Part shown: piece by piece, positions 1 to 47,262 of the stretch | Layout of the letters: each line of letters starts with the position of its first letter | Numbering within the stretch: the stretch's first letter is position 1 | NCBI GenBank assembly: GCA_016839815.1 | Contig: JAEOTM010000097.1 | Span: forward strand, 1 to 47,262 | DNA length: 47,262 nt | From: Candidatus Hodarchaeota archaeon | Lineage (GTDB): Archaea > Asgardarchaeota > Heimdallarchaeia > Hodarchaeales > Hodarchaeaceae | Direction of reading: 5' to 3' | Program-made: the position numbers and the translations under genes | The notes under the pieces: model-generated | What the model saw: the letters and a program-made list of their open reading frames with translations, nothing else | Told to the model about the DNA's origin: nothing | Database searches by the model: none

Positions 1-757
1 CATACGCAATTCCTACTGCTAATTCGAAAATAGTACAGCTGTGAATCATATCTCCAAAATCAATGATTCCAAAGGAAGGAGGAACTTCGACACCTTGATA
101 GCTTACAACAATATTGAAATCATTAGCATCATTGTGGATAATGCCTGTTCTATACATATCAATGAAGGGAAGAAATTCTGATTCTAATTGACCTAAGTAG
201 AAGTCTATGATCGTTCTCTTTTCCTGAATTTTTATGTACGCGTGATATTCTCTGATAGTTTTAACTGCGTGTTTGAGATCCCAATGAAATTCCCTGTGCG
301 CATGGGGATTCTCAAAAGAGTGTAAAGCAGCACTAATCTGGCCTAAAAAACATCCAAACTGGAATAAAAGTTTATCATTATGAGGTTTGACCTTCGCAAA
401 AACTTTACCAGGTAAATAAGTTAATAATCTGATGAAGTGTGGGAGTTGTCCATCTTTCTGATGAGTAGGAATAGCTTCATTTGCTTTTGAGTAGACAACT
501 CGTGGACAATTTATGTTAGGATTTATGGTAAGTAAATGTTCCATTGTTTGATTCTGAAGGATCAAAAGATTCTTCAATTCATTAGCATTGGCGATTTTAA
601 GTACAAATTGTCGGTTATTGGGAGCTGAAACCAGGAAATTTTGATCCCTCTCACTCGGAAGTTTAGTTAAGGTTCCAGAAATTCCATATAGTTCTTCTAC
701 AATTTGTAAAGCCTCAATGGAGGAATACTTCGGACGATCGAGAATCTTACTTGTCAA
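1..757 (-). CDS. APH-fold small-molecule kinase, C-terminus cut by window edge
   Basis: This is the N-terminal 252 or so codons of an aminoglycoside-phosphotransferase-fold kinase, read from the minus strand. The N-terminus carries LPSERDQNFLV and, soon after, FVLKIAN, the nucleotide-binding lobe with its lysine. Further on, IIHNDANDFNIVV is the catalytic loop (HxDxxxxN), and GIIDFGDM supplies the metal-binding Asp (DFG-like). The LPSERDQNF signature is typical of hydroxylysine/homoserine-type kinases and of kinase domains fused to class III aminotransferases; whether an aminotransferase follows lies outside the window. I chose the TTG start because AGGAG sits 8 nt upstream and the protein then begins TSKILDRPKYS, as in relatives. 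The frame is open back to a stop at 827-829, so a longer start cannot be excluded. The substrate is unknown; an amino alcohol or amino acid is the usual expectation. Confidence 0.85.
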   Translation of the reverse strand, partial: MTSKILDRPKYSSIEALQIVEELYGISGTLTKLPSERDQNFLVSAPNNRQFVLKIANANELKNLLILQNQTMEHLLTINPNINCPRVVYSKANEAIPTHQKDGQLPHFIRLLTYLPGKVFAKVKPHNDKLLFQFGCFLGQISAALHSFENPHAHREFHWDLKHAVKTIREYHAYIKIQEKRTIIDFYLGQLESEFLPFIDMYRTGIIHNDANDFNIVVSYQGVEVPPSFGIIDFGDMIHSCTIFELAVGIAY

Positions 758-765
758 TTTTTCTT

Positions 766-770
766 CTCCT
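766..770 (-). promoter_or_regulatory. Shine-Dalgarno AGGAG fixing the TTG start of the APH-like kinase
   Basis: On the minus strand AGGAG lies 8 nt before TTG at 757. Upstream in-frame TTG and TTA codons lack any such motif, so this site decides the start. Confidence 0.6.
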
Positions 771-839
771 ATTCTTACAGCTCTGTTAGATTCATATCTT
801 AAAAAGTTCAGCAATGATAATAATTTTTAAGATAAGGAG

Positions 840-1064
840 ATGAATTCAGTTCCTGAAATTCAAAGGTCGAATGAGAACATGTCAGGATCTGAAGATATTC
901 TAAAAAAGATGTATTCAGTCGACTTGGAACAAAAAAACGTTAGTAAAATCTTTCAAAATTCTGACATAAAAGCTATGCAAAGAAAAAATTTCGTAAAGAG
1001 ACGTTTGAGGGATGTGGCTATTGCAATAGTAGTCCTCTTTATCGTATTTATAATTTTAAATTAG
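840..1064 (+). CDS. Small tail-anchored membrane protein, unknown function
   Basis: A 74-residue protein with a polar N-terminal 45 residues, a very basic patch (RKNFVKRRLR, residues 48-57) and a single C-terminal hydrophobic helix (about 59-73) that ends at the stop. This is the tail-anchored topology: N-terminus in the cytoplasm, insertion after translation. AAGGAG abuts the ATG with no spacer. The true start could therefore be the internal ATG at residue 14, or the message could be leaderless. The gene is divergent from the APH-like kinase. I do not recognise a family. The basic stretch next to a C-terminal anchor recalls SNARE or Sec61-beta architecture, but I see no convincing heptad layers, so I do not claim either. 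Confidence 0.55.
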   Translation: MNSVPEIQRSNENMSGSEDILKKMYSVDLEQKNVSKIFQNSDIKAMQRKNFVKRRLRDVAIAIVVLFIVFIILN

Positions 1065-1075
1065 ACCTTTTGATA

Positions 1076-1675
1076 TTAATTCTTTTCTTTCTCTTTAAGA
1101 AGCTTATCAATCATATCCAGCAATTTCTGATTATGATTCTGAATAGTAAGGAGATGACGCTTAAATTCCTTTAGGTGGGTAACATCAGATTGTTCTAAGA
1201 TCTCTAAGAGTTCAGCTTTTGGAAGACGGAACATTGGAGGTGGAGGATGAGGGGCCTCTCCTGTTCGAGAAATAAAGCGCTGAGTCATGTTTTTTCGATG
1301 ATCTTCAATTTTCCTTGCAACAATGATCCCGAAAGGCGTTAAGCAGTATTGCTTAGGATTTCTGGAACTATCGTCTGAAGAAGTTTCAGAATCTGGGATA
1401 TGCTCAATAACTCCATCTTTTACAAGTTCTTTCAAAATGGGGTAAATCGAAGCAGTTTTTGGACTCCAATCTCCATGTGTCTCTCTATGAATTGCTTTAG
1501 CTAATTTGTATCCATGAAATGATTTATTATCACTATGTTGGTACAGTAGAAGATGTAAAATGAAGAATCTAAGGCTTCCTCGTCTATATCTATGAAACCA
1601 AGTATGAACTATCTGCTCTGCGCGATCTTCTAGCTTTTTATCAGTAGACAAGAGAAATACCTGCAATATTGACAT
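1076..1675 (-). CDS. PadR-family transcriptional regulator
   Basis: A 199-residue protein with a PadR-type winged helix at about residues 31-122: GSLRFFILHLLL, then HGYKLAKAI, then a recognition-helix region around PKTASIYPILKELVKDGVI, and a wing ending in KQYCLTPFG. A proline-rich linker (HPPPPM, about 143-148) leads to a basic amphipathic C-terminal helix (150-199) that would make the dimer. PadR proteins are usually ligand- or stress-released repressors of efflux pumps. This gene is transcribed away from a two-gene multidrug-type ABC exporter across a 70-bp gap that contains a palindrome, so control of that exporter and of itself is the natural reading. The first 28 residues are longer than usual for PadR and no clear ribosome site precedes the ATG. 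The start is therefore uncertain. Confidence 0.88.
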   Translation of the reverse strand: MSILQVFLLSTDKKLEDRAEQIVHTWFHRYRRGSLRFFILHLLLYQHSDNKSFHGYKLAKAIHRETHGDWSPKTASIYPILKELVKDGVIEHIPDSETSSDDSSRNPKQYCLTPFGIIVARKIEDHRKNMTQRFISRTGEAPHPPPPMFRLPKAELLEILEQSDVTHLKEFKRHLLTIQNHNQKLLDMIDKLLKEKEKN

Positions 1676-1680
1676 ATGAA

Positions 1681-1702
1681 GGAAACCATTATATAGCTTT
1701 CC
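1681..1702. promoter_or_regulatory. Imperfect palindrome over shared TATA box, candidate PadR operator
   Basis: A 22-bp inverted repeat with GGAAA and TTTCC ends around an ATTATATAG core; 16 of 22 positions match the reverse complement. The core reads as a TATA-like box on both strands, midway between the divergent PadR and ABC exporter genes. That is where a repressor would block both promoters. Confidence 0.5.
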
Positions 1703-1751
1703 TTGTTATCCTGACTTAACAACGAAAACATATCTATGAGTTTTGTTTGTC

Positions 1752-3554
1752 ATGCATGCCGCACAACCATCAACAATAGAATATCAAAGACCGGAAGAAG
1801 CACAACTTCCAACGAACAAGTATCGTTCAGCCACTCACTGGTATTTAAGCTTTCTCTGGCGAAGTCCCGGACTAGTTCTCCTCAGTTTTGCTGTTTCTTT
1901 GATTAGTACTCTACTTACGCTTGCCCCTAGTCTTCTACTTGGAATGGCGTTCGATGTTTTAAAAGATGAGGGATTTACCAGCACTTTCATCCTTATCTGT
2001 CTATCTATCATTGGAACTGCAATCCTGAACTTTGTTTTTACTTTTGTAACTAACTATTCATGGACTCTAGCGGCATTTCGCTTTGAACGTGATGCACGTC
2101 AGGAATTCTTTGATACAATTCAGAATCATAGTATGGGATTCCATGATTCCTTAGATAGTAGTAGCTTACTTTCTATGGCGATGAATGAAATTTCGCAGAT
2201 GAGAATGGGTGTGAATCCTTCTATGCGAATGATTTCAGCTTCTCTATTAAGTCTGATTTTCACTATGATTTTCTTCCTTAGCTTCAACTTCTCTTACTTC
2301 CTGATTTTGGCTATTGGGTTTCCTATCTATCTTTTCATGGTTGTGAGATATGCCTCCGTAATTGGACCCATAAGAGAGGAGCTAGCTCAACGTTTAGCTG
2401 TTGTTACTCGCGACTCTCAGGAAATCTTTCGGGGAATTGAGGTTGTTCGAAGTTTCAACCAAGAAAAACGCGAGAATGCACGTTTTATTAATGGTAGTAA
2501 TAGTTATGCTGACATTGTGACTAGAGAGGGACGTTTATCAGCATTCTTCTGGCCAGCACTTGTTCTCGTAGCTATAACTGCAATAATATTCGGTCTAGGA
2601 TTAACCAATCTTGCTAATGACCCTGATACTCTGGATCAGTTTATTTCATCCGTTTCTATTTTACTCTCACTACAATTCATGAATTTTATGCTTCCTATGT
2701 CAATTTTAAATGTCAGAGCAGGAAAAGCAAATGCTGATAGAATATGGGAAAAGATGACATGGGAAGATCCAGTACCTGACCTTGCCCAAGAAGGTGTACT
2801 TCCCAACTGGAATGGGGACATTGTTTTTGATCATGTTGATTTTCAATACGGACAGAATGCGAAATATGCTCTGAAGGACATTTCTATTACGATTCCCAAA
2901 GGTTCTCGTGTGGCAGTGATAGGTGGACCTGGTTCAGGAAAATCTACATTTCTTAAACTGCTATTAAGGTTATATGATCCATCATCTGGTACCATAACTA
3001 TTGGTGGAGTACCTATGATGGATATTCCAGCTAATGAAGTGAGAGAAGGAGTAACCATGGTAGAACAAGAAGTTTTTCTGTTTTCCGCTTCTGTTAAGGA
3101 AAATATTGCCTTTGCGAAAGCGAATGCAACCGAGGAGGAGATTCTTGAAGCTGCTAAGAATGCCCAGGCAGATGTATTTATCAATAAGTTACCTGAAAAA
3201 TTTGACACAACAATTGGTGAACGAGGATCTAAGCTTTCAGGCGGTCAAAGACAACGGATAGCTATTGCTAGAGCAATTTTAGCAGATCCCAAGGTCCTTT
3301 TATTGGATGATTCAGTTTCTGCGATTGATTCAAAAACTGAACTCTTACTACGTAGAGCCCTGGATAAGCTCATGGAAAATAGGACTTCTATTGTTGTCAC
3401 TCAGCGATTAAGAACCCTTCTAGAATCAGATTTCATTATTTTATTTGATAAGGGGGAAATTTCCGCAACAGGTACTCATAAACAGCTATTAGAAATTTCT
3501 GAACAGTACAAAACGATCTTTAAGGCTCTGCCAGAGATCGTAGGAGGCAAATAA
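1752..3554 (+). CDS. ABC exporter half-transporter with degenerate ATP site (TM287/BmrC-like)
   Basis: About 600 residues: an N-terminal six-helix ABC transporter type-1 membrane domain (roughly 35-325) followed by a nucleotide-binding domain. Visible motifs are Walker A GGPGSGKS (about 391-398), a Q-loop Gln, an intact LSGGQ signature, and Walker B LLLDDS, in which the catalytic Glu is replaced by Asp. The H-loop His is Gln (VVTQRL). Both changes mark the degenerate half of heterodimeric exporters. The partner is encoded 1 nt downstream, and its signature is the altered one, so the degenerate composite site would be this Walker A/B plus the partner's LSSGQ. An in-frame TTG lies 9 nt upstream of the chosen ATG; neither has a clear ribosome site. 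Likely exports drugs, lipids or peptides. Confidence 0.92.
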   Translation: MHAAQPSTIEYQRPEEAQLPTNKYRSATHWYLSFLWRSPGLVLLSFAVSLISTLLTLAPSLLLGMAFDVLKDEGFTSTFILICLSIIGTAILNFVFTFVTNYSWTLAAFRFERDARQEFFDTIQNHSMGFHDSLDSSSLLSMAMNEISQMRMGVNPSMRMISASLLSLIFTMIFFLSFNFSYFLILAIGFPIYLFMVVRYASVIGPIREELAQRLAVVTRDSQEIFRGIEVVRSFNQEKRENARFINGSNSYADIVTREGRLSAFFWPALVLVAITAIIFGLGLTNLANDPDTLDQFISSVSILLSLQFMNFMLPMSILNVRAGKANADRIWEKMTWEDPVPDLAQEGVLPNWNGDIVFDHVDFQYGQNAKYALKDISITIPKGSRVAVIGGPGSGKSTFLKLLLRLYDPSSGTITIGGVPMMDIPANEVREGVTMVEQEVFLFSASVKENIAFAKANATEEEILEAAKNAQADVFINKLPEKFDTTIGERGSKLSGGQRQRIAIARAILADPKVLLLDDSVSAIDSKTELLLRRALDKLMENRTSIVVTQRLRTLLESDFIILFDKGEISATGTHKQLLEISEQYKTIFKALPEIVGGK

Positions 3555-3555
3555 A

Positions 3556-5544
3556 ATGGGCCATGGACGTGGACCTGGACGATTCTTGATGGAGTCTGGG
3601 AAAAAGACTCGGCCAACCAAACAATTATTAGGGAGACTTTGGGGGTATCTAAGAAAATTTAATTTTTGGATACTTGCTTCAGGCCTTTTGATTTTAGTTT
3701 CAACAGTTGGTGCAATGATATCTCCATTGTTAATTAGTTCGGGACTTGATGCTGCAGTAAAAAATATTTCTCCTAACCTTGAATTTTTAACCATGATCTT
3801 TTATGTATTTCTTATTTTATCATTAATCGTATGGTTCTCAAACGCTACAAATACTTACATATTGGCGAAAGTTAAAGCAAATATGTTACATGATGTTAGA
3901 AAGGATGTTTTCGATCATTTAGTTAAAGCTGATATGTCCTATCATAAAAAGGAACAATCTGGAAATGTTACCAGTCGAGTTACGAGTGATACAGATGAAT
4001 TAGCAACAGGATTAACGGTATTCTCTCAAGCTAGTTCAGAATTACTACTCACTCTTGGAACTTTTACTCTACTTCTATTGACTAGTTGGATTATTGCTGG
4101 AATCGCACTTCTTGCTATACCATTTGCATTCTTTCTTGCAATGTTCCTTGGTGGTTATGGAAGAAGAATTATGTATCGGACCAGGAAGAGCTATGGAGAG
4201 GTTTCTGGACAGATGGCTGAAAGCTTAGCTGGAGTTTCAATTGCGAAATCCTTCAATCGCGAGCAATGGTCTTCTTCAGTGCTCTATGATTTGAATATGA
4301 AAACATACGGTTATTTTAAACAGTTAGGTGCACTTTTCAACTTTCTATTCCCAGCAGTATCTGTTGTAAGTATGGTCCTTGTATCACTAGCGTTAATTGT
4401 AGGTGGTTGGCTGCCTGCCAGTGCGATTAGCGTTGGCCAAATCTACCTTGGAACAATATTAGTTCAACGTTTTTTGAGTCCTATTCTACACTTGTCTATG
4501 TATTATCCTCAATTACAATCTAGTTTAGCAGCAATGGACAGAGTGAGTGATGTACTTGAACAAAAACCGAAAGTAACTACTCCTCATGATGCAGTAGATG
4601 TTTCCTTGGATAATACCAGTATGAAGTTCGATAAGGTCACCTATGAATATGTAAAAGATACACCTGTCTTACAAGATGTTTCTTTCACCGTAAATCAAGG
4701 AGAAAAAATTGCGATTGTAGGACATACGGGAGCAGGAAAGACCACTCTTGCAGCTCTTATCACTAGGTTTTATGATCCAACCAGCGGGGAGATATTCATT
4801 GGTAATCAATCTCTTAGAGAGATTACACTAGAGAGTTTACAACGTGCGATAGGACTTATTCCTCAAGAACCATATCTTTTCGCTGATACTGTGTTAGAAA
4901 ATATCCGATACGGGAATCCAGAGATTTCTGATGGAGAAATCTTCGAATTATGTAAATTAATAGGCGCAGATGATTTTATTGATGCTCTCCCTGATGGGTA
5001 TGACACAATGCTTCAAGAAAGTGGTAAGGGGTTAAGCAGTGGACAAAGGCAAATGATAACTATTGCTAGAACGATGTTAGCTGATCCTAAGATTCTCGTG
5101 CTTGATGAAGCCACTTCTCGACTTGATGCTTATTCGGAGAGCCTTGTTCAATTAGCACAGCATGCCCTGTTTAAAGGACGAACTACATTTGTTATTGCAC
5201 ACCGTTTAACTACAATTCGTGACGTTGACCGTATTGCTGTTTTCGAAAAAGGGGTACTAGTTGAATTAGGTACGCATGAGGAATTATTAGCAAAAGAGGG
5301 CGTCTATTCAGAGTTATATTACACCTACTATAGTCATCAAGGGGTTGAAGACTTAAAGGATGTCCGAAAAGCTCCAGAGTTGAGCGTTTCTTCTACGACG
5401 TTTGCAGAAATAGCGAGTACTGAACCTTTAATGACGTCTATGCATGGTAATGTGAGTCCTGAACAACGTGAGCATGTGAGAAAACAATTTGAGAATATGA
5501 GCCCAGAGGAAAAGAAGAAACTCAGAGAAAAATTTCATCACTGA
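3556..5544 (+). CDS. ABC exporter half-transporter with consensus catalytic residues (TM288/BmrD-like)
   Basis: A 662-residue partner of the preceding gene, starting 1 nt after its stop, with GGAGG 9 nt before the ATG. The N-terminus is a Gly/Arg-rich leader (GHGRGPGRF) typical of this half in heterodimers. Then come six membrane helices (about 36-330) and a nucleotide-binding domain: Walker A GHTGAGKT (389-396), signature LSSGQ (493-497, one Gly replaced by Ser), Walker B with catalytic Glu518, and H-loop His549. With the first subunit's intact LSGGQ it completes one hydrolysing site. Odd feature: a tail of about 70 residues after the usual end, with a polar linker and a highly charged helix (SPEQREHVRKQF then SPEEKKKLREKF). 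This could bind a partner or the membrane surface. The region to 5.7 kb holds no other gene. Confidence 0.93.
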   Translation: MGHGRGPGRFLMESGKKTRPTKQLLGRLWGYLRKFNFWILASGLLILVSTVGAMISPLLISSGLDAAVKNISPNLEFLTMIFYVFLILSLIVWFSNATNTYILAKVKANMLHDVRKDVFDHLVKADMSYHKKEQSGNVTSRVTSDTDELATGLTVFSQASSELLLTLGTFTLLLLTSWIIAGIALLAIPFAFFLAMFLGGYGRRIMYRTRKSYGEVSGQMAESLAGVSIAKSFNREQWSSSVLYDLNMKTYGYFKQLGALFNFLFPAVSVVSMVLVSLALIVGGWLPASAISVGQIYLGTILVQRFLSPILHLSMYYPQLQSSLAAMDRVSDVLEQKPKVTTPHDAVDVSLDNTSMKFDKVTYEYVKDTPVLQDVSFTVNQGEKIAIVGHTGAGKTTLAALITRFYDPTSGEIFIGNQSLREITLESLQRAIGLIPQEPYLFADTVLENIRYGNPEISDGEIFELCKLIGADDFIDALPDGYDTMLQESGKGLSSGQRQMITIARTMLADPKILVLDEATSRLDAYSESLVQLAQHALFKGRTTFVIAHRLTTIRDVDRIAVFEKGVLVELGTHEELLAKEGVYSELYYTYYSHQGVEDLKDVRKAPELSVSSTTFAEIASTEPLMTSMHGNVSPEQREHVRKQFENMSPEEKKKLREKFHH

Positions 5545-5659
5545 ACATCACTATATTATACTCTTATCTATCAATCAGGTCCTTTATTGAATATTACAGG
5601 TAGTTTCTTAAATCTCTAGCTAAATATTTATTAATTCGTCCTTTCTCAGCTTCGTTATT

Positions 5660-5679
5660 CAATTTTCTTTTGAAAATTG
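5660..5679 (+). promoter_or_regulatory. AT-rich inverted repeat in the leader of the small membrane protein gene
   Basis: CAATTTTC and GAAAATTG form an 8-bp repeat around a TTTT loop, 24 nt before the next ATG and just downstream of an AT-rich TATA-like stretch (AAATATTTATT, from about 5624). It could be an operator or an RNA hairpin. Because the arms are AT-rich, chance is also possible. Confidence 0.25.
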
Positions 5680-5703
5680 TAAAAATCATTTGAGGTTATG
5701 TTA

Positions 5704-6081
5704 ATGAGTGCAGAAGAACAATTACAAAAATATTCAAGTCGAATTACTCGGATGAGTACGGTTTTATTGATGATAGCTGTCGTAGCATATTTCCTTACTC
5801 TCTTATTTGGGGTAGAACCAGTGTATGAACTAGGTGTCCTTACTGGGGCAGATGCCTATATTCTAGGAATGGGTAATATAGGGGCAGAAAATCTGATTTA
5901 TCTTAAGGACATGGGCCCAGTCTTTGCTGTTTTTAATGCTGTTTTATGGGCAATCGTTCGACTTTGTGCAGGATTATCTTTCGCAGCAGTCTGTTTTGAT
6001 GAGTCCAAGAATATTTGGTTCCGAGTTATTTCGGTTGCTGCATTGATGTTGATCATCTTTGGCGGATTAAGATTAATGTAA
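5704..6081 (+). CDS. Small integral membrane protein, unknown function
   Basis: A 125-residue protein from the chosen ATG; GAGGT lies 7 nt upstream, which favours this ATG over the one 6 nt earlier. It has a short polar N-terminus, a first hydrophobic helix (about 17-36), an extracytoplasmic-looking Gly/Ala-rich loop, and two further helices (about 72-95 and 105-123). No family is recognised. It sits alone between the ABC exporter and a convergent methyltransferase and ends at a strong hairpin. Export or channel functions are guesses that the sequence does not support specifically. Confidence 0.65.
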   Translation: MSAEEQLQKYSSRITRMSTVLLMIAVVAYFLTLLFGVEPVYELGVLTGADAYILGMGNIGAENLIYLKDMGPVFAVFNAVLWAIVRLCAGLSFAAVCFDESKNIWFRVISVAALMLIIFGGLRLM

Positions 6082-6114
6082 GCTTCCAAGAAGCTTACAT
6101 CTCTTCTTTTTTTT
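6078..6114. terminator. Perfect 8-bp hairpin plus T-run between convergent genes
   Basis: GTAAGCTT and AAGCTTAC pair perfectly around a CCAAG loop (6078-6098). A T-rich run (6107-6114) follows on the plus strand. It lies between the small membrane protein stop and the methyltransferase stop, so it may act in both directions. Hairpin-T terminators are not the standard archaeal signal; a T-run alone would suffice. Confidence 0.55.
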
Positions 6115-6117
6115 CTC

Positions 6118-8562
6118 TCAACTTCCTTGTAGTTTAAAACCTTTGAATTGATACCTGATTTGGGTCCTAGGATTAAATCTATCCAAGATAATTTTTGTAA
6201 AGAAATCTTCCAGTGGTTGTTCTAATCTTTGATATTGGATAAATACTCCTTGACCGTTTTTGTTTACTGGGAATCCGTTTTTCCAATCATAAGCATAAGA
6301 GAGCTTTTTAATTCTCGGTAAAATTACATTTTCAACTTGATTAGATTTTTCGATTAGAATAAACTTATTTTTGGTGTGTTTCTTTTGGTTTATTGCCAAT
6401 ACGGCGTGAGCGGTTGTTCCTGATCCTGCAAAAAAGTCCATAATCATATGATTGTCAGCGGTTGCCAGTCGAACTATCCGTTCAATATAATCAACTGATT
6501 TCGGATAATCGTGAATATGAACCCCAAACAAGTCTCGTAATTGTTCTCTCCCTCGTTCGTTGCTTAATGAGCCTTCTATCCAAATTGATTTTTCATTGGT
6601 TGTCGCTGCCTTTCCTCCTTCATCTAAATAATTTCTCCTAAAGACCCGCCAAGCTCCCGTTGAAACTTTTTTTGATTCTAGTATTTCAAGATGTTCTGAA
6701 GTCTTTTCTTTACTCCATGTCCAACAATCATCAGTATTTCGACTGGTTTTTGGTAATATTTCAACAGGGTATTCTTCTGAAAAAGTCAAAGAAACTCGAT
6801 TAGATTTTGGATTTGTGTAAAAAGGATAGAAGAGATTAGGTCTATTACTTCGATTAAATCTTGGGTTTCGATTTCTAAGCTCAATTAAGCGGTATACTCG
6901 ACCTTTTTCATCAATTTTGTTAAATTTAGCTAGTTGTTCCTCATTTTTGGCGATTTTAAAGAGTGTATTTACATGCTCTTTATTGATAGCATAGATTAAG
7001 AGGTATTCATGCGTTTTTGCTAAATGTTTATCTAATGTACGTCCACGGGGGTTAGTTTGAACAATTATTGGTCCAATTGAGTTCTCCTCAAATATTTGAT
7101 CCAATAATAGTTTCAGATTGGCCATTTCATTGTCATCAATGCTTATGATAATCACTCCTTCTTCTGAAAGGAAAGTTTTTGCTACTTCTAGTCGGTTTCG
7201 AAGCATTACCATCCATTCATGACGAGAAAAGTTATCTTTATACATAAAATCTTCATTTCCAGTGTTATATGGGGGATCGATATAGATACATTTGATCTTG
7301 TTATGCCATAATGCTTGAAGGGAATTTAATGCGTACCAATTATCACTCTTGTATACATATCCGTCAAGAAGCTCCTCTAATGGAAGATTTGGCAAAGAAT
7401 CTAGTAGATCCTTTTTAAATTCTGAATTAAAAAACCGAGTATCTAGTGGAAATAATGGATGTCCGTTAGGGTTGTTTACTTGAGTTTCTATACTTTTAAA
7501 ATCGATCTTATACAGATTCATCCATTCATTCATCTGTTTTGCGTTAGAAAGTATTAATTGTAAGTTATTCGCAAGAAAGTCTCTACCTAGCCATTTTATT
7601 ATCTTGTCTAGGGATATTATATAGTCTGTTTGAGTAATTCTGCTTTTTTTTTCCCAGATTGAAATCAGGAGATTTTCGAAACCAACGAGTAGGTGACTCA
7701 TTTTCTTGAGGAAAGAGGTTTCAATAGACTTTATCTGATCTAAAGTTTCATGATCTACTTTTTTATTTATACCGAGGTGGTTTTTTCTTTGTACAAGTGT
7801 TTCTGTGACAGTAGAATGTGATTTCATCAGATATTTGTTATGATACTCACATAAATTCTTATATAAGATGACTGGCTCTTTTTTTTGGGTAAATAAATTG
7901 AGATGAAAAGATAATATACTCAAAGAAGAATTTGAGTGAGGATTTGGTTTGTAAGACTTTCCTTTTAGCAAATCGTTCAGTTTGTTTAAGATTTCAGCGT
8001 TTATTTGTTCTTGTTTCGGAAATTTACCAAATTTTGAGTCTTCAACTTTGTTAGGCGATCGGAACTGGAAAAATATTGTGATTAATGATTTGGATTGCTG
8101 GATGGGCTTCTTTGATAAGAAATAATACTTCTTTTTTCTTGAGTTTTTGATATTTTCATATGGATTTGACTCTTTCAATACAAAGAAGAAAGTTTCTTCC
8201 TGAACGATAAAGGCATGGGAGCAAGCTGGAATTTGATTACTCAGAAAAATTTCGTCTGGAGAAGGCCACCAAGCTACAGAATGATTCTTATACCTAAATT
8301 GCCTTTTTCGTGCCTGTTTGAGTTCTTCTATGATTTTTATGATGTTTTCATAGAAAATCGCTTTAATTTTAGTTACTTGTGATTGATTCTGGTGAGGAAG
8401 TGCTTGAAAAATTTCATGGAATTCATGGTCAAAGGTTTCCAGTATTTTCTGAATTTCTGAAAAGATATGTGTGTTAACTTGTTCATTTAACGCTCGTGGG
8501 TGAATGGGGAACAACGTCAAAATAAGTGAGTTAATTGATGCCTGAGGATTTTCTTGAGACAT
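6118..8562 (-). CDS. Type III-like (Mod) beta-class adenine-N6 DNA methyltransferase, no visible Res partner
   Basis: About 814 residues. The catalytic domain is in the C-terminal half: CIYIDPPYNTGNEDF (DPPY, about 429-432) precedes DFFAGSGTT (SAM-binding FxGxG, about 710-715), the beta-class order of type III Mod and related enzymes. Between them lies a target-recognition region (about 500-690). The N-terminal 360 residues are helical, Lys/Asn/Gln-rich and not recognised, ending in the typical lead-in LDTRFF...DGYVYKSDNWYALN. No Res helicase-nuclease gene is adjacent: upstream is a thioredoxin-like gene 15 nt away and downstream the convergent membrane protein. It may be a solitary methyltransferase for marking or regulation, or a displaced part of a restriction system. 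The composition looks more AT-rich than its neighbours, hinting at transfer. GTG at 8565 is an alternative start. Confidence 0.88.
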   Translation of the reverse strand: MSQENPQASINSLILTLFPIHPRALNEQVNTHIFSEIQKILETFDHEFHEIFQALPHQNQSQVTKIKAIFYENIIKIIEELKQARKRQFRYKNHSVAWWPSPDEIFLSNQIPACSHAFIVQEETFFFVLKESNPYENIKNSRKKKYYFLSKKPIQQSKSLITIFFQFRSPNKVEDSKFGKFPKQEQINAEILNKLNDLLKGKSYKPNPHSNSSLSILSFHLNLFTQKKEPVILYKNLCEYHNKYLMKSHSTVTETLVQRKNHLGINKKVDHETLDQIKSIETSFLKKMSHLLVGFENLLISIWEKKSRITQTDYIISLDKIIKWLGRDFLANNLQLILSNAKQMNEWMNLYKIDFKSIETQVNNPNGHPLFPLDTRFFNSEFKKDLLDSLPNLPLEELLDGYVYKSDNWYALNSLQALWHNKIKCIYIDPPYNTGNEDFMYKDNFSRHEWMVMLRNRLEVAKTFLSEEGVIIISIDDNEMANLKLLLDQIFEENSIGPIIVQTNPRGRTLDKHLAKTHEYLLIYAINKEHVNTLFKIAKNEEQLAKFNKIDEKGRVYRLIELRNRNPRFNRSNRPNLFYPFYTNPKSNRVSLTFSEEYPVEILPKTSRNTDDCWTWSKEKTSEHLEILESKKVSTGAWRVFRRNYLDEGGKAATTNEKSIWIEGSLSNERGREQLRDLFGVHIHDYPKSVDYIERIVRLATADNHMIMDFFAGSGTTAHAVLAINQKKHTKNKFILIEKSNQVENVILPRIKKLSYAYDWKNGFPVNKNGQGVFIQYQRLEQPLEDFFTKIILDRFNPRTQIRYQFKGFKLQGS

Positions 8563-8577
8563 CACAAACCCTAGTTC

Positions 8578-8832
8578 TCAATCGTTTACGAGATGTTTTA
8601 AGAATAGCGTTTCTAGTTGGGTTGGGGGAAGATAACGACCTGTAACAAGGATTTTACCATCTAATATTAAAGCGGGAGTAGTAAATACCCCTCTGTCAAC
8701 GATTTCATCCATATCAGTGATATGGACAATTGTTGCTTGCCAACCGAGTTTCTCAACTACTGTTTCAGCGCTTTTCGTCAAGGCCTCGCATTTTGAGCAA
8801 CCTCCACCTAAAATTTCGATTGTTCTTGTCAT
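8578..8832 (-). CDS. Small thioredoxin-fold redox disulfide protein (CxxC)
   Basis: An 84-residue protein with a single thioredoxin-like fold. It opens with IEILGGGCSKC: the redox pair is Cys12 and Cys15 at the start of helix 1. The cis-proline loop is VFTTPALILDG. Size and the GGGCxxC motif match the small redox-active disulfide (thioredoxin_3) proteins, which are widespread in archaea. I set the start at the ATG preceded by GAAGGAAG; an in-frame ATG 60 nt upstream would add a 20-residue leader without a good ribosome site. It is transcribed just ahead of the DNA methyltransferase. I see no functional reason for that pairing; it likely serves general thiol-disulfide exchange. Confidence 0.85.
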   Translation of the reverse strand: MTRTIEILGGGCSKCEALTKSAETVVEKLGWQATIVHITDMDEIVDRGVFTTPALILDGKILVTGRYLPPTQLETLFLKHLVND

Positions 8833-8911
8833 TATTCTTCCTTCAGCGGGTGAATATGGAGTGATGTAGGTATTAAGGATTTTTACGATCAATCCTGTTT
8901 AGGATTACTTG

Positions 8912-8991
8912 TTGCTCGCTTGGGAATGATTCCATCATTAAGATCTAAAAATTAATGGATCTTTTTGGAGTCTACTATAACAAGCGAGCAA
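8912..8991. promoter_or_regulatory. Divergent promoter region with nested inverted repeats
   Basis: An 11-bp repeat, TTGCTCGCTTG (8912-8922), returns as its exact complement CAAGCGAGCAA (8981-8991). Inside lie a perfect small palindrome, GGAATGATTCC (8923-8933), and AGATC/GATCT arms (8941-8945, 8958-8962). The block sits between the divergent thioredoxin-like and saccharopine-dehydrogenase-like genes, so it is a candidate paired operator. Confidence 0.4.
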
Positions 8992-9077
8992 ATAGTCTAT
9001 TCAGTCAATGGATTAAAAAAGTTCTCAAGCGATGCAGAGAACATAATTTCTAATATTATTCAAAGGAGAATTAATTC

Positions 9078-10298
9078 TTGCCAAAAGTAATTTGCTTGGG
9101 TGGGTGTGGGGTTGTTGGTAGTGTTGCAACAATAACACTAGCTGCTTTTCCTGACTTTTCTGAAATTGTGCTAGGAGATATCAATTCCGAAAAGGCCGAA
9201 GAGTTAATTAAAACCAATCCTGAGAAAATTTCCTTTCAGAAAATTGATGTGAATAATTTTAGTGAACTGGTTGAGACCCTGAAGGAGTTTGATGTTGTAG
9301 TAAACACCATTGGTCCATTTTATAAATATGGGCCTTTAGTACTAAAAGCTGCAATTCAAGCAGGAAAAAAATATATCGATGTAAGTGATGATGTCGATGC
9401 TACACACGCCGCTCTTGAGATGAACTCTGAAGCTGCAGCTGCAGATGTATCTGCAATAATTGGTTTAGGAAGTTCTCCTGGTGTAACTAATATTCTTGCA
9501 AGATTTGCAGCACAGAACTTACTTGATTCAGTGGACTCTATTGATTTGTATCATGCTCATGGAGGAGAGCCTGTTGAGGGTCCCGGTGTGATATTTCATA
9601 GAATTCATGCTATGACTACAGAAATTCCTGTTTACCTTGATGGAACCTTTAAATCAGTTACATTCTTTAGTGAGGAAGGAAGATCATTAGAGGAGGATAT
9701 TGAATTTGATAAAATCGGAGTTTATCACGTTCATCCATACCCTCATCCCGAGACGATTACATTACCAAGATACTTCCCCGAGGTAAATCGTGTAACCAAT
9801 AAGGGAACCGTGTTGCCCCCAGAGTATTTTTATCTAATAGTTGATTTAGTAAAGAACGGTTTGCATGAGGAGACTCCTATCAACGTAAAAGGTACACAAG
9901 ATCAAATAAAACCAATCGATTTTGCTATTTCCTACATAATTCATTCTCGAAATCGTATACTGAAGGAAATCAATTTTGGTACGCAACGCGGTTGTGTAAA
10001 AATCGTTGTGAAAGGAATTAAAGAAGAGAAACCGCACACAATAGAGTTTTCACTTGCCTCCGAGAATCAAGCTCTAGGAGAAGGAACTGGAATGCCAGTG
10101 GCGTTCGGAGCAATTATGTTACAGCGGGGACTCATAAGTGAGAAAGGAGTGTTACCTCCTGAAGCCTGTGTTGATCCCATGGAGTTCTTGGGAATTTTAC
10201 AGGAACACTTGAATCTGGAAAGTGCTAGTGGTGGCCCCTCTCCATTAACAATCAGGTCGATCGACGTTGATGGAAATATTGAAACTATTACTCTTTAG
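9078..10298 (+). CDS. Saccharopine dehydrogenase-like NAD(P)-dependent oxidoreductase
   Basis: A 406-residue enzyme with an N-terminal Rossmann domain: ICLGGCGVVGSVA (about 5-17) is the dinucleotide-binding loop and VLGDINSEKAEEL gives the acidic strand-end. VVVNTIGPFYKYG is the stretch that in this family contacts cofactor and substrate. The C-terminal half is the mixed alpha/beta substrate domain, with SSPGVTNILA and a long insert rich in His/Pro (HVHPYPHPE). Relatives act on lysine-pathway intermediates, homospermidine or unknown amino acids, and the sequence does not settle the substrate. The TTG start has AAGGAG 10 nt upstream. The FGGY kinase follows 19 nt after the stop, so the two probably form an operon and a shared pathway. 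Confidence 0.82.
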   Translation: MPKVICLGGCGVVGSVATITLAAFPDFSEIVLGDINSEKAEELIKTNPEKISFQKIDVNNFSELVETLKEFDVVVNTIGPFYKYGPLVLKAAIQAGKKYIDVSDDVDATHAALEMNSEAAAADVSAIIGLGSSPGVTNILARFAAQNLLDSVDSIDLYHAHGGEPVEGPGVIFHRIHAMTTEIPVYLDGTFKSVTFFSEEGRSLEEDIEFDKIGVYHVHPYPHPETITLPRYFPEVNRVTNKGTVLPPEYFYLIVDLVKNGLHEETPINVKGTQDQIKPIDFAISYIIHSRNRILKEINFGTQRGCVKIVVKGIKEEKPHTIEFSLASENQALGEGTGMPVAFGAIMLQRGLISEKGVLPPEACVDPMEFLGILQEHLNLESASGGPSPLTIRSIDVDGNIETITL

Positions 10299-10317
10299 GA
10301 GACGACGGTGACAATAA

Positions 10318-11898
10318 ATGGTGAATACAACCCCGAAGAAATATATTTTAGCTATTGATCACGGTACAACAGGTATTAAGACTGCTCTAGTATCGGTGCA
10401 TGGAGAAGTCTTGGACTTTGTGTATGAACACACACCAGTTTATTTCAAAGATCAAGGAGGAGCAGAGCAAAATCCTAATGAATGGTGGCAAGCTATTGTT
10501 AAAACCTCAAGAGAATTACTAGCTAAGAATCTAGTTCCCGTGGAGGATATTGTTGCTCTTTCTGCTTCTTCTCAATGGTCAGGTACTATTGCTGTTGATG
10601 AAAAGGGGGATCCACTAATGAATGCTATCATCTGGATGGATTCCAGAGGAGCTAAGTATCTTAAGGAAAAAATCTTCCGAGGCTTGATTAAAATTTCCGG
10701 TTATCCGCTTAAAGACGTCGTTCGATTTCTTTATAAAACAGGAGGGGCACCTACACATTCTGGGAAAGATCCTATATCCCATATCCTGTTCATCAAATTT
10801 AAGTATCCTGAAATTTATGAGAAGACCTTTAAATTTCTTGAATGCATTGATTACCTTAATTTAAAGTTTACGGGAAAATTTGCTGCTTCTACTACTTCTA
10901 TCATCCTTCATTGGGTAACAAATAACAGAGACATCACTAATGTCCATTATGATAAGGGTTTAATCAAGCGCTTAAAAATCGATAAACAAAAATTACCTGA
11001 TCTCCATTCTCCTACCTCTATCCTAGGAGAAATTAGACCAGAAGTTGCTGATGAATTAGGCCTACATCGGAATGTGCAGGTTTCTATTGGAGCTCCAGAT
11101 TTACAGTCTGCAGTTATCGGATCAGGGGCGATAAATGATTATCAGGGGCATATCTATATTGGTACGAGCTCCTGGTTAATTTGTCATGTCCCTTACAAGA
11201 AAACTGATATTACGCATAATATTGCATCTATCCCTTCTTCAGTTCCAGGAAAATATTTCGTGGTTAACGAACAAGAGACCGCAGGAGCTAGTTTAACCTT
11301 TCTACGGGATAATCTCTTCTATCCTGAGGATGAAAAACTATTTGGAAATTCAGAGGTATATCAAGCCTTTGACGAAAAAGTAAAACAAGTTCCCGCGGGA
11401 AGTAATGGAATAATATTCACTCCTTGGTTATATGGTGAGCGTACACCAGTAGAAGACCATAAATTACGAGGAAACATTTTTAATTTGTCCCTAACGACTA
11501 ATAGAGAAGAAATTATTAGAGCAGCATTTGAGGGTGTGGCCTATAATACCCGCTGGGTTTTGAAGTATGTTGAAAAATTCACCAAACGTAGATTGGATCC
11601 CCTTAACATCATTGGTGGAGGTGCCAAGTCCGATATTTGGTGTCAAATATATGCTGATGTCCTTAACCGCACTATTCGTCAGGTAAAGGATCCCATCCAA
11701 GCGAATGCGCGTGGTGCAGCTTTTCTTGCCTCGGTTGCTTTAGGATATATAAAATTTGAAGATATTCCCCACCTGACCCAGATTTCGAAAACCTATGTAC
11801 CAAATCCTCAGAATGTGAAACTTTATGATAGAATTTTTAAAGAATTCTTATTACTTTATAAGAATAACAAAAAAGCTTTTCACCGCATGAACTCATAA
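10318..11898 (+). CDS. FGGY-family carbohydrate kinase
   Basis: A 526-residue two-lobed sugar/polyol kinase of the glycerokinase/xylulokinase family. The N-terminal lobe has the phosphate-1 loop LAIDHGTTGIKTAL (about 11-24), WWQAI in the first helix and WMDSRG in the sugar-binding area. The C-terminal lobe has GAPDLQSAVIGSG with the likely catalytic Asp, and IIGGGAKSDIWCQIYADVL with the adenosine-binding glycines. Length is normal. The pathway is not clear: the upstream partner is a saccharopine-dehydrogenase-like enzyme rather than an isomerase, which is an unusual pairing. It ends 26 bp before a convergent antiporter gene. Confidence 0.9.
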   Translation: MVNTTPKKYILAIDHGTTGIKTALVSVHGEVLDFVYEHTPVYFKDQGGAEQNPNEWWQAIVKTSRELLAKNLVPVEDIVALSASSQWSGTIAVDEKGDPLMNAIIWMDSRGAKYLKEKIFRGLIKISGYPLKDVVRFLYKTGGAPTHSGKDPISHILFIKFKYPEIYEKTFKFLECIDYLNLKFTGKFAASTTSIILHWVTNNRDITNVHYDKGLIKRLKIDKQKLPDLHSPTSILGEIRPEVADELGLHRNVQVSIGAPDLQSAVIGSGAINDYQGHIYIGTSSWLICHVPYKKTDITHNIASIPSSVPGKYFVVNEQETAGASLTFLRDNLFYPEDEKLFGNSEVYQAFDEKVKQVPAGSNGIIFTPWLYGERTPVEDHKLRGNIFNLSLTTNREEIIRAAFEGVAYNTRWVLKYVEKFTKRRLDPLNIIGGGAKSDIWCQIYADVLNRTIRQVKDPIQANARGAAFLASVALGYIKFEDIPHLTQISKTYVPNPQNVKLYDRIFKEFLLLYKNNKKAFHRMNS

Positions 11899-11924
11899 GA
11901 ACTTAATCTTTATAGAACTTTTAC

Positions 11925-13247
11925 TTAGCAAGATTTAGCGTTACTTTCTCCTGACTTATCAATTGCCCATTTGATTGCCATAGGACCGAATATTTGAAAT
12001 ATTATAGTGCTAGCAGTAATTGTATTCAGTATAAAAACCCCTAACAACCCTGCTTCAGCTCCAAATTGGGCATAATGTTCTGAGATGATGACTGCTAGTC
12101 CAAGAGCTACACCAGCCTGAGATAAAAGACAGAATCCTATGTATTTTTGAACAACTGGGGAAGCTTGGGCTATAACTCCTCCAAAATATGCTCCTCCACT
12201 TTTTGCTAAGGTCCGTACAACCATGTAGACTATTCCTACTAATCCAATTTCCATTAACGAAGTTAGATCGAGGCTTACGCCAATAAGGATAAAGAATAGA
12301 GCAATAACGGGAGTAGAAAGACGGAAAACTTCATGAAATATTTGGTGAGGTTCAGTCTTCAGCTCACCATTTTTCTTTCTATCATAAATTATTTCCATTA
12401 TCTTGGGTGAGGATAGCCCTAGCACTTCTTGTAGGGCTTTCTTTGTTGGATAATCAATATCGGGTTTTTTACATAGACTAGCTACAGTTATTCCAAATAT
12501 CATTGTGGGTAAAATATATGAAATATGTAAAATGCTTGCAGCACCAATGCAGATGAAGATAGAACCCACAACAAGACTTATAAATTTACCATGATCCTCT
12601 ACTCGGTTTAAAGCATACACAATTAATATTCCTGACATAAATCCTAACAAGAACGAGGCTGATAAATCAAAAACTATAGGTAAGAATAATTCTGGAAGAT
12701 TGACTTTATGACCACTATACACAATTGAAGTATAATCCATTGCTAGATCGGTTAGAATTATTGCCACGATGTCATCTAAAGCAAGAATAAACATTGTCGC
12801 GGTTGTTAGTGGGCCTATACAATGATTCTCCCAAAATATTGCAGCAGTTCCTGCAGGTGCTGTTGCTGATGCCAGTGCACCGAATACCAATGCCACATGA
12901 AAAGGAAAATCCAAAGCATAAACTACTATTGTTACCGCTATAAATGTCAAAAGTGATTCAAATAACAAAATAACGACAATTTTTGTAGACAAGTTCTTGA
13001 TCGTATTCCAATCGATTTCTGAACCCAGATTGAATCCAATAAATCCTAAGGTGACAGCTACTACTATATCTAAGAGATCTGCAAAATTAACTTTATTCTC
13101 AGTTACTAAAAAGAACAGATTAAGCAATACTCCTACTAAAAGGAATCCAAGTATTTCTGGGAAATTTAATTTCTTTAAGAAATTTGATCCTATTACACCA
13201 ATAGTTAAGATTAACCCTATTTGAAGTAGAAATTCATATTCAGCCAT
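11925..13247 (-). CDS. CPA2-family monovalent cation:proton antiporter (Kef/NapA-like)
   Basis: A 440-residue membrane protein with about 12 hydrophobic helices. The diagnostic ion-site region is present: GALASATAPAGTAAIF followed by FILALDDIVAIILTDL, where the Asp-Asp pair of helix 5 binds Na+ or H+. A charged cytoplasmic segment near the middle (DRKKNGELKTEP) separates the two helical bundles. No RCK/TrkA-N domain is attached, so any nucleotide gating would need another protein. The likely job is Na+/H+ or K+/H+ exchange for pH and ion balance. It is followed, after a gap, by a DMT exporter read in the same direction. Confidence 0.88.
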   Translation of the reverse strand: MAEYEFLLQIGLILTIGVIGSNFLKKLNFPEILGFLLVGVLLNLFFLVTENKVNFADLLDIVVAVTLGFIGFNLGSEIDWNTIKNLSTKIVVILLFESLLTFIAVTIVVYALDFPFHVALVFGALASATAPAGTAAIFWENHCIGPLTTATMFILALDDIVAIILTDLAMDYTSIVYSGHKVNLPELFLPIVFDLSASFLLGFMSGILIVYALNRVEDHGKFISLVVGSIFICIGAASILHISYILPTMIFGITVASLCKKPDIDYPTKKALQEVLGLSSPKIMEIIYDRKKNGELKTEPHQIFHEVFRLSTPVIALFFILIGVSLDLTSLMEIGLVGIVYMVVRTLAKSGGAYFGGVIAQASPVVQKYIGFCLLSQAGVALGLAVIISEHYAQFGAEAGLLGVFILNTITASTIIFQIFGPMAIKWAIDKSGESNAKSC

Positions 13248-13362
13248 CTGACATCATAATGGCGAGATTTTGCTTCTTCTAAAAACATCTAGATTTCAAC
13301 TTTGCCTATTGAAAATCACGAATAATCATACCTACTCCGTCCAAATTCTGTTTATTGTTCGA

Positions 13363-14328
13363 TCACTCATTTTGATTCCGATTTACTAAGTAAATTCCTC
13401 TAGATATTAATAAAAAAGCTGAAATATGAATAAGTGGATCAAACAATTCTTTAAGAAATATAACTGAGAGTATAACCCCCCAAACTGGAACTAAATTTAT
13501 AAATATGGCTGCTCTACTGGCATTTAGTCGCTTTACTGCTTCTAAATAAAGCCAATAAGCACCAACCGTTGATAAAAAAGAAAGATAGGCTGTTCCAATC
13601 CATACTCGATTAGGAATTGTGAAATATTGAAGAGGATTTAAATATTCAGGATTTAGGATTAATGCGATAGGAGTTGTGAGGAGAAAACCAAGGAAAGATA
13701 CCCAAGTAATCACAAAAAGTGAAGAGGGTCTATCAGAGGGATCATCAAAGCCATTCATGTAATAGCGATATATGATTGTGTAGATTGCATAACCTAATGC
13801 CGCAAAAAGGATGAATAGATCCCCTAATAACGGATTTGGAGCATCTTCATTGGGTGAGAATGCAGCAACAAGGGCAACTCCAAGGAATGATAGGAATATT
13901 CCTCTTGCCTTTTTCCGACTAAAGCCTTCCCCAAGAATCAGTCCCGATAAGATAAAGACCCAGATAGGATTAGTTGCGACAATCAAACTTGCATCGCTTG
14001 CAGCAGTAAAATATTCTCCATATAAGTAACCAATCTGGTAAACAGTTACAGAGGTGAATCCCATTAATGCTATTGGTTGCCAGTGATCGATAAGGATTGA
14101 AGAATGTAGTGTTCCTTCTCGCCAGTATAATAAAACAAAGAAAACAAGGATTACTATAAAGTATCTAACAATTGCAATCATCAAAGGAGGAATTGTATCT
14201 CCCCCTACATCTTCAGATACTAACCATCTACCAATAGGCCAACTTCCTCCCCAAAATACAGTGGCTAGAAGTAGAAATAGGTATGGTTTGATTTCATTCT
14301 GGTTTTCTTTATTTTGGGTCGTTTCCAA
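13363..14328 (-). CDS. EamA/DMT-family transporter, 10 membrane helices
   Basis: A 321-residue protein with the duplicated five-helix EamA repeat. Each repeat is recognisable: LLATVFWGGSWPIGRW near the N-terminus with LSFLGVALVAAF closing the first half, and WVSFLGFLLTTP...AAIFINLVPVWGVILSVIF in the second. Family members export amino acids, nucleobase-type compounds or nucleotide sugars; nothing here fixes the substrate. Translation starts at TTG with no clear Shine-Dalgarno, so the start is provisional. It sits between the antiporter and the giant FtsX permease, all on the minus strand, with gaps large enough for separate promoters. Confidence 0.87.
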   Translation of the reverse strand: METTQNKENQNEIKPYLFLLLATVFWGGSWPIGRWLVSEDVGGDTIPPLMIAIVRYFIVILVFFVLLYWREGTLHSSILIDHWQPIALMGFTSVTVYQIGYLYGEYFTAASDASLIVATNPIWVFILSGLILGEGFSRKKARGIFLSFLGVALVAAFSPNEDAPNPLLGDLFILFAALGYAIYTIIYRYYMNGFDDPSDRPSSLFVITWVSFLGFLLTTPIALILNPEYLNPLQYFTIPNRVWIGTAYLSFLSTVGAYWLYLEAVKRLNASRAAIFINLVPVWGVILSVIFLKELFDPLIHISAFLLISRGIYLVNRNQNE

Positions 14329-14464
14329 TCAGGTTCAACTGATTTACACCAATTTCCTAGCGATATTTGAGGTTAGTCACTCTGATAAACCATCAAGACT
14401 GGATATTTCTTGAATGATGTTAATATCAAGATAAAAATCCGGATTTAATAGGCTCACTGCTTGT

Positions 14465-17400
14465 TTATCCCTCCAATTTTTCCGTAAATTTCAATTCACT
14501 AACGATTTTTATAAAAAGCTCAATTTGGTCAGCATTCGGAATTTTAATCTCTGTTAAGTGATTTGTGGATAAGGGAACATACTCTTTCGGAAATTTTAAG
14601 GAGTAATTCATTGCTACTGGAACACTACTACTCTCTTCCTGAAAGAATAAGAGTTTATGACCGTCTATTACCTCACTAAACACATGAATCCCATCATGGT
14701 TTATTGAAATTCCTCGGACATGATTATGAAGAATGTTCTTTGCTAGGTTTTGACTTCTGATAATCATCTCTATGGGTATTGTTTTAACTTCACGGGGTTC
14801 AGAATGAAATCCTCTCATGGTTGCTTCATTCACAGTCTTACTGAAGTATACTATTGGATAGATTATCAGTAAAAGGTAAATTCCCACCTCATATATTGAA
14901 TAAATTAAAAATTCTGTGGGTTCGAGGGGAACAGAAGCAGAATAATCCCTGTAGATCCAATCAGAAATAGGAAATGGTCCAAAGATCGAATATAAGACTG
15001 TTTGGAATAGAATATGACCTAGGATGAGAAGAATGAAACCAAAAGCACCCCCTGATCCATATGATTTCAAAAGGTAAAAATGTTCCTGGAAGGACAGTTC
15101 CGATTCAATTCCTCTAATAATCATGAAATACCAAAATTTTTGGAAAAGATACAGAATAAAAACTCCCACTAAAAGAAATGAGATAAACATAAAGAGATTG
15201 AGGGGGAAATCTGCACCTGGATACCAAAAATCTTGATTTCTTTCATGAACGGGGATAAATAAGACGATTAGTGTGAGAACCGCTGTTAATAAAGAAAATG
15301 CAAGTGTACATATTCCTACACAAGCCCAAAACAGACTAGAAAGGATAGAGTAGATGAAAGATTCGGGAGCTTCTTTATGGGTGAGATAATAAACTATAGG
15401 AGTTATCAACGCCATACCGACAATTGCTAGTAATGGATTAAAAATCATAAAGGAAGAAGGTTGTTGAGGGCCCAAAATTTCCGAAAATTGAATAAATCCT
15501 CTAACTGCAGTATCAAAGGTATTCAACCCCCGAATAACTATTGACACATCCATTATGTAATTAAATGTGATGATAGCCATTAATAATAGAAAAACCGTTT
15601 GGAGAGGGAGTGTATTATTCCTAATAAATCGAAAAATCCCACTTTTAGATATACCCTCAAGCAATTTTCTCTGTTCATATGATGTGGTAGTTCTTCCTGT
15701 GAGGAATGGACTAATAAAATGAGAATTTTGATTTATTGGATTAGAGGAGCTGCTTAATCCAGGTTTTTGTGAATATACCGCTCTATAATCTGTACTCGAT
15801 CGATATGGATCTTTTTCTTTATATCCTTTAACCATTGGACGTCCAGAAATGGTTGCTACAATATTCTTTCGACTAGATCGGAAAGATGGTAGAATCGTAC
15901 TAAATATGGTAATTAGAAACGAAAAACTCATCCAAATAATGATATCAGTTACGGGAAAAGAAACATTGATAGGGATGGATTCAGAGATATAATCAGCTAA
16001 GAGAATTGCACCAATAACTCCATCTAATAATCCAACAATCAATGCGGAAGCTCCGAGAGCAATGGACTCCGTCATAAAAATTCCAAAAACCCCTCTGCGG
16101 TTCAATCCTAAGCTACGCATGATACCGATTTCACGTTCCATTCGTAAAGTCGAAACTAAAATGCAGACAAATTGTGCTATCGCAGCTAGGATAAATGATT
16201 CAATAAAAAGGACTTGAAAAATTGCAGATTGAAAAATCAAGCTTTTTTTCATCATTTCAGAGAAAAATGTTATTGGTATAATCCCATCCTCTTTAAATTC
16301 AGGGTACATAAGTTCAAGACTTCTCTTCACACTTGAAAATCTCTCATCATTCACATCACAGAGGAACCATTTGGCCATAGTCGTGTTGAAGAATTCACGG
16401 AAGTGTGCAGTAGGGATGTACAAATATTCTCCGTTTCCTAGAAATACATTTGCTTTGATTACGGCAGCTAAAGTTATATTAACGGTTGAATTGTCTGCAA
16501 TTTTTAATGTAATATTAGATCCCAAAGGTTCATGGAGTCTTTGATAGAGTAAATGAGAAATAACACCAAATGTTTGATTTACATTCGACTGATTGAGCAT
16601 AATATATGGATCCATTGTAGAAATACTATCTATTGTGGGTTCACTAAAATAAGCGTATTTGGCTGGATCGACTCCAAATGCATAACTAGATACATCCCCT
16701 ATTTCCGTCCTTACCTCCTGTATAAAAGAACTTTTATTTACATGTAGAATGTTATCAATACGATCTGTAGCATTAGTAGGAAGAGGTTCTGCATCTCTAG
16801 TTTCAGCTACTAAGTCTATTGCACCCCATTGATTTTCATAATAGGCTGGTACACCAGAAACAACAGCAGCACTAATTAACCCTACAACGATAATGAAAGC
16901 TAATGCTAATGCAGAAGTCATTATTGTAAATAGAGACTTCTGAAACTCACGGGCTATATTACGGGTTGAAATCGTGCGTGTTATGAAACTGAATCCAATT
17001 AGAGCTTTCATTGCAATTTTGGGTAGGAATACCAGAATTCCTATCTCCAACAATACGGTTCCTATAAATATCAACATAACAGCAAGAAAATGGATCGATA
17101 AAATCTCAAAATCTAGGAAACGTGAAGGGCCTACATAATATTGTAAGATGAATCCAACAAGAGCAAGAAGAGCACCTGTTACAATATTATATTTCCAAGA
17201 AATCGTTAATCCTCCGAAAGAGGATCCACTTCGCATTCTAGAATGAATATTTTGTACTATAGGCATAGAAATAGCCAGAAAAATTGGATAAAGACCTGAA
17301 ATTAATGCTACTAGTACTCCTGATAGATAAGTTACAATAATCGAGGTAGTGTGAATAGAGACTTGCTGAAACTCAACGCCCACATAATAATCATCCATAA

Positions 17401-18631
17401 TCCCCACAAGAACGTTGGAAAATGCGATTCCAACCATTACTCCTATAGTACATCCGATCGCGGAATAGATTAGTATTTCCAAAGCCACTGATTCAATTAG
17501 TTGGTAGGCTTTTCCTCCCACGGCACGCAAAATACCGAATTCTTTTGATCGATCTCTAATTGAAATTGCTAAAACGTTTGTAATAAACAAAAATTCCACA
17601 ACAAATGATGCCATGATTACTAAATTCATTGCAGTCTGATAAGCTCGGATCCCTGACGCCTCAATTTCTGAAATGTCTTTTTCTGAGAATACATAATAAT
17701 CTATGCCCACGACATCTTTGATGTTCTCACTAATCTTTTTAATATTCACTAGATTATTGATTTGTATATCTATTTCACTTGATAATATAGAAAAAAGCTG
17801 ATTTTCGTCCACTATGTCATAAAGAAGGTCTAAATCTAAAAGAATAAAGGCAAAACCAATCTTATTTCCGAAAAAGGGTTCATCACTCATTACACCTCCA
17901 AGAGTAACTTCTTGCGATTTGAACTCTGGTCTTAAATCATTGAGATTAATACTATCTCCAATAACCAGACCACCCTGATTAAATAATGATTCTGAAATAA
18001 TTATTCGATTATCTTTTAAACTAAGTTTACCCTGAGTAATATTGATTTGACGGAAATCTGGATGTGTTCTTGAATCAATACCATAAATTAATATGTTACT
18101 TCTTCTTACAGTACCTCCAAATAAGCTACTCACTCGTGCATAAAATACAGGACTTGCTTTTACAACACCCGAGACTCTAGCGATTTTTTCTGTCATTCGT
18201 GTCATAGTTGTGAGATTTTGCCATCGTACAGGGTGGACTGTAATGTCTGTGAAGTTTTGATTTCGATGGTCAAATACAAAATCGTCGTAAAGAGTGTCAA
18301 CCGAAATCACAATCCCTGTTTCAAGAGCTACAGTTAACAAAATGCCTAAAACTAGGAGAAAGGTTCTATATTTTGATCTGGTAACATTTCGTCGAGCTAA
18401 TCCCCAAGAAAGTTTGATTCCAGCTCCTCTTTGCTTAATCTTCTTTTTCCATGAAAATTGATTGAGTTTTCGAGTCTGTACTTGAATTGATCTGTGTGTG
18501 TGAGATTTAATATCTTTTAATTCAGACTGTAACTTGCGTAATTTAGTCGCTGTAACTAACCGTTTCCCTTGTTGTATACTTTTCTTTAGATAATCATTTT
18601 CTGAATTGTTATCTTCCGAAAAGTCTCTCAT
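14465..18631 (-). CDS. Giant double-FtsX (MacB-like) ABC permease with extra C-terminal membrane and cytosolic domains
   Basis: A 1388-residue membrane protein. Order: a polar, basic N-terminal segment (1-85); a first helix (about 90-110); a MacB-type extracytoplasmic domain; a first FtsX three-helix core with DRSKEFGILRAVGGKAYQL; extra helices; a second extracytoplasmic domain (about 600-800); a second FtsX core with MEREIGIMRSLGLNRRGVFG; a Ser-rich cytosolic linker (about 965-1035); a bundle of six or seven further helices (about 1045-1270); and a soluble C-terminal domain (about 1275-1388). FtsX permeases couple to a LolD/MacB ATPase for lipoprotein, lipid or peptide traffic or for mechanotransmission. 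No ATPase gene is next to it, so it must borrow one. The C-terminal module is not part of the usual family. GAGGG about 10 nt upstream supports the ATG. Confidence 0.85.
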   Translation of the reverse strand: MRDFSEDNNSENDYLKKSIQQGKRLVTATKLRKLQSELKDIKSHTHRSIQVQTRKLNQFSWKKKIKQRGAGIKLSWGLARRNVTRSKYRTFLLVLGILLTVALETGIVISVDTLYDDFVFDHRNQNFTDITVHPVRWQNLTTMTRMTEKIARVSGVVKASPVFYARVSSLFGGTVRRSNILIYGIDSRTHPDFRQINITQGKLSLKDNRIIISESLFNQGGLVIGDSINLNDLRPEFKSQEVTLGGVMSDEPFFGNKIGFAFILLDLDLLYDIVDENQLFSILSSEIDIQINNLVNIKKISENIKDVVGIDYYVFSEKDISEIEASGIRAYQTAMNLVIMASFVVEFLFITNVLAISIRDRSKEFGILRAVGGKAYQLIESVALEILIYSAIGCTIGVMVGIAFSNVLVGIMDDYYVGVEFQQVSIHTTSIIVTYLSGVLVALISGLYPIFLAISMPIVQNIHSRMRSGSSFGGLTISWKYNIVTGALLALVGFILQYYVGPSRFLDFEILSIHFLAVMLIFIGTVLLEIGILVFLPKIAMKALIGFSFITRTISTRNIAREFQKSLFTIMTSALALAFIIVVGLISAAVVSGVPAYYENQWGAIDLVAETRDAEPLPTNATDRIDNILHVNKSSFIQEVRTEIGDVSSYAFGVDPAKYAYFSEPTIDSISTMDPYIMLNQSNVNQTFGVISHLLYQRLHEPLGSNITLKIADNSTVNITLAAVIKANVFLGNGEYLYIPTAHFREFFNTTMAKWFLCDVNDERFSSVKRSLELMYPEFKEDGIIPITFFSEMMKKSLIFQSAIFQVLFIESFILAAIAQFVCILVSTLRMEREIGIMRSLGLNRRGVFGIFMTESIALGASALIVGLLDGVIGAILLADYISESIPINVSFPVTDIIIWMSFSFLITIFSTILPSFRSSRKNIVATISGRPMVKGYKEKDPYRSSTDYRAVYSQKPGLSSSSNPINQNSHFISPFLTGRTTTSYEQRKLLEGISKSGIFRFIRNNTLPLQTVFLLLMAIITFNYIMDVSIVIRGLNTFDTAVRGFIQFSEILGPQQPSSFMIFNPLLAIVGMALITPIVYYLTHKEAPESFIYSILSSLFWACVGICTLAFSLLTAVLTLIVLFIPVHERNQDFWYPGADFPLNLFMFISFLLVGVFILYLFQKFWYFMIIRGIESELSFQEHFYLLKSYGSGGAFGFILLILGHILFQTVLYSIFGPFPISDWIYRDYSASVPLEPTEFLIYSIYEVGIYLLLIIYPIVYFSKTVNEATMRGFHSEPREVKTIPIEMIIRSQNLAKNILHNHVRGISINHDGIHVFSEVIDGHKLLFFQEESSSVPVAMNYSLKFPKEYVPLSTNHLTEIKIPNADQIELFIKIVSELKFTEKLEG

Positions 18632-18905
18632 ATACAGAATACCCTCAATTCTTCTCTCTGCTTTAAGTCGAAATTTTCTTATTAAAAAATGATGAAAACT
18701 GCATTCATTCTTAATCCTTTGTATCTATTATAAGATTGCTCTGTCGGAACTCGGTTCATTCCCTCTCTCAAGCATAATTCTACACCTTTTCTTCTCTTTT
18801 CCGTACAGAATTTACTTAAAGGAAAAATAATAAAAATTTATCTTCAATTTTACCCTTAATTACCCTTATATGAGAAATAATCAGTGATTAACTTGGTGAA
18901 ATCTC

Positions 18906-19439
18906 TTGACTAGTCACTCAACTTCTGGCCCAATAAAATTTGAAAAAATTCAGGTGTCTAAGCAACGCAGTATTAACATAAAGTTGTGGGGACCTGCTGA
19001 ACATCCTCAATGGGGAATGAAACGGTCTACAATTGAAATTCAAGAAGCTAGGAAGAACGAAGAGGGCCAAATCTCTTATGGAAAGGCAATCAGAATTCCT
19101 TGTGATGGCATAGCCGCGTTATTGGCTGCTTATCTGTCAGTATACCTAATAGAAGGACGTAAACTGAATAAACAAATCAAAAGCGATCCAAAATCATTCC
19201 AACCTGAGGGTTCTGGAATCAAATCGGAAGAAATCGAAAAGCTATTACTAGATCAGTTTAATAATCAAAAAATATCTAAAACCAGAATTCTCCAGACACT
19301 AAGCACAAAGGGACTCGATATCAATAGTGATGCACTTCTAGACATATTAGAATCTCTCGTTAAGGATCAACGAATAAAAAAAGAATCAGCAATTCATTCG
19401 GGGTCAGGAAATACTTATACTTTATGGCATTTTAGATAA
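18906..19439 (+). CDS. Unrecognised protein with a C-terminal winged-helix-like domain
   Basis: A 177-residue protein whose family I do not recognise. The N-terminal half (about 8-90) alternates strands with strongly patterned residues: INIKLWGPAEHPQWGMKR, then IEIQEARK, then YGKAIRIPCDGIAALLAAYLSVYL. This looks like a small beta sheet packed on one helix. A basic linker leads to a C-terminal winged helix (about 108-177), in which SKTRILQTL and LLDILESLVKD read as helices before a short wing. A DNA- or RNA-binding regulator is the plausible type. TTG is the start because GGTGA lies 6 nt upstream, and a TATATG stretch occurs about 40 bp before that. It stands alone and ends 6 bp from the convergent PLP enzyme. 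Confidence 0.65.
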   Translation: MTSHSTSGPIKFEKIQVSKQRSINIKLWGPAEHPQWGMKRSTIEIQEARKNEEGQISYGKAIRIPCDGIAALLAAYLSVYLIEGRKLNKQIKSDPKSFQPEGSGIKSEEIEKLLLDQFNNQKISKTRILQTLSTKGLDINSDALLDILESLVKDQRIKKESAIHSGSGNTYTLWHFR

Positions 19440-19445
19440 AATAGG

Positions 19446-20690
19446 TCAGTTTAATGCTTCCTGAATTTTTTCTGACGAAAAATTACTATCGGGTACTTCT
19501 AGGATGGGTTGAATTGGTTTCAGGTCGAAATTCTCATTTAACCGTTTATGACCCCCTCCAGTTATATTCAATAATATCGTTTCGTTACTATTAATATTTT
19601 TACAGTCAACTGCTTGGATTAAAGATGCGATCGCGATTGCTGCAGGAGGAATGATATCAATTTCTTCTGTATCTGCCATTAATTTCATAGCTGACTGTGC
19701 CTCTACTTCTGAAACACTGTACATGTTTCCATTAGTTTCAGATAAAGCATCATAAACTCCTCCACTAATAGAGTATGGTGGTGTTCTATTTGCCAAAACT
19801 TCTGCAAATAAGGTTACCATGTCCTTAGATGGTAAGCTGAGATCCTCCTCAATAATTTTGTCACGTCGATTAGTCCAGGCTGTAACCATTGGAGCAAATC
19901 TTTTATTTTGGGATAAGTGTAATACAGGTAGATTTTTTCCAAATCTACCATCGGTGATCACCCTTTTAGCTGCTTCCCAAGCGGCAATCCCTCCAGTTCC
20001 ACTACCAATTGCTTGAAAATAATGTCTTGGAATTTCACCGATTACATTAATACCCTCCAAAAAGCAAGTTCCCATTCCATCTCTTCGTGCCACATTCTTA
20101 GCTCCCCCTTCTGTCTCCACTCCTAATTCATCTGATATCTTTGCCCCTAAGTTGATTGCATCCGTATAATCGTTCCCTGATTTCATAGTAATGAGTTTCA
20201 CCGAATTTTCAGATATATCCCCAACGGTCCAAAGACGATTACGAGCTGATTGCGGGGCTACAATGACAATATCAAAATTGTGATTAACTGTTGCCTCTGC
20301 AAATGCTCTACCTGTATTGCCAGCAGTAGCAATTAATATCTCCTTAATTCCCTTTTCCTTTGCTCGAATAATGGTGGGTGGAGCTTCTAATCCCTTAAAA
20401 GTTCCTGTAAAAATTTTTGCTTCCTTTTCAGGCCAATAACCATTAAAGGCAATGTAAAGTTGTTTTAACCCTAATTCTTTACATAGTCCCTTACTTTTAT
20501 AAACGACTGTTTTTCCATCATCTGACTTGGTTGGAGGGTTATTAACGGGTAACCAATTCTTGAATCGCCATAGAGTATTCTCATTTGTCGGATTAAACTT
20601 GGTTTTCGAATAATTTGTCCGTAAAAAACTTGGATTCCTGCACGAACAGGAAAAATTATAATTATCTTCAATGACTCGTCCACAGGACAC
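19446..20690 (-). CDS. Cysteate synthase-like PLP enzyme (threonine synthase relative)
   Basis: A 414-residue fold-type II PLP enzyme. The N-terminal part resembles the zinc-ribbon-like start of archaeal threonine synthases. Then come the stretch WRFKNWLPV, IAFNGYWPEKEA and TGTFKGLEA, with the PLP lysine at about residue 99; IATAGNTGRAFA; and the phosphate loop GSGTGGIAAWEA. The GYWPE motif and xFK-xLEA in place of SFKDRG are, from memory, those of methanogen cysteate synthase, which makes L-cysteate from O-phosphoserine and sulfite on the way to coenzyme M. A threonine synthase with relaxed sequence is the alternative. GTG at 20690 is the only standard start in frame. A TTTAAA box 26 bp upstream suggests a leaderless message, although the frame continues upstream through a Cys that would complete CxxCG. 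Confidence 0.72.
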   Translation of the reverse strand: MSCGRVIEDNYNFSCSCRNPSFLRTNYSKTKFNPTNENTLWRFKNWLPVNNPPTKSDDGKTVVYKSKGLCKELGLKQLYIAFNGYWPEKEAKIFTGTFKGLEAPPTIIRAKEKGIKEILIATAGNTGRAFAEATVNHNFDIVIVAPQSARNRLWTVGDISENSVKLITMKSGNDYTDAINLGAKISDELGVETEGGAKNVARRDGMGTCFLEGINVIGEIPRHYFQAIGSGTGGIAAWEAAKRVITDGRFGKNLPVLHLSQNKRFAPMVTAWTNRRDKIIEEDLSLPSKDMVTLFAEVLANRTPPYSISGGVYDALSETNGNMYSVSEVEAQSAMKLMADTEEIDIIPPAAIAIASLIQAVDCKNINSNETILLNITGGGHKRLNENFDLKPIQPILEVPDSNFSSEKIQEALN

Positions 20691-20711
20691 ACATACTAAA
20701 TTATAAGAATT

Positions 20712-20721
20712 GATTTAAATC
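20712..20721 (-). promoter_or_regulatory. TATA-like palindrome GATTTAAATC upstream of the cysteate synthase-like gene
   Basis: TTTAAA is centred about 26 bp before the GTG start at 20690, the usual archaeal TATA-to-start-site distance. Transcription would then begin at or very near the first codon, which fits the lack of a Shine-Dalgarno motif. Confidence 0.4.
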
Positions 20722-20876
20722 ACCTGCTTTCAAATCTCCCTCTTTGTGACAACTATAGGTGGAATAAATTTGCTATTAATCTTTTATGGAAATTTCACTC
20801 TCTTATTAGGGTAATACAGCAGTAATTTTTTCCTTATTGAACTATCTCAAAGCCTTTCTCTATTTAGCTTTATTAG

Positions 20877-21962
20877 TTATTCAAGCTTGAATTGATCAAT
20901 TGCTCCTAGCATTTTTGTACTTAAATCAGAAAGTTCTTGTAAAGAAGAGGTCAATTGTCCAACAGCACTGGATTGTTCCTCAGTACTCGCAGCTACCTCT
21001 TCACTAGAGGCGCTATACTCCTCAGCTTGAGCAGCTAGCTCTTGAAGGTGAGCCCGAAGATTTGCGGTTGATATTTTTATTTGAGAAGTGATTTCCAAGG
21101 TTATATGAGAGATATCAACAGCATTTATTCTTGTTTCTTCTGATAAACGTCTAACATTGTCAGCTACGACGTCAAAACCTTTCCCAAACTCTCCAGCTCG
21201 TGCTGCTTCGATTGCAGCGTTAATGGCGAGTAAATTTGTTTGATTAGCGATTTCTTCTATTACTTCTAGAGTCTTACTTATATTCACTAATGCTGTATCG
21301 ACGAATTTTGCCATTTCATCCAGATTGTTCAAACCATTTGAAACTAATTCAGTTTGTTTTGACGCTCCTAAAGAAATTGCTTGAATTGTTGCAGCTATTT
21401 CTTCAGTTAGTGCACTAACCTCTTCTGCAGTTGCTGCAATCTCTTCTGTGGATGTTGCGAGATTTGTTGCTGCTCCTTGATTTGTAGCGATGATATTACG
21501 AAGATTATTTATTGCTAATAAGAAGGAAGTCTGGACTCTTCCAATCTCATCTCCACGAGGGTTTTCTAAACTTTTATATTTCTCTAATGAGAGTTCATTG
21601 TTGGCAATTTCAGCAGCAGATTCCGCTAGATCAACAAGTGGGCTAGCTAAAGATCGACTATAGAAGTAAACAACAAGAGCTCCTCCAATTAACCCAATAA
21701 GATAGGTAAAACCTGAGACCCACATCATTCTAACAAATTCGGACTCTACAAACTCTCCTACGGCAATATTTTCACTAAATTCATTTTTTATTGTATCAAT
21801 GACGTTATTTATGGAAAAACTATATACTGTCATTAGTAATGTTAGTGGTACAACAGTGACTACAAACATCACAGCAAGAAGCCGAAATTTTAATCCACGA
21901 GCTTGCCATAAGCTAGAGAAAATAGAGGACAATTTTATACACCTTTTAGAAAGAAAATTCAA
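20877..21962 (-). CDS. Short methyl-accepting chemotaxis-like signal transducer
   Basis: A 361-residue membrane receptor. Helix 1 (about 27-49) and helix 2 (about 78-101) bracket an external loop of under 30 residues. A HAMP segment (about 102-155) and a coiled-coil signalling domain (about 160-361) follow. The hairpin tip is well preserved: [26 protein letters not shown], then [13 protein letters not shown]. Flanking helices have the [10 protein letters not shown] and [17 protein letters not shown] repeats, whose E-E pairs resemble methylation sites. The loop is too small for a ligand domain, so it may sense membrane state or through a partner. No CheA, CheW, CheR or CheB gene is in the window. 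It is divergent from a roadblock gene over 122 bp, so a link to small-GTPase control is possible. Confidence 0.88.
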
Positions 21963-22084
21963 ATAGAATTTTATTTACTCTATAAAAAATGAAATTTCAA
22001 TTCAAATACATCAATAATTACGAGGTCAGAATATTTTAATAAGATGTGTATTTACCTTTTCGAAGAGATGTTTGAGGTTTTGTC

Positions 22085-22468
22085 TTGTACGATTCAACTG
22101 AAGGTTTCCGCTCTGTTCTGAATGAAGTTTTCGAACAGAATTCTCAAGTTTTAATGATTTCCTTAACAACTCCTGAAGGATTACCGATTGTACTTCTTTC
22201 GCGGGGAGAATCTGGGATAGAAGAGATCACAGATGGAAGTATTACCAATCGTTATGCTGCACTTGTTGGTGCTAGTACCTCATTGGGTGACCGCACTCTA
22301 TCCACCCTCAGTCAGGAAAAGGTTCGATTAATCCATGTTCAGGGAGAATCACGAGATATTGCTATTTCGATTGCAGAAAAGGTGATAACTCTTGTGATTA
22401 CTGAACCTAGTGGTAGTGCTAATTTATTAGCTGAAAAACTCACAAATAGTCTGAAAGTACAGATGTAA
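22085..22468 (+). CDS. Roadblock/LC7-domain protein (MglB-like)
   Basis: A 127-residue single-domain roadblock/LC7 protein. The layout fits: an N-terminal helix (FRSVLNEVFEQNSQ), then strands ISLTTPEGLPIVLLS, a long helix with ITNRYAALVGASTSLGDRTL, and paired strands KVRLIHVQGESRDIAISI and KVITLVITEPSG, with a final helix. Roadblock proteins dimerise and regulate Ras-like GTPases, as MglB does for MglA and the Ragulator subunits do for Rag GTPases. The TTG start has GAGG 7 nt upstream. The next gene begins 1 nt after the stop and itself appears to contain roadblock-like folds, so the two proteins may assemble together. Confidence 0.82.
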   Translation: MYDSTEGFRSVLNEVFEQNSQVLMISLTTPEGLPIVLLSRGESGIEEITDGSITNRYAALVGASTSLGDRTLSTLSQEKVRLIHVQGESRDIAISIAEKVITLVITEPSGSANLLAEKLTNSLKVQM

Positions 22469-22469
22469 A

Positions 22470-24428
22470 TTGGTGGATGTAGTGAATAATCCTATTGAAT
22501 GGTTTGATCTCCTCAAAACAGCCATCGACCATACAATGGTTGAGGTTTCGGATTTTCCCTTAGATTCGGCCTTTTTATATTCGATAGAAGATGATAAATC
22601 AAATTTTTTCGTGAATAAAACAAGGATAGATAAGAAATACTTATCGATATTTGATCAAACATGGGCGATTCTTACACAAATTTTGACAAATGAACTTCAG
22701 CTATCGGGATGGAAGACCTTAACACTTTCAGGACGCACTCGTGCAATATCAATCAAATTATTGACACCCTTTCCGAAAGTCTATCTCACATTGATACATG
22801 AAATCAATTTTGATACAAACGAGTTTATGAAAATCTTTATGAAACACATCATAGAGTCTGGGTATAAGATTGAATTTGAAACAGCTGGCTTAGTTGCTTC
22901 CGAAGGTTACCCTATCTGGGTTATGTCTGAAACTCAACAAATTGATGAATATATGTTTGCTATATCAATAACATCTTTATTAACCTTAGTTGAACGTATA
23001 GATATGGAGGTAGCTGCTGGAGGAGTTTCTTCCTGTATTGTTCACGGAAATGAAAATCTGCAACTAAACGTTACCTTTAACCCAAGTCGTGATTTGGCCT
23101 TTGCTACAACTCAGAGAGTATCTGATCAGTCTCCTAATGTTGATGAAAAATTACAAATGATTTATGCCAATATATCGGATCCTGTACTTTTTAGTGCATA
23201 TGTTCCAGAAATAAAAAATCCAGAAAGGGAAAAAATACTATCAGAGTTACGAGAGGAAAATGTAGGGGAGATAACAGAGGAAGAAATGCAGAGTTTAAAT
23301 ATTTTTGATACAGAAACTCTTGATTCCTTGGTAAATGAAATTATGAGTGTTTCCCGTAATTTTGGCGCTAATGAGATCTCAATAGGATATTTACGGAAGC
23401 GTATGAAGTTACCAGCAGAAGTATTACATATGGCACTTGAATATTTGATTAGTAATAGTGCTATCATTGGAAGGATAGGGAGAGAAAAGCATTCTGGTAA
23501 AGAAATTCTTGTCATCCAATCTCAAAAAATACAATCAGAGACTGATATACTCACTATTCAGAATGTTCAACAACAGGTTAATGATTTATTTCTCCCGCTA
23601 GATCCTTTTTTGGCCCAGTTACCTATTGTGCAACAAATTGCAGAGACAGAGGTTATTTCTGAAGCTTTGTCTGAATTCCAAGTCCTACAATCGTTATCTG
23701 ATACAGACTCATTATTTCTACAGTCTGGGGATTTGAGAATATTAGCAAATCAATTAGAAAGGTCAGTAATGACTATAACCATGCTTCAAGATCAGGTGAC
23801 AGAAAATCAAGATAATGTGGATTTCGTACAAGAATTGAAAGAAAGACTTGATCGACAAATTGAGAAATTTATTAATCAACGATCGTCAATTGCCACCTCT
23901 GCGAAAAAATTATATTCAGATTTACTAAATTCTTATCGAATATTATTGAAATTGATACCTTCCCCAAGCAATATCAAATATAATAAAGCTATAGATAAAA
24001 TTTCATTGGTGTTTAAGTGTAATCATGCTTTGTGTAAAAATTTCCTCTATAAATATGATGATGCTATTGGCTGGCGTAGAATTATATATTTTTCACAGGT
24101 TTTAAATCTCATTGAGGGTTTTCCAGAGGGATGGGAGCAATTAGATAAAGAAGAAATGTCAACCATTGATATATTACTTTCTAAATTGAAAGAAATAACT
24201 AGTTCAGACCAATTTGCCTCATTGGAATCTTTTTCTTTTCTCTATGAATTGGATGAATTAATTATATCCAATATAGAGAGTGACAAAATGGTTTCCTCCC
24301 TTCGCCAAGCTCTTGATCAATCAAATAACCAAACAGATTATTATACCACCTATCGGCAGTGTAATAATTGTCAGAAGTGGTATTGTTCTAAGCATATTCG
24401 TGCAAATGATCTGTGTATCTATTGTTAA
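22470..24428 (+). CDS. Multidomain roadblock-like / winged-helix / zinc-finger protein
   Basis: A 652-residue soluble protein I do not recognise as a whole. Visible regions: an N-terminal alpha/beta region (about 10-130), possibly a divergent roadblock or longin fold; a clearer roadblock-like domain (about 136-220) with GLVASEGYPIWV, a long helix ISITSLLTLVERIDME and paired strands; a winged helix (about 295-350) with ISIGYLRKRMKLPAEVLHMAL; helical coiled-coil-prone sequence (about 355-500); a mixed helical region with CNHALC (517-522); and a C-terminal zinc finger, Cys631-x2-Cys634-x4-Cys639-x2-His642-x6-Cys649-x2-Cys652, where the last Cys is the last residue. The upstream roadblock gene is 1 nt away. 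A scaffold linking GTPase control to another process is plausible; its activity cannot be read from sequence. Confidence 0.7.
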   Translation: MVDVVNNPIEWFDLLKTAIDHTMVEVSDFPLDSAFLYSIEDDKSNFFVNKTRIDKKYLSIFDQTWAILTQILTNELQLSGWKTLTLSGRTRAISIKLLTPFPKVYLTLIHEINFDTNEFMKIFMKHIIESGYKIEFETAGLVASEGYPIWVMSETQQIDEYMFAISITSLLTLVERIDMEVAAGGVSSCIVHGNENLQLNVTFNPSRDLAFATTQRVSDQSPNVDEKLQMIYANISDPVLFSAYVPEIKNPEREKILSELREENVGEITEEEMQSLNIFDTETLDSLVNEIMSVSRNFGANEISIGYLRKRMKLPAEVLHMALEYLISNSAIIGRIGREKHSGKEILVIQSQKIQSETDILTIQNVQQQVNDLFLPLDPFLAQLPIVQQIAETEVISEALSEFQVLQSLSDTDSLFLQSGDLRILANQLERSVMTITMLQDQVTENQDNVDFVQELKERLDRQIEKFINQRSSIATSAKKLYSDLLNSYRILLKLIPSPSNIKYNKAIDKISLVFKCNHALCKNFLYKYDDAIGWRRIIYFSQVLNLIEGFPEGWEQLDKEEMSTIDILLSKLKEITSSDQFASLESFSFLYELDELIISNIESDKMVSSLRQALDQSNNQTDYYTTYRQCNNCQKWYCSKHIRANDLCIYC

Positions 24429-24484
24429 TACGATCATTATAATAGAATAGATCGTGTACAATCTCTGAAGATAGGAGAAATCCA

Positions 24485-25270
24485 ATGGTATTAGTGACAG
24501 GTATAGATATTGGTTCTCTAACCGCAAAAATTGTAGTTTTAGAACTAAAGGAAGATACTCTCGATAAAAGGTTCTCTCAAATACAGAAAGTAGGATATTC
24601 ACCAACTAGTATAGCCCAAAATCTAATAAAAAATGCAGAAAATGAAATAGATGGACAGAAATTAGATTATATTATATCGACGGGGTATGGGCGTCAATTA
24701 GTTGAGAGTGCAGATAAAACAATTACTGAAATTACCTGTCATGCTGTAGGAGCATATTATTCAGATCCAACAATTCATACGATAATTGATATTGGCGGAC
24801 AGGACTCCAAAGTGATTCGTGTTAATGATCAAGGGCAAGTTCAGGATTTTGAGATGAATGATAAATGTTCAGCTGGATCAGGGAGATTTTTAGAAGTAAT
24901 GGCTGATGCACTAGAAGTATCAATTGAGGAATTTGGATCACTAGGTTTAAACTCAACAACACCTAGTAAGATTTCAAGTACTTGTACAGTTTTTGCTGAA
25001 TCAGAAGTTATCTCACGAATAAACCAAGGAGCTAATCGCACTGATATTGTTGCTGGAATACATGAGTCTATTGTTAATAAAATTGTTGCCCTTGCTTCTC
25101 GTGTTGGAACTGAGCCTGAAATTTCTCTAACTGGAGGAGTTGCTTTGAATCCTGCAGTGAGAACCTTATTAGAACGGGAATTCGAAACCAAATTACAGAT
25201 TCCCAAAGAGCCCCAAATGAATGGGGCACTTGGAGCAGCAATCCTAGCATCAAAGTATTATACAAAATAG
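24485..25270 (+). CDS. BcrAD/HgdC-type [4Fe-4S] activator ATPase
   Basis: A 261-residue actin-fold ATPase of the 2-hydroxyacyl-CoA dehydratase / benzoyl-CoA reductase activator family. It has the phosphate-1 loop GIDIGSLTAKIVVL (6-19), DIGGQDSKVI (102-111) and the adenosine loop LTGGVALNPAV. The two cysteines that bridge one [4Fe-4S] cluster across the homodimer are both present: Cys128 in NDKCSAGSGRF and Cys167 in SSTCTVFAES. Family members use ATP to inject a low-potential electron into a dehydratase or reductase. No HgdA/B-type partner is adjacent. Instead it lies between the zinc-finger protein (56 nt) and a threonine/serine dehydratase (8 nt). Length is that of the single-domain activators. 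Confidence 0.9.
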   Translation: MVLVTGIDIGSLTAKIVVLELKEDTLDKRFSQIQKVGYSPTSIAQNLIKNAENEIDGQKLDYIISTGYGRQLVESADKTITEITCHAVGAYYSDPTIHTIIDIGGQDSKVIRVNDQGQVQDFEMNDKCSAGSGRFLEVMADALEVSIEEFGSLGLNSTTPSKISSTCTVFAESEVISRINQGANRTDIVAGIHESIVNKIVALASRVGTEPEISLTGGVALNPAVRTLLEREFETKLQIPKEPQMNGALGAAILASKYYTK

Positions 25271-25278
25271 GGAGAATA

Positions 25279-26250
25279 ATGGCATCAAAGATCTATACAG
25301 GTTTAACTCTCCAGGAAGCACAAAATACTCTTTCAAGTATTCGACCATATATATTGAAAAGTCCCATTATTCGAAGCCATGCTTTAGAGGCTAAACTCAA
25401 TAAAAAAATATATTGTAAGTTGGAATATCTTCAACCGACTCGCTCCTTCAAAGTAAGAGGAGCATGTTCAAAAATTCTTTCCCTAGAGAATAATCAAGAA
25501 GGTGTAGTTACCGCCAGTGGAGGTAATCATGGTTTAGCTGTCTCGTATATCTGTAATGAGCTTAAACTCCCAGCTATTGTGTATCTTCCTACAAATACAA
25601 CTTCTGAAACGATCGATATGATCAAGTTTTGGGGAGGTACTCCTGTGCTTTATGGCTCATCTTGGGATGAAGCTGATGAGAAAGCACAATTGTATGCGAA
25701 AGAAATGCAGTTGCCTTATGTTCATGCTTTTGATGATACTGCAGTAGTTCGTGGACAGGGAACGATTGCGATTGAGATGCTCAATGAGCAATCAGGTCTC
25801 GATGCAATATTTCTATCAGTTGGGGGAGGAGGCTTAATTAGTGGTGTAGGTGTTATCGCTAAACAAATGAAACCTGAAGTCCATATTAATGGTGTAGAAA
25901 CAGTTGGAGCTGATGCTGTTACCCAAAGTTTCAATTCAGGAAGAATTGAACGATTGCCTGCAATTACTAGTATCGCTAAAACATTAGGTGCTCAACAAAC
26001 AACTGAGGATACTCTAGCTCGAATAAAAGTAAGTGTAAACGATATGCAGACTGTAACTGATCAAGAAGCTTTAGATGCCCTAAAATTCCTTTTGGAGGAG
26101 GAAAAGATCTTAGTAGAACCAGCTACTTCTTGTATTGTGGCAGCTTTACTCGAAAACAAATTTGATCTCTCACAATATAACACAATTGGTATCATACTTT
26201 GTGGTGCTAATGTCTCTCTTCGTGAACTTCAAAAATGGAATGTTGTTTGA
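25279..26250 (+). CDS. Threonine/serine dehydratase, fold-type II PLP (TdcB/IlvA catalytic type)
   Basis: A 323-residue PLP enzyme. The Schiff-base lysine is Lys58 in PTRSFKVRGA; TASGGNHGLAVSY is the substrate-carboxylate loop, and VGGGGLISG binds the PLP phosphate. VEPATSCIVAALL near the C-terminus is the region holding the pyridine-nitrogen contact. It has no ACT-like regulatory domain, so it matches catabolic threonine dehydratase, serine dehydratase or serine racemase in length; these cannot be told apart here. The reaction would be deamination of Thr or Ser to a 2-oxo acid. It starts 8 nt after the activator ATPase with GGGAGA upstream, so the two are very probably co-transcribed, although the chemistry that would join them is not obvious. 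Confidence 0.88.
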   Translation: MASKIYTGLTLQEAQNTLSSIRPYILKSPIIRSHALEAKLNKKIYCKLEYLQPTRSFKVRGACSKILSLENNQEGVVTASGGNHGLAVSYICNELKLPAIVYLPTNTTSETIDMIKFWGGTPVLYGSSWDEADEKAQLYAKEMQLPYVHAFDDTAVVRGQGTIAIEMLNEQSGLDAIFLSVGGGGLISGVGVIAKQMKPEVHINGVETVGADAVTQSFNSGRIERLPAITSIAKTLGAQQTTEDTLARIKVSVNDMQTVTDQEALDALKFLLEEEKILVEPATSCIVAALLENKFDLSQYNTIGIILCGANVSLRELQKWNVV

Positions 26251-26389
26251 TACCAGAGTCATAGACTACCCGTATTAGAGAACATTATAAATAAAAGGTT
26301 AACATTAGAAGTTTTGAAAGCCTGTTGGGTTATTGCTCTCTCACAGCTTTGATATGTTGTTAAAAAGATAAATACGAGATGGAACTAGA

Positions 26390-26893
26390 ATGGACACACT
26401 AGAATTATTAAAAAGTCGTCGAAGTATTAGAAAATATAAATCGACTCCAGTAGAAGAAGATAAAATCCAGAAATGCCTTGAAGCAGCTCGATGGGCTCCT
26501 TCTGCCTCAAATAAACAACCATGGGAATTTATGATCGTAACCAACAATAAATTTCGTCAGAAAATGGCTGAAGTTCACCCTTACGCAAAGTTTGTTTCCG
26601 AAAGTCCAGTAGTTTTCATTCCACTAACTGATCCGACCATTCATTCTGATTACCATCAATCAGACACTGCTCTTGCCACAATGCAATTCATGATTATGGC
26701 TCATTCACTAGGTTTAGGTACTTGTTGGGCTGGAGTAATTAATAAACCACAAATCGAGAATAAAATTAAAAAAATGCTCAATATACCCAATAAATTGCGG
26801 GTACTTGCGATTGTTGCTTTAGGTTATCCTGATCATACAAGAAAGTCGGAACGCAAGGACATGGAATCTTTACTTCATCGTGAGGAGTACTAA
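26390..26893 (+). CDS. Nitroreductase-family FMN oxidoreductase
   Basis: A 167-residue flavoprotein of the nitroreductase fold. It begins with the standard LLKSRRSIRKYKSTPV segment, whose Arg/Ser/Arg residues bind the FMN phosphate, then ARWAPSASNKQPWEF lining the flavin. A helix with ALATMQFMIMAHSLGLGTCWAG follows, and ALGYPDHTRKSERK is at the end. It is at the short end of the family, like archaeal members, and acts as a homodimer with NAD(P)H on quinones, nitro compounds or other acceptors. It follows the dehydratase after 139 bp, probably with its own promoter, and ends 5 bp from the convergent membrane gene. Confidence 0.9.
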   Translation: MDTLELLKSRRSIRKYKSTPVEEDKIQKCLEAARWAPSASNKQPWEFMIVTNNKFRQKMAEVHPYAKFVSESPVVFIPLTDPTIHSDYHQSDTALATMQFMIMAHSLGLGTCWAGVINKPQIENKIKKMLNIPNKLRVLAIVALGYPDHTRKSERKDMESLLHREEY

Positions 26894-26898
26894 AATTC

Positions 26899-28104
26899 TT
26901 ACTCCCAGACTGGAGTTGTGGCCAAAGAACCACAAAACGCACATGGAATAGGTTTGATATTAGAACCCTTTTTCAAAGTTTCAGAACTAAATACATGAAA
27001 ACACTGACCACATGCCATCTTTATAGCGACCTTTTCCCACCGATATTCGATTTTTTCTGTTAATTCTCCTCCGATGAATATATCTATAGGAGTGGGATAT
27101 TCAAACATGGTTCCTCGTTCAGACAAAAACATTTCAAATTTATATTTCATTATTTTAAACCTAGATAAACCATCTTTTGATATTACAATGGTTATAATTT
27201 TTATGAAATGATAAAGAGCAGAAACAGGAATGGAAATTACAAGCATCCATATAATTAATGTAATCCATGATATCGAAAATTGAAAAGGAATGTAAAATGG
27301 AACCACAAAGAGTGTTGGGAAAAGCATTAGGGGAACTAAAACCATCGATGTATTGAAAAATACGATATTAACTGTTATTTTCCGTTGAGATATTTCTTCT
27401 TCCTTTTTTACTTTTTCTTCAATCCAAGTCATTGTTTCTCCAATAAATGCCAGTAGGAATACATTATAGCCATAAATAAGTGCAGAGAGTATAAGGATAG
27501 GATAATTACTCATGTCAATAAGGAATTCGAATAATCCGTACGGTAATAGGACTAAGCTTCCCTCGAGGGAGAGGAAAGTTATTTGAATGATATCATATGC
27601 TACTTTACTAATAAAACGAGTAATACCAAGGTTTTTACGATATGCTTGAAGACCAATAAATGTATAGAATACACAAACAATGATAAGATTAATCCAAGCG
27701 ATTTCAAAAATATCTTGAGTATTAATGAAGAAATTAAAACCTGAACCAGAAATATATCTTAAAAAAACCATATAATTCAAAAGAGCTATAGTTTCAAAAA
27801 TCGAAATGGCTATCCAAGATTGAATTATTTCAAGTATCAGACGGATAATAGATTGAGAAGGAGAAGTAATCTGACCAATTATTCTCCAAATTAAGACTGT
27901 AGGGATAAAACTCCATCCCAAAACAAGAAAAAGGGTAAAAAATGCCATTCCAATTGTTGAAAATGGTTCAACATGGTCGGGAGCCGGAGAGACGCCAATG
28001 TTTTCCCAGAAGTTGATTGAATGTAAAAACTGTAAAAAAAAGTAACCAAAAGTGAGTATTAAAGAGAAAATAGACAAGTAGACCACTGTTCTCTTTAACC
28101 TCAA
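26899..28104 (-). CDS. Polytopic membrane protein with C-terminal zinc ribbon, unknown function
   Basis: A 401-residue protein with about eight hydrophobic helices in the first 310 residues, a charged cytosolic stretch in the middle (EEKVKKEEEISQRK), and a soluble C-terminal region. This ends in a four-Cys zinc-ribbon pattern: Cys365-x2-Cys368 in MACGQC and Cys388-x2-Cys391 in PCAFCG. No transporter or enzyme family is recognised. A cytosolic zinc ribbon on a membrane protein suggests a partner-binding or nucleic-acid-sensing tail. The TTG start has only a weak GTGA-like site before it. Confidence 0.65.
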   Translation of the reverse strand: MRLKRTVVYLSIFSLILTFGYFFLQFLHSINFWENIGVSPAPDHVEPFSTIGMAFFTLFLVLGWSFIPTVLIWRIIGQITSPSQSIIRLILEIIQSWIAISIFETIALLNYMVFLRYISGSGFNFFINTQDIFEIAWINLIIVCVFYTFIGLQAYRKNLGITRFISKVAYDIIQITFLSLEGSLVLLPYGLFEFLIDMSNYPILILSALIYGYNVFLLAFIGETMTWIEEKVKKEEEISQRKITVNIVFFNTSMVLVPLMLFPTLFVVPFYIPFQFSISWITLIIWMLVISIPVSALYHFIKIITIVISKDGLSRFKIMKYKFEMFLSERGTMFEYPTPIDIFIGGELTEKIEYRWEKVAIKMACGQCFHVFSSETLKKGSNIKPIPCAFCGSLATTPVWE

Positions 28105-28177
28105 CTATTCACACAACCAAAAGGTACCAGAGTTTCATCTATTTATCAAAGTAGCTAGTATTATCAATCTCGAATGT

Positions 28178-28316
28178 TATCAAAAAAAGTTATAATTCAA
28201 TACTCGTAAGTGAATATGAACCTCTTGTGTTCTAAAGGCATATGTCTGAGTATCAGAAACCGAATCTGATCAGCAGGATGAATAATTCGTTCGATGAAGA
28301 GGTTCACTAATTTTTT
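28178..28316 (-). other. Long inverted repeat with nested hairpin, possible structured RNA or 3' element
   Basis: TGAACCTCTT (28217-28226) and AAGAGGTTCA (28297-28306) are perfect 10-bp complements 70 nt apart. Within the loop, ATCAGA and TCTGAT (around 28250-28275) form a second stem with a seven-base loop. The element lies just after the MFS stop when read on the minus strand, and a T-run follows at about 28186-28180. It could be a small RNA, a 3' structure or a double operator. Confidence 0.3.
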
Positions 28317-28319
28317 CCT

Positions 28320-29606
28320 TTAGAAACCTTTAGCTTCAGATGGAGCTTTGTTTTTAATAACTAATAATAGGAATGTGGCAATCGTATATAGAGTGGCAGT
28401 AAAGAGAAAAACGTAGATGAATCCAAAATCTACTACTACCCATCCTCCGATACTTGCTGACACTGACCAAAACATTCCCCAAGCTAAGGTTTCCAGACTA
28501 TTCCATCTTGCTCTAGCATTTGTGGGTACTATATCCATGATTAAGCTTCTACTTACAGGCCCTGAAGCATTCATTAAGGCATTGCGACTAATATAGAAGA
28601 CAGCCAAAATCAAAATAGAGAATGAGGCACCAATCAGATTATTTTGGTATAAATAAAGATTAACTACAATTCCTAACAAACAGAGTATTGCTAACAGTTG
28701 AACTAAGAACATTGATAAAACTCTGCCAATCATTCGTGATAATCGTTGAGCTCCTAATCCGGCCAATCCAGTAATAACACTTCCTACACCTACGATGGAG
28801 TATGTAAATAAAGGTGTTAAATTATATCCAATCTCTGGATCAGCAAAAAGAACGGGAAAAAAAGCAACCGTTGCTCCTGCCCCAAAACCAATAATCACTC
28901 CCGAAACAACGAGTATAATTGGAACAAAACTATTATATGAACTTTTTGATTGAATTACATTGTTAGCTTCTTGTGAAATTCTTGACTGTCCACGAAGATG
29001 GTTGTTTTCAAGAGAAAACTTATCAGATACAAAGAAAATTACTGAATTAGCAAAGATGGCAAAGAATGCTCCACTTACGATTAAGGTCTGAAGAACATTG
29101 AGTTCCCACGAATCACCCAATACAAGTGTGAGTACTGCTGCTAGAAATGGGCCTAATGCGGCTGCTAATAAGTTAACGAAATGCATATTCGCAAAAGTCT
29201 TACTTCTATGACCTGGTTCAATACTATCAGCTAATAATGCCTGGGACGCTGGACCAGATAGTCCAAAACCCAAACCCCCACATATTTGGCTAATGAAAAG
29301 ATAATTGATTGTATTCGATGCAGGCGCGATGAATAGAGTAGAGTAAATGAGGACAACCTGGCCAAGTACCCCAAAGAGAACAGAGATTCGAATTAAAATG
29401 TCTCTTCGATATCGATCTGCAAAAAAACCACTAGGAAAGACAAAGATGGTTGAAGCGATTCCAGAGACTGTAAATAAATTTCCCAGAATAAACTCACTAT
29501 GTCCAAGTCCTTGAGTAATGAAGATTGAAAAAGCCGTTTGAATTATTCCAAAGCTTACACTTTGTGCAACAGTCTGTATATAAGCTAAGCGAACATTCCG
29601 ATTCAT
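28320..29606 (-). CDS. MFS transporter, 12 membrane helices
   Basis: About 428 residues with twelve hydrophobic helices in two bundles. The conserved loop between helices 2 and 3 is present as SGFFADRYRRDILIR (motif A-like GxxxDRxxRR), and a long charged central loop (about 200-230) separates the halves. A second-half loop has AQRLSRMIGR. This looks like a drug or small-metabolite exporter; the substrate is unknown. I prefer the internal ATG (protein MNRNVRLAY...), because GAGAG lies 7 nt upstream and the resulting N-terminus is normal for MFS. An upstream ATG at 29657 would add 17 atypical residues and would be nearly leaderless. Confidence 0.88.
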   Translation of the reverse strand: MNRNVRLAYIQTVAQSVSFGIIQTAFSIFITQGLGHSEFILGNLFTVSGIASTIFVFPSGFFADRYRRDILIRISVLFGVLGQVVLIYSTLFIAPASNTINYLFISQICGGLGFGLSGPASQALLADSIEPGHRSKTFANMHFVNLLAAALGPFLAAVLTLVLGDSWELNVLQTLIVSGAFFAIFANSVIFFVSDKFSLENNHLRGQSRISQEANNVIQSKSSYNSFVPIILVVSGVIIGFGAGATVAFFPVLFADPEIGYNLTPLFTYSIVGVGSVITGLAGLGAQRLSRMIGRVLSMFLVQLLAILCLLGIVVNLYLYQNNLIGASFSILILAVFYISRNALMNASGPVSRSLIMDIVPTNARARWNSLETLAWGMFWSVSASIGGWVVVDFGFIYVFLFTATLYTIATFLLLVIKNKAPSEAKGF

Positions 29607-29772
29607 TAGAAATCTCTCTTCTAAAGGACTTGGTACAGGAAAGATAATGTAAACCATCCCCCATACTACCCTTCTTTAATATTGCAGATTAGGCAAGCAC
29701 AAATACTTAATTCGGAGAAAAAAAAAAGAAATTAGAGCTTAATAGATGACATAAGTTGCTAAAGTGATTGAA

Positions 29773-30243
29773 ATGACAATAGCTACAATAAAAACGAAAT
29801 ACGGTCCAATAAAAATCGAATTTTTTGATGAAGTGACTAATACAGTAAAGAACTTTGTCTCACTTGCTGAAGATGGGTTTTACAATGGTTTAACGTTCCA
29901 TCGAAATATACCTGGATTTGTATCCCAAGGTGGATGTCCCCAAGGGACAGGTATGGGAGGTCCTGGATATACAATTCCTTGTGAAACTGAAAAAAATCAA
30001 GGAAAACATAAACATGTGCTTGGATCACTCTCCATGGCTCATGCAGGAAAAAATACCGGTGGGTCGCAATTCTTCATTGTTAGAGCTCAACAACCTCATC
30101 TGGATGGCCTTCATACTATCTTTGGTAGAGTTACCGAAGGTGAGAACATCATCGACAAACTTCAGAATGGTGATGTAATGGAGGATGTTGTAATTTCAGA
30201 TAAAAGCTCCTTAGTAGAAAACCATTCTCTAGTAAAGATGTAA
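29773..30243 (+). CDS. Cyclophilin-type peptidyl-prolyl cis-trans isomerase
   Basis: A 156-residue single-domain cyclophilin. The active-site run is clear: [19 protein letters not shown] with the catalytic Arg, [10 protein letters not shown], then [20 protein letters not shown], and [12 protein letters not shown], in which the cyclosporin-contact Trp position is Leu as in many prokaryotic forms. There is no signal peptide, so it acts in the cytosol on prolyl bonds during folding. I start at ATG 29773 because GTGA lies 5 nt before it; a GTG at 29764 is in frame. It is a stand-alone gene, convergent with a flavodoxin. Confidence 0.93.
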
Positions 30244-30312
30244 ATCTCATTATTGATTAGTAGAGAATTTAGAAGGGAAGGGTGACTTTCTTCTTTCTAT
30301 GAAAGCTTTTTT

Positions 30313-30924
30313 TTAGACACTTTTTTCTATCTGTGATAATGATTCGGTTTTAAATTGATTAGTATTAATCATATCGGCAAAAGCTGTGGCCCACTCTCGG
30401 ATAAATTGCCAATTTCTAAAATCATTCAGTTTACCATCGTTGACGACAAATCCACTTGATGAAGAGTCAGCAATTTTCTGAAGGATCTTTTTTTCTAAGA
30501 ATGAATAATTACTAGAGGATGAAAAGTCAAAAACACCCCCAAATGCTTCATATCTAACATTTGACCCAAGTAGTTTAAGTTCATCTAATTTCTGATACAG
30601 ATATTTATGTTTAGCTTTTTCATATGTATCAGGATTTGAGGCTTCACCTGAGCTAACAAACACACCTAACGGCTTATTTTTAAGTACTTCTATATTTCTT
30701 TTAATGAAAATAAGTGTTTCTTCAGCCCAACTGGCCGTTCTTATTCCTGAGCCTATAATGACTCCTGTGTAGGTTGTTACTGACGCTGTTTCTGCTTGTG
30801 ATTTTAAATCTAATAGATCAACTTCTAAATCTTCTTTTCGAATTACATCGGCAATTTCTTGTGCAATCTCACTAGTAGATCCGAAATGTGATGCATAAGC
30901 TAGTAATATTCGATATTTCGTCAT
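30313..30924 (-). CDS. Flavodoxin-domain protein (HemG/Flavodoxin_5-like)
   Basis: A 203-residue flavodoxin-fold protein. The FMN phosphate loop is ASHFGSTSEIAQEIA (about 11-25); VIIGSGIRTASW and FVSSGEASNP are the isoalloxazine-flanking loops. The spacing and the IRTASW motif resemble the protoporphyrinogen oxidase HemG type more than electron-carrier flavodoxins, but there is no heme gene nearby. The C-terminal 30 residues form an amphipathic helix with WQFIREWA. A redox role with bound FMN is well supported; the partner is not. A T8 run on the plus strand just beyond its stop codon (30305-30312) lies between this gene and the convergent cyclophilin. Confidence 0.85.
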   Translation of the reverse strand: MTKYRILLAYASHFGSTSEIAQEIADVIRKEDLEVDLLDLKSQAETASVTTYTGVIIGSGIRTASWAEETLIFIKRNIEVLKNKPLGVFVSSGEASNPDTYEKAKHKYLYQKLDELKLLGSNVRYEAFGGVFDFSSSSNYSFLEKKILQKIADSSSSGFVVNDGKLNDFRNWQFIREWATAFADMINTNQFKTESLSQIEKSV

Positions 30925-31108
30925 CTATTCCATCTTCGTTTACTTTCTCAGTTTGAACGATTTTTTGATTTATTTGGTTCGAGATTCATAAGAAAATTTC
31001 AAAACAAGTAATTGGATTATTCATCACTATAGATACAGTCAAAACACATGTAATAGAGTTTAGGATTAGATATGTTTACACAAACCGGAATTAGTTGTTT
31101 AAAACTTT

Positions 31109-31128
31109 TTATGTATATATAAACTAAT
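31109..31128 (+). promoter_or_regulatory. TATA-like box (TATATATAAA) upstream of a small ORF
   Basis: A strong TATATATAAA stretch lies about 65 bp before the ATG at 31183. Together with GAGGTGAG at 31167-31174 (8 nt spacing) it gives a coherent promoter-leader-start arrangement. Confidence 0.4.
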
Positions 31129-31182
31129 CAATTCCAGGTTGAAGTGGACCATCAGATATGATCGAAGAGGTGAGCAGAGTAT

Positions 31183-31383
31183 ATGCCTCTTCTTGAAATT
31201 TTTTATCGAAATAAGTTAAATATCGGTGTAATAAAACTATTTCCCGTATTTTTGCTATTATCGTTATTGATTCAGGGACTTTCAACGAAGCTGCTTCCTC
31301 ATTTTTATTATGAGGAATTTTTGTTTATAGATCTGGGGAGAGACTTATTCCTGAAAAATGTAGATTTCTACGAGAAAGATTGA
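31183..31383 (+). CDS. Putative small single-span membrane protein
   Basis: A 66-residue reading frame with a basic N-terminus, one hydrophobic helix (about 17-35, IKLFPVFLLLSLLIQGL) and an acidic aromatic-rich tail. No homologous family is recognised. The evidence that it is real is its signals: a good TATA box, a strong GAGGTGAG ribosome site 8 nt before the ATG, and its isolated position between convergent-side and minus-strand genes. The amino-acid composition alone could arise by chance in AT-rich DNA. Confidence 0.4.
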   Translation: MPLLEIFYRNKLNIGVIKLFPVFLLLSLLIQGLSTKLLPHFYYEEFLFIDLGRDLFLKNVDFYEKD

Positions 31384-31458
31384 ACTGGACTATCTGAAAT
31401 ACCCTCTAAGATTAAAAAAAAGGAAGAGATTAGTAGGAAAAAAGTCAGTATAATGGGT

Positions 31459-32097
31459 TTATGCGTTAGAGGGTTTAGTAGACGAGAGATTAGCAGAAAA
31501 TTCAAGTTTGTTTAAAGTTTTATCAATATAGATTTCAGGATCTTTCTTTTTCAATAATAATAGTCCTAATACTTCGAAAGCTTCTTCAACGTTCATACCT
31601 GAGAGTGCACTGGTGTACATGAAAGCTGTTGAATCTGCGTGAAATTCCATCTGCAGTTCGTCTTTGAAATTAGAGATAGCATCCTGATCAATAAGCAATT
31701 TTTGTTGTAAATCACTTTTATTTCCTAAAAGCACAATGGGGATGTCATGATGAGCGTCCCCTAAGTTTTGAAGTACTTCTATCTTCCATTCACTTAAATT
31801 TGCCAACGAGACCGGGTTAGTAACATCGAAAACCATGACAATAGCATGAGATCCGCGATAAAACGTGGATCGGACAAATTCAAAGCGTTGTTGTCCTGCT
31901 AGATCCCAAATTTGAAATTTAACTTTACTACCATCAACATCTACGGTATGTGTGCAAATATTTGTACCAATAGTTAAATTATAAGTGGAAGCAAACCCTT
32001 TCCCTAAAAATCTCTCTACAATCGCTGTTTTTCCAACTCCACCATCACCGACAAGACAGACCTTATACAGATCACTCTTGATTTCGAAGATACTCAT
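31459..32097 (-). CDS. Ras/Rab-like small GTPase
   Basis: A 212-residue small GTPase from the chosen ATG. All motifs are intact: G1 GDGGVGKT at about 17-24, a switch-I Thr in YNLTIGTN, G3 WDLAGQ with the catalytic Gln, G4 NKSD and G5 TSAL. The effector and switch sequences (FRSTFYRGSHAIVMVFDVT-like) are close to eukaryotic Rab/Ras. The C-terminus is a Lys-rich helix and a Ser/Thr tail with no CaaX or CC prenylation motif, so membrane attachment, if any, must be indirect. GGAAACA precedes this ATG; an in-frame ATG at 32211 would add 38 residues that look non-native. It is probably regulated by roadblock proteins such as those at 22 kb. Confidence 0.93.
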   Translation of the reverse strand: MSIFEIKSDLYKVCLVGDGGVGKTAIVERFLGKGFASTYNLTIGTNICTHTVDVDGSKVKFQIWDLAGQQRFEFVRSTFYRGSHAIVMVFDVTNPVSLANLSEWKIEVLQNLGDAHHDIPIVLLGNKSDLQQKLLIDQDAISNFKDELQMEFHADSTAFMYTSALSGMNVEEAFEVLGLLLLKKKDPEIYIDKTLNKLEFSANLSSTKPSNA

Positions 32098-32314
32098 TGT
32101 TTCCACATTCGAGAGACTAGTTGTATTACCATTAATCATAATTATAATAAGAGTTACCAGAGAATCTATTCGAGTATCCGTTTTTCTCCATATATCTCCA
32201 AGTTCTAACATACTCTCATGGGAATAATATCTTAATAGTTTCTATAGAATGAATATCGTAAAGACTACTTAAATATTTAATTTTAATAGTCAAATATTCC
32301 GATTACTTGCTAAG

Positions 32315-33142
32315 TTAGAAGCTCTTAAGGATCGATTTTATTGATGTGAGTATAGTGAATCCATGAGAGAAGAGTTCTCGATAATAATGAGATTCTAAAA
32401 AATCTGATACGAATAATTTCCATCCTGAAATGTAATAATCTTGATATGACTGAGCTAATAAGGGAAAATCCTGATTGATTAACTCTCTAACAATTTTAGT
32501 TCGACTCCAATTCCAAATTTCATATGGTGAAATCGATAAAATCTGAGTTAATAATCTAACAGGAGCTGGAGATATCCTCCAATTAATTCTACGAAGCATG
32601 GACCAAAAATCAAGACCAGTTCGATCAAAAACTGATTCTGTTACCATTTCTAAATATAATATATCAGATAGAACCTTTTCCTTATCGATTTTCCTTATAG
32701 AATCAGCTGGAACTTCCTCATGAGGGTCGTACCAACCATATAATAATACTATGTCTTCTACACGCGGAAAAATAAAAGAAGGATCATGGACAAGTCGATT
32801 AAGACTAACAATCTGTGTGCGTGGGAGGTGGATTGGATCTGGTCTTCTTCTAGAGAAAAGGGTCTCATACTTCTCCGATAGGCCCAATGCTTTCTCCAAG
32901 GGGAGAGATCTTATAGGATCCTTTGAATTAGTGTTCACAAACTGAACATGTATATCTACATCACTCATTATCGGGACATAATCAATAGCTGATTCCCATG
33001 GTTTTATTGCAGAGCCTTTTGCATATATTACCTCTATTTGGCCCGAAAATACTTCCGTTAGAATTTCTGTCCATATTTTTAAACAGGTTTTGACATCTTT
33101 ACGAGCAGTGTTTAGTTCTGTAGTATACACTGAGAGTTTCAC
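32315..33142 (-). CDS. Nucleotidyltransferase-fold protein
   Basis: A 275-residue protein with a DNA polymerase beta-type nucleotidyltransferase core: GSAIKPWESA carries the G-S of the active-site turn (43-44) and MSDVDIHV supplies the paired metal Asp residues (61 and 63). The third carboxylate is not certain. The rest is largely helical (about 130-275) and unrecognised. Such domains transfer nucleotides to small molecules, tRNA or proteins, or serve as the MNT part of MNT/HEPN toxin-antitoxin pairs. The gene downstream of DinB at 27 nt is this one, so the two are likely co-transcribed, but there is no HEPN-like partner. The GTG start has a weak ribosome site. Confidence 0.68.
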   Translation of the reverse strand: MKLSVYTTELNTARKDVKTCLKIWTEILTEVFSGQIEVIYAKGSAIKPWESAIDYVPIMSDVDIHVQFVNTNSKDPIRSLPLEKALGLSEKYETLFSRRRPDPIHLPRTQIVSLNRLVHDPSFIFPRVEDIVLLYGWYDPHEEVPADSIRKIDKEKVLSDILYLEMVTESVFDRTGLDFWSMLRRINWRISPAPVRLLTQILSISPYEIWNWSRTKIVRELINQDFPLLAQSYQDYYISGWKLFVSDFLESHYYRELFSHGFTILTSIKSILKSF

Positions 33143-33169
33143 TTCTTGATCTTGTAAGAATACTAAGAG

Positions 33170-33625
33170 CTAGATGATATAAGGAATTTCTTTGGGTACA
33201 ATTCCGAGTAACCTGTAGTAAACAAGAAGCTGACCACGATGTTGAATACTGTGTTCTAATAATTCTAATAACACCTCTGCTTTGGTAGCAGAACGATTAC
33301 CTTGGGTATACTCCTCATTTAATGACTCTGGGGAAATAGAGGTAAGATACGATTTTACTCTCATAACCACATCGGCATATAGTCTGATCATGTCGTTTGC
33401 TGTAGGATATTTCTCAAGTGTATAGATCAAAGGTTCCCAAACATCGTTTGCTAGACCCTGAGAGTAATATTCAAGAGAACGAATGATGTGTAGTACAATT
33501 TCTCCTAATGGACGACCAGATTTAACGGGTTCCTTCAGAATTACTTCATCTGTTAATTGTTGAATAATAACATCAGTTTCGTCAAAGTGACGATGAATTG
33601 CTTCCTTTAAAAAGCCGTAAATCAT
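33170..33625 (-). CDS. DinB/YfiT-fold metal-dependent protein
   Basis: A 151-residue four-helix-bundle protein of the DinB family. The three metal-binding histidines are all visible: His46 in GEIVLHIIRS, and His125 and His129 in LLEHSIQHRGQLLVYYRLLG. The helix-loop pattern and length match. Known relatives include thiol transferases that use bacillithiol or mycothiol and proteins induced by DNA damage; the thiol partner in archaea is unknown. It is the first gene of a probable two-gene operon with the nucleotidyltransferase and is divergent from the radical SAM gene across about 140 bp. Confidence 0.85.
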   Translation of the reverse strand: MIYGFLKEAIHRHFDETDVIIQQLTDEVILKEPVKSGRPLGEIVLHIIRSLEYYSQGLANDVWEPLIYTLEKYPTANDMIRLYADVVMRVKSYLTSISPESLNEEYTQGNRSATKAEVLLELLEHSIQHRGQLLVYYRLLGIVPKEIPYII

Positions 33626-33763
33626 TCTATAATCACCGTTTTCATCCTTATATAATCCGAAAGCTAATATAGCTTCCTAATCTCTGTATTATAGATAGAT
33701 TTTATATTTATCTTCTTGTTGGTAAGCGAAATCACTAGGAATAATTACTATAAGGCATTTATC

Positions 33764-34879
33764 ATGAAAAACCTGCATCCCAATTGCCAAATTTGTGGGA
33801 AGAAACCCGAAATCTTTTCTGGATTCATAGGGATTTGTCCAGAGTGTCTACACAAAAATCTTGATTATTCTGTAGAACTATCTCAATCCTCGCATGTTAT
33901 TGCACGTGAAGTCTGGAACTTACCTGTAGCTGTTCCTGACAATTCTGAAATACGCTGCAGCATTTGTTCAAATCAATGTAGAATTGATGAAGATAAATTG
34001 GGATATTGCGGGATTAGAAGCAATACTGATGGTTTGGTCAGAAATCGTGCTGGTAAAGGTAGTTTCCTTCATACATATCTAGATCCACTACCGACCAATT
34101 GTTGTAACACGTATTTTTGTCCCGCGGGGAGTAATGAACAACTGACACACTATAAGTATACTGATGGACCGGAAATTGGCTATTATAATCTTGCAGCGTT
34201 TCTGTACGGATGTAATTTTTCTTGTTTAGGATGTCAGAATGATCAACATCGCAATATTGATACTGCAGAACAGTACTCTATTGAAAAATTTCTAAACCAA
34301 GTGTATTCCAACCCCAGAATATCATGTGTCTGTTTTTTTGGAGGTTCTCCCGAACCTCAACTTCCATTTGCTCTTAGAGCTGCTCGAAAAGCATTCAAAA
34401 ACCTTGATAGTTCCAGGCAATTTTTACGGATCTGTTGGGAGTGGAATGGCTCAGGTAATGAGAAATTAGTCCAGAGTGCGGTTAAACTTTCGTTACAATC
34501 AGGGGGGAATGCCAAATTTGATCTTAAATATTCTTCACCAGAATTATCACAAGTCTTTAGCGGAGTGTCAAATCAGCGGTCTTTTCAGAATTTCAAATTG
34601 TGTTATGAGAAGTTCTATGATTCCAGACCAGATTATCCACTCTTAAGCGCAGCTACATTATTGATTCCTGGATATGTAAATGAAAAAGAAGTTGAGAATA
34701 TTGCAAATTTTCTTTCTTCCTTAGATAAGTCGATCCCGTATTCTTTATTGATTTTTCATCCAGATTCTTTCTTATCTGATCTACCAATTACACCCAGAAA
34801 ACAGGTTCTACGTTGTCATGAAATTGCACAAAAGTACTTGGAAAATGTACATATAGGAAATAAACACTTGCTCTACTAG
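33764..34879 (+). CDS. Radical SAM enzyme, PFL-activase/AmmeMemoRadiSam-like, with extra Cys clusters
   Basis: A 371-residue radical SAM protein. The SAM-cluster motif is CNFSCLGC (Cys at about 150, 154 and 157). Three further cysteine groups precede it: an N-terminal zinc ribbon CQIC...CPEC (8, 11, 25, 28), CSICSNQC...YC (65, 68, 72, 82), and TNCCNTYFCPAG (about 112-119). CSICSNQCRIDEDKLGYCGIR is the lead-in seen in AmmeMemoRadiSam-system and PflA-like enzymes. FFGGSPEPQ follows, the GGxP substrate/SAM loop. The substrate is unknown, perhaps a protein glycyl radical site or a small molecule. I choose this ATG because AAGG is 8 nt upstream and a TTTATATTT box fits; TTG at 33716 has no signal. 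Confidence 0.85.
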   Translation: MKNLHPNCQICGKKPEIFSGFIGICPECLHKNLDYSVELSQSSHVIAREVWNLPVAVPDNSEIRCSICSNQCRIDEDKLGYCGIRSNTDGLVRNRAGKGSFLHTYLDPLPTNCCNTYFCPAGSNEQLTHYKYTDGPEIGYYNLAAFLYGCNFSCLGCQNDQHRNIDTAEQYSIEKFLNQVYSNPRISCVCFFGGSPEPQLPFALRAARKAFKNLDSSRQFLRICWEWNGSGNEKLVQSAVKLSLQSGGNAKFDLKYSSPELSQVFSGVSNQRSFQNFKLCYEKFYDSRPDYPLLSAATLLIPGYVNEKEVENIANFLSSLDKSIPYSLLIFHPDSFLSDLPITPRKQVLRCHEIAQKYLENVHIGNKHLLY

Positions 34880-34916
34880 AATTTAAATCTGAATTGTTTC
34901 TGGTTGTGAATGAGAT

Positions 34917-35507
34917 ATGTTTCAGAATATCCCTAGTATAGTTAGAAATCGCATGGATGAATTGGAAAAAGCAGATGCTGAAGATAGACAAAACGATACT
35001 CCAAAGTTAAAGCGTTTACGTCAAATCCCGCCTGAATCAGGAAAAATTCTTACAATTTTAGCAGCATCTGCTCCTGAAGGAGAATTCGTTGAAATTGGGA
35101 CAAGTGCAGGTTATTCTACTTTATGGATAATCCTTGCCTGTCGCTATCTAGGTAAAACTGTTAAAACTTATGAAATCCTTCCCGAAAAAATAAAACTAGC
35201 TAAAGAGACTTTTTCTCTCGCACGAGTTAGTTCATATGTGGAACTAATTTCTGGAGACGCCAGAGATTATCTGAAGGACGAAAAAAATATCTCATTTTGT
35301 TTTTTGGACTCAGAAAAGGAATATTACGCTGAATGTTACGAGCTAGTAATTCCAAATCTAGTTAAAGGAGGATTATTTATCGCTGATAACTGTGTAAGTC
35401 ACGAGAAGGATCTTAAACCGTTCTTGAAGAACACTTTTGCTGATTCTCGGGTTGATTCGCTAATTCTTCCAATAGGAAAAGGATTACTGCTTTCTCGCAA
35501 GTTTTAA
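34917..35507 (+). CDS. Class I SAM methyltransferase, O-methyltransferase-like
   Basis: A 196-residue Rossmann methyltransferase of the catechol O-methyltransferase type. SAM motif I is VEIGTSAGYSTL (about 58-69); the acidic post-I residue is Glu in KTYEILPEKIKLA; LISGDARDYL is motif II; FLDSEKEYY is the metal/substrate stretch (DxxK-like, with Asp-Ser-Glu); and GGLFIADNCV holds the metal-ligand Asp-Asn. Relatives methylate small hydroxylated compounds or, when divergent, hydroxamates and quinones. It starts 37 nt after the radical SAM gene on the same strand, so they may share a transcript. The ATG has only a weak TGAGAT before it. Confidence 0.85.
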   Translation: MFQNIPSIVRNRMDELEKADAEDRQNDTPKLKRLRQIPPESGKILTILAASAPEGEFVEIGTSAGYSTLWIILACRYLGKTVKTYEILPEKIKLAKETFSLARVSSYVELISGDARDYLKDEKNISFCFLDSEKEYYAECYELVIPNLVKGGLFIADNCVSHEKDLKPFLKNTFADSRVDSLILPIGKGLLLSRKF

Positions 35508-35580
35508 CCAATTTTTTCTAAGTGAGGGGAACTCTTTAATCTGTTAAAATCCTAATGTTTAGTACTTCCACAAGTTCATG

Positions 35581-35643
35581 ACCTCCACACTTTTTTTCAC
35601 CGAAGGAGGTTTAAAATACCTTAAATCCAGAAATATTTATATT
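35581..35643 (+). promoter_or_regulatory. Promoter of the wHTH/GyrI-like regulator with an ACCTCC/GGAGGT repeat
   Basis: ACCTCC (35581-35586) and GGAGGT (35605-35610) are inverted copies 18 bp apart. A TATA-like AAATATTTATATT follows at 35630-35643, about 45 bp before the ATG. The repeat upstream of the box could be an autoregulatory site. Confidence 0.35.
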
Positions 35644-35683
35644 CAAGGAACAAGAGTTTAGAATAATAGGAATGTAGACCCCC

Positions 35684-36565
35684 ATGGTCGCCCCACAGTC
35701 ACCGTTTGACTCTAAAGAAAAACTCAGAGAGTTTTTGTCCCAAGCTCAAGTGGAAATTAGTAATCTGATAAATACCCTAGGCCATCCGAAACGATTGGAA
35801 ATCTTGACAAAAATGGTCGGAGGTGCATCAGTCACATTTAGGGAACTAATGGCTTGGACAGAACTCCAAAAAAGTGCCTTAGCTAATCATTTAAGTGTTT
35901 TAAGTGATAAATCGCTAATTGAAAAGCAGGAAAAAGGTTTATATCAAATAACAATGCTTGGTGATGATCTACTTGAGAAAATCGCCCTTACCTACCTTGA
36001 GTCGAAACTTAGAGAGCAACAACGACTGGAGCAACTTTTAAAACTGATAGGAAAAACTGGATCCTATGTTAATCAAGAGGTAATGACAATGGGTAAAGAA
36101 AAAGAAATTTTGAAGATAGTAAAGCTCCCTGAATTGAGGGTTATTTCCTTTCACGTAAAGGATAGTGAATCACCAGAACAAGAAGCATGGAACATGTTAG
36201 AAAACTGGGCAAAACCTAAGGGGATATTCAACCAGCCTGATATCCATCAAATCTACGGTTTTAATAATCCAGATCCAACAAAAGAACAACCGTTATATGG
36301 ATATGAGTTTTGGATAACAATTAACGATGATTTTGAAGTTGATGACGAATTGCAAGTGAAAAATTTCGACGGAGGACTTTATGCCGTTATGAGCTGTAGT
36401 GGTGTAGAAAACATAACTCCTACTTGGATTAAATTAGTTGATCGTGTGTCAGATTCAAAATACAAACTTGTTAAATCTCATCAATGGCTAGAGCATCATG
36501 TTGATCCTCATAATACTGATCTCAAAACATTCGTTTTGGACCTTTATGCCCCCATCACTGAATAA
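35684..36565 (+). CDS. ArsR-like winged-helix regulator fused to a GyrI-like effector domain
   Basis: A 293-residue one-component regulator. The N-terminal winged helix (about 22-100) has LINTLGHPKRLEILTKMV, a recognition helix near LQKSALANHLSVLSDKSLIEKQ and a short wing. A helical linker (about 105-140) leads to a GyrI/AraC_E_bind-like domain (about 145-293). This has LRVISFHVKDSE, WAKPKGIF, a YGFNNPDP loop, GGLYAVMSCSG and a final strand LDLYAPI, with acidic Glu residues placed as in ligand-binding members. Such domains bind bulky hydrophobic cations and other drugs. The ArsR-plus-GyrI order, instead of MerR or AraC plus GyrI, is less usual. No target gene is adjacent, so its regulon may be its own promoter. 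Confidence 0.82.
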   Translation: MVAPQSPFDSKEKLREFLSQAQVEISNLINTLGHPKRLEILTKMVGGASVTFRELMAWTELQKSALANHLSVLSDKSLIEKQEKGLYQITMLGDDLLEKIALTYLESKLREQQRLEQLLKLIGKTGSYVNQEVMTMGKEKEILKIVKLPELRVISFHVKDSESPEQEAWNMLENWAKPKGIFNQPDIHQIYGFNNPDPTKEQPLYGYEFWITINDDFEVDDELQVKNFDGGLYAVMSCSGVENITPTWIKLVDRVSDSKYKLVKSHQWLEHHVDPHNTDLKTFVLDLYAPITE

Positions 36566-36584
36566 AAACCACCCAGAAAACGTT

Positions 36585-36622
36585 GAATCGCAAATTTGCG
36601 ATTCTTCATTTATTTTTTCTTT
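36585..36622. terminator. Perfect 20-bp palindrome with T-rich flank between convergent genes
   Basis: GAATCGCAAA is followed directly by its complement TTTGCGATTC (36585-36604). A T-rich stretch follows on the plus strand. It sits between two convergent stops (36565 and 36606) and could terminate or stabilise both messages. It is one of two such hairpins in the window. Confidence 0.5.
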
Positions 36623-37262
36623 TTAACGCCAGTGGAAAAAGAGCTATCACATTTAATAAAAGTAAAATCAAGGTGAATCCATCTAATCTAGCTTCTGTAT
36701 TAATATCAGTTGTAGAAGGAGAAATTAGGTTGTTAAAGTGATTACTTTCATTTGTTCCTTCGATTGAAGAATCTTCTGAGTTTAGAGGGGGAAAAGAATC
36801 ATATACAGTATTTAAGAATTCAAAGGTACCACTTGCTTCTTTAGTTGCATCTAATAATTCGAAATAGAAGTTAATGGGTGACGCTTCACAGGAACATACG
36901 ACAGAACGGTAGATATACTCATGGAGGTACATTACACTACGATTCTGACCAGGTTCTATGGTAAATTCACTGATTCCAGAAATAGTTGATATTTGAGAGT
37001 TATGAAATAGAGTAAATTTGACCGCTGAGGAGGAATTAGAATCAATTCTGACAGTTAAACTCCAGTTGATATCCTTCACATCGGCTTGATAGTAATTTTT
37101 GAGTAAGAGATCCTGGTCTTCATTATCAGAGATAAAAAATGCCCCAAATTCACCAACAGGATCAACTGATTCATCTTCATTAGAAGCGATTGATAAACTC
37201 TCAGTATGAAGAGTAAAGAATATCAAGACAGTAATTAACGCAAATTTTTTGGTACTGTTCAT
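36606..37262 (-). CDS. Surface protein with signal peptide and C-terminal membrane anchor
   Basis: A 218-residue protein. It begins with a signal peptide (basic NSTKK, then hydrophobic FALITVLIFFTLH), followed by an acidic ectodomain. This has beta-rich sequence resembling an immunoglobulin-like fold (LTVRIDSNSSSAVKFTLFH...FTIEPGQNRSVMYLHEYIYRS), a CSC pair near its middle and many N-x-S/T sites. It ends in a Ser/Asn-rich stalk, a hydrophobic helix (about 194-213) and a basic KRKNK stop-transfer tail. So it is secreted and anchored by its C-terminus. No enzyme motif is visible; adhesion or a surface-layer role is a guess. Confidence 0.68.
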   Translation of the reverse strand: MNSTKKFALITVLIFFTLHTESLSIASNEDESVDPVGEFGAFFISDNEDQDLLLKNYYQADVKDINWSLTVRIDSNSSSAVKFTLFHNSQISTISGISEFTIEPGQNRSVMYLHEYIYRSVVCSCEASPINFYFELLDATKEASGTFEFLNTVYDSFPPLNSEDSSIEGTNESNHFNNLISPSTTDINTEARLDGFTLILLLLNVIALFPLALKRKNK

Positions 37263-37505
37263 CTCATTTACTTCTACTCTTTTTTGTTATTAAAGTGAAT
37301 CTCTTTGACTTTCGCAGCAATTCTTAATAAACCTGTAAATTTAAGAAGATTTCATCGGTTGACAAGCTTTATTTTCTATTAAGTTTTCATAATGTGTTAG
37401 TGAGTGATCAAATAAGATAATTATTCAAGTACTATTTTTCGTTTTAGATAAGTGTTTTTCCATAAATGATAAATAAGATGAATGCATCAAATGAAATATC
37501 TTCGG

Positions 37506-37512
37506 AAAGGAG
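37506..37512 (+). promoter_or_regulatory. Shine-Dalgarno AAAGGAG deciding the CysH start
   Basis: AAAGGAG lies 11 nt before ATG 37524, inside the reading frame of a possible upstream start at 37482. It is the only good ribosome site here, so the shorter protein is preferred. Confidence 0.5.
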
Positions 37513-37523
37513 TAAGAATTCAA

Positions 37524-38234
37524 ATGACAATATCACAAAAAACATTACCTAATTCAGAGATAAGTCAAAATAATAAAATTATGGATATTCTGCCCTATAA
37601 AGTAGATAGAGCAAAACAAGTTATATCGAACGCCCTTGAGGAATATGGTGAAAAAATATCGGTTGCTTGCAGTTTTGGGAAAGATAGTATGGTTGTTGTA
37701 CATTTAGCACAGCAAGTAGATCCCAATGTAAGAATTTTCGCTGTTATGACTCCCTTTAAGCCGAAAGAGACTTTTGAGTATATGGATGCAATGATTAAGA
37801 GATATAGTCTCAATATCCAAGTGTATATGTCGGATGTGAAGGTGGATGAGGACCTTCCTAAGGAAAATCCAGATGTATGCTGTGATATTTTGAAAGTGGA
37901 ACCTACTAAGGAGGCAGTAAAAGATCTTGATGCTTGGGTTTGCGGATTACGTAACACTGAAGGTCGCACCCGTAAAAATTATGTTGAAAAAGAGGAAAAA
38001 GAGGGTTTGATAAAGATCAATCCAATTTTAGAATGGACTGAGCTAGATATTTGGCGTTATATGGCTATTAACGAAATTCCTGTTCACCCCTATTATGCCC
38101 GAGGGTATAGAAGCCTTGGTTGTGAACCCTGTACCTCCTTGATTAGTGATACAGGTTTAGAACGAGAAGGACGATGGATAGGCACAAGTAAATGCGGTGG
38201 GGAATGTGGGATTCACACTAAACCTTTGAAATGA
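37524..38234 (+). CDS. cysH: APS/PAPS reductase family (CysH-like) with [4Fe-4S] cysteines
   Basis: A 236-residue adenylyl-sulfate / phosphoadenylyl-sulfate reductase-type enzyme. The PP-loop is ACSFGKDSMVV. The Cys-Cys pair at about 119-120 and Cys-x2-Cys at about 200-203 (GCEPCT) are the four cluster ligands of the iron-sulfur APS-reducing type. The C-terminus has KCGGECGIH, whose last Cys is the catalytic thiol. The reaction is reduction of APS (or PAPS) with a thioredoxin-type donor to sulfite plus AMP (or PAP). No ATP sulfurylase gene is in the window. Sulfite is also the co-substrate of cysteate synthase, encoded 17 kb upstream. An in-frame ATG at 37482 would give 14 more residues. Confidence 0.85.
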   Translation: MTISQKTLPNSEISQNNKIMDILPYKVDRAKQVISNALEEYGEKISVACSFGKDSMVVVHLAQQVDPNVRIFAVMTPFKPKETFEYMDAMIKRYSLNIQVYMSDVKVDEDLPKENPDVCCDILKVEPTKEAVKDLDAWVCGLRNTEGRTRKNYVEKEEKEGLIKINPILEWTELDIWRYMAINEIPVHPYYARGYRSLGCEPCTSLISDTGLEREGRWIGTSKCGGECGIHTKPLK

Positions 38235-38245
38235 GTTTCTTATCC

Positions 38246-39568
38246 TCATTTTTTCTTAACCATTTTGGAAACAAAAAATCCTATAGTATTATGGTCTGCA
38301 GGGGAAAATCTTCCACTCCCACTTATGGAAGAATCATTAATGGGATAACTCTCTGGCAACCACTGGGGTGGTTCTGGAAAATCTAGAGGAAGATTTTCAA
38401 TTTTCTTGATTTGATATTCACCCTCTTCAGGATAAAGGCTACATGTTGAATATACAAGAATTCCTCCAACCTTTAATAAACTTAGAGCACTTTTTAGAAG
38501 ACTTTCCTGGAGAAATATATGTCGTTTTAGAAATTGTTGATTTTGTCTCCATTTTAGAACAGGATTTGAAGTAAAAGTTCCACTCCCTGTACAAGGGGCA
38601 TCCAAGAGAATTCTGTCGAATGAATTTTTAGGCAATGGAGGGTGTATTCCATCATACTGAATAGTACGTGTATTTGTAACACTAAATGAATTAAGTAGCG
38701 ATGTCATTTCAATAGTTCGATTCTGATGAAAATCTCCTGCTACAATATACGCAGAATTTTCTGTTTGATGAGCAATTAAGCTCGTTTTTATACCAGGTGC
38801 TGCGCACAAATCACAAATGATGTCGTCAGGTTGCGGATCAAGTAGTTGGACGGCCGAATATGAAGCCTTATCCTGTATAATCATTTCATTTTCTCGAAAG
38901 ATTGTACTACTAAGGATTATCGACTTATGTTTGACATTAGCTTTCAGTATAGTTGGAAAATCCTCGTCGGGAGTAGTTTCCACCCCAATTCTTCTAAATT
39001 CTTCTCCAATTACCTTGGTTTGGTCATGTAATCGGGATTTTGGGATACTTCTACTATTTACACGGAAATAAAAAATCCCCTTTCTAGCTCTTTCATCCAT
39101 TGCCTTAATATTTCTGGCTATGTTTGTATACCCCATAATGGGTAACAAAGTGTCTACTATGAACGATGGAATAGCATATTTAATACTCGTTTTTTCCTTC
39201 TCTGACTTATTTCGAAGGGCAATTTCCCAATTAAAAGTAGTTAATTTTTCAAAGAATTTGGGTAAGGGTTCATGATCCCTTTTCTTATCTTTTTTTTGAA
39301 TCTCTTTGATTATAGCGAAAAATTTTGCTCCTTCCCAAAAGTACCTGTAAACTATGTAAATATATTCTTCAATCCTGATGTTAGGACTTATGATATCCTT
39401 TGGTAGAGACCTAAGAGTTTTCTGAGTAATGAAATTTAGTTGATTCCAGTATCGAATTATTTCCAGAAGATAATGATATTGAGTAGGATCATATTTCGTA
39501 GATATACGGTTCAGATCAAGATCTTCAGGTGCTGATACCCATTGAGCAATTAAATCCATTAAGGTCAT
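38246..39568 (-). CDS. NSUN/RsmB-type RNA cytosine-5 methyltransferase
   Basis: A 440-residue enzyme with a helical N-terminal RNA-binding region (about 1-160), a PUA-like or NusB-like central part, and a Rossmann methyltransferase domain. SAM motif I is ICDLCAAPGIKTSLIA (about 251-266). The two cysteines of the m5C mechanism are both present: Cys326 in DAPCTGSG, which releases the product, and Cys376 in YSTCSLYPEEGE, which attacks the base. It likely modifies tRNA or rRNA; the N-terminal region does not identify which. It ends 11 bp from the convergent CysH gene. Its own promoter is probably the AT-rich stretch upstream of 39.6 kb. Confidence 0.9.
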   Translation of the reverse strand: MTLMDLIAQWVSAPEDLDLNRISTKYDPTQYHYLLEIIRYWNQLNFITQKTLRSLPKDIISPNIRIEEYIYIVYRYFWEGAKFFAIIKEIQKKDKKRDHEPLPKFFEKLTTFNWEIALRNKSEKEKTSIKYAIPSFIVDTLLPIMGYTNIARNIKAMDERARKGIFYFRVNSRSIPKSRLHDQTKVIGEEFRRIGVETTPDEDFPTILKANVKHKSIILSSTIFRENEMIIQDKASYSAVQLLDPQPDDIICDLCAAPGIKTSLIAHQTENSAYIVAGDFHQNRTIEMTSLLNSFSVTNTRTIQYDGIHPPLPKNSFDRILLDAPCTGSGTFTSNPVLKWRQNQQFLKRHIFLQESLLKSALSLLKVGGILVYSTCSLYPEEGEYQIKKIENLPLDFPEPPQWLPESYPINDSSISGSGRFSPADHNTIGFFVSKMVKKK

Positions 39569-39702
39569 CTAAATCTCAAAGATATATCAATCTGTTTTGA
39601 ATATATATGTTTACATCTGATTATAATACGTAAATGGTTACTATGACTTAGAGTAACCATTAAGGGAAGAAGTGGATATCATTTCCCAGACTTTAAAGAG
39701 TT

Positions 39703-41520
39703 TCAGCTCATAGATTTGATAAATCGTACAATATATCTTTCGACAAGAACGGCTATTAAAATGAAAGATAAAATGAGAAAAATCCAGGAAGAAAACGAGG
39801 GGAGAGCTGGTTGGGGGATTAAAAATGAATAAGAAGCACTGAATCCTAATAAGAAGCCCGAAAATATCCCTTGGAGACTAACAAATATATTAATCCAGAT
39901 TATTATTCTCCTCATTACTTTAGCTCTTCCACCTAGCACTCGCATAACATAAAGGTCTTTTTCTAGAACAAGGATGTATAGACTTGAGAAGGCGACCAAT
40001 GATAGGCCAATAGATAGAATAACAGGGAGGAAGATGATATTTGAGATCAACCAAAAATCATTGCTGAAAGAACGGTAAATTTTCTCATAAGAGCTTAGAG
40101 AAAAATAATTAAGGTCAAATTCATGAATTAAATTTAAAATAACTTCATTTGGATCCTTGATAAACACAATATTACGTTGAGAATTATTGATATACCAACT
40201 TAAACTGGATAAGGCATTGATATGTAGATAAGAACAATAACCCTTAGCGAATGGATCCATCAGAACCTTCTCAACTCGGAATCTCTGGAGATCAATTTCT
40301 TCACCGTTCACTGTTTTCGGAATTACCTGCATCACTCCTTCTCTAATTACAAATTGATGGTACCCATCCGCCATAAACATAGTTTCCGCCTTGGGATAAG
40401 AGGATGTGCTTCCAACTGAATAATAATTGAAGATATTGGAGAATGATGAGTCAATTCCCCATATATAACAATTAAACGTACTATTTACTGAGGTAAGTAC
40501 ATCATTAACTTCTCGAAGAGCTTCCAACAAACGAATAGTACCAATAGTAAGTAGTCTGGACTCGAAAATTGTACCAGATGGTAAATCTTCAATAAAAGTA
40601 TTCGGGATAAATTCATTAGAAAAAGATTGAGGTGCATTAAAGGTTAACTTCTCATAGGGATCATAACATTTCTTTATTAGCCCGGAAAAGTCAGGAGAAG
40701 GTGTAACAACGATAATATCCTTTCCCCCATATCCCCTTTCCACATACGAATCCGCAGTATTCTGAATTATTGATCCACCTAAGATCCCGAAAGATGAGAT
40801 AAGAGTAAGGACCAGAATACCTAGAATCATGATACGGGAAACAAGTCTAGCTCTAGTCTGTAAAAGATGCCCTAATCGAAAAGCAGTTCTCTTTTTAGCA
40901 GAAAACCCCCAAACCTTATTTGGATTCGTGGGAGTGACTACATATTGACTATCTAAGATTTCACGAAATTTTCTCCTTATCAAGACATTTATTACAAATC
41001 CTCCAGCAAAATAAGTTCCCACTGCGGAACAAACTAAGAAACCCAAAGAAAACAAAAAAAGATCCATTCCTGAAATCTGTAAAATTGGGAAACCTAAGGT
41101 TGATAGGAGAAAAAAACCTAAAATGCACCCCTCTATGATACCCAAAATTCCTCCAATCGTCGTAATTATGAATATTTCTGCAATGGGTATTCGTTGTATT
41201 TGCTTAAATGTACCCCCTAGGGATTGGAAAACAGCTAAATCTTTCATCCTGGAGACAGCAAGTAAAGATGCTAAGACACTTGCAGATATAATAGAGGAGA
41301 GTAGTGCGAATAAAAGTAAAAAACTCAGATATAGATCCATAATGCTAATAATGGATCCATTGAACATTTGTGTGGCTTCAGCCACTTGTAGCTGAAGAAC
41401 AGACGATATAAGAAATACATTGATGCCTGTAGCTGTAAGTAAAGAATGAGTAAAGATATAGAGAAAGGACCTTTCTTTTTTCCTAGTAACGTCCTTCCAC
41501 GCGATATTAAGAGAGCCCAT
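39703..41520 (-). CDS. FtsX/MacB-like ABC permease
   Basis: A permease of about 605 residues starting MGSLNIAWKDVTRKK, the usual amphipathic lead-in. Helix 1 is at about 20-40. The first FtsX core carries SRMKDLAVFQSLGGTFKQI with three helices; after it come further helices, a lysine/arginine-rich cytosolic loop, and an extracytoplasmic domain (about 240-480, with CYDPYEKL and a CYIW pair). The second core has EKDLYVMRVLGGRAKVMRR. It overlaps the end of its ATPase gene by 14 nt, so translation is coupled. Members move lipids, lipoproteins or peptides or act by mechanotransmission. An upstream ATG at 41583 would add 21 odd residues and overlap the ATPase by 77 nt. Confidence 0.87.
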   Translation of the reverse strand: MGSLNIAWKDVTRKKERSFLYIFTHSLLTATGINVFLISSVLQLQVAEATQMFNGSIISIMDLYLSFLLLFALLSSIISASVLASLLAVSRMKDLAVFQSLGGTFKQIQRIPIAEIFIITTIGGILGIIEGCILGFFLLSTLGFPILQISGMDLFLFSLGFLVCSAVGTYFAGGFVINVLIRRKFREILDSQYVVTPTNPNKVWGFSAKKRTAFRLGHLLQTRARLVSRIMILGILVLTLISSFGILGGSIIQNTADSYVERGYGGKDIIVVTPSPDFSGLIKKCYDPYEKLTFNAPQSFSNEFIPNTFIEDLPSGTIFESRLLTIGTIRLLEALREVNDVLTSVNSTFNCYIWGIDSSFSNIFNYYSVGSTSSYPKAETMFMADGYHQFVIREGVMQVIPKTVNGEEIDLQRFRVEKVLMDPFAKGYCSYLHINALSSLSWYINNSQRNIVFIKDPNEVILNLIHEFDLNYFSLSSYEKIYRSFSNDFWLISNIIFLPVILSIGLSLVAFSSLYILVLEKDLYVMRVLGGRAKVMRRIIIWINIFVSLQGIFSGFLLGFSASYSFLIPQPALPSFSSWIFLILSFILIAVLVERYIVRFIKSMS

Positions 41521-42205
41521 GTTCTTCACGTAATTTCCATTCGTCTGGAATATAGATTCTATCAGCTTGGGGAAAAATACCACGAGAATGCGTAACCACT
41601 ATGACAGTCTTGTGCCCTTTCAGGCTTGCTAGCTTGTTGAAGATAGCTTGTTTTGTCCTTTCATCCTGATTTGCTGTAGGTTCATCGACAAGTAATATTT
41701 CTGGATCAAGGATTAATGCTCGAATAAATGCTGCACGCTGATATTCTCCTCCACTAATCATACGTGGTAAAGAATGTGCTCGATGGGACATGTAGAATTC
41801 TTCCAATAATTCCCATGCACGTTTTTCATAATTTAAATCATCTCTTTGGGCTAGTTCGACTGGGAGTAGAATGTTTTCAAGAACTGTTAATGTTTCAATT
41901 AAGTGACCTAGCTGAAAAACAAGGCCAATTCCAGAAGAACGGAATAGAGCTAGAGATTCTTCATTAAATTCACTTAAATCATGATCAAAGACACGAACTG
42001 TTCCCTCATCAACTCGTGTTAATCCTGCAATCATTTGAAGGATGGTTGTCTTACCACATCCGCTTGGACCTGTGAACACGATAAAATCTTTCTCATTACA
42101 TTTGAAATCTAGGTTTTCAAATAGCGTAATTCTCTCTTTTCCTATTTTGAATTGTTTTTTAACTCCTGTGAGTTCAATTATTGGTCCAGAAGGGGATTGT
42201 GTCAA
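41507..42205 (-). CDS. MacB/LolD-type ABC ATPase
   Basis: A 232-residue ATPase with all motifs: Walker A GPSGCGKT (46-53), Q-loop Gln98, signature SGGEYQR (151-157, the E-Y/Q form of LolD/FtsE types), Walker B with Asp174-Glu175, and H-loop His206. It acts as a dimer with the FtsX permease that overlaps its 3' end. The giant FtsX protein at 14-18 kb has no ATPase of its own and might also use it (inference). The start is TTG with no clear Shine-Dalgarno; a TTTATAAAAAA box at about 42236-42250 would give a short leader. It is divergent from the membrane-anchored wHTH gene. Confidence 0.93.
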   Translation of the reverse strand: MTQSPSGPIIELTGVKKQFKIGKERITLFENLDFKCNEKDFIVFTGPSGCGKTTILQMIAGLTRVDEGTVRVFDHDLSEFNEESLALFRSSGIGLVFQLGHLIETLTVLENILLPVELAQRDDLNYEKRAWELLEEFYMSHRAHSLPRMISGGEYQRAAFIRALILDPEILLVDEPTANQDERTKQAIFNKLASLKGHKTVIVVTHSRGIFPQADRIYIPDEWKLREEHGLS

Positions 42206-42291
42206 TTCGATCAGCGCTTTTTGTAAGATAGTAAATTTAATTTTTTATAAATCCTTTGTGGTACAATCTCTATCCTCTAGTCTGTTATGGT

Positions 42292-42330
42292 TATTGGGTT
42301 CAGAAATCCTAGTACAATTTTTGAACCAAT
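42292..42330. promoter_or_regulatory. Imperfect inverted repeat between ABC ATPase and wHTH regulator genes
   Basis: ATTGGGTTCAGAAA and TTTTTGAACCAAT are near-complementary, with exact GGTTCA/TGAACC cores at 42297-42302 and 42322-42327. It lies in the divergent promoter region and is a candidate operator for the regulator. Confidence 0.4.
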
Positions 42331-42383
42331 GATTGCCCTTGGAGAAATAAATAAAAGGAGCAAATTCATGTAAGGAATTGTTG

Positions 42384-43202
42384 GTGAAATCGATTTCTCG
42401 AAGAAAAGTTTGGCAATCTCTTTCGCTTTTCGTATTAATATTTATGATAAGCTACTCTTGTGTCACTATTTTTCATACATCATCGATTAGCAATTCTACC
42501 TCGAACTCAAACCAAGATTGTCTGTCGTTTTCTCTAAAACTTGGCTTCTCTTACGGTACACAACCTCTAGTTAATATCGGATTTCTTTTTCAATCTGGTA
42601 GTAGTAATCAGGAGACAATTACTTCGATTTCGAGCTTAGATCAGTCAACATTAATTTTTGATTTCATTCTCAATTCTTTTGATATTTTTGAAGAGCTAAA
42701 TTGTCTTTTTGTTGGTATATTAACATCTCAGATTAAGAAATTAGATCATTTCTCGAAAGATAAAAAAGATTGGGGAAATAATAGATCTCTAGTAAAATTT
42801 ACTATCACTCAGAACCCAGGAATTTCATTAAGAGGAATATCACGAGCATCTGGATTAGCTATGGGATCGACTCAGTACTGGTTGCGTATCCTTCTCCAAG
42901 AAAATGAAATTGAAGTATTCTCCTATGGAAAATCGAATCACTATTTCGAACGTGATCAAGAGTATTCTACTAATGAAAGAATCTTGTACGCTCTTCTGCA
43001 AAATAAACGTATTTATGCAATATTAGATGTACTAAATAGTTCTCCTAGTGTTAAAACTCAAAAAGATCTTTGTATTGAACTTGGATATAATAAATCCTTG
43101 CTCTCATATTATATGAAAATCTTGAAAAATCACCAGATTGTTGAATCAGGGATACAGGATCTTGAAATTAATGAAGAATTCAAGATCTATCTTGAGAATT
43201 AG
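42384..43202 (+). CDS. Membrane-anchored winged-helix transcription regulator
   Basis: About 272 residues. A basic N-terminus and hydrophobic helix (about 10-30) are followed by a Ser/Asn-rich segment (to about 90). A second moderately hydrophobic stretch (about 92-115, FDFILNSFDIFEELNCLFVGIL) may be a second span. Two tandem winged helices then occupy about 130-190 (NPGISLRGISRASGLAMGSTQYWLRIL) and 200-272 (LNSSPSVKTQKDLCIELGYNKSLLSYYMKIL). With two spans the DNA-binding part stays in the cytosol; with one it would be outside, so two are likely. It resembles membrane-tethered wHTH sensors of euryarchaea. It probably controls the divergent ABC pair. I choose GTG because AAGGA lies 7 nt upstream; two TTG codons just before are also in frame. 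Confidence 0.75.
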   Translation: MKSISRRKVWQSLSLFVLIFMISYSCVTIFHTSSISNSTSNSNQDCLSFSLKLGFSYGTQPLVNIGFLFQSGSSNQETITSISSLDQSTLIFDFILNSFDIFEELNCLFVGILTSQIKKLDHFSKDKKDWGNNRSLVKFTITQNPGISLRGISRASGLAMGSTQYWLRILLQENEIEVFSYGKSNHYFERDQEYSTNERILYALLQNKRIYAILDVLNSSPSVKTQKDLCIELGYNKSLLSYYMKILKNHQIVESGIQDLEINEEFKIYLEN

Positions 43203-43937
43203 TTAATCTCGTCTTGAAAATACATGAGCATTTCGTTTTTTTCCTACACGTTCAAGAAGCCCTAGTTGACACAATGAATACGTAATTTTCCCTGGTAATC
43301 TAGAATTTCGTCGGGATTTACGTTTAAAAGTAAAAGAATTGAATAAATCTTGATTTGTAAAGTGTGTAGGTAGATCGATCGGTAAAAAAGTGTAAAAGTC
43401 TTCTTTGCAACGTATTTTTTTTACATGGTCAATACTAACTAAATCACGATCAGAGGTATAAAAACGACGTCTTCCGGTTCTTTGATAATAACCAGAAAAT
43501 TGTTTAAATAAATGCTCATATACAAGTAAAATATCAAACTGTAGTCGTTCTTGATAACTAACTTTGAAATGGACCAAATGTTCAAAAAAATGATAAACAT
43601 GAGTATAAAAGTTCCTATAAGAAGTGGAGATTTTATTGTCACCATCTAGTCGAGTAACTTTTTGTTTATGGACAATAGGATGGATAATTCTAATTTGGTA
43701 GTTGGTCGAATCAAGCAATGTTTGAATTTTTTGAGAAAATCTTCCCCCAAGACTGCTTCGTTGAATCTCATAAATCATTGATTTTTCATCATCAAATACA
43801 TCAAAACGAAAATTCTTTGTATTAATCTTTTGATAGACTTCTGATTTCACATTTTCGTTAGTAACATATAAAGCTTTAATTTTGTTATGTAGAAGCGTTT
43901 CAGCCCTTTTCTGTGAAGATATCTGATTTTTTATCAT
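43203..43937 (-). CDS. PD-(D/E)xK-like nuclease-type protein with C-terminal winged helix, uncharacterised family
   Basis: A 244-residue protein. Near residue 49, FRFDVFDDEKSMIYEIQR has the strand-Asp-strand-ExQ layout of PD-(D/E)xK nucleases, and IRIIHPIVHKQKV follows. The C-terminal half has basic RRRFYTSDRDLV, then FLPIDLPTHFTNQDLF and a wHTH-like end ITYSLCQLGLLERVGKKRNAHVF. From memory, an uncharacterised bacterial family has the same order: YEIQ, HxVRLVYPI, RRKGW, LPxxLPxxFTTxDLA, MxYCLRxLGxxxxVGKRG. So I take it as a distant member. Activity is unproven. It abuts the convergent wHTH gene with no spacer and is divergent from the next gene over a TATA box usable in both directions. Confidence 0.65.
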   Translation of the reverse strand: MIKNQISSQKRAETLLHNKIKALYVTNENVKSEVYQKINTKNFRFDVFDDEKSMIYEIQRSSLGGRFSQKIQTLLDSTNYQIRIIHPIVHKQKVTRLDGDNKISTSYRNFYTHVYHFFEHLVHFKVSYQERLQFDILLVYEHLFKQFSGYYQRTGRRRFYTSDRDLVSIDHVKKIRCKEDFYTFLPIDLPTHFTNQDLFNSFTFKRKSRRNSRLPGKITYSLCQLGLLERVGKKRNAHVFSRRD

Positions 43938-43975
43938 TTTTACTAAAATCCAATAAGAAAAAGTTCAACAGGGGA

Positions 43976-43992
43976 AGATATATACTTTTTTA
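43976..43992. promoter_or_regulatory. Bidirectional TATA-like box between the nuclease-like gene and the next gene
   Basis: AGATATATACTTTTTT places a TATATA core about 35 bp before the plus-strand ATG at 44025 and 45 bp before the minus-strand ATG at 43937. Both genes lack Shine-Dalgarno motifs, so short leaders are likely. Confidence 0.35.
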
Positions 43993-44024
43993 TAGCTAAT
44001 AATATCCTTCTGAAGAGTTCCACC

Positions 44025-44927
44025 ATGTTGAAATTAAAACCTTTAGGAAATCCCAAGTCAGTACCGTTTGAAACAATGCCAGAAAAATTGGAATTCAAAA
44101 GCCTGGACGGTCGATATTCTATTGTCTTTCATTCGGTTAAAGAGATCCGTATGTCTCATTATGTTTGGAAAATCTCCTTATTTGAAGGAGAAGTTGATAT
44201 CACCCACTCTCATTTGTTGGAAGACCAGAAATTCTTTCTTCCTATCTATTATTCCTCGCTTCTTCGGTCTTATTATGCTCCCTGGGGGTATCAAAGTGAT
44301 ATTCTTTGTTTATATTATGTAACCACTGACCTTGAAATCATTACGAAATTCTATTCAATTTCAAAGAAGACATTCGTAATTCCCCCTCTACAAAATACTA
44401 CAACACTTTTATGTTCTCCTCATAGTTCAGATGTTTTAACTCTTAGTTATGAATCTCAAATCTCTAATTGGAGCCCTTACGTTGTAGATCTAGATGGAAC
44501 GGTTAAAAAAAGAATACCATTTTCCGGTACTCCTTTAGATATCTTTACAAGTTGGATAACTCCGTTCCCATGGTTTATTGTCGTAGTTCATGAACCAGAG
44601 GGAAAAAAAACTAATCTATATTTTTATGATGAGATTACGGAAGTTTTTCAAGACAAAATTCAATTGGAACCCTCTGAATTCGTACCATTTAATAAAAATC
44701 GAAAATTTACTGGCGAATTTAATCGGAGAGCTCCCTCTGCATTAAAATCTCTGGCATACGGTGATTTCCTCAATAAATGGGATGAAATTGGAATTGATTG
44801 GCCCTCTAATACACTTATTCTAAGGTATGTTAGACCCAGTAGTGGTGCATTCACCGAAGATGGTCTAGAATACGTTAACATCAAGAAATATGAAATTAAA
44901 TTTAAAATTATTATTTCAGAGGAGTAA
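44025..44927 (+). CDS. Unknown beta-rich cytosolic protein
   Basis: A 300-residue protein I do not recognise. It has no signal peptide or membrane helix. The sequence alternates short strands with aromatic and polar turns (RYSIVFHSVKEIRMSHYVWKI, ILCLYYVTTDLEIITKFYSI, VLTLSYESQISNWSPYVVDL, FIVVVHEPEGKKTNLYFYD). This repeats roughly every 40-45 residues and resembles a divergent WD40-type propeller of about six blades. The C-terminal 60 residues are different and contain WDEIGIDWPSN. It is followed 6 nt later by the MazG-like gene, so the two are co-transcribed. Confidence 0.6.
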   Translation: MLKLKPLGNPKSVPFETMPEKLEFKSLDGRYSIVFHSVKEIRMSHYVWKISLFEGEVDITHSHLLEDQKFFLPIYYSSLLRSYYAPWGYQSDILCLYYVTTDLEIITKFYSISKKTFVIPPLQNTTTLLCSPHSSDVLTLSYESQISNWSPYVVDLDGTVKKRIPFSGTPLDIFTSWITPFPWFIVVVHEPEGKKTNLYFYDEITEVFQDKIQLEPSEFVPFNKNRKFTGEFNRRAPSALKSLAYGDFLNKWDEIGIDWPSNTLILRYVRPSSGAFTEDGLEYVNIKKYEIKFKIIISEE

Positions 44928-44933
44928 AAGTTT

Positions 44934-45332
44934 ATGACAAAGACAACTATTACAGAACTTTCGGATTTAGTTGCCAAGTTTATTGGTGAACGAGATTGGA
45001 CAGAATATCATACACCGAAAAACCTAGCTATGTCGATCGCTATCGAAGCAGCGGAAATTATGGAGTTATTCCAATGGGTAACAAATAAAGAAGCATTAGA
45101 TAATTTAGCTAGAGACATAACGTTAAAAACCGCATTGGAAGATGAGCTTGCTGATGTAATGATTTATTGCCTGAGTATGGCAAGTAACTGTAAAATCGAT
45201 ATAGCTCAAGCGATACGAAACAAACTGAAGGTAAACCAACAACGTTTTCCAATTGAAGTGGTTACAGGAAAATTAGGGCCTTACAAAATTGATAAAACAG
45301 GTGATTTAATAGAATTTGATAAAAAAAAGTAA
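44934..45332 (+). CDS. MazG-like dNTP pyrophosphohydrolase (dCTPP1/RS21-C6 type)
   Basis: A 132-residue all-alpha NTP pyrophosphatase. RDWTEYHTPKNLAMSIAIEAAEIMELFQW carries the first ExxE metal site, and EDELADVMIYCLSMA the second (ExxD). The closing NKLKVNQQRFPIE is the conserved K-x-N-x-RYP-like end. It matches the dCTPP1 branch, which hydrolyses dCTP and modified dCTP to monophosphate. It likely cleans the nucleotide pool; in phage-related or defence contexts relatives deplete dNTPs. AGAGGAG lies 9 nt before the ATG, inside the end of the preceding gene. Confidence 0.93.
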   Translation: MTKTTITELSDLVAKFIGERDWTEYHTPKNLAMSIAIEAAEIMELFQWVTNKEALDNLARDITLKTALEDELADVMIYCLSMASNCKIDIAQAIRNKLKVNQQRFPIEVVTGKLGPYKIDKTGDLIEFDKKK

Positions 45333-45629
45333 TTTTTATTAGTAAAGATTTTTATTACAACGTCGAAATTTTATCTCATCCCATTACCTATATCTATTAT
45401 ATTTTTTACGGTACTAGACCTCAATAATGCGGAAATTAAGAGAATATTATTTTGACCAATTTCTCATTAGTTCTAATCAGGTTATTTATGGATCTAAAGA
45501 GATAATTTTTTTATTATTTGATCATAGAGATAGTCTTTACTGATGATATATCCATATTTTTCCTCAAATCAATTTCTTTCAATACCTACAGAAATAGAGA
45601 AAAGCTATCACCTTAATGAGATCTTCATT
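45333..45629. other. AT-rich gap between convergent genes, nothing recognised
   Basis: Convergent genes flank this 297-bp stretch. It has several T-runs (for example around 45346, 45403 and 45508) that could serve as terminators in either direction. No open frame with a ribosome site, no tRNA-like cloverleaf and no repeat was seen. Confidence 0.5.
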
Positions 45630-46676
45630 CTATCTTGCTCGTAAATCGTATACGTGAAGAGATAGGTTCTTCTCAGTGATCCATTCACTAAGTTTGGTGA
45701 GAGCATTCTGAAGAGAGTCAGCTCGACCACCTGCTGCTCGTGGATGTCCTCCTCCTGAGAATTCCGAAGCTAATGTATCAACCCGATAATTATCAAGAAT
45801 TGAGTCTGAGATGGTTGAGTTTACACGGAAAGAAAGACCCGTAAACCGTTTTCCAGGATAAAGAACACAAGAAATCTTCACATTCTTTAAAAAAAGTCTG
45901 TAGACTAACGAAGAGGTCAAAACTTTATTTTTCCCTTGAATAATAACTACTGCATCTGCTTCGGGGATACTATCAGCAATCTTAAAGCTCTCTTTTCGGA
46001 GAGAATACAACTTGTATAATCGTTCCTGATACTCAGGTTGGTCACAAATATGGAGTTGTCGGGAAGAAAGATCCTGAACCAAAGTCAAGATCTCCTCTGG
46101 GGTTTCAACCGTCCTACATAAATCATCTAAAAGCCATGCAAGATCCTCCTCTGATGCTTGATCTATATCCTGAGGAATTTGGGTAGGAGGAGGAGTCGTG
46201 TATGCAGCAGTATCCGTAATAACTGTGAGTTGTGCTAATATTTGAATTTTTACGGGTAAAAGGGCATAATAATGTTGAGCAAGTAAAAAAGATGCACTTG
46301 GGGCCCCTGCTTGAAAAAGTACTAAATCAGCGTTTTTTGGTAAATCCTTGGAAGTTTGATGATGGTCACAATAGAGAGAAATTCTTTTTGAGTGGAAAGG
46401 AGCAAGGTCTGCAATAGCTTCCCATTCGACACTTGACAAAAATGCTCCAAACTCGGGATGTCGCAATTCCTGATATCCTAACGGGATAAACACAAATTTT
46501 CTATAGGGAGCTAGGTTCTTGAGGATTACGGCTGATACAATTCCATCTGCATCTGAAGCATGAAACCCTACTTTTGGTTTCGGTAATAATGAAAGGGCAT
46601 AAACATAGCGAACTGTTTGCTTCATTTGATCAGAAAAGTCGCCAAGTATTGTATCAAGATTGAAAAGTAAAGACAT
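45630..46676 (-). CDS. DHH-family phosphoesterase (DHH-DHHA1)
   Basis: A 348-residue DHH phosphoesterase. Metal ligands are visible in order: HASDADGIVSA (Asp42, Asp44), YCDHHQTS (Asp104-His105-His106) and ITDTAAY (Asp about 155). The C-terminal DHHA1 domain ends with the substrate motif GGGHPRAAGG (about 308-317). Relatives include RecJ/GAN-type exonucleases, NrnA nanoRNases and cyclic-dinucleotide phosphodiesterases. The length fits the compact NrnA/GAN forms without extra domains, so RNA or DNA oligonucleotide trimming is likely. GAAGTGA precedes the ATG. A PHP-domain gene lies 62 bp upstream on the same strand. Confidence 0.88.
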   Translation of the reverse strand: MSLLFNLDTILGDFSDQMKQTVRYVYALSLLPKPKVGFHASDADGIVSAVILKNLAPYRKFVFIPLGYQELRHPEFGAFLSSVEWEAIADLAPFHSKRISLYCDHHQTSKDLPKNADLVLFQAGAPSASFLLAQHYYALLPVKIQILAQLTVITDTAAYTTPPPTQIPQDIDQASEEDLAWLLDDLCRTVETPEEILTLVQDLSSRQLHICDQPEYQERLYKLYSLRKESFKIADSIPEADAVVIIQGKNKVLTSSLVYRLFLKNVKISCVLYPGKRFTGLSFRVNSTISDSILDNYRVDTLASEFSGGGHPRAAGGRADSLQNALTKLSEWITEKNLSLHVYDLRAR

Positions 46677-46738
46677 TCACTTCATCTACGCTTAAAATAA
46701 GTAATTTACCCATTTAATCAGGAGATAAGAATAAAACT

Positions 46739-47262
46739 TTATAATTCAATGACTCGGTCTATCGGAATATTCCTATTCTTTAGGAAGTTGAGTGCTGCTT
46801 GTGTATTTCCAAGTTGATGTAAGGAATGAGCATCCGAACCAATGGAAAAAAGGTAGCCTTCATCTAAATAATTGAACCACGGGTCCAAAAAATTTTGGTA
46901 ACCGGTGTTTAATTCAACAATAATGCTGTTTTCTCGTATCCAAGTCATAATCTCTTCAAATTTCACGTGTGTTAAGCGTGAAAATCGAGTGTGAGCAAAC
47001 CCGACATTATAAGTAGAGTAATCAAGTGAGAACTGCCTAATTTTAGAGACTATTTTTTCCCACTCTGGTTGATTGAACACATACTCGAAAAGGATTAAAT
47101 CCCAAGGGAAATCACCAAGAGAATCAAAATCTATAATCGAACTTGTGTCGACTTCAATTCCAACAAACACCTGTATTTTACCTGAATATTTTTTCTTCAA
47201 CCCAAGAATTGTTTCGAAATAATCATCAAACATTTCATTTGTGATTGCAGGCTTGAAAGTGG
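46739..47262 (-). CDS. PHP-domain phosphoesterase, N-terminus cut by window edge
   Basis: The reading frame is open to the window edge, so only the C-terminal 174 codons are present. VFVGIEVD holds a conserved PHP Glu/Asp, FAHTRFSR the His, VELNTGY a conserved Glu region, and GSDAHSLHQLG the final Asp-x-His metal pair. This is the layout of histidinol-phosphate phosphatase HisK and similar PHP enzymes. The missing N-terminal HxH motif lies beyond the window. The internal Met at 47233 is not the start. No other histidine gene is visible, so the substrate is open. Confidence 0.85.
   Translation of the reverse strand, partial: TFKPAITNEMFDDYFETILGLKKKYSGKIQVFVGIEVDTSSIIDFDSLGDFPWDLILFEYVFNQPEWEKIVSKIRQFSLDYSTYNVGFAHTRFSRLTHVKFEEIMTWIRENSIIVELNTGYQNFLDPWFNYLDEGYLFSIGSDAHSLHQLGNTQAALNFLKNRNIPIDRVIEL

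Follow-up and report, generated by a model that had tools for sequence, protein, structure and literature searches.

The described systems closest to the locus studied here fall into two groups, one enzymatic and one regulatory. On the enzymatic side, the (R)-2-hydroxyacyl-CoA dehydratase systems HgdC-HgdAB and HadI-HadBC combine an activase with a two-subunit dehydratase; each HgdC subunit contributes two cysteines, and each cluster of the dehydratase is held by three (PMC8473912). The same activase and dehydratase families, with their cluster cysteines, are found here. In contrast to both systems, the activase gene stands in another operon, together with roadblock-type proteins, and the dehydratase-like subunits score far below the HadB and HadC equivalog cut-offs. 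On the regulatory side, MglA/MglB and the roadblock/longin GTPase platforms described for Asgard archaea are the nearest relatives. Such platforms bind small GTPases and act as GEF or GAP, and in strain MK-D1 small GTPase genes are generally not in operons with roadblock or longin genes, so that operon structure is seldom a guide to which of them belong together (PMC10933270). Roadblock and longin-type folds are common to these systems and, in predicted models, to our locus; however, its gene run has no GTPase gene, one of its proteins (652 aa) adds a winged helix, a coiled coil and a zinc-type end, and metabolic genes are linked to it. MglA/MglB (or Frz) would call for a GTPase gene beside the roadblock gene; in the loci compared, no match to the Ras-like GTPase encoded in the window lies inside the run. 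Actinobacterial conservons (Cvn, AGPS) likewise have a roadblock protein among the core components of their operon (PMC13343842), whereas the run in the window contains neither a histidine-kinase-like protein nor a Ras-like GTPase gene. Mon1-Ccz1 and Ragulator give fold matches to the two N-terminal domains of the 652-aa protein (6–11% identity among the matches listed); this is a resemblance of fold only, and no membership is claimed. Roadblock, longin and Ras-like proteins abound in Asgard genomes, and most of them have no assigned task. In the open-licence PMC literature, roadblock was not found together with 2-hydroxyacyl-CoA dehydratase, acyl-CoA dehydratase activase or benzoyl-CoA reductase, nor Asgard together with 2-hydroxyglutaryl-CoA dehydratase; Hodarchaeales and roadblock do occur together, in three papers.

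The window, that is the whole stretch of 47,262 nucleotides that was analysed, corresponds to contig C44 in an assembly with 206 contigs and a total of 4.24 Mb. The run begins on the forward strand with the gene of a 127-aa roadblock-type protein (22085–22468), and the gene of the 652-aa protein (22470–24428) starts 1 nt past it. These are followed on the same strand by an HgdC-family activase, i.e. an acyl-CoA dehydratase activase (24485–25270; TIGR00241 at 260 bits against a cut-off of 125.4, PF01869 also over its cut-off), and, 8 nt further, by a fold-type II PLP enzyme of the serine/threonine dehydratase or serine racemase kind (25279–26250; PF00291, 253 bits), which stayed below the NCBIfam equivalog cut-offs of all 25 families listed. 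A nitroreductase-family protein (26390–26893, forward strand) is encoded by the last conserved gene. Upstream lie the genes of a 177-aa protein without a family match over any cut-off (18906–19439, forward strand), of a cysteate synthase (19446–20690, reverse strand; TIGR03844 at 514 bits, cut-off 324.9) and of a minimal chemoreceptor (20877–21962, reverse strand) whose HAMP (27.6 bits) and MCP signalling domains (MCPsignal, 97.7 bits) are over the curated cut-offs. The receptor and the cysteate synthase co-occur, and both are outside the conserved run. Reading frames and family matches agree with the gene positions and the tight spacing given in an earlier note on this DNA.

The same note had called a roadblock pair and a zinc finger. 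Pfam alone does not carry these calls: Robl_LC7 stays under the curated cut-off in the small protein of the window (15.1 bits against 23, E = 0.019), and so does an AN1 zinc match in the 652-aa protein (E = 0.055). They are upheld by relatives and by predicted models. At E ≤ 0.1, Robl_LC7 is matched by 17 of 29 relatives of the small protein, whose predicted fold (pLDDT 82) has the Asgard Roadblock3 structure 9jue and MglB (6h5b) among its best Foldseek matches. The C-terminal C-C-C-H-C-C residues of the 652-aa protein are invariant in 37/37 aligned relatives; an inner C-x4-C is also present. Pfam, run on each of these 37 relatives, gave scattered weak matches only. The predicted parts of the 652-aa protein are a longin-like domain (residues ~5–131), a roadblock domain (~113–238), a winged helix (~278–350), a coiled coil (~412–494) and the zinc-type C-terminal end. 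The models of both proteins match roadblock structures, the fold being seen in models only, and the 652-aa model (pTM 0.46) does not give the mutual packing of the domains. A sequence homology between the two proteins was considered and dropped: profile comparison with hhalign yielded nothing solid that would link them.

A search of the phylum (227 genomes) gave 12 genomes with the 652-aa family: ten of the twelve in the genus, G162 (one of the two genomes of the order's other family) and one with a weak, roadblock-only match. Within the genus, the order of the run is kept wherever it can be read, namely in 8/8 loci for roadblock–652 (where the contig reaches), in 9/9 for 652–activase, in 9/9 for activase–PLP enzyme and in 8/8 for PLP enzyme–nitroreductase, the latter with insertions in G149 and G151. 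The 652-aa protein diverges down to ~40% identity over these loci; at the other extreme, the runs of G079 and G070 are 94.8% identical in DNA. The flanks have taken up insertions and mobile-looking genes, which in two genomes also reach into the last part of the run. These data demonstrate that the operon joining roadblock-type proteins and activase is real and conserved, and they lend the proposal of a roadblock pair tied to an HgdC-type activator more support than the note could draw on. At least 63 relatives of the 652-aa protein were found in a set of 5.8 billion proteins (7997 candidates scored). All those named to a taxon among the matches listed are Asgard, and the closest order-named one is from Candidatus Hodarchaeales (82% identity); the gene is also present in 'Candidatus Heimdallarchaeota archaeon' MAG_8 and B3_Heim. 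G162 carries only the roadblock/652-like pair, without the activase (profile scores of 38.6 and 202.5 bits), and this pair is therefore likely to be an older unit than the full run.

The closest solved relatives of the window activase are HgdC and HadI (1hux, 4eht). Alignment to 1hux showed that both cluster cysteines are kept in 9/9 window-type activases, one copy having an altered neighbouring residue; here and in the dehydratase subunits, the motif positions are those which we take to be the cluster ligands. No dehydratase subunit gene stands next to any of the nine window-type activases in the stretches read. The best activase relatives outside the genus directly follow the gene of a larger HGD-D subunit, and both subunit genes are present where the stretch is long enough. 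Six activases are encoded in this genome. Since the five others adjoin dehydratase-type genes of their own, the window activase and a dehydratase-like pair on contig C152, outside the window and with no activase beside it, are left over as a one-to-one match.

An activase tree was calculated from reading frames of 220–399 aa, contained copies removed (85 rows). The nine window-type rows form one clade (100/99) and sit in a 34-row clade (96/87); of its other rows, 23 have the larger-subunit gene as a neighbour and 2 received no call. Their sister group consists of 22 pair-linked rows and the 2 without a call; the 34-row clade also holds the pair-linked row of G159, from another family of the class. 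For a further 9/85 activases, the queries used found no dehydratase-type gene nearby in the stretch read, so isolation alone is not unique to the window type. As most groups surrounding the window-type clade have a dehydratase link, linkage to the dehydratase is likely the ancestral state of this gene. It is thus well supported by these sequence comparisons that the activase has probably moved away from the operon of its likely partner enzyme.

The dehydratase side gives the same picture. Among the best 30 loci for the larger subunit (134 of the 227 genomes have some match), an activase stands beside it in 23/23 loci outside the genus and in none of the seven within it (C152 and six further). 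A tree restricted to the larger-subunit, C116 and BzdO types (50 rows; quick method, SH-aLRT alone) places the seven genus pairs in one clade (SH-aLRT 100), which joins the same pair-with-activase rows in a 30-row clade (SH-aLRT 92). The branch of the G159 trio is long and marked as unsure in either tree, and its placement differs: outside the genus and pair-linked clades in the activase tree versus sister of the genus pairs in the subunit tree. What is new, then, is the activase: in the genus it is gone from the locus of its matching pair and placed with roadblock-type proteins.

The C152 pair belongs to the HGD-D family, and its closest solved relatives are HadB and HadC (3o3m). Its scores of 276.5 and 109.2 bits are under the HadB/HadC equivalog cut-offs (750 and 700 bits), so the assignment is at HGD-D family level; those for BcrB/BcrC and BzdO/BzdN (≤150.2 bits against 421.15–486.55) are also below the cut-offs, which the C95 pair of the same genome passes for Bzd. 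Bzd-type benzoyl-CoA reductase was rejected as the partner enzyme, the genome having two such clusters, each with its own activase. A double-cubane system was rejected for the C152 pair, both subunits of which score lower with it than with the Had models. Three cluster cysteines are kept by the larger subunit in 7/7 copies, and the smaller subunit keeps its own in 6/6 unsplit copies (the seventh, from G150, is split and left out). With its cluster cysteines conserved, the orphan pair appears capable of function, for which it would require an activase.

The earlier note had also pointed to a Ras-like GTPase 9 kb away. Its position is right (31459–32211), but the distance means little, because Ras-family proteins are matched 61 times in this genome, on average once every 70 kb or so. 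This GTPase is kept at that place in G079 and was not seen in the G152 stretch. It is not supported as the partner, given the background density and its absence from the stretch read in G152; no match to it occurred within the run in the loci compared. Ras-like GTPase genes do lie at most ~2.2 kb behind the C152-type pair in 6/7 genus loci (a sample of them confirmed with Pfam). That exceeds the background density, but the seven loci share ancestry and are not independent. A GTPase link to the roadblock pair and the activase is an inference.

Together, these results are best explained, with a probability that we put at roughly 50%, by a conserved Hodarchaeales run whose activase was likely displaced from a 2-hydroxyacyl-CoA dehydratase-like pair encoded elsewhere and activates that pair, while the roadblock-type proteins, two in number, would gate this activation as a platform for a Ras-like GTPase. 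On this reading, a Ras-like switch would likely govern when a radical enzyme is started in Hodarchaeales. That the displaced activase still serves the C152-type pair is the most likely reading of the sequences. After taking up an electron and swapping ADP for ATP, the activase would pass the electron into the pair, as HgdC does. More weakly, the small roadblock protein may pair with the roadblock domain of the 652-aa protein, whose longin-type domain would complete a platform of the small-GTPase-binding kind, acting as GEF or GAP; the state of a bound Ras-like GTPase would then set the place or time of activase action. A further partner, or nucleic acid, could be held by the zinc end and the winged helix. 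As a guess from family membership, the PLP enzyme might supply a 2-oxo acid, made from serine or threonine, to the same route. Several observations were counted against this explanation: the four of ten genomes without the pair, G124, the 9/85 isolated activases, the placement of G159, the run without a GTPase gene, the lack of a profile link and the pTM of 0.46. The operon ties one roadblock pair to a single assayable enzyme reaction and, if the link holds, would open the archaeal relatives of Ragulator- and TRAPP-like platforms to direct biochemical study. A bolder version, which we regard as unlikely, would have a small GTPase control the ATP-driven ignition of the radical enzyme itself: a Ragulator-like longin/roadblock platform would hold or release the activase and a Ras-like GTPase, perhaps encoded beside the pair, would decide when the pair is fired. 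This would be an archaeal G-protein switch acting directly on the electron supply of a metabolic enzyme.

The run could also be a neighbourhood without a function, its genes sharing a promoter by history; the activase would then serve its distant pair while the roadblock proteins regulate something unrelated, e.g. a membrane GTPase. G162 agrees with this, as its roadblock/652-like pair without an activase indicates that the two halves are separable, and we hold such a history to be less likely than gating; the genus order, kept at ~40% identity despite the insertions and mobile-looking genes at its flanks and, in two genomes, at its end, speaks against it. It is improbable that the activase now has a new partner and reduces another target, encoded in its own run or elsewhere, with the C152-type pair using the activase of another cluster. 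Both trees place the genus genes against it, as does the leftover one-to-one match in this genome. In its favour, bzd-type and C116-type cluster activases exist there, and both subunits of the pair are absent from the assemblies of 4/10 genomes with the 652-aa gene (G079, G149, G151 and G145). Since the genus assemblies are listed as 70–96% complete (93% for G079), these absences are weak evidence, though not nothing. G070, a near relative of G079, has the pair; G124 has it without the 652-aa gene, and G085 has neither.

The chemoreceptor was originally proposed to lead the system, signalling through the roadblock proteins to the GTPase and the activator. Its gene is divergent from the roadblock gene, with a 122-bp gap, and a receptor 82% identical is found at the same place in G130. 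This is the extent of the retention: the receptor adjoins the roadblock gene in 2 (G000 and G130) of the 8 loci with a readable upstream side and is absent beside it in the other six (G079, G070, G145, G148, G151 and G152; only ~1.3 kb can be read in G070 and ~0.6 kb in G145). G149 and G150 were left out of this count, one contig stopping at the 652-aa gene and the other having its 3' half only. Hence the neighbourhood comparison, suggested earlier as a check, retained the roadblock–652–activase order in the genus and not the receptor–roadblock order. In G145 and G151, which lack the receptor, the 177-aa gene directly precedes the roadblock gene, so the receptor and the cysteate synthase with which it travels look like one insertion, which apart from this genome occurs only in the related G130. 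The receptor has no Che partners within the window, as had been noted; the same genome, however, encodes CheR, CheD, CheC, CheA, a CheY-like regulator, a two-CheW-domain protein, CheW and CheB on contig C98, and six MCPsignal matches besides the window receptor (seven in total). Che genes in Heimdallarchaeia are already in print (PMC9834061); in the open-licence PMC literature, Hodarchaeales was not found together with chemotaxis. A receptor-led system is thus largely refuted and very improbable: on the neighbourhoods and the Che cluster the receptor was rejected as a member, and it is an ordinary chemoreceptor, a bystander to the run.

A further single gene lies on C116, where the edge of the contig cuts it. 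A protein of 360–383 aa precedes the C152-type pair in 6/7 genus loci; a longin reading of it found nothing with Pfam (for the copy of this genome) or with hhalign. One or two short-chain dehydrogenase genes lie directly before the C152-type pair, again in six of the seven genus loci.

Both a cysteate synthase gene (19446-20690, minus strand; 514 bits against TIGR03844) and a gene for a PAPS-reductase-domain protein (37482-38231, plus strand) are carried by one Hodarchaeales contig, the one studied here. Together, they may point to a chemistry of sulfonates or of coenzyme M precursors. The window also encodes two FtsX-domain permeases, both on the minus strand (14465-18631 and 39703-41583), one of which is 1388 aa long with FtsX and MacB-like stretches.

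Insertions break the end of the roadblock-activase run in two genomes of the genus, G149 and G151. In a third, G070, a reading frame that appears TnpB-like by eye lies immediately upstream of the run (locus L025, 17-1279). In G162, from the other family of the order, genes resembling SufS and SufU by eye adjoin the pair formed by the roadblock gene and a relative of the 652-aa protein gene, and this pair is found there without an activase (L126).

The same genome as the window also carries two Bzd-type benzoyl-CoA reductase clusters on contigs C95 and C15 (L127 and L128), and the subunits encoded on C95 score above the NCBIfam cut-offs. Bcr genes have already been published for some Heimdallarchaeota (PMC8163825). 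Near the orphan dehydratase pair, which has no adjoining activase (L129 and L196-L201), we observed Ras-like GTPases, short-chain dehydrogenases and a protein of 360-383 aa, whose copy in the window's genome matched no Pfam family. Outside the genus, where two dehydratase-subunit genes and an activase lie side by side, genes resembling by eye a module of the membrane hydrogenase or complex I type adjoin this trio at two of the three loci read at length (L132 and L133, which represent one Asgard family; not L131).
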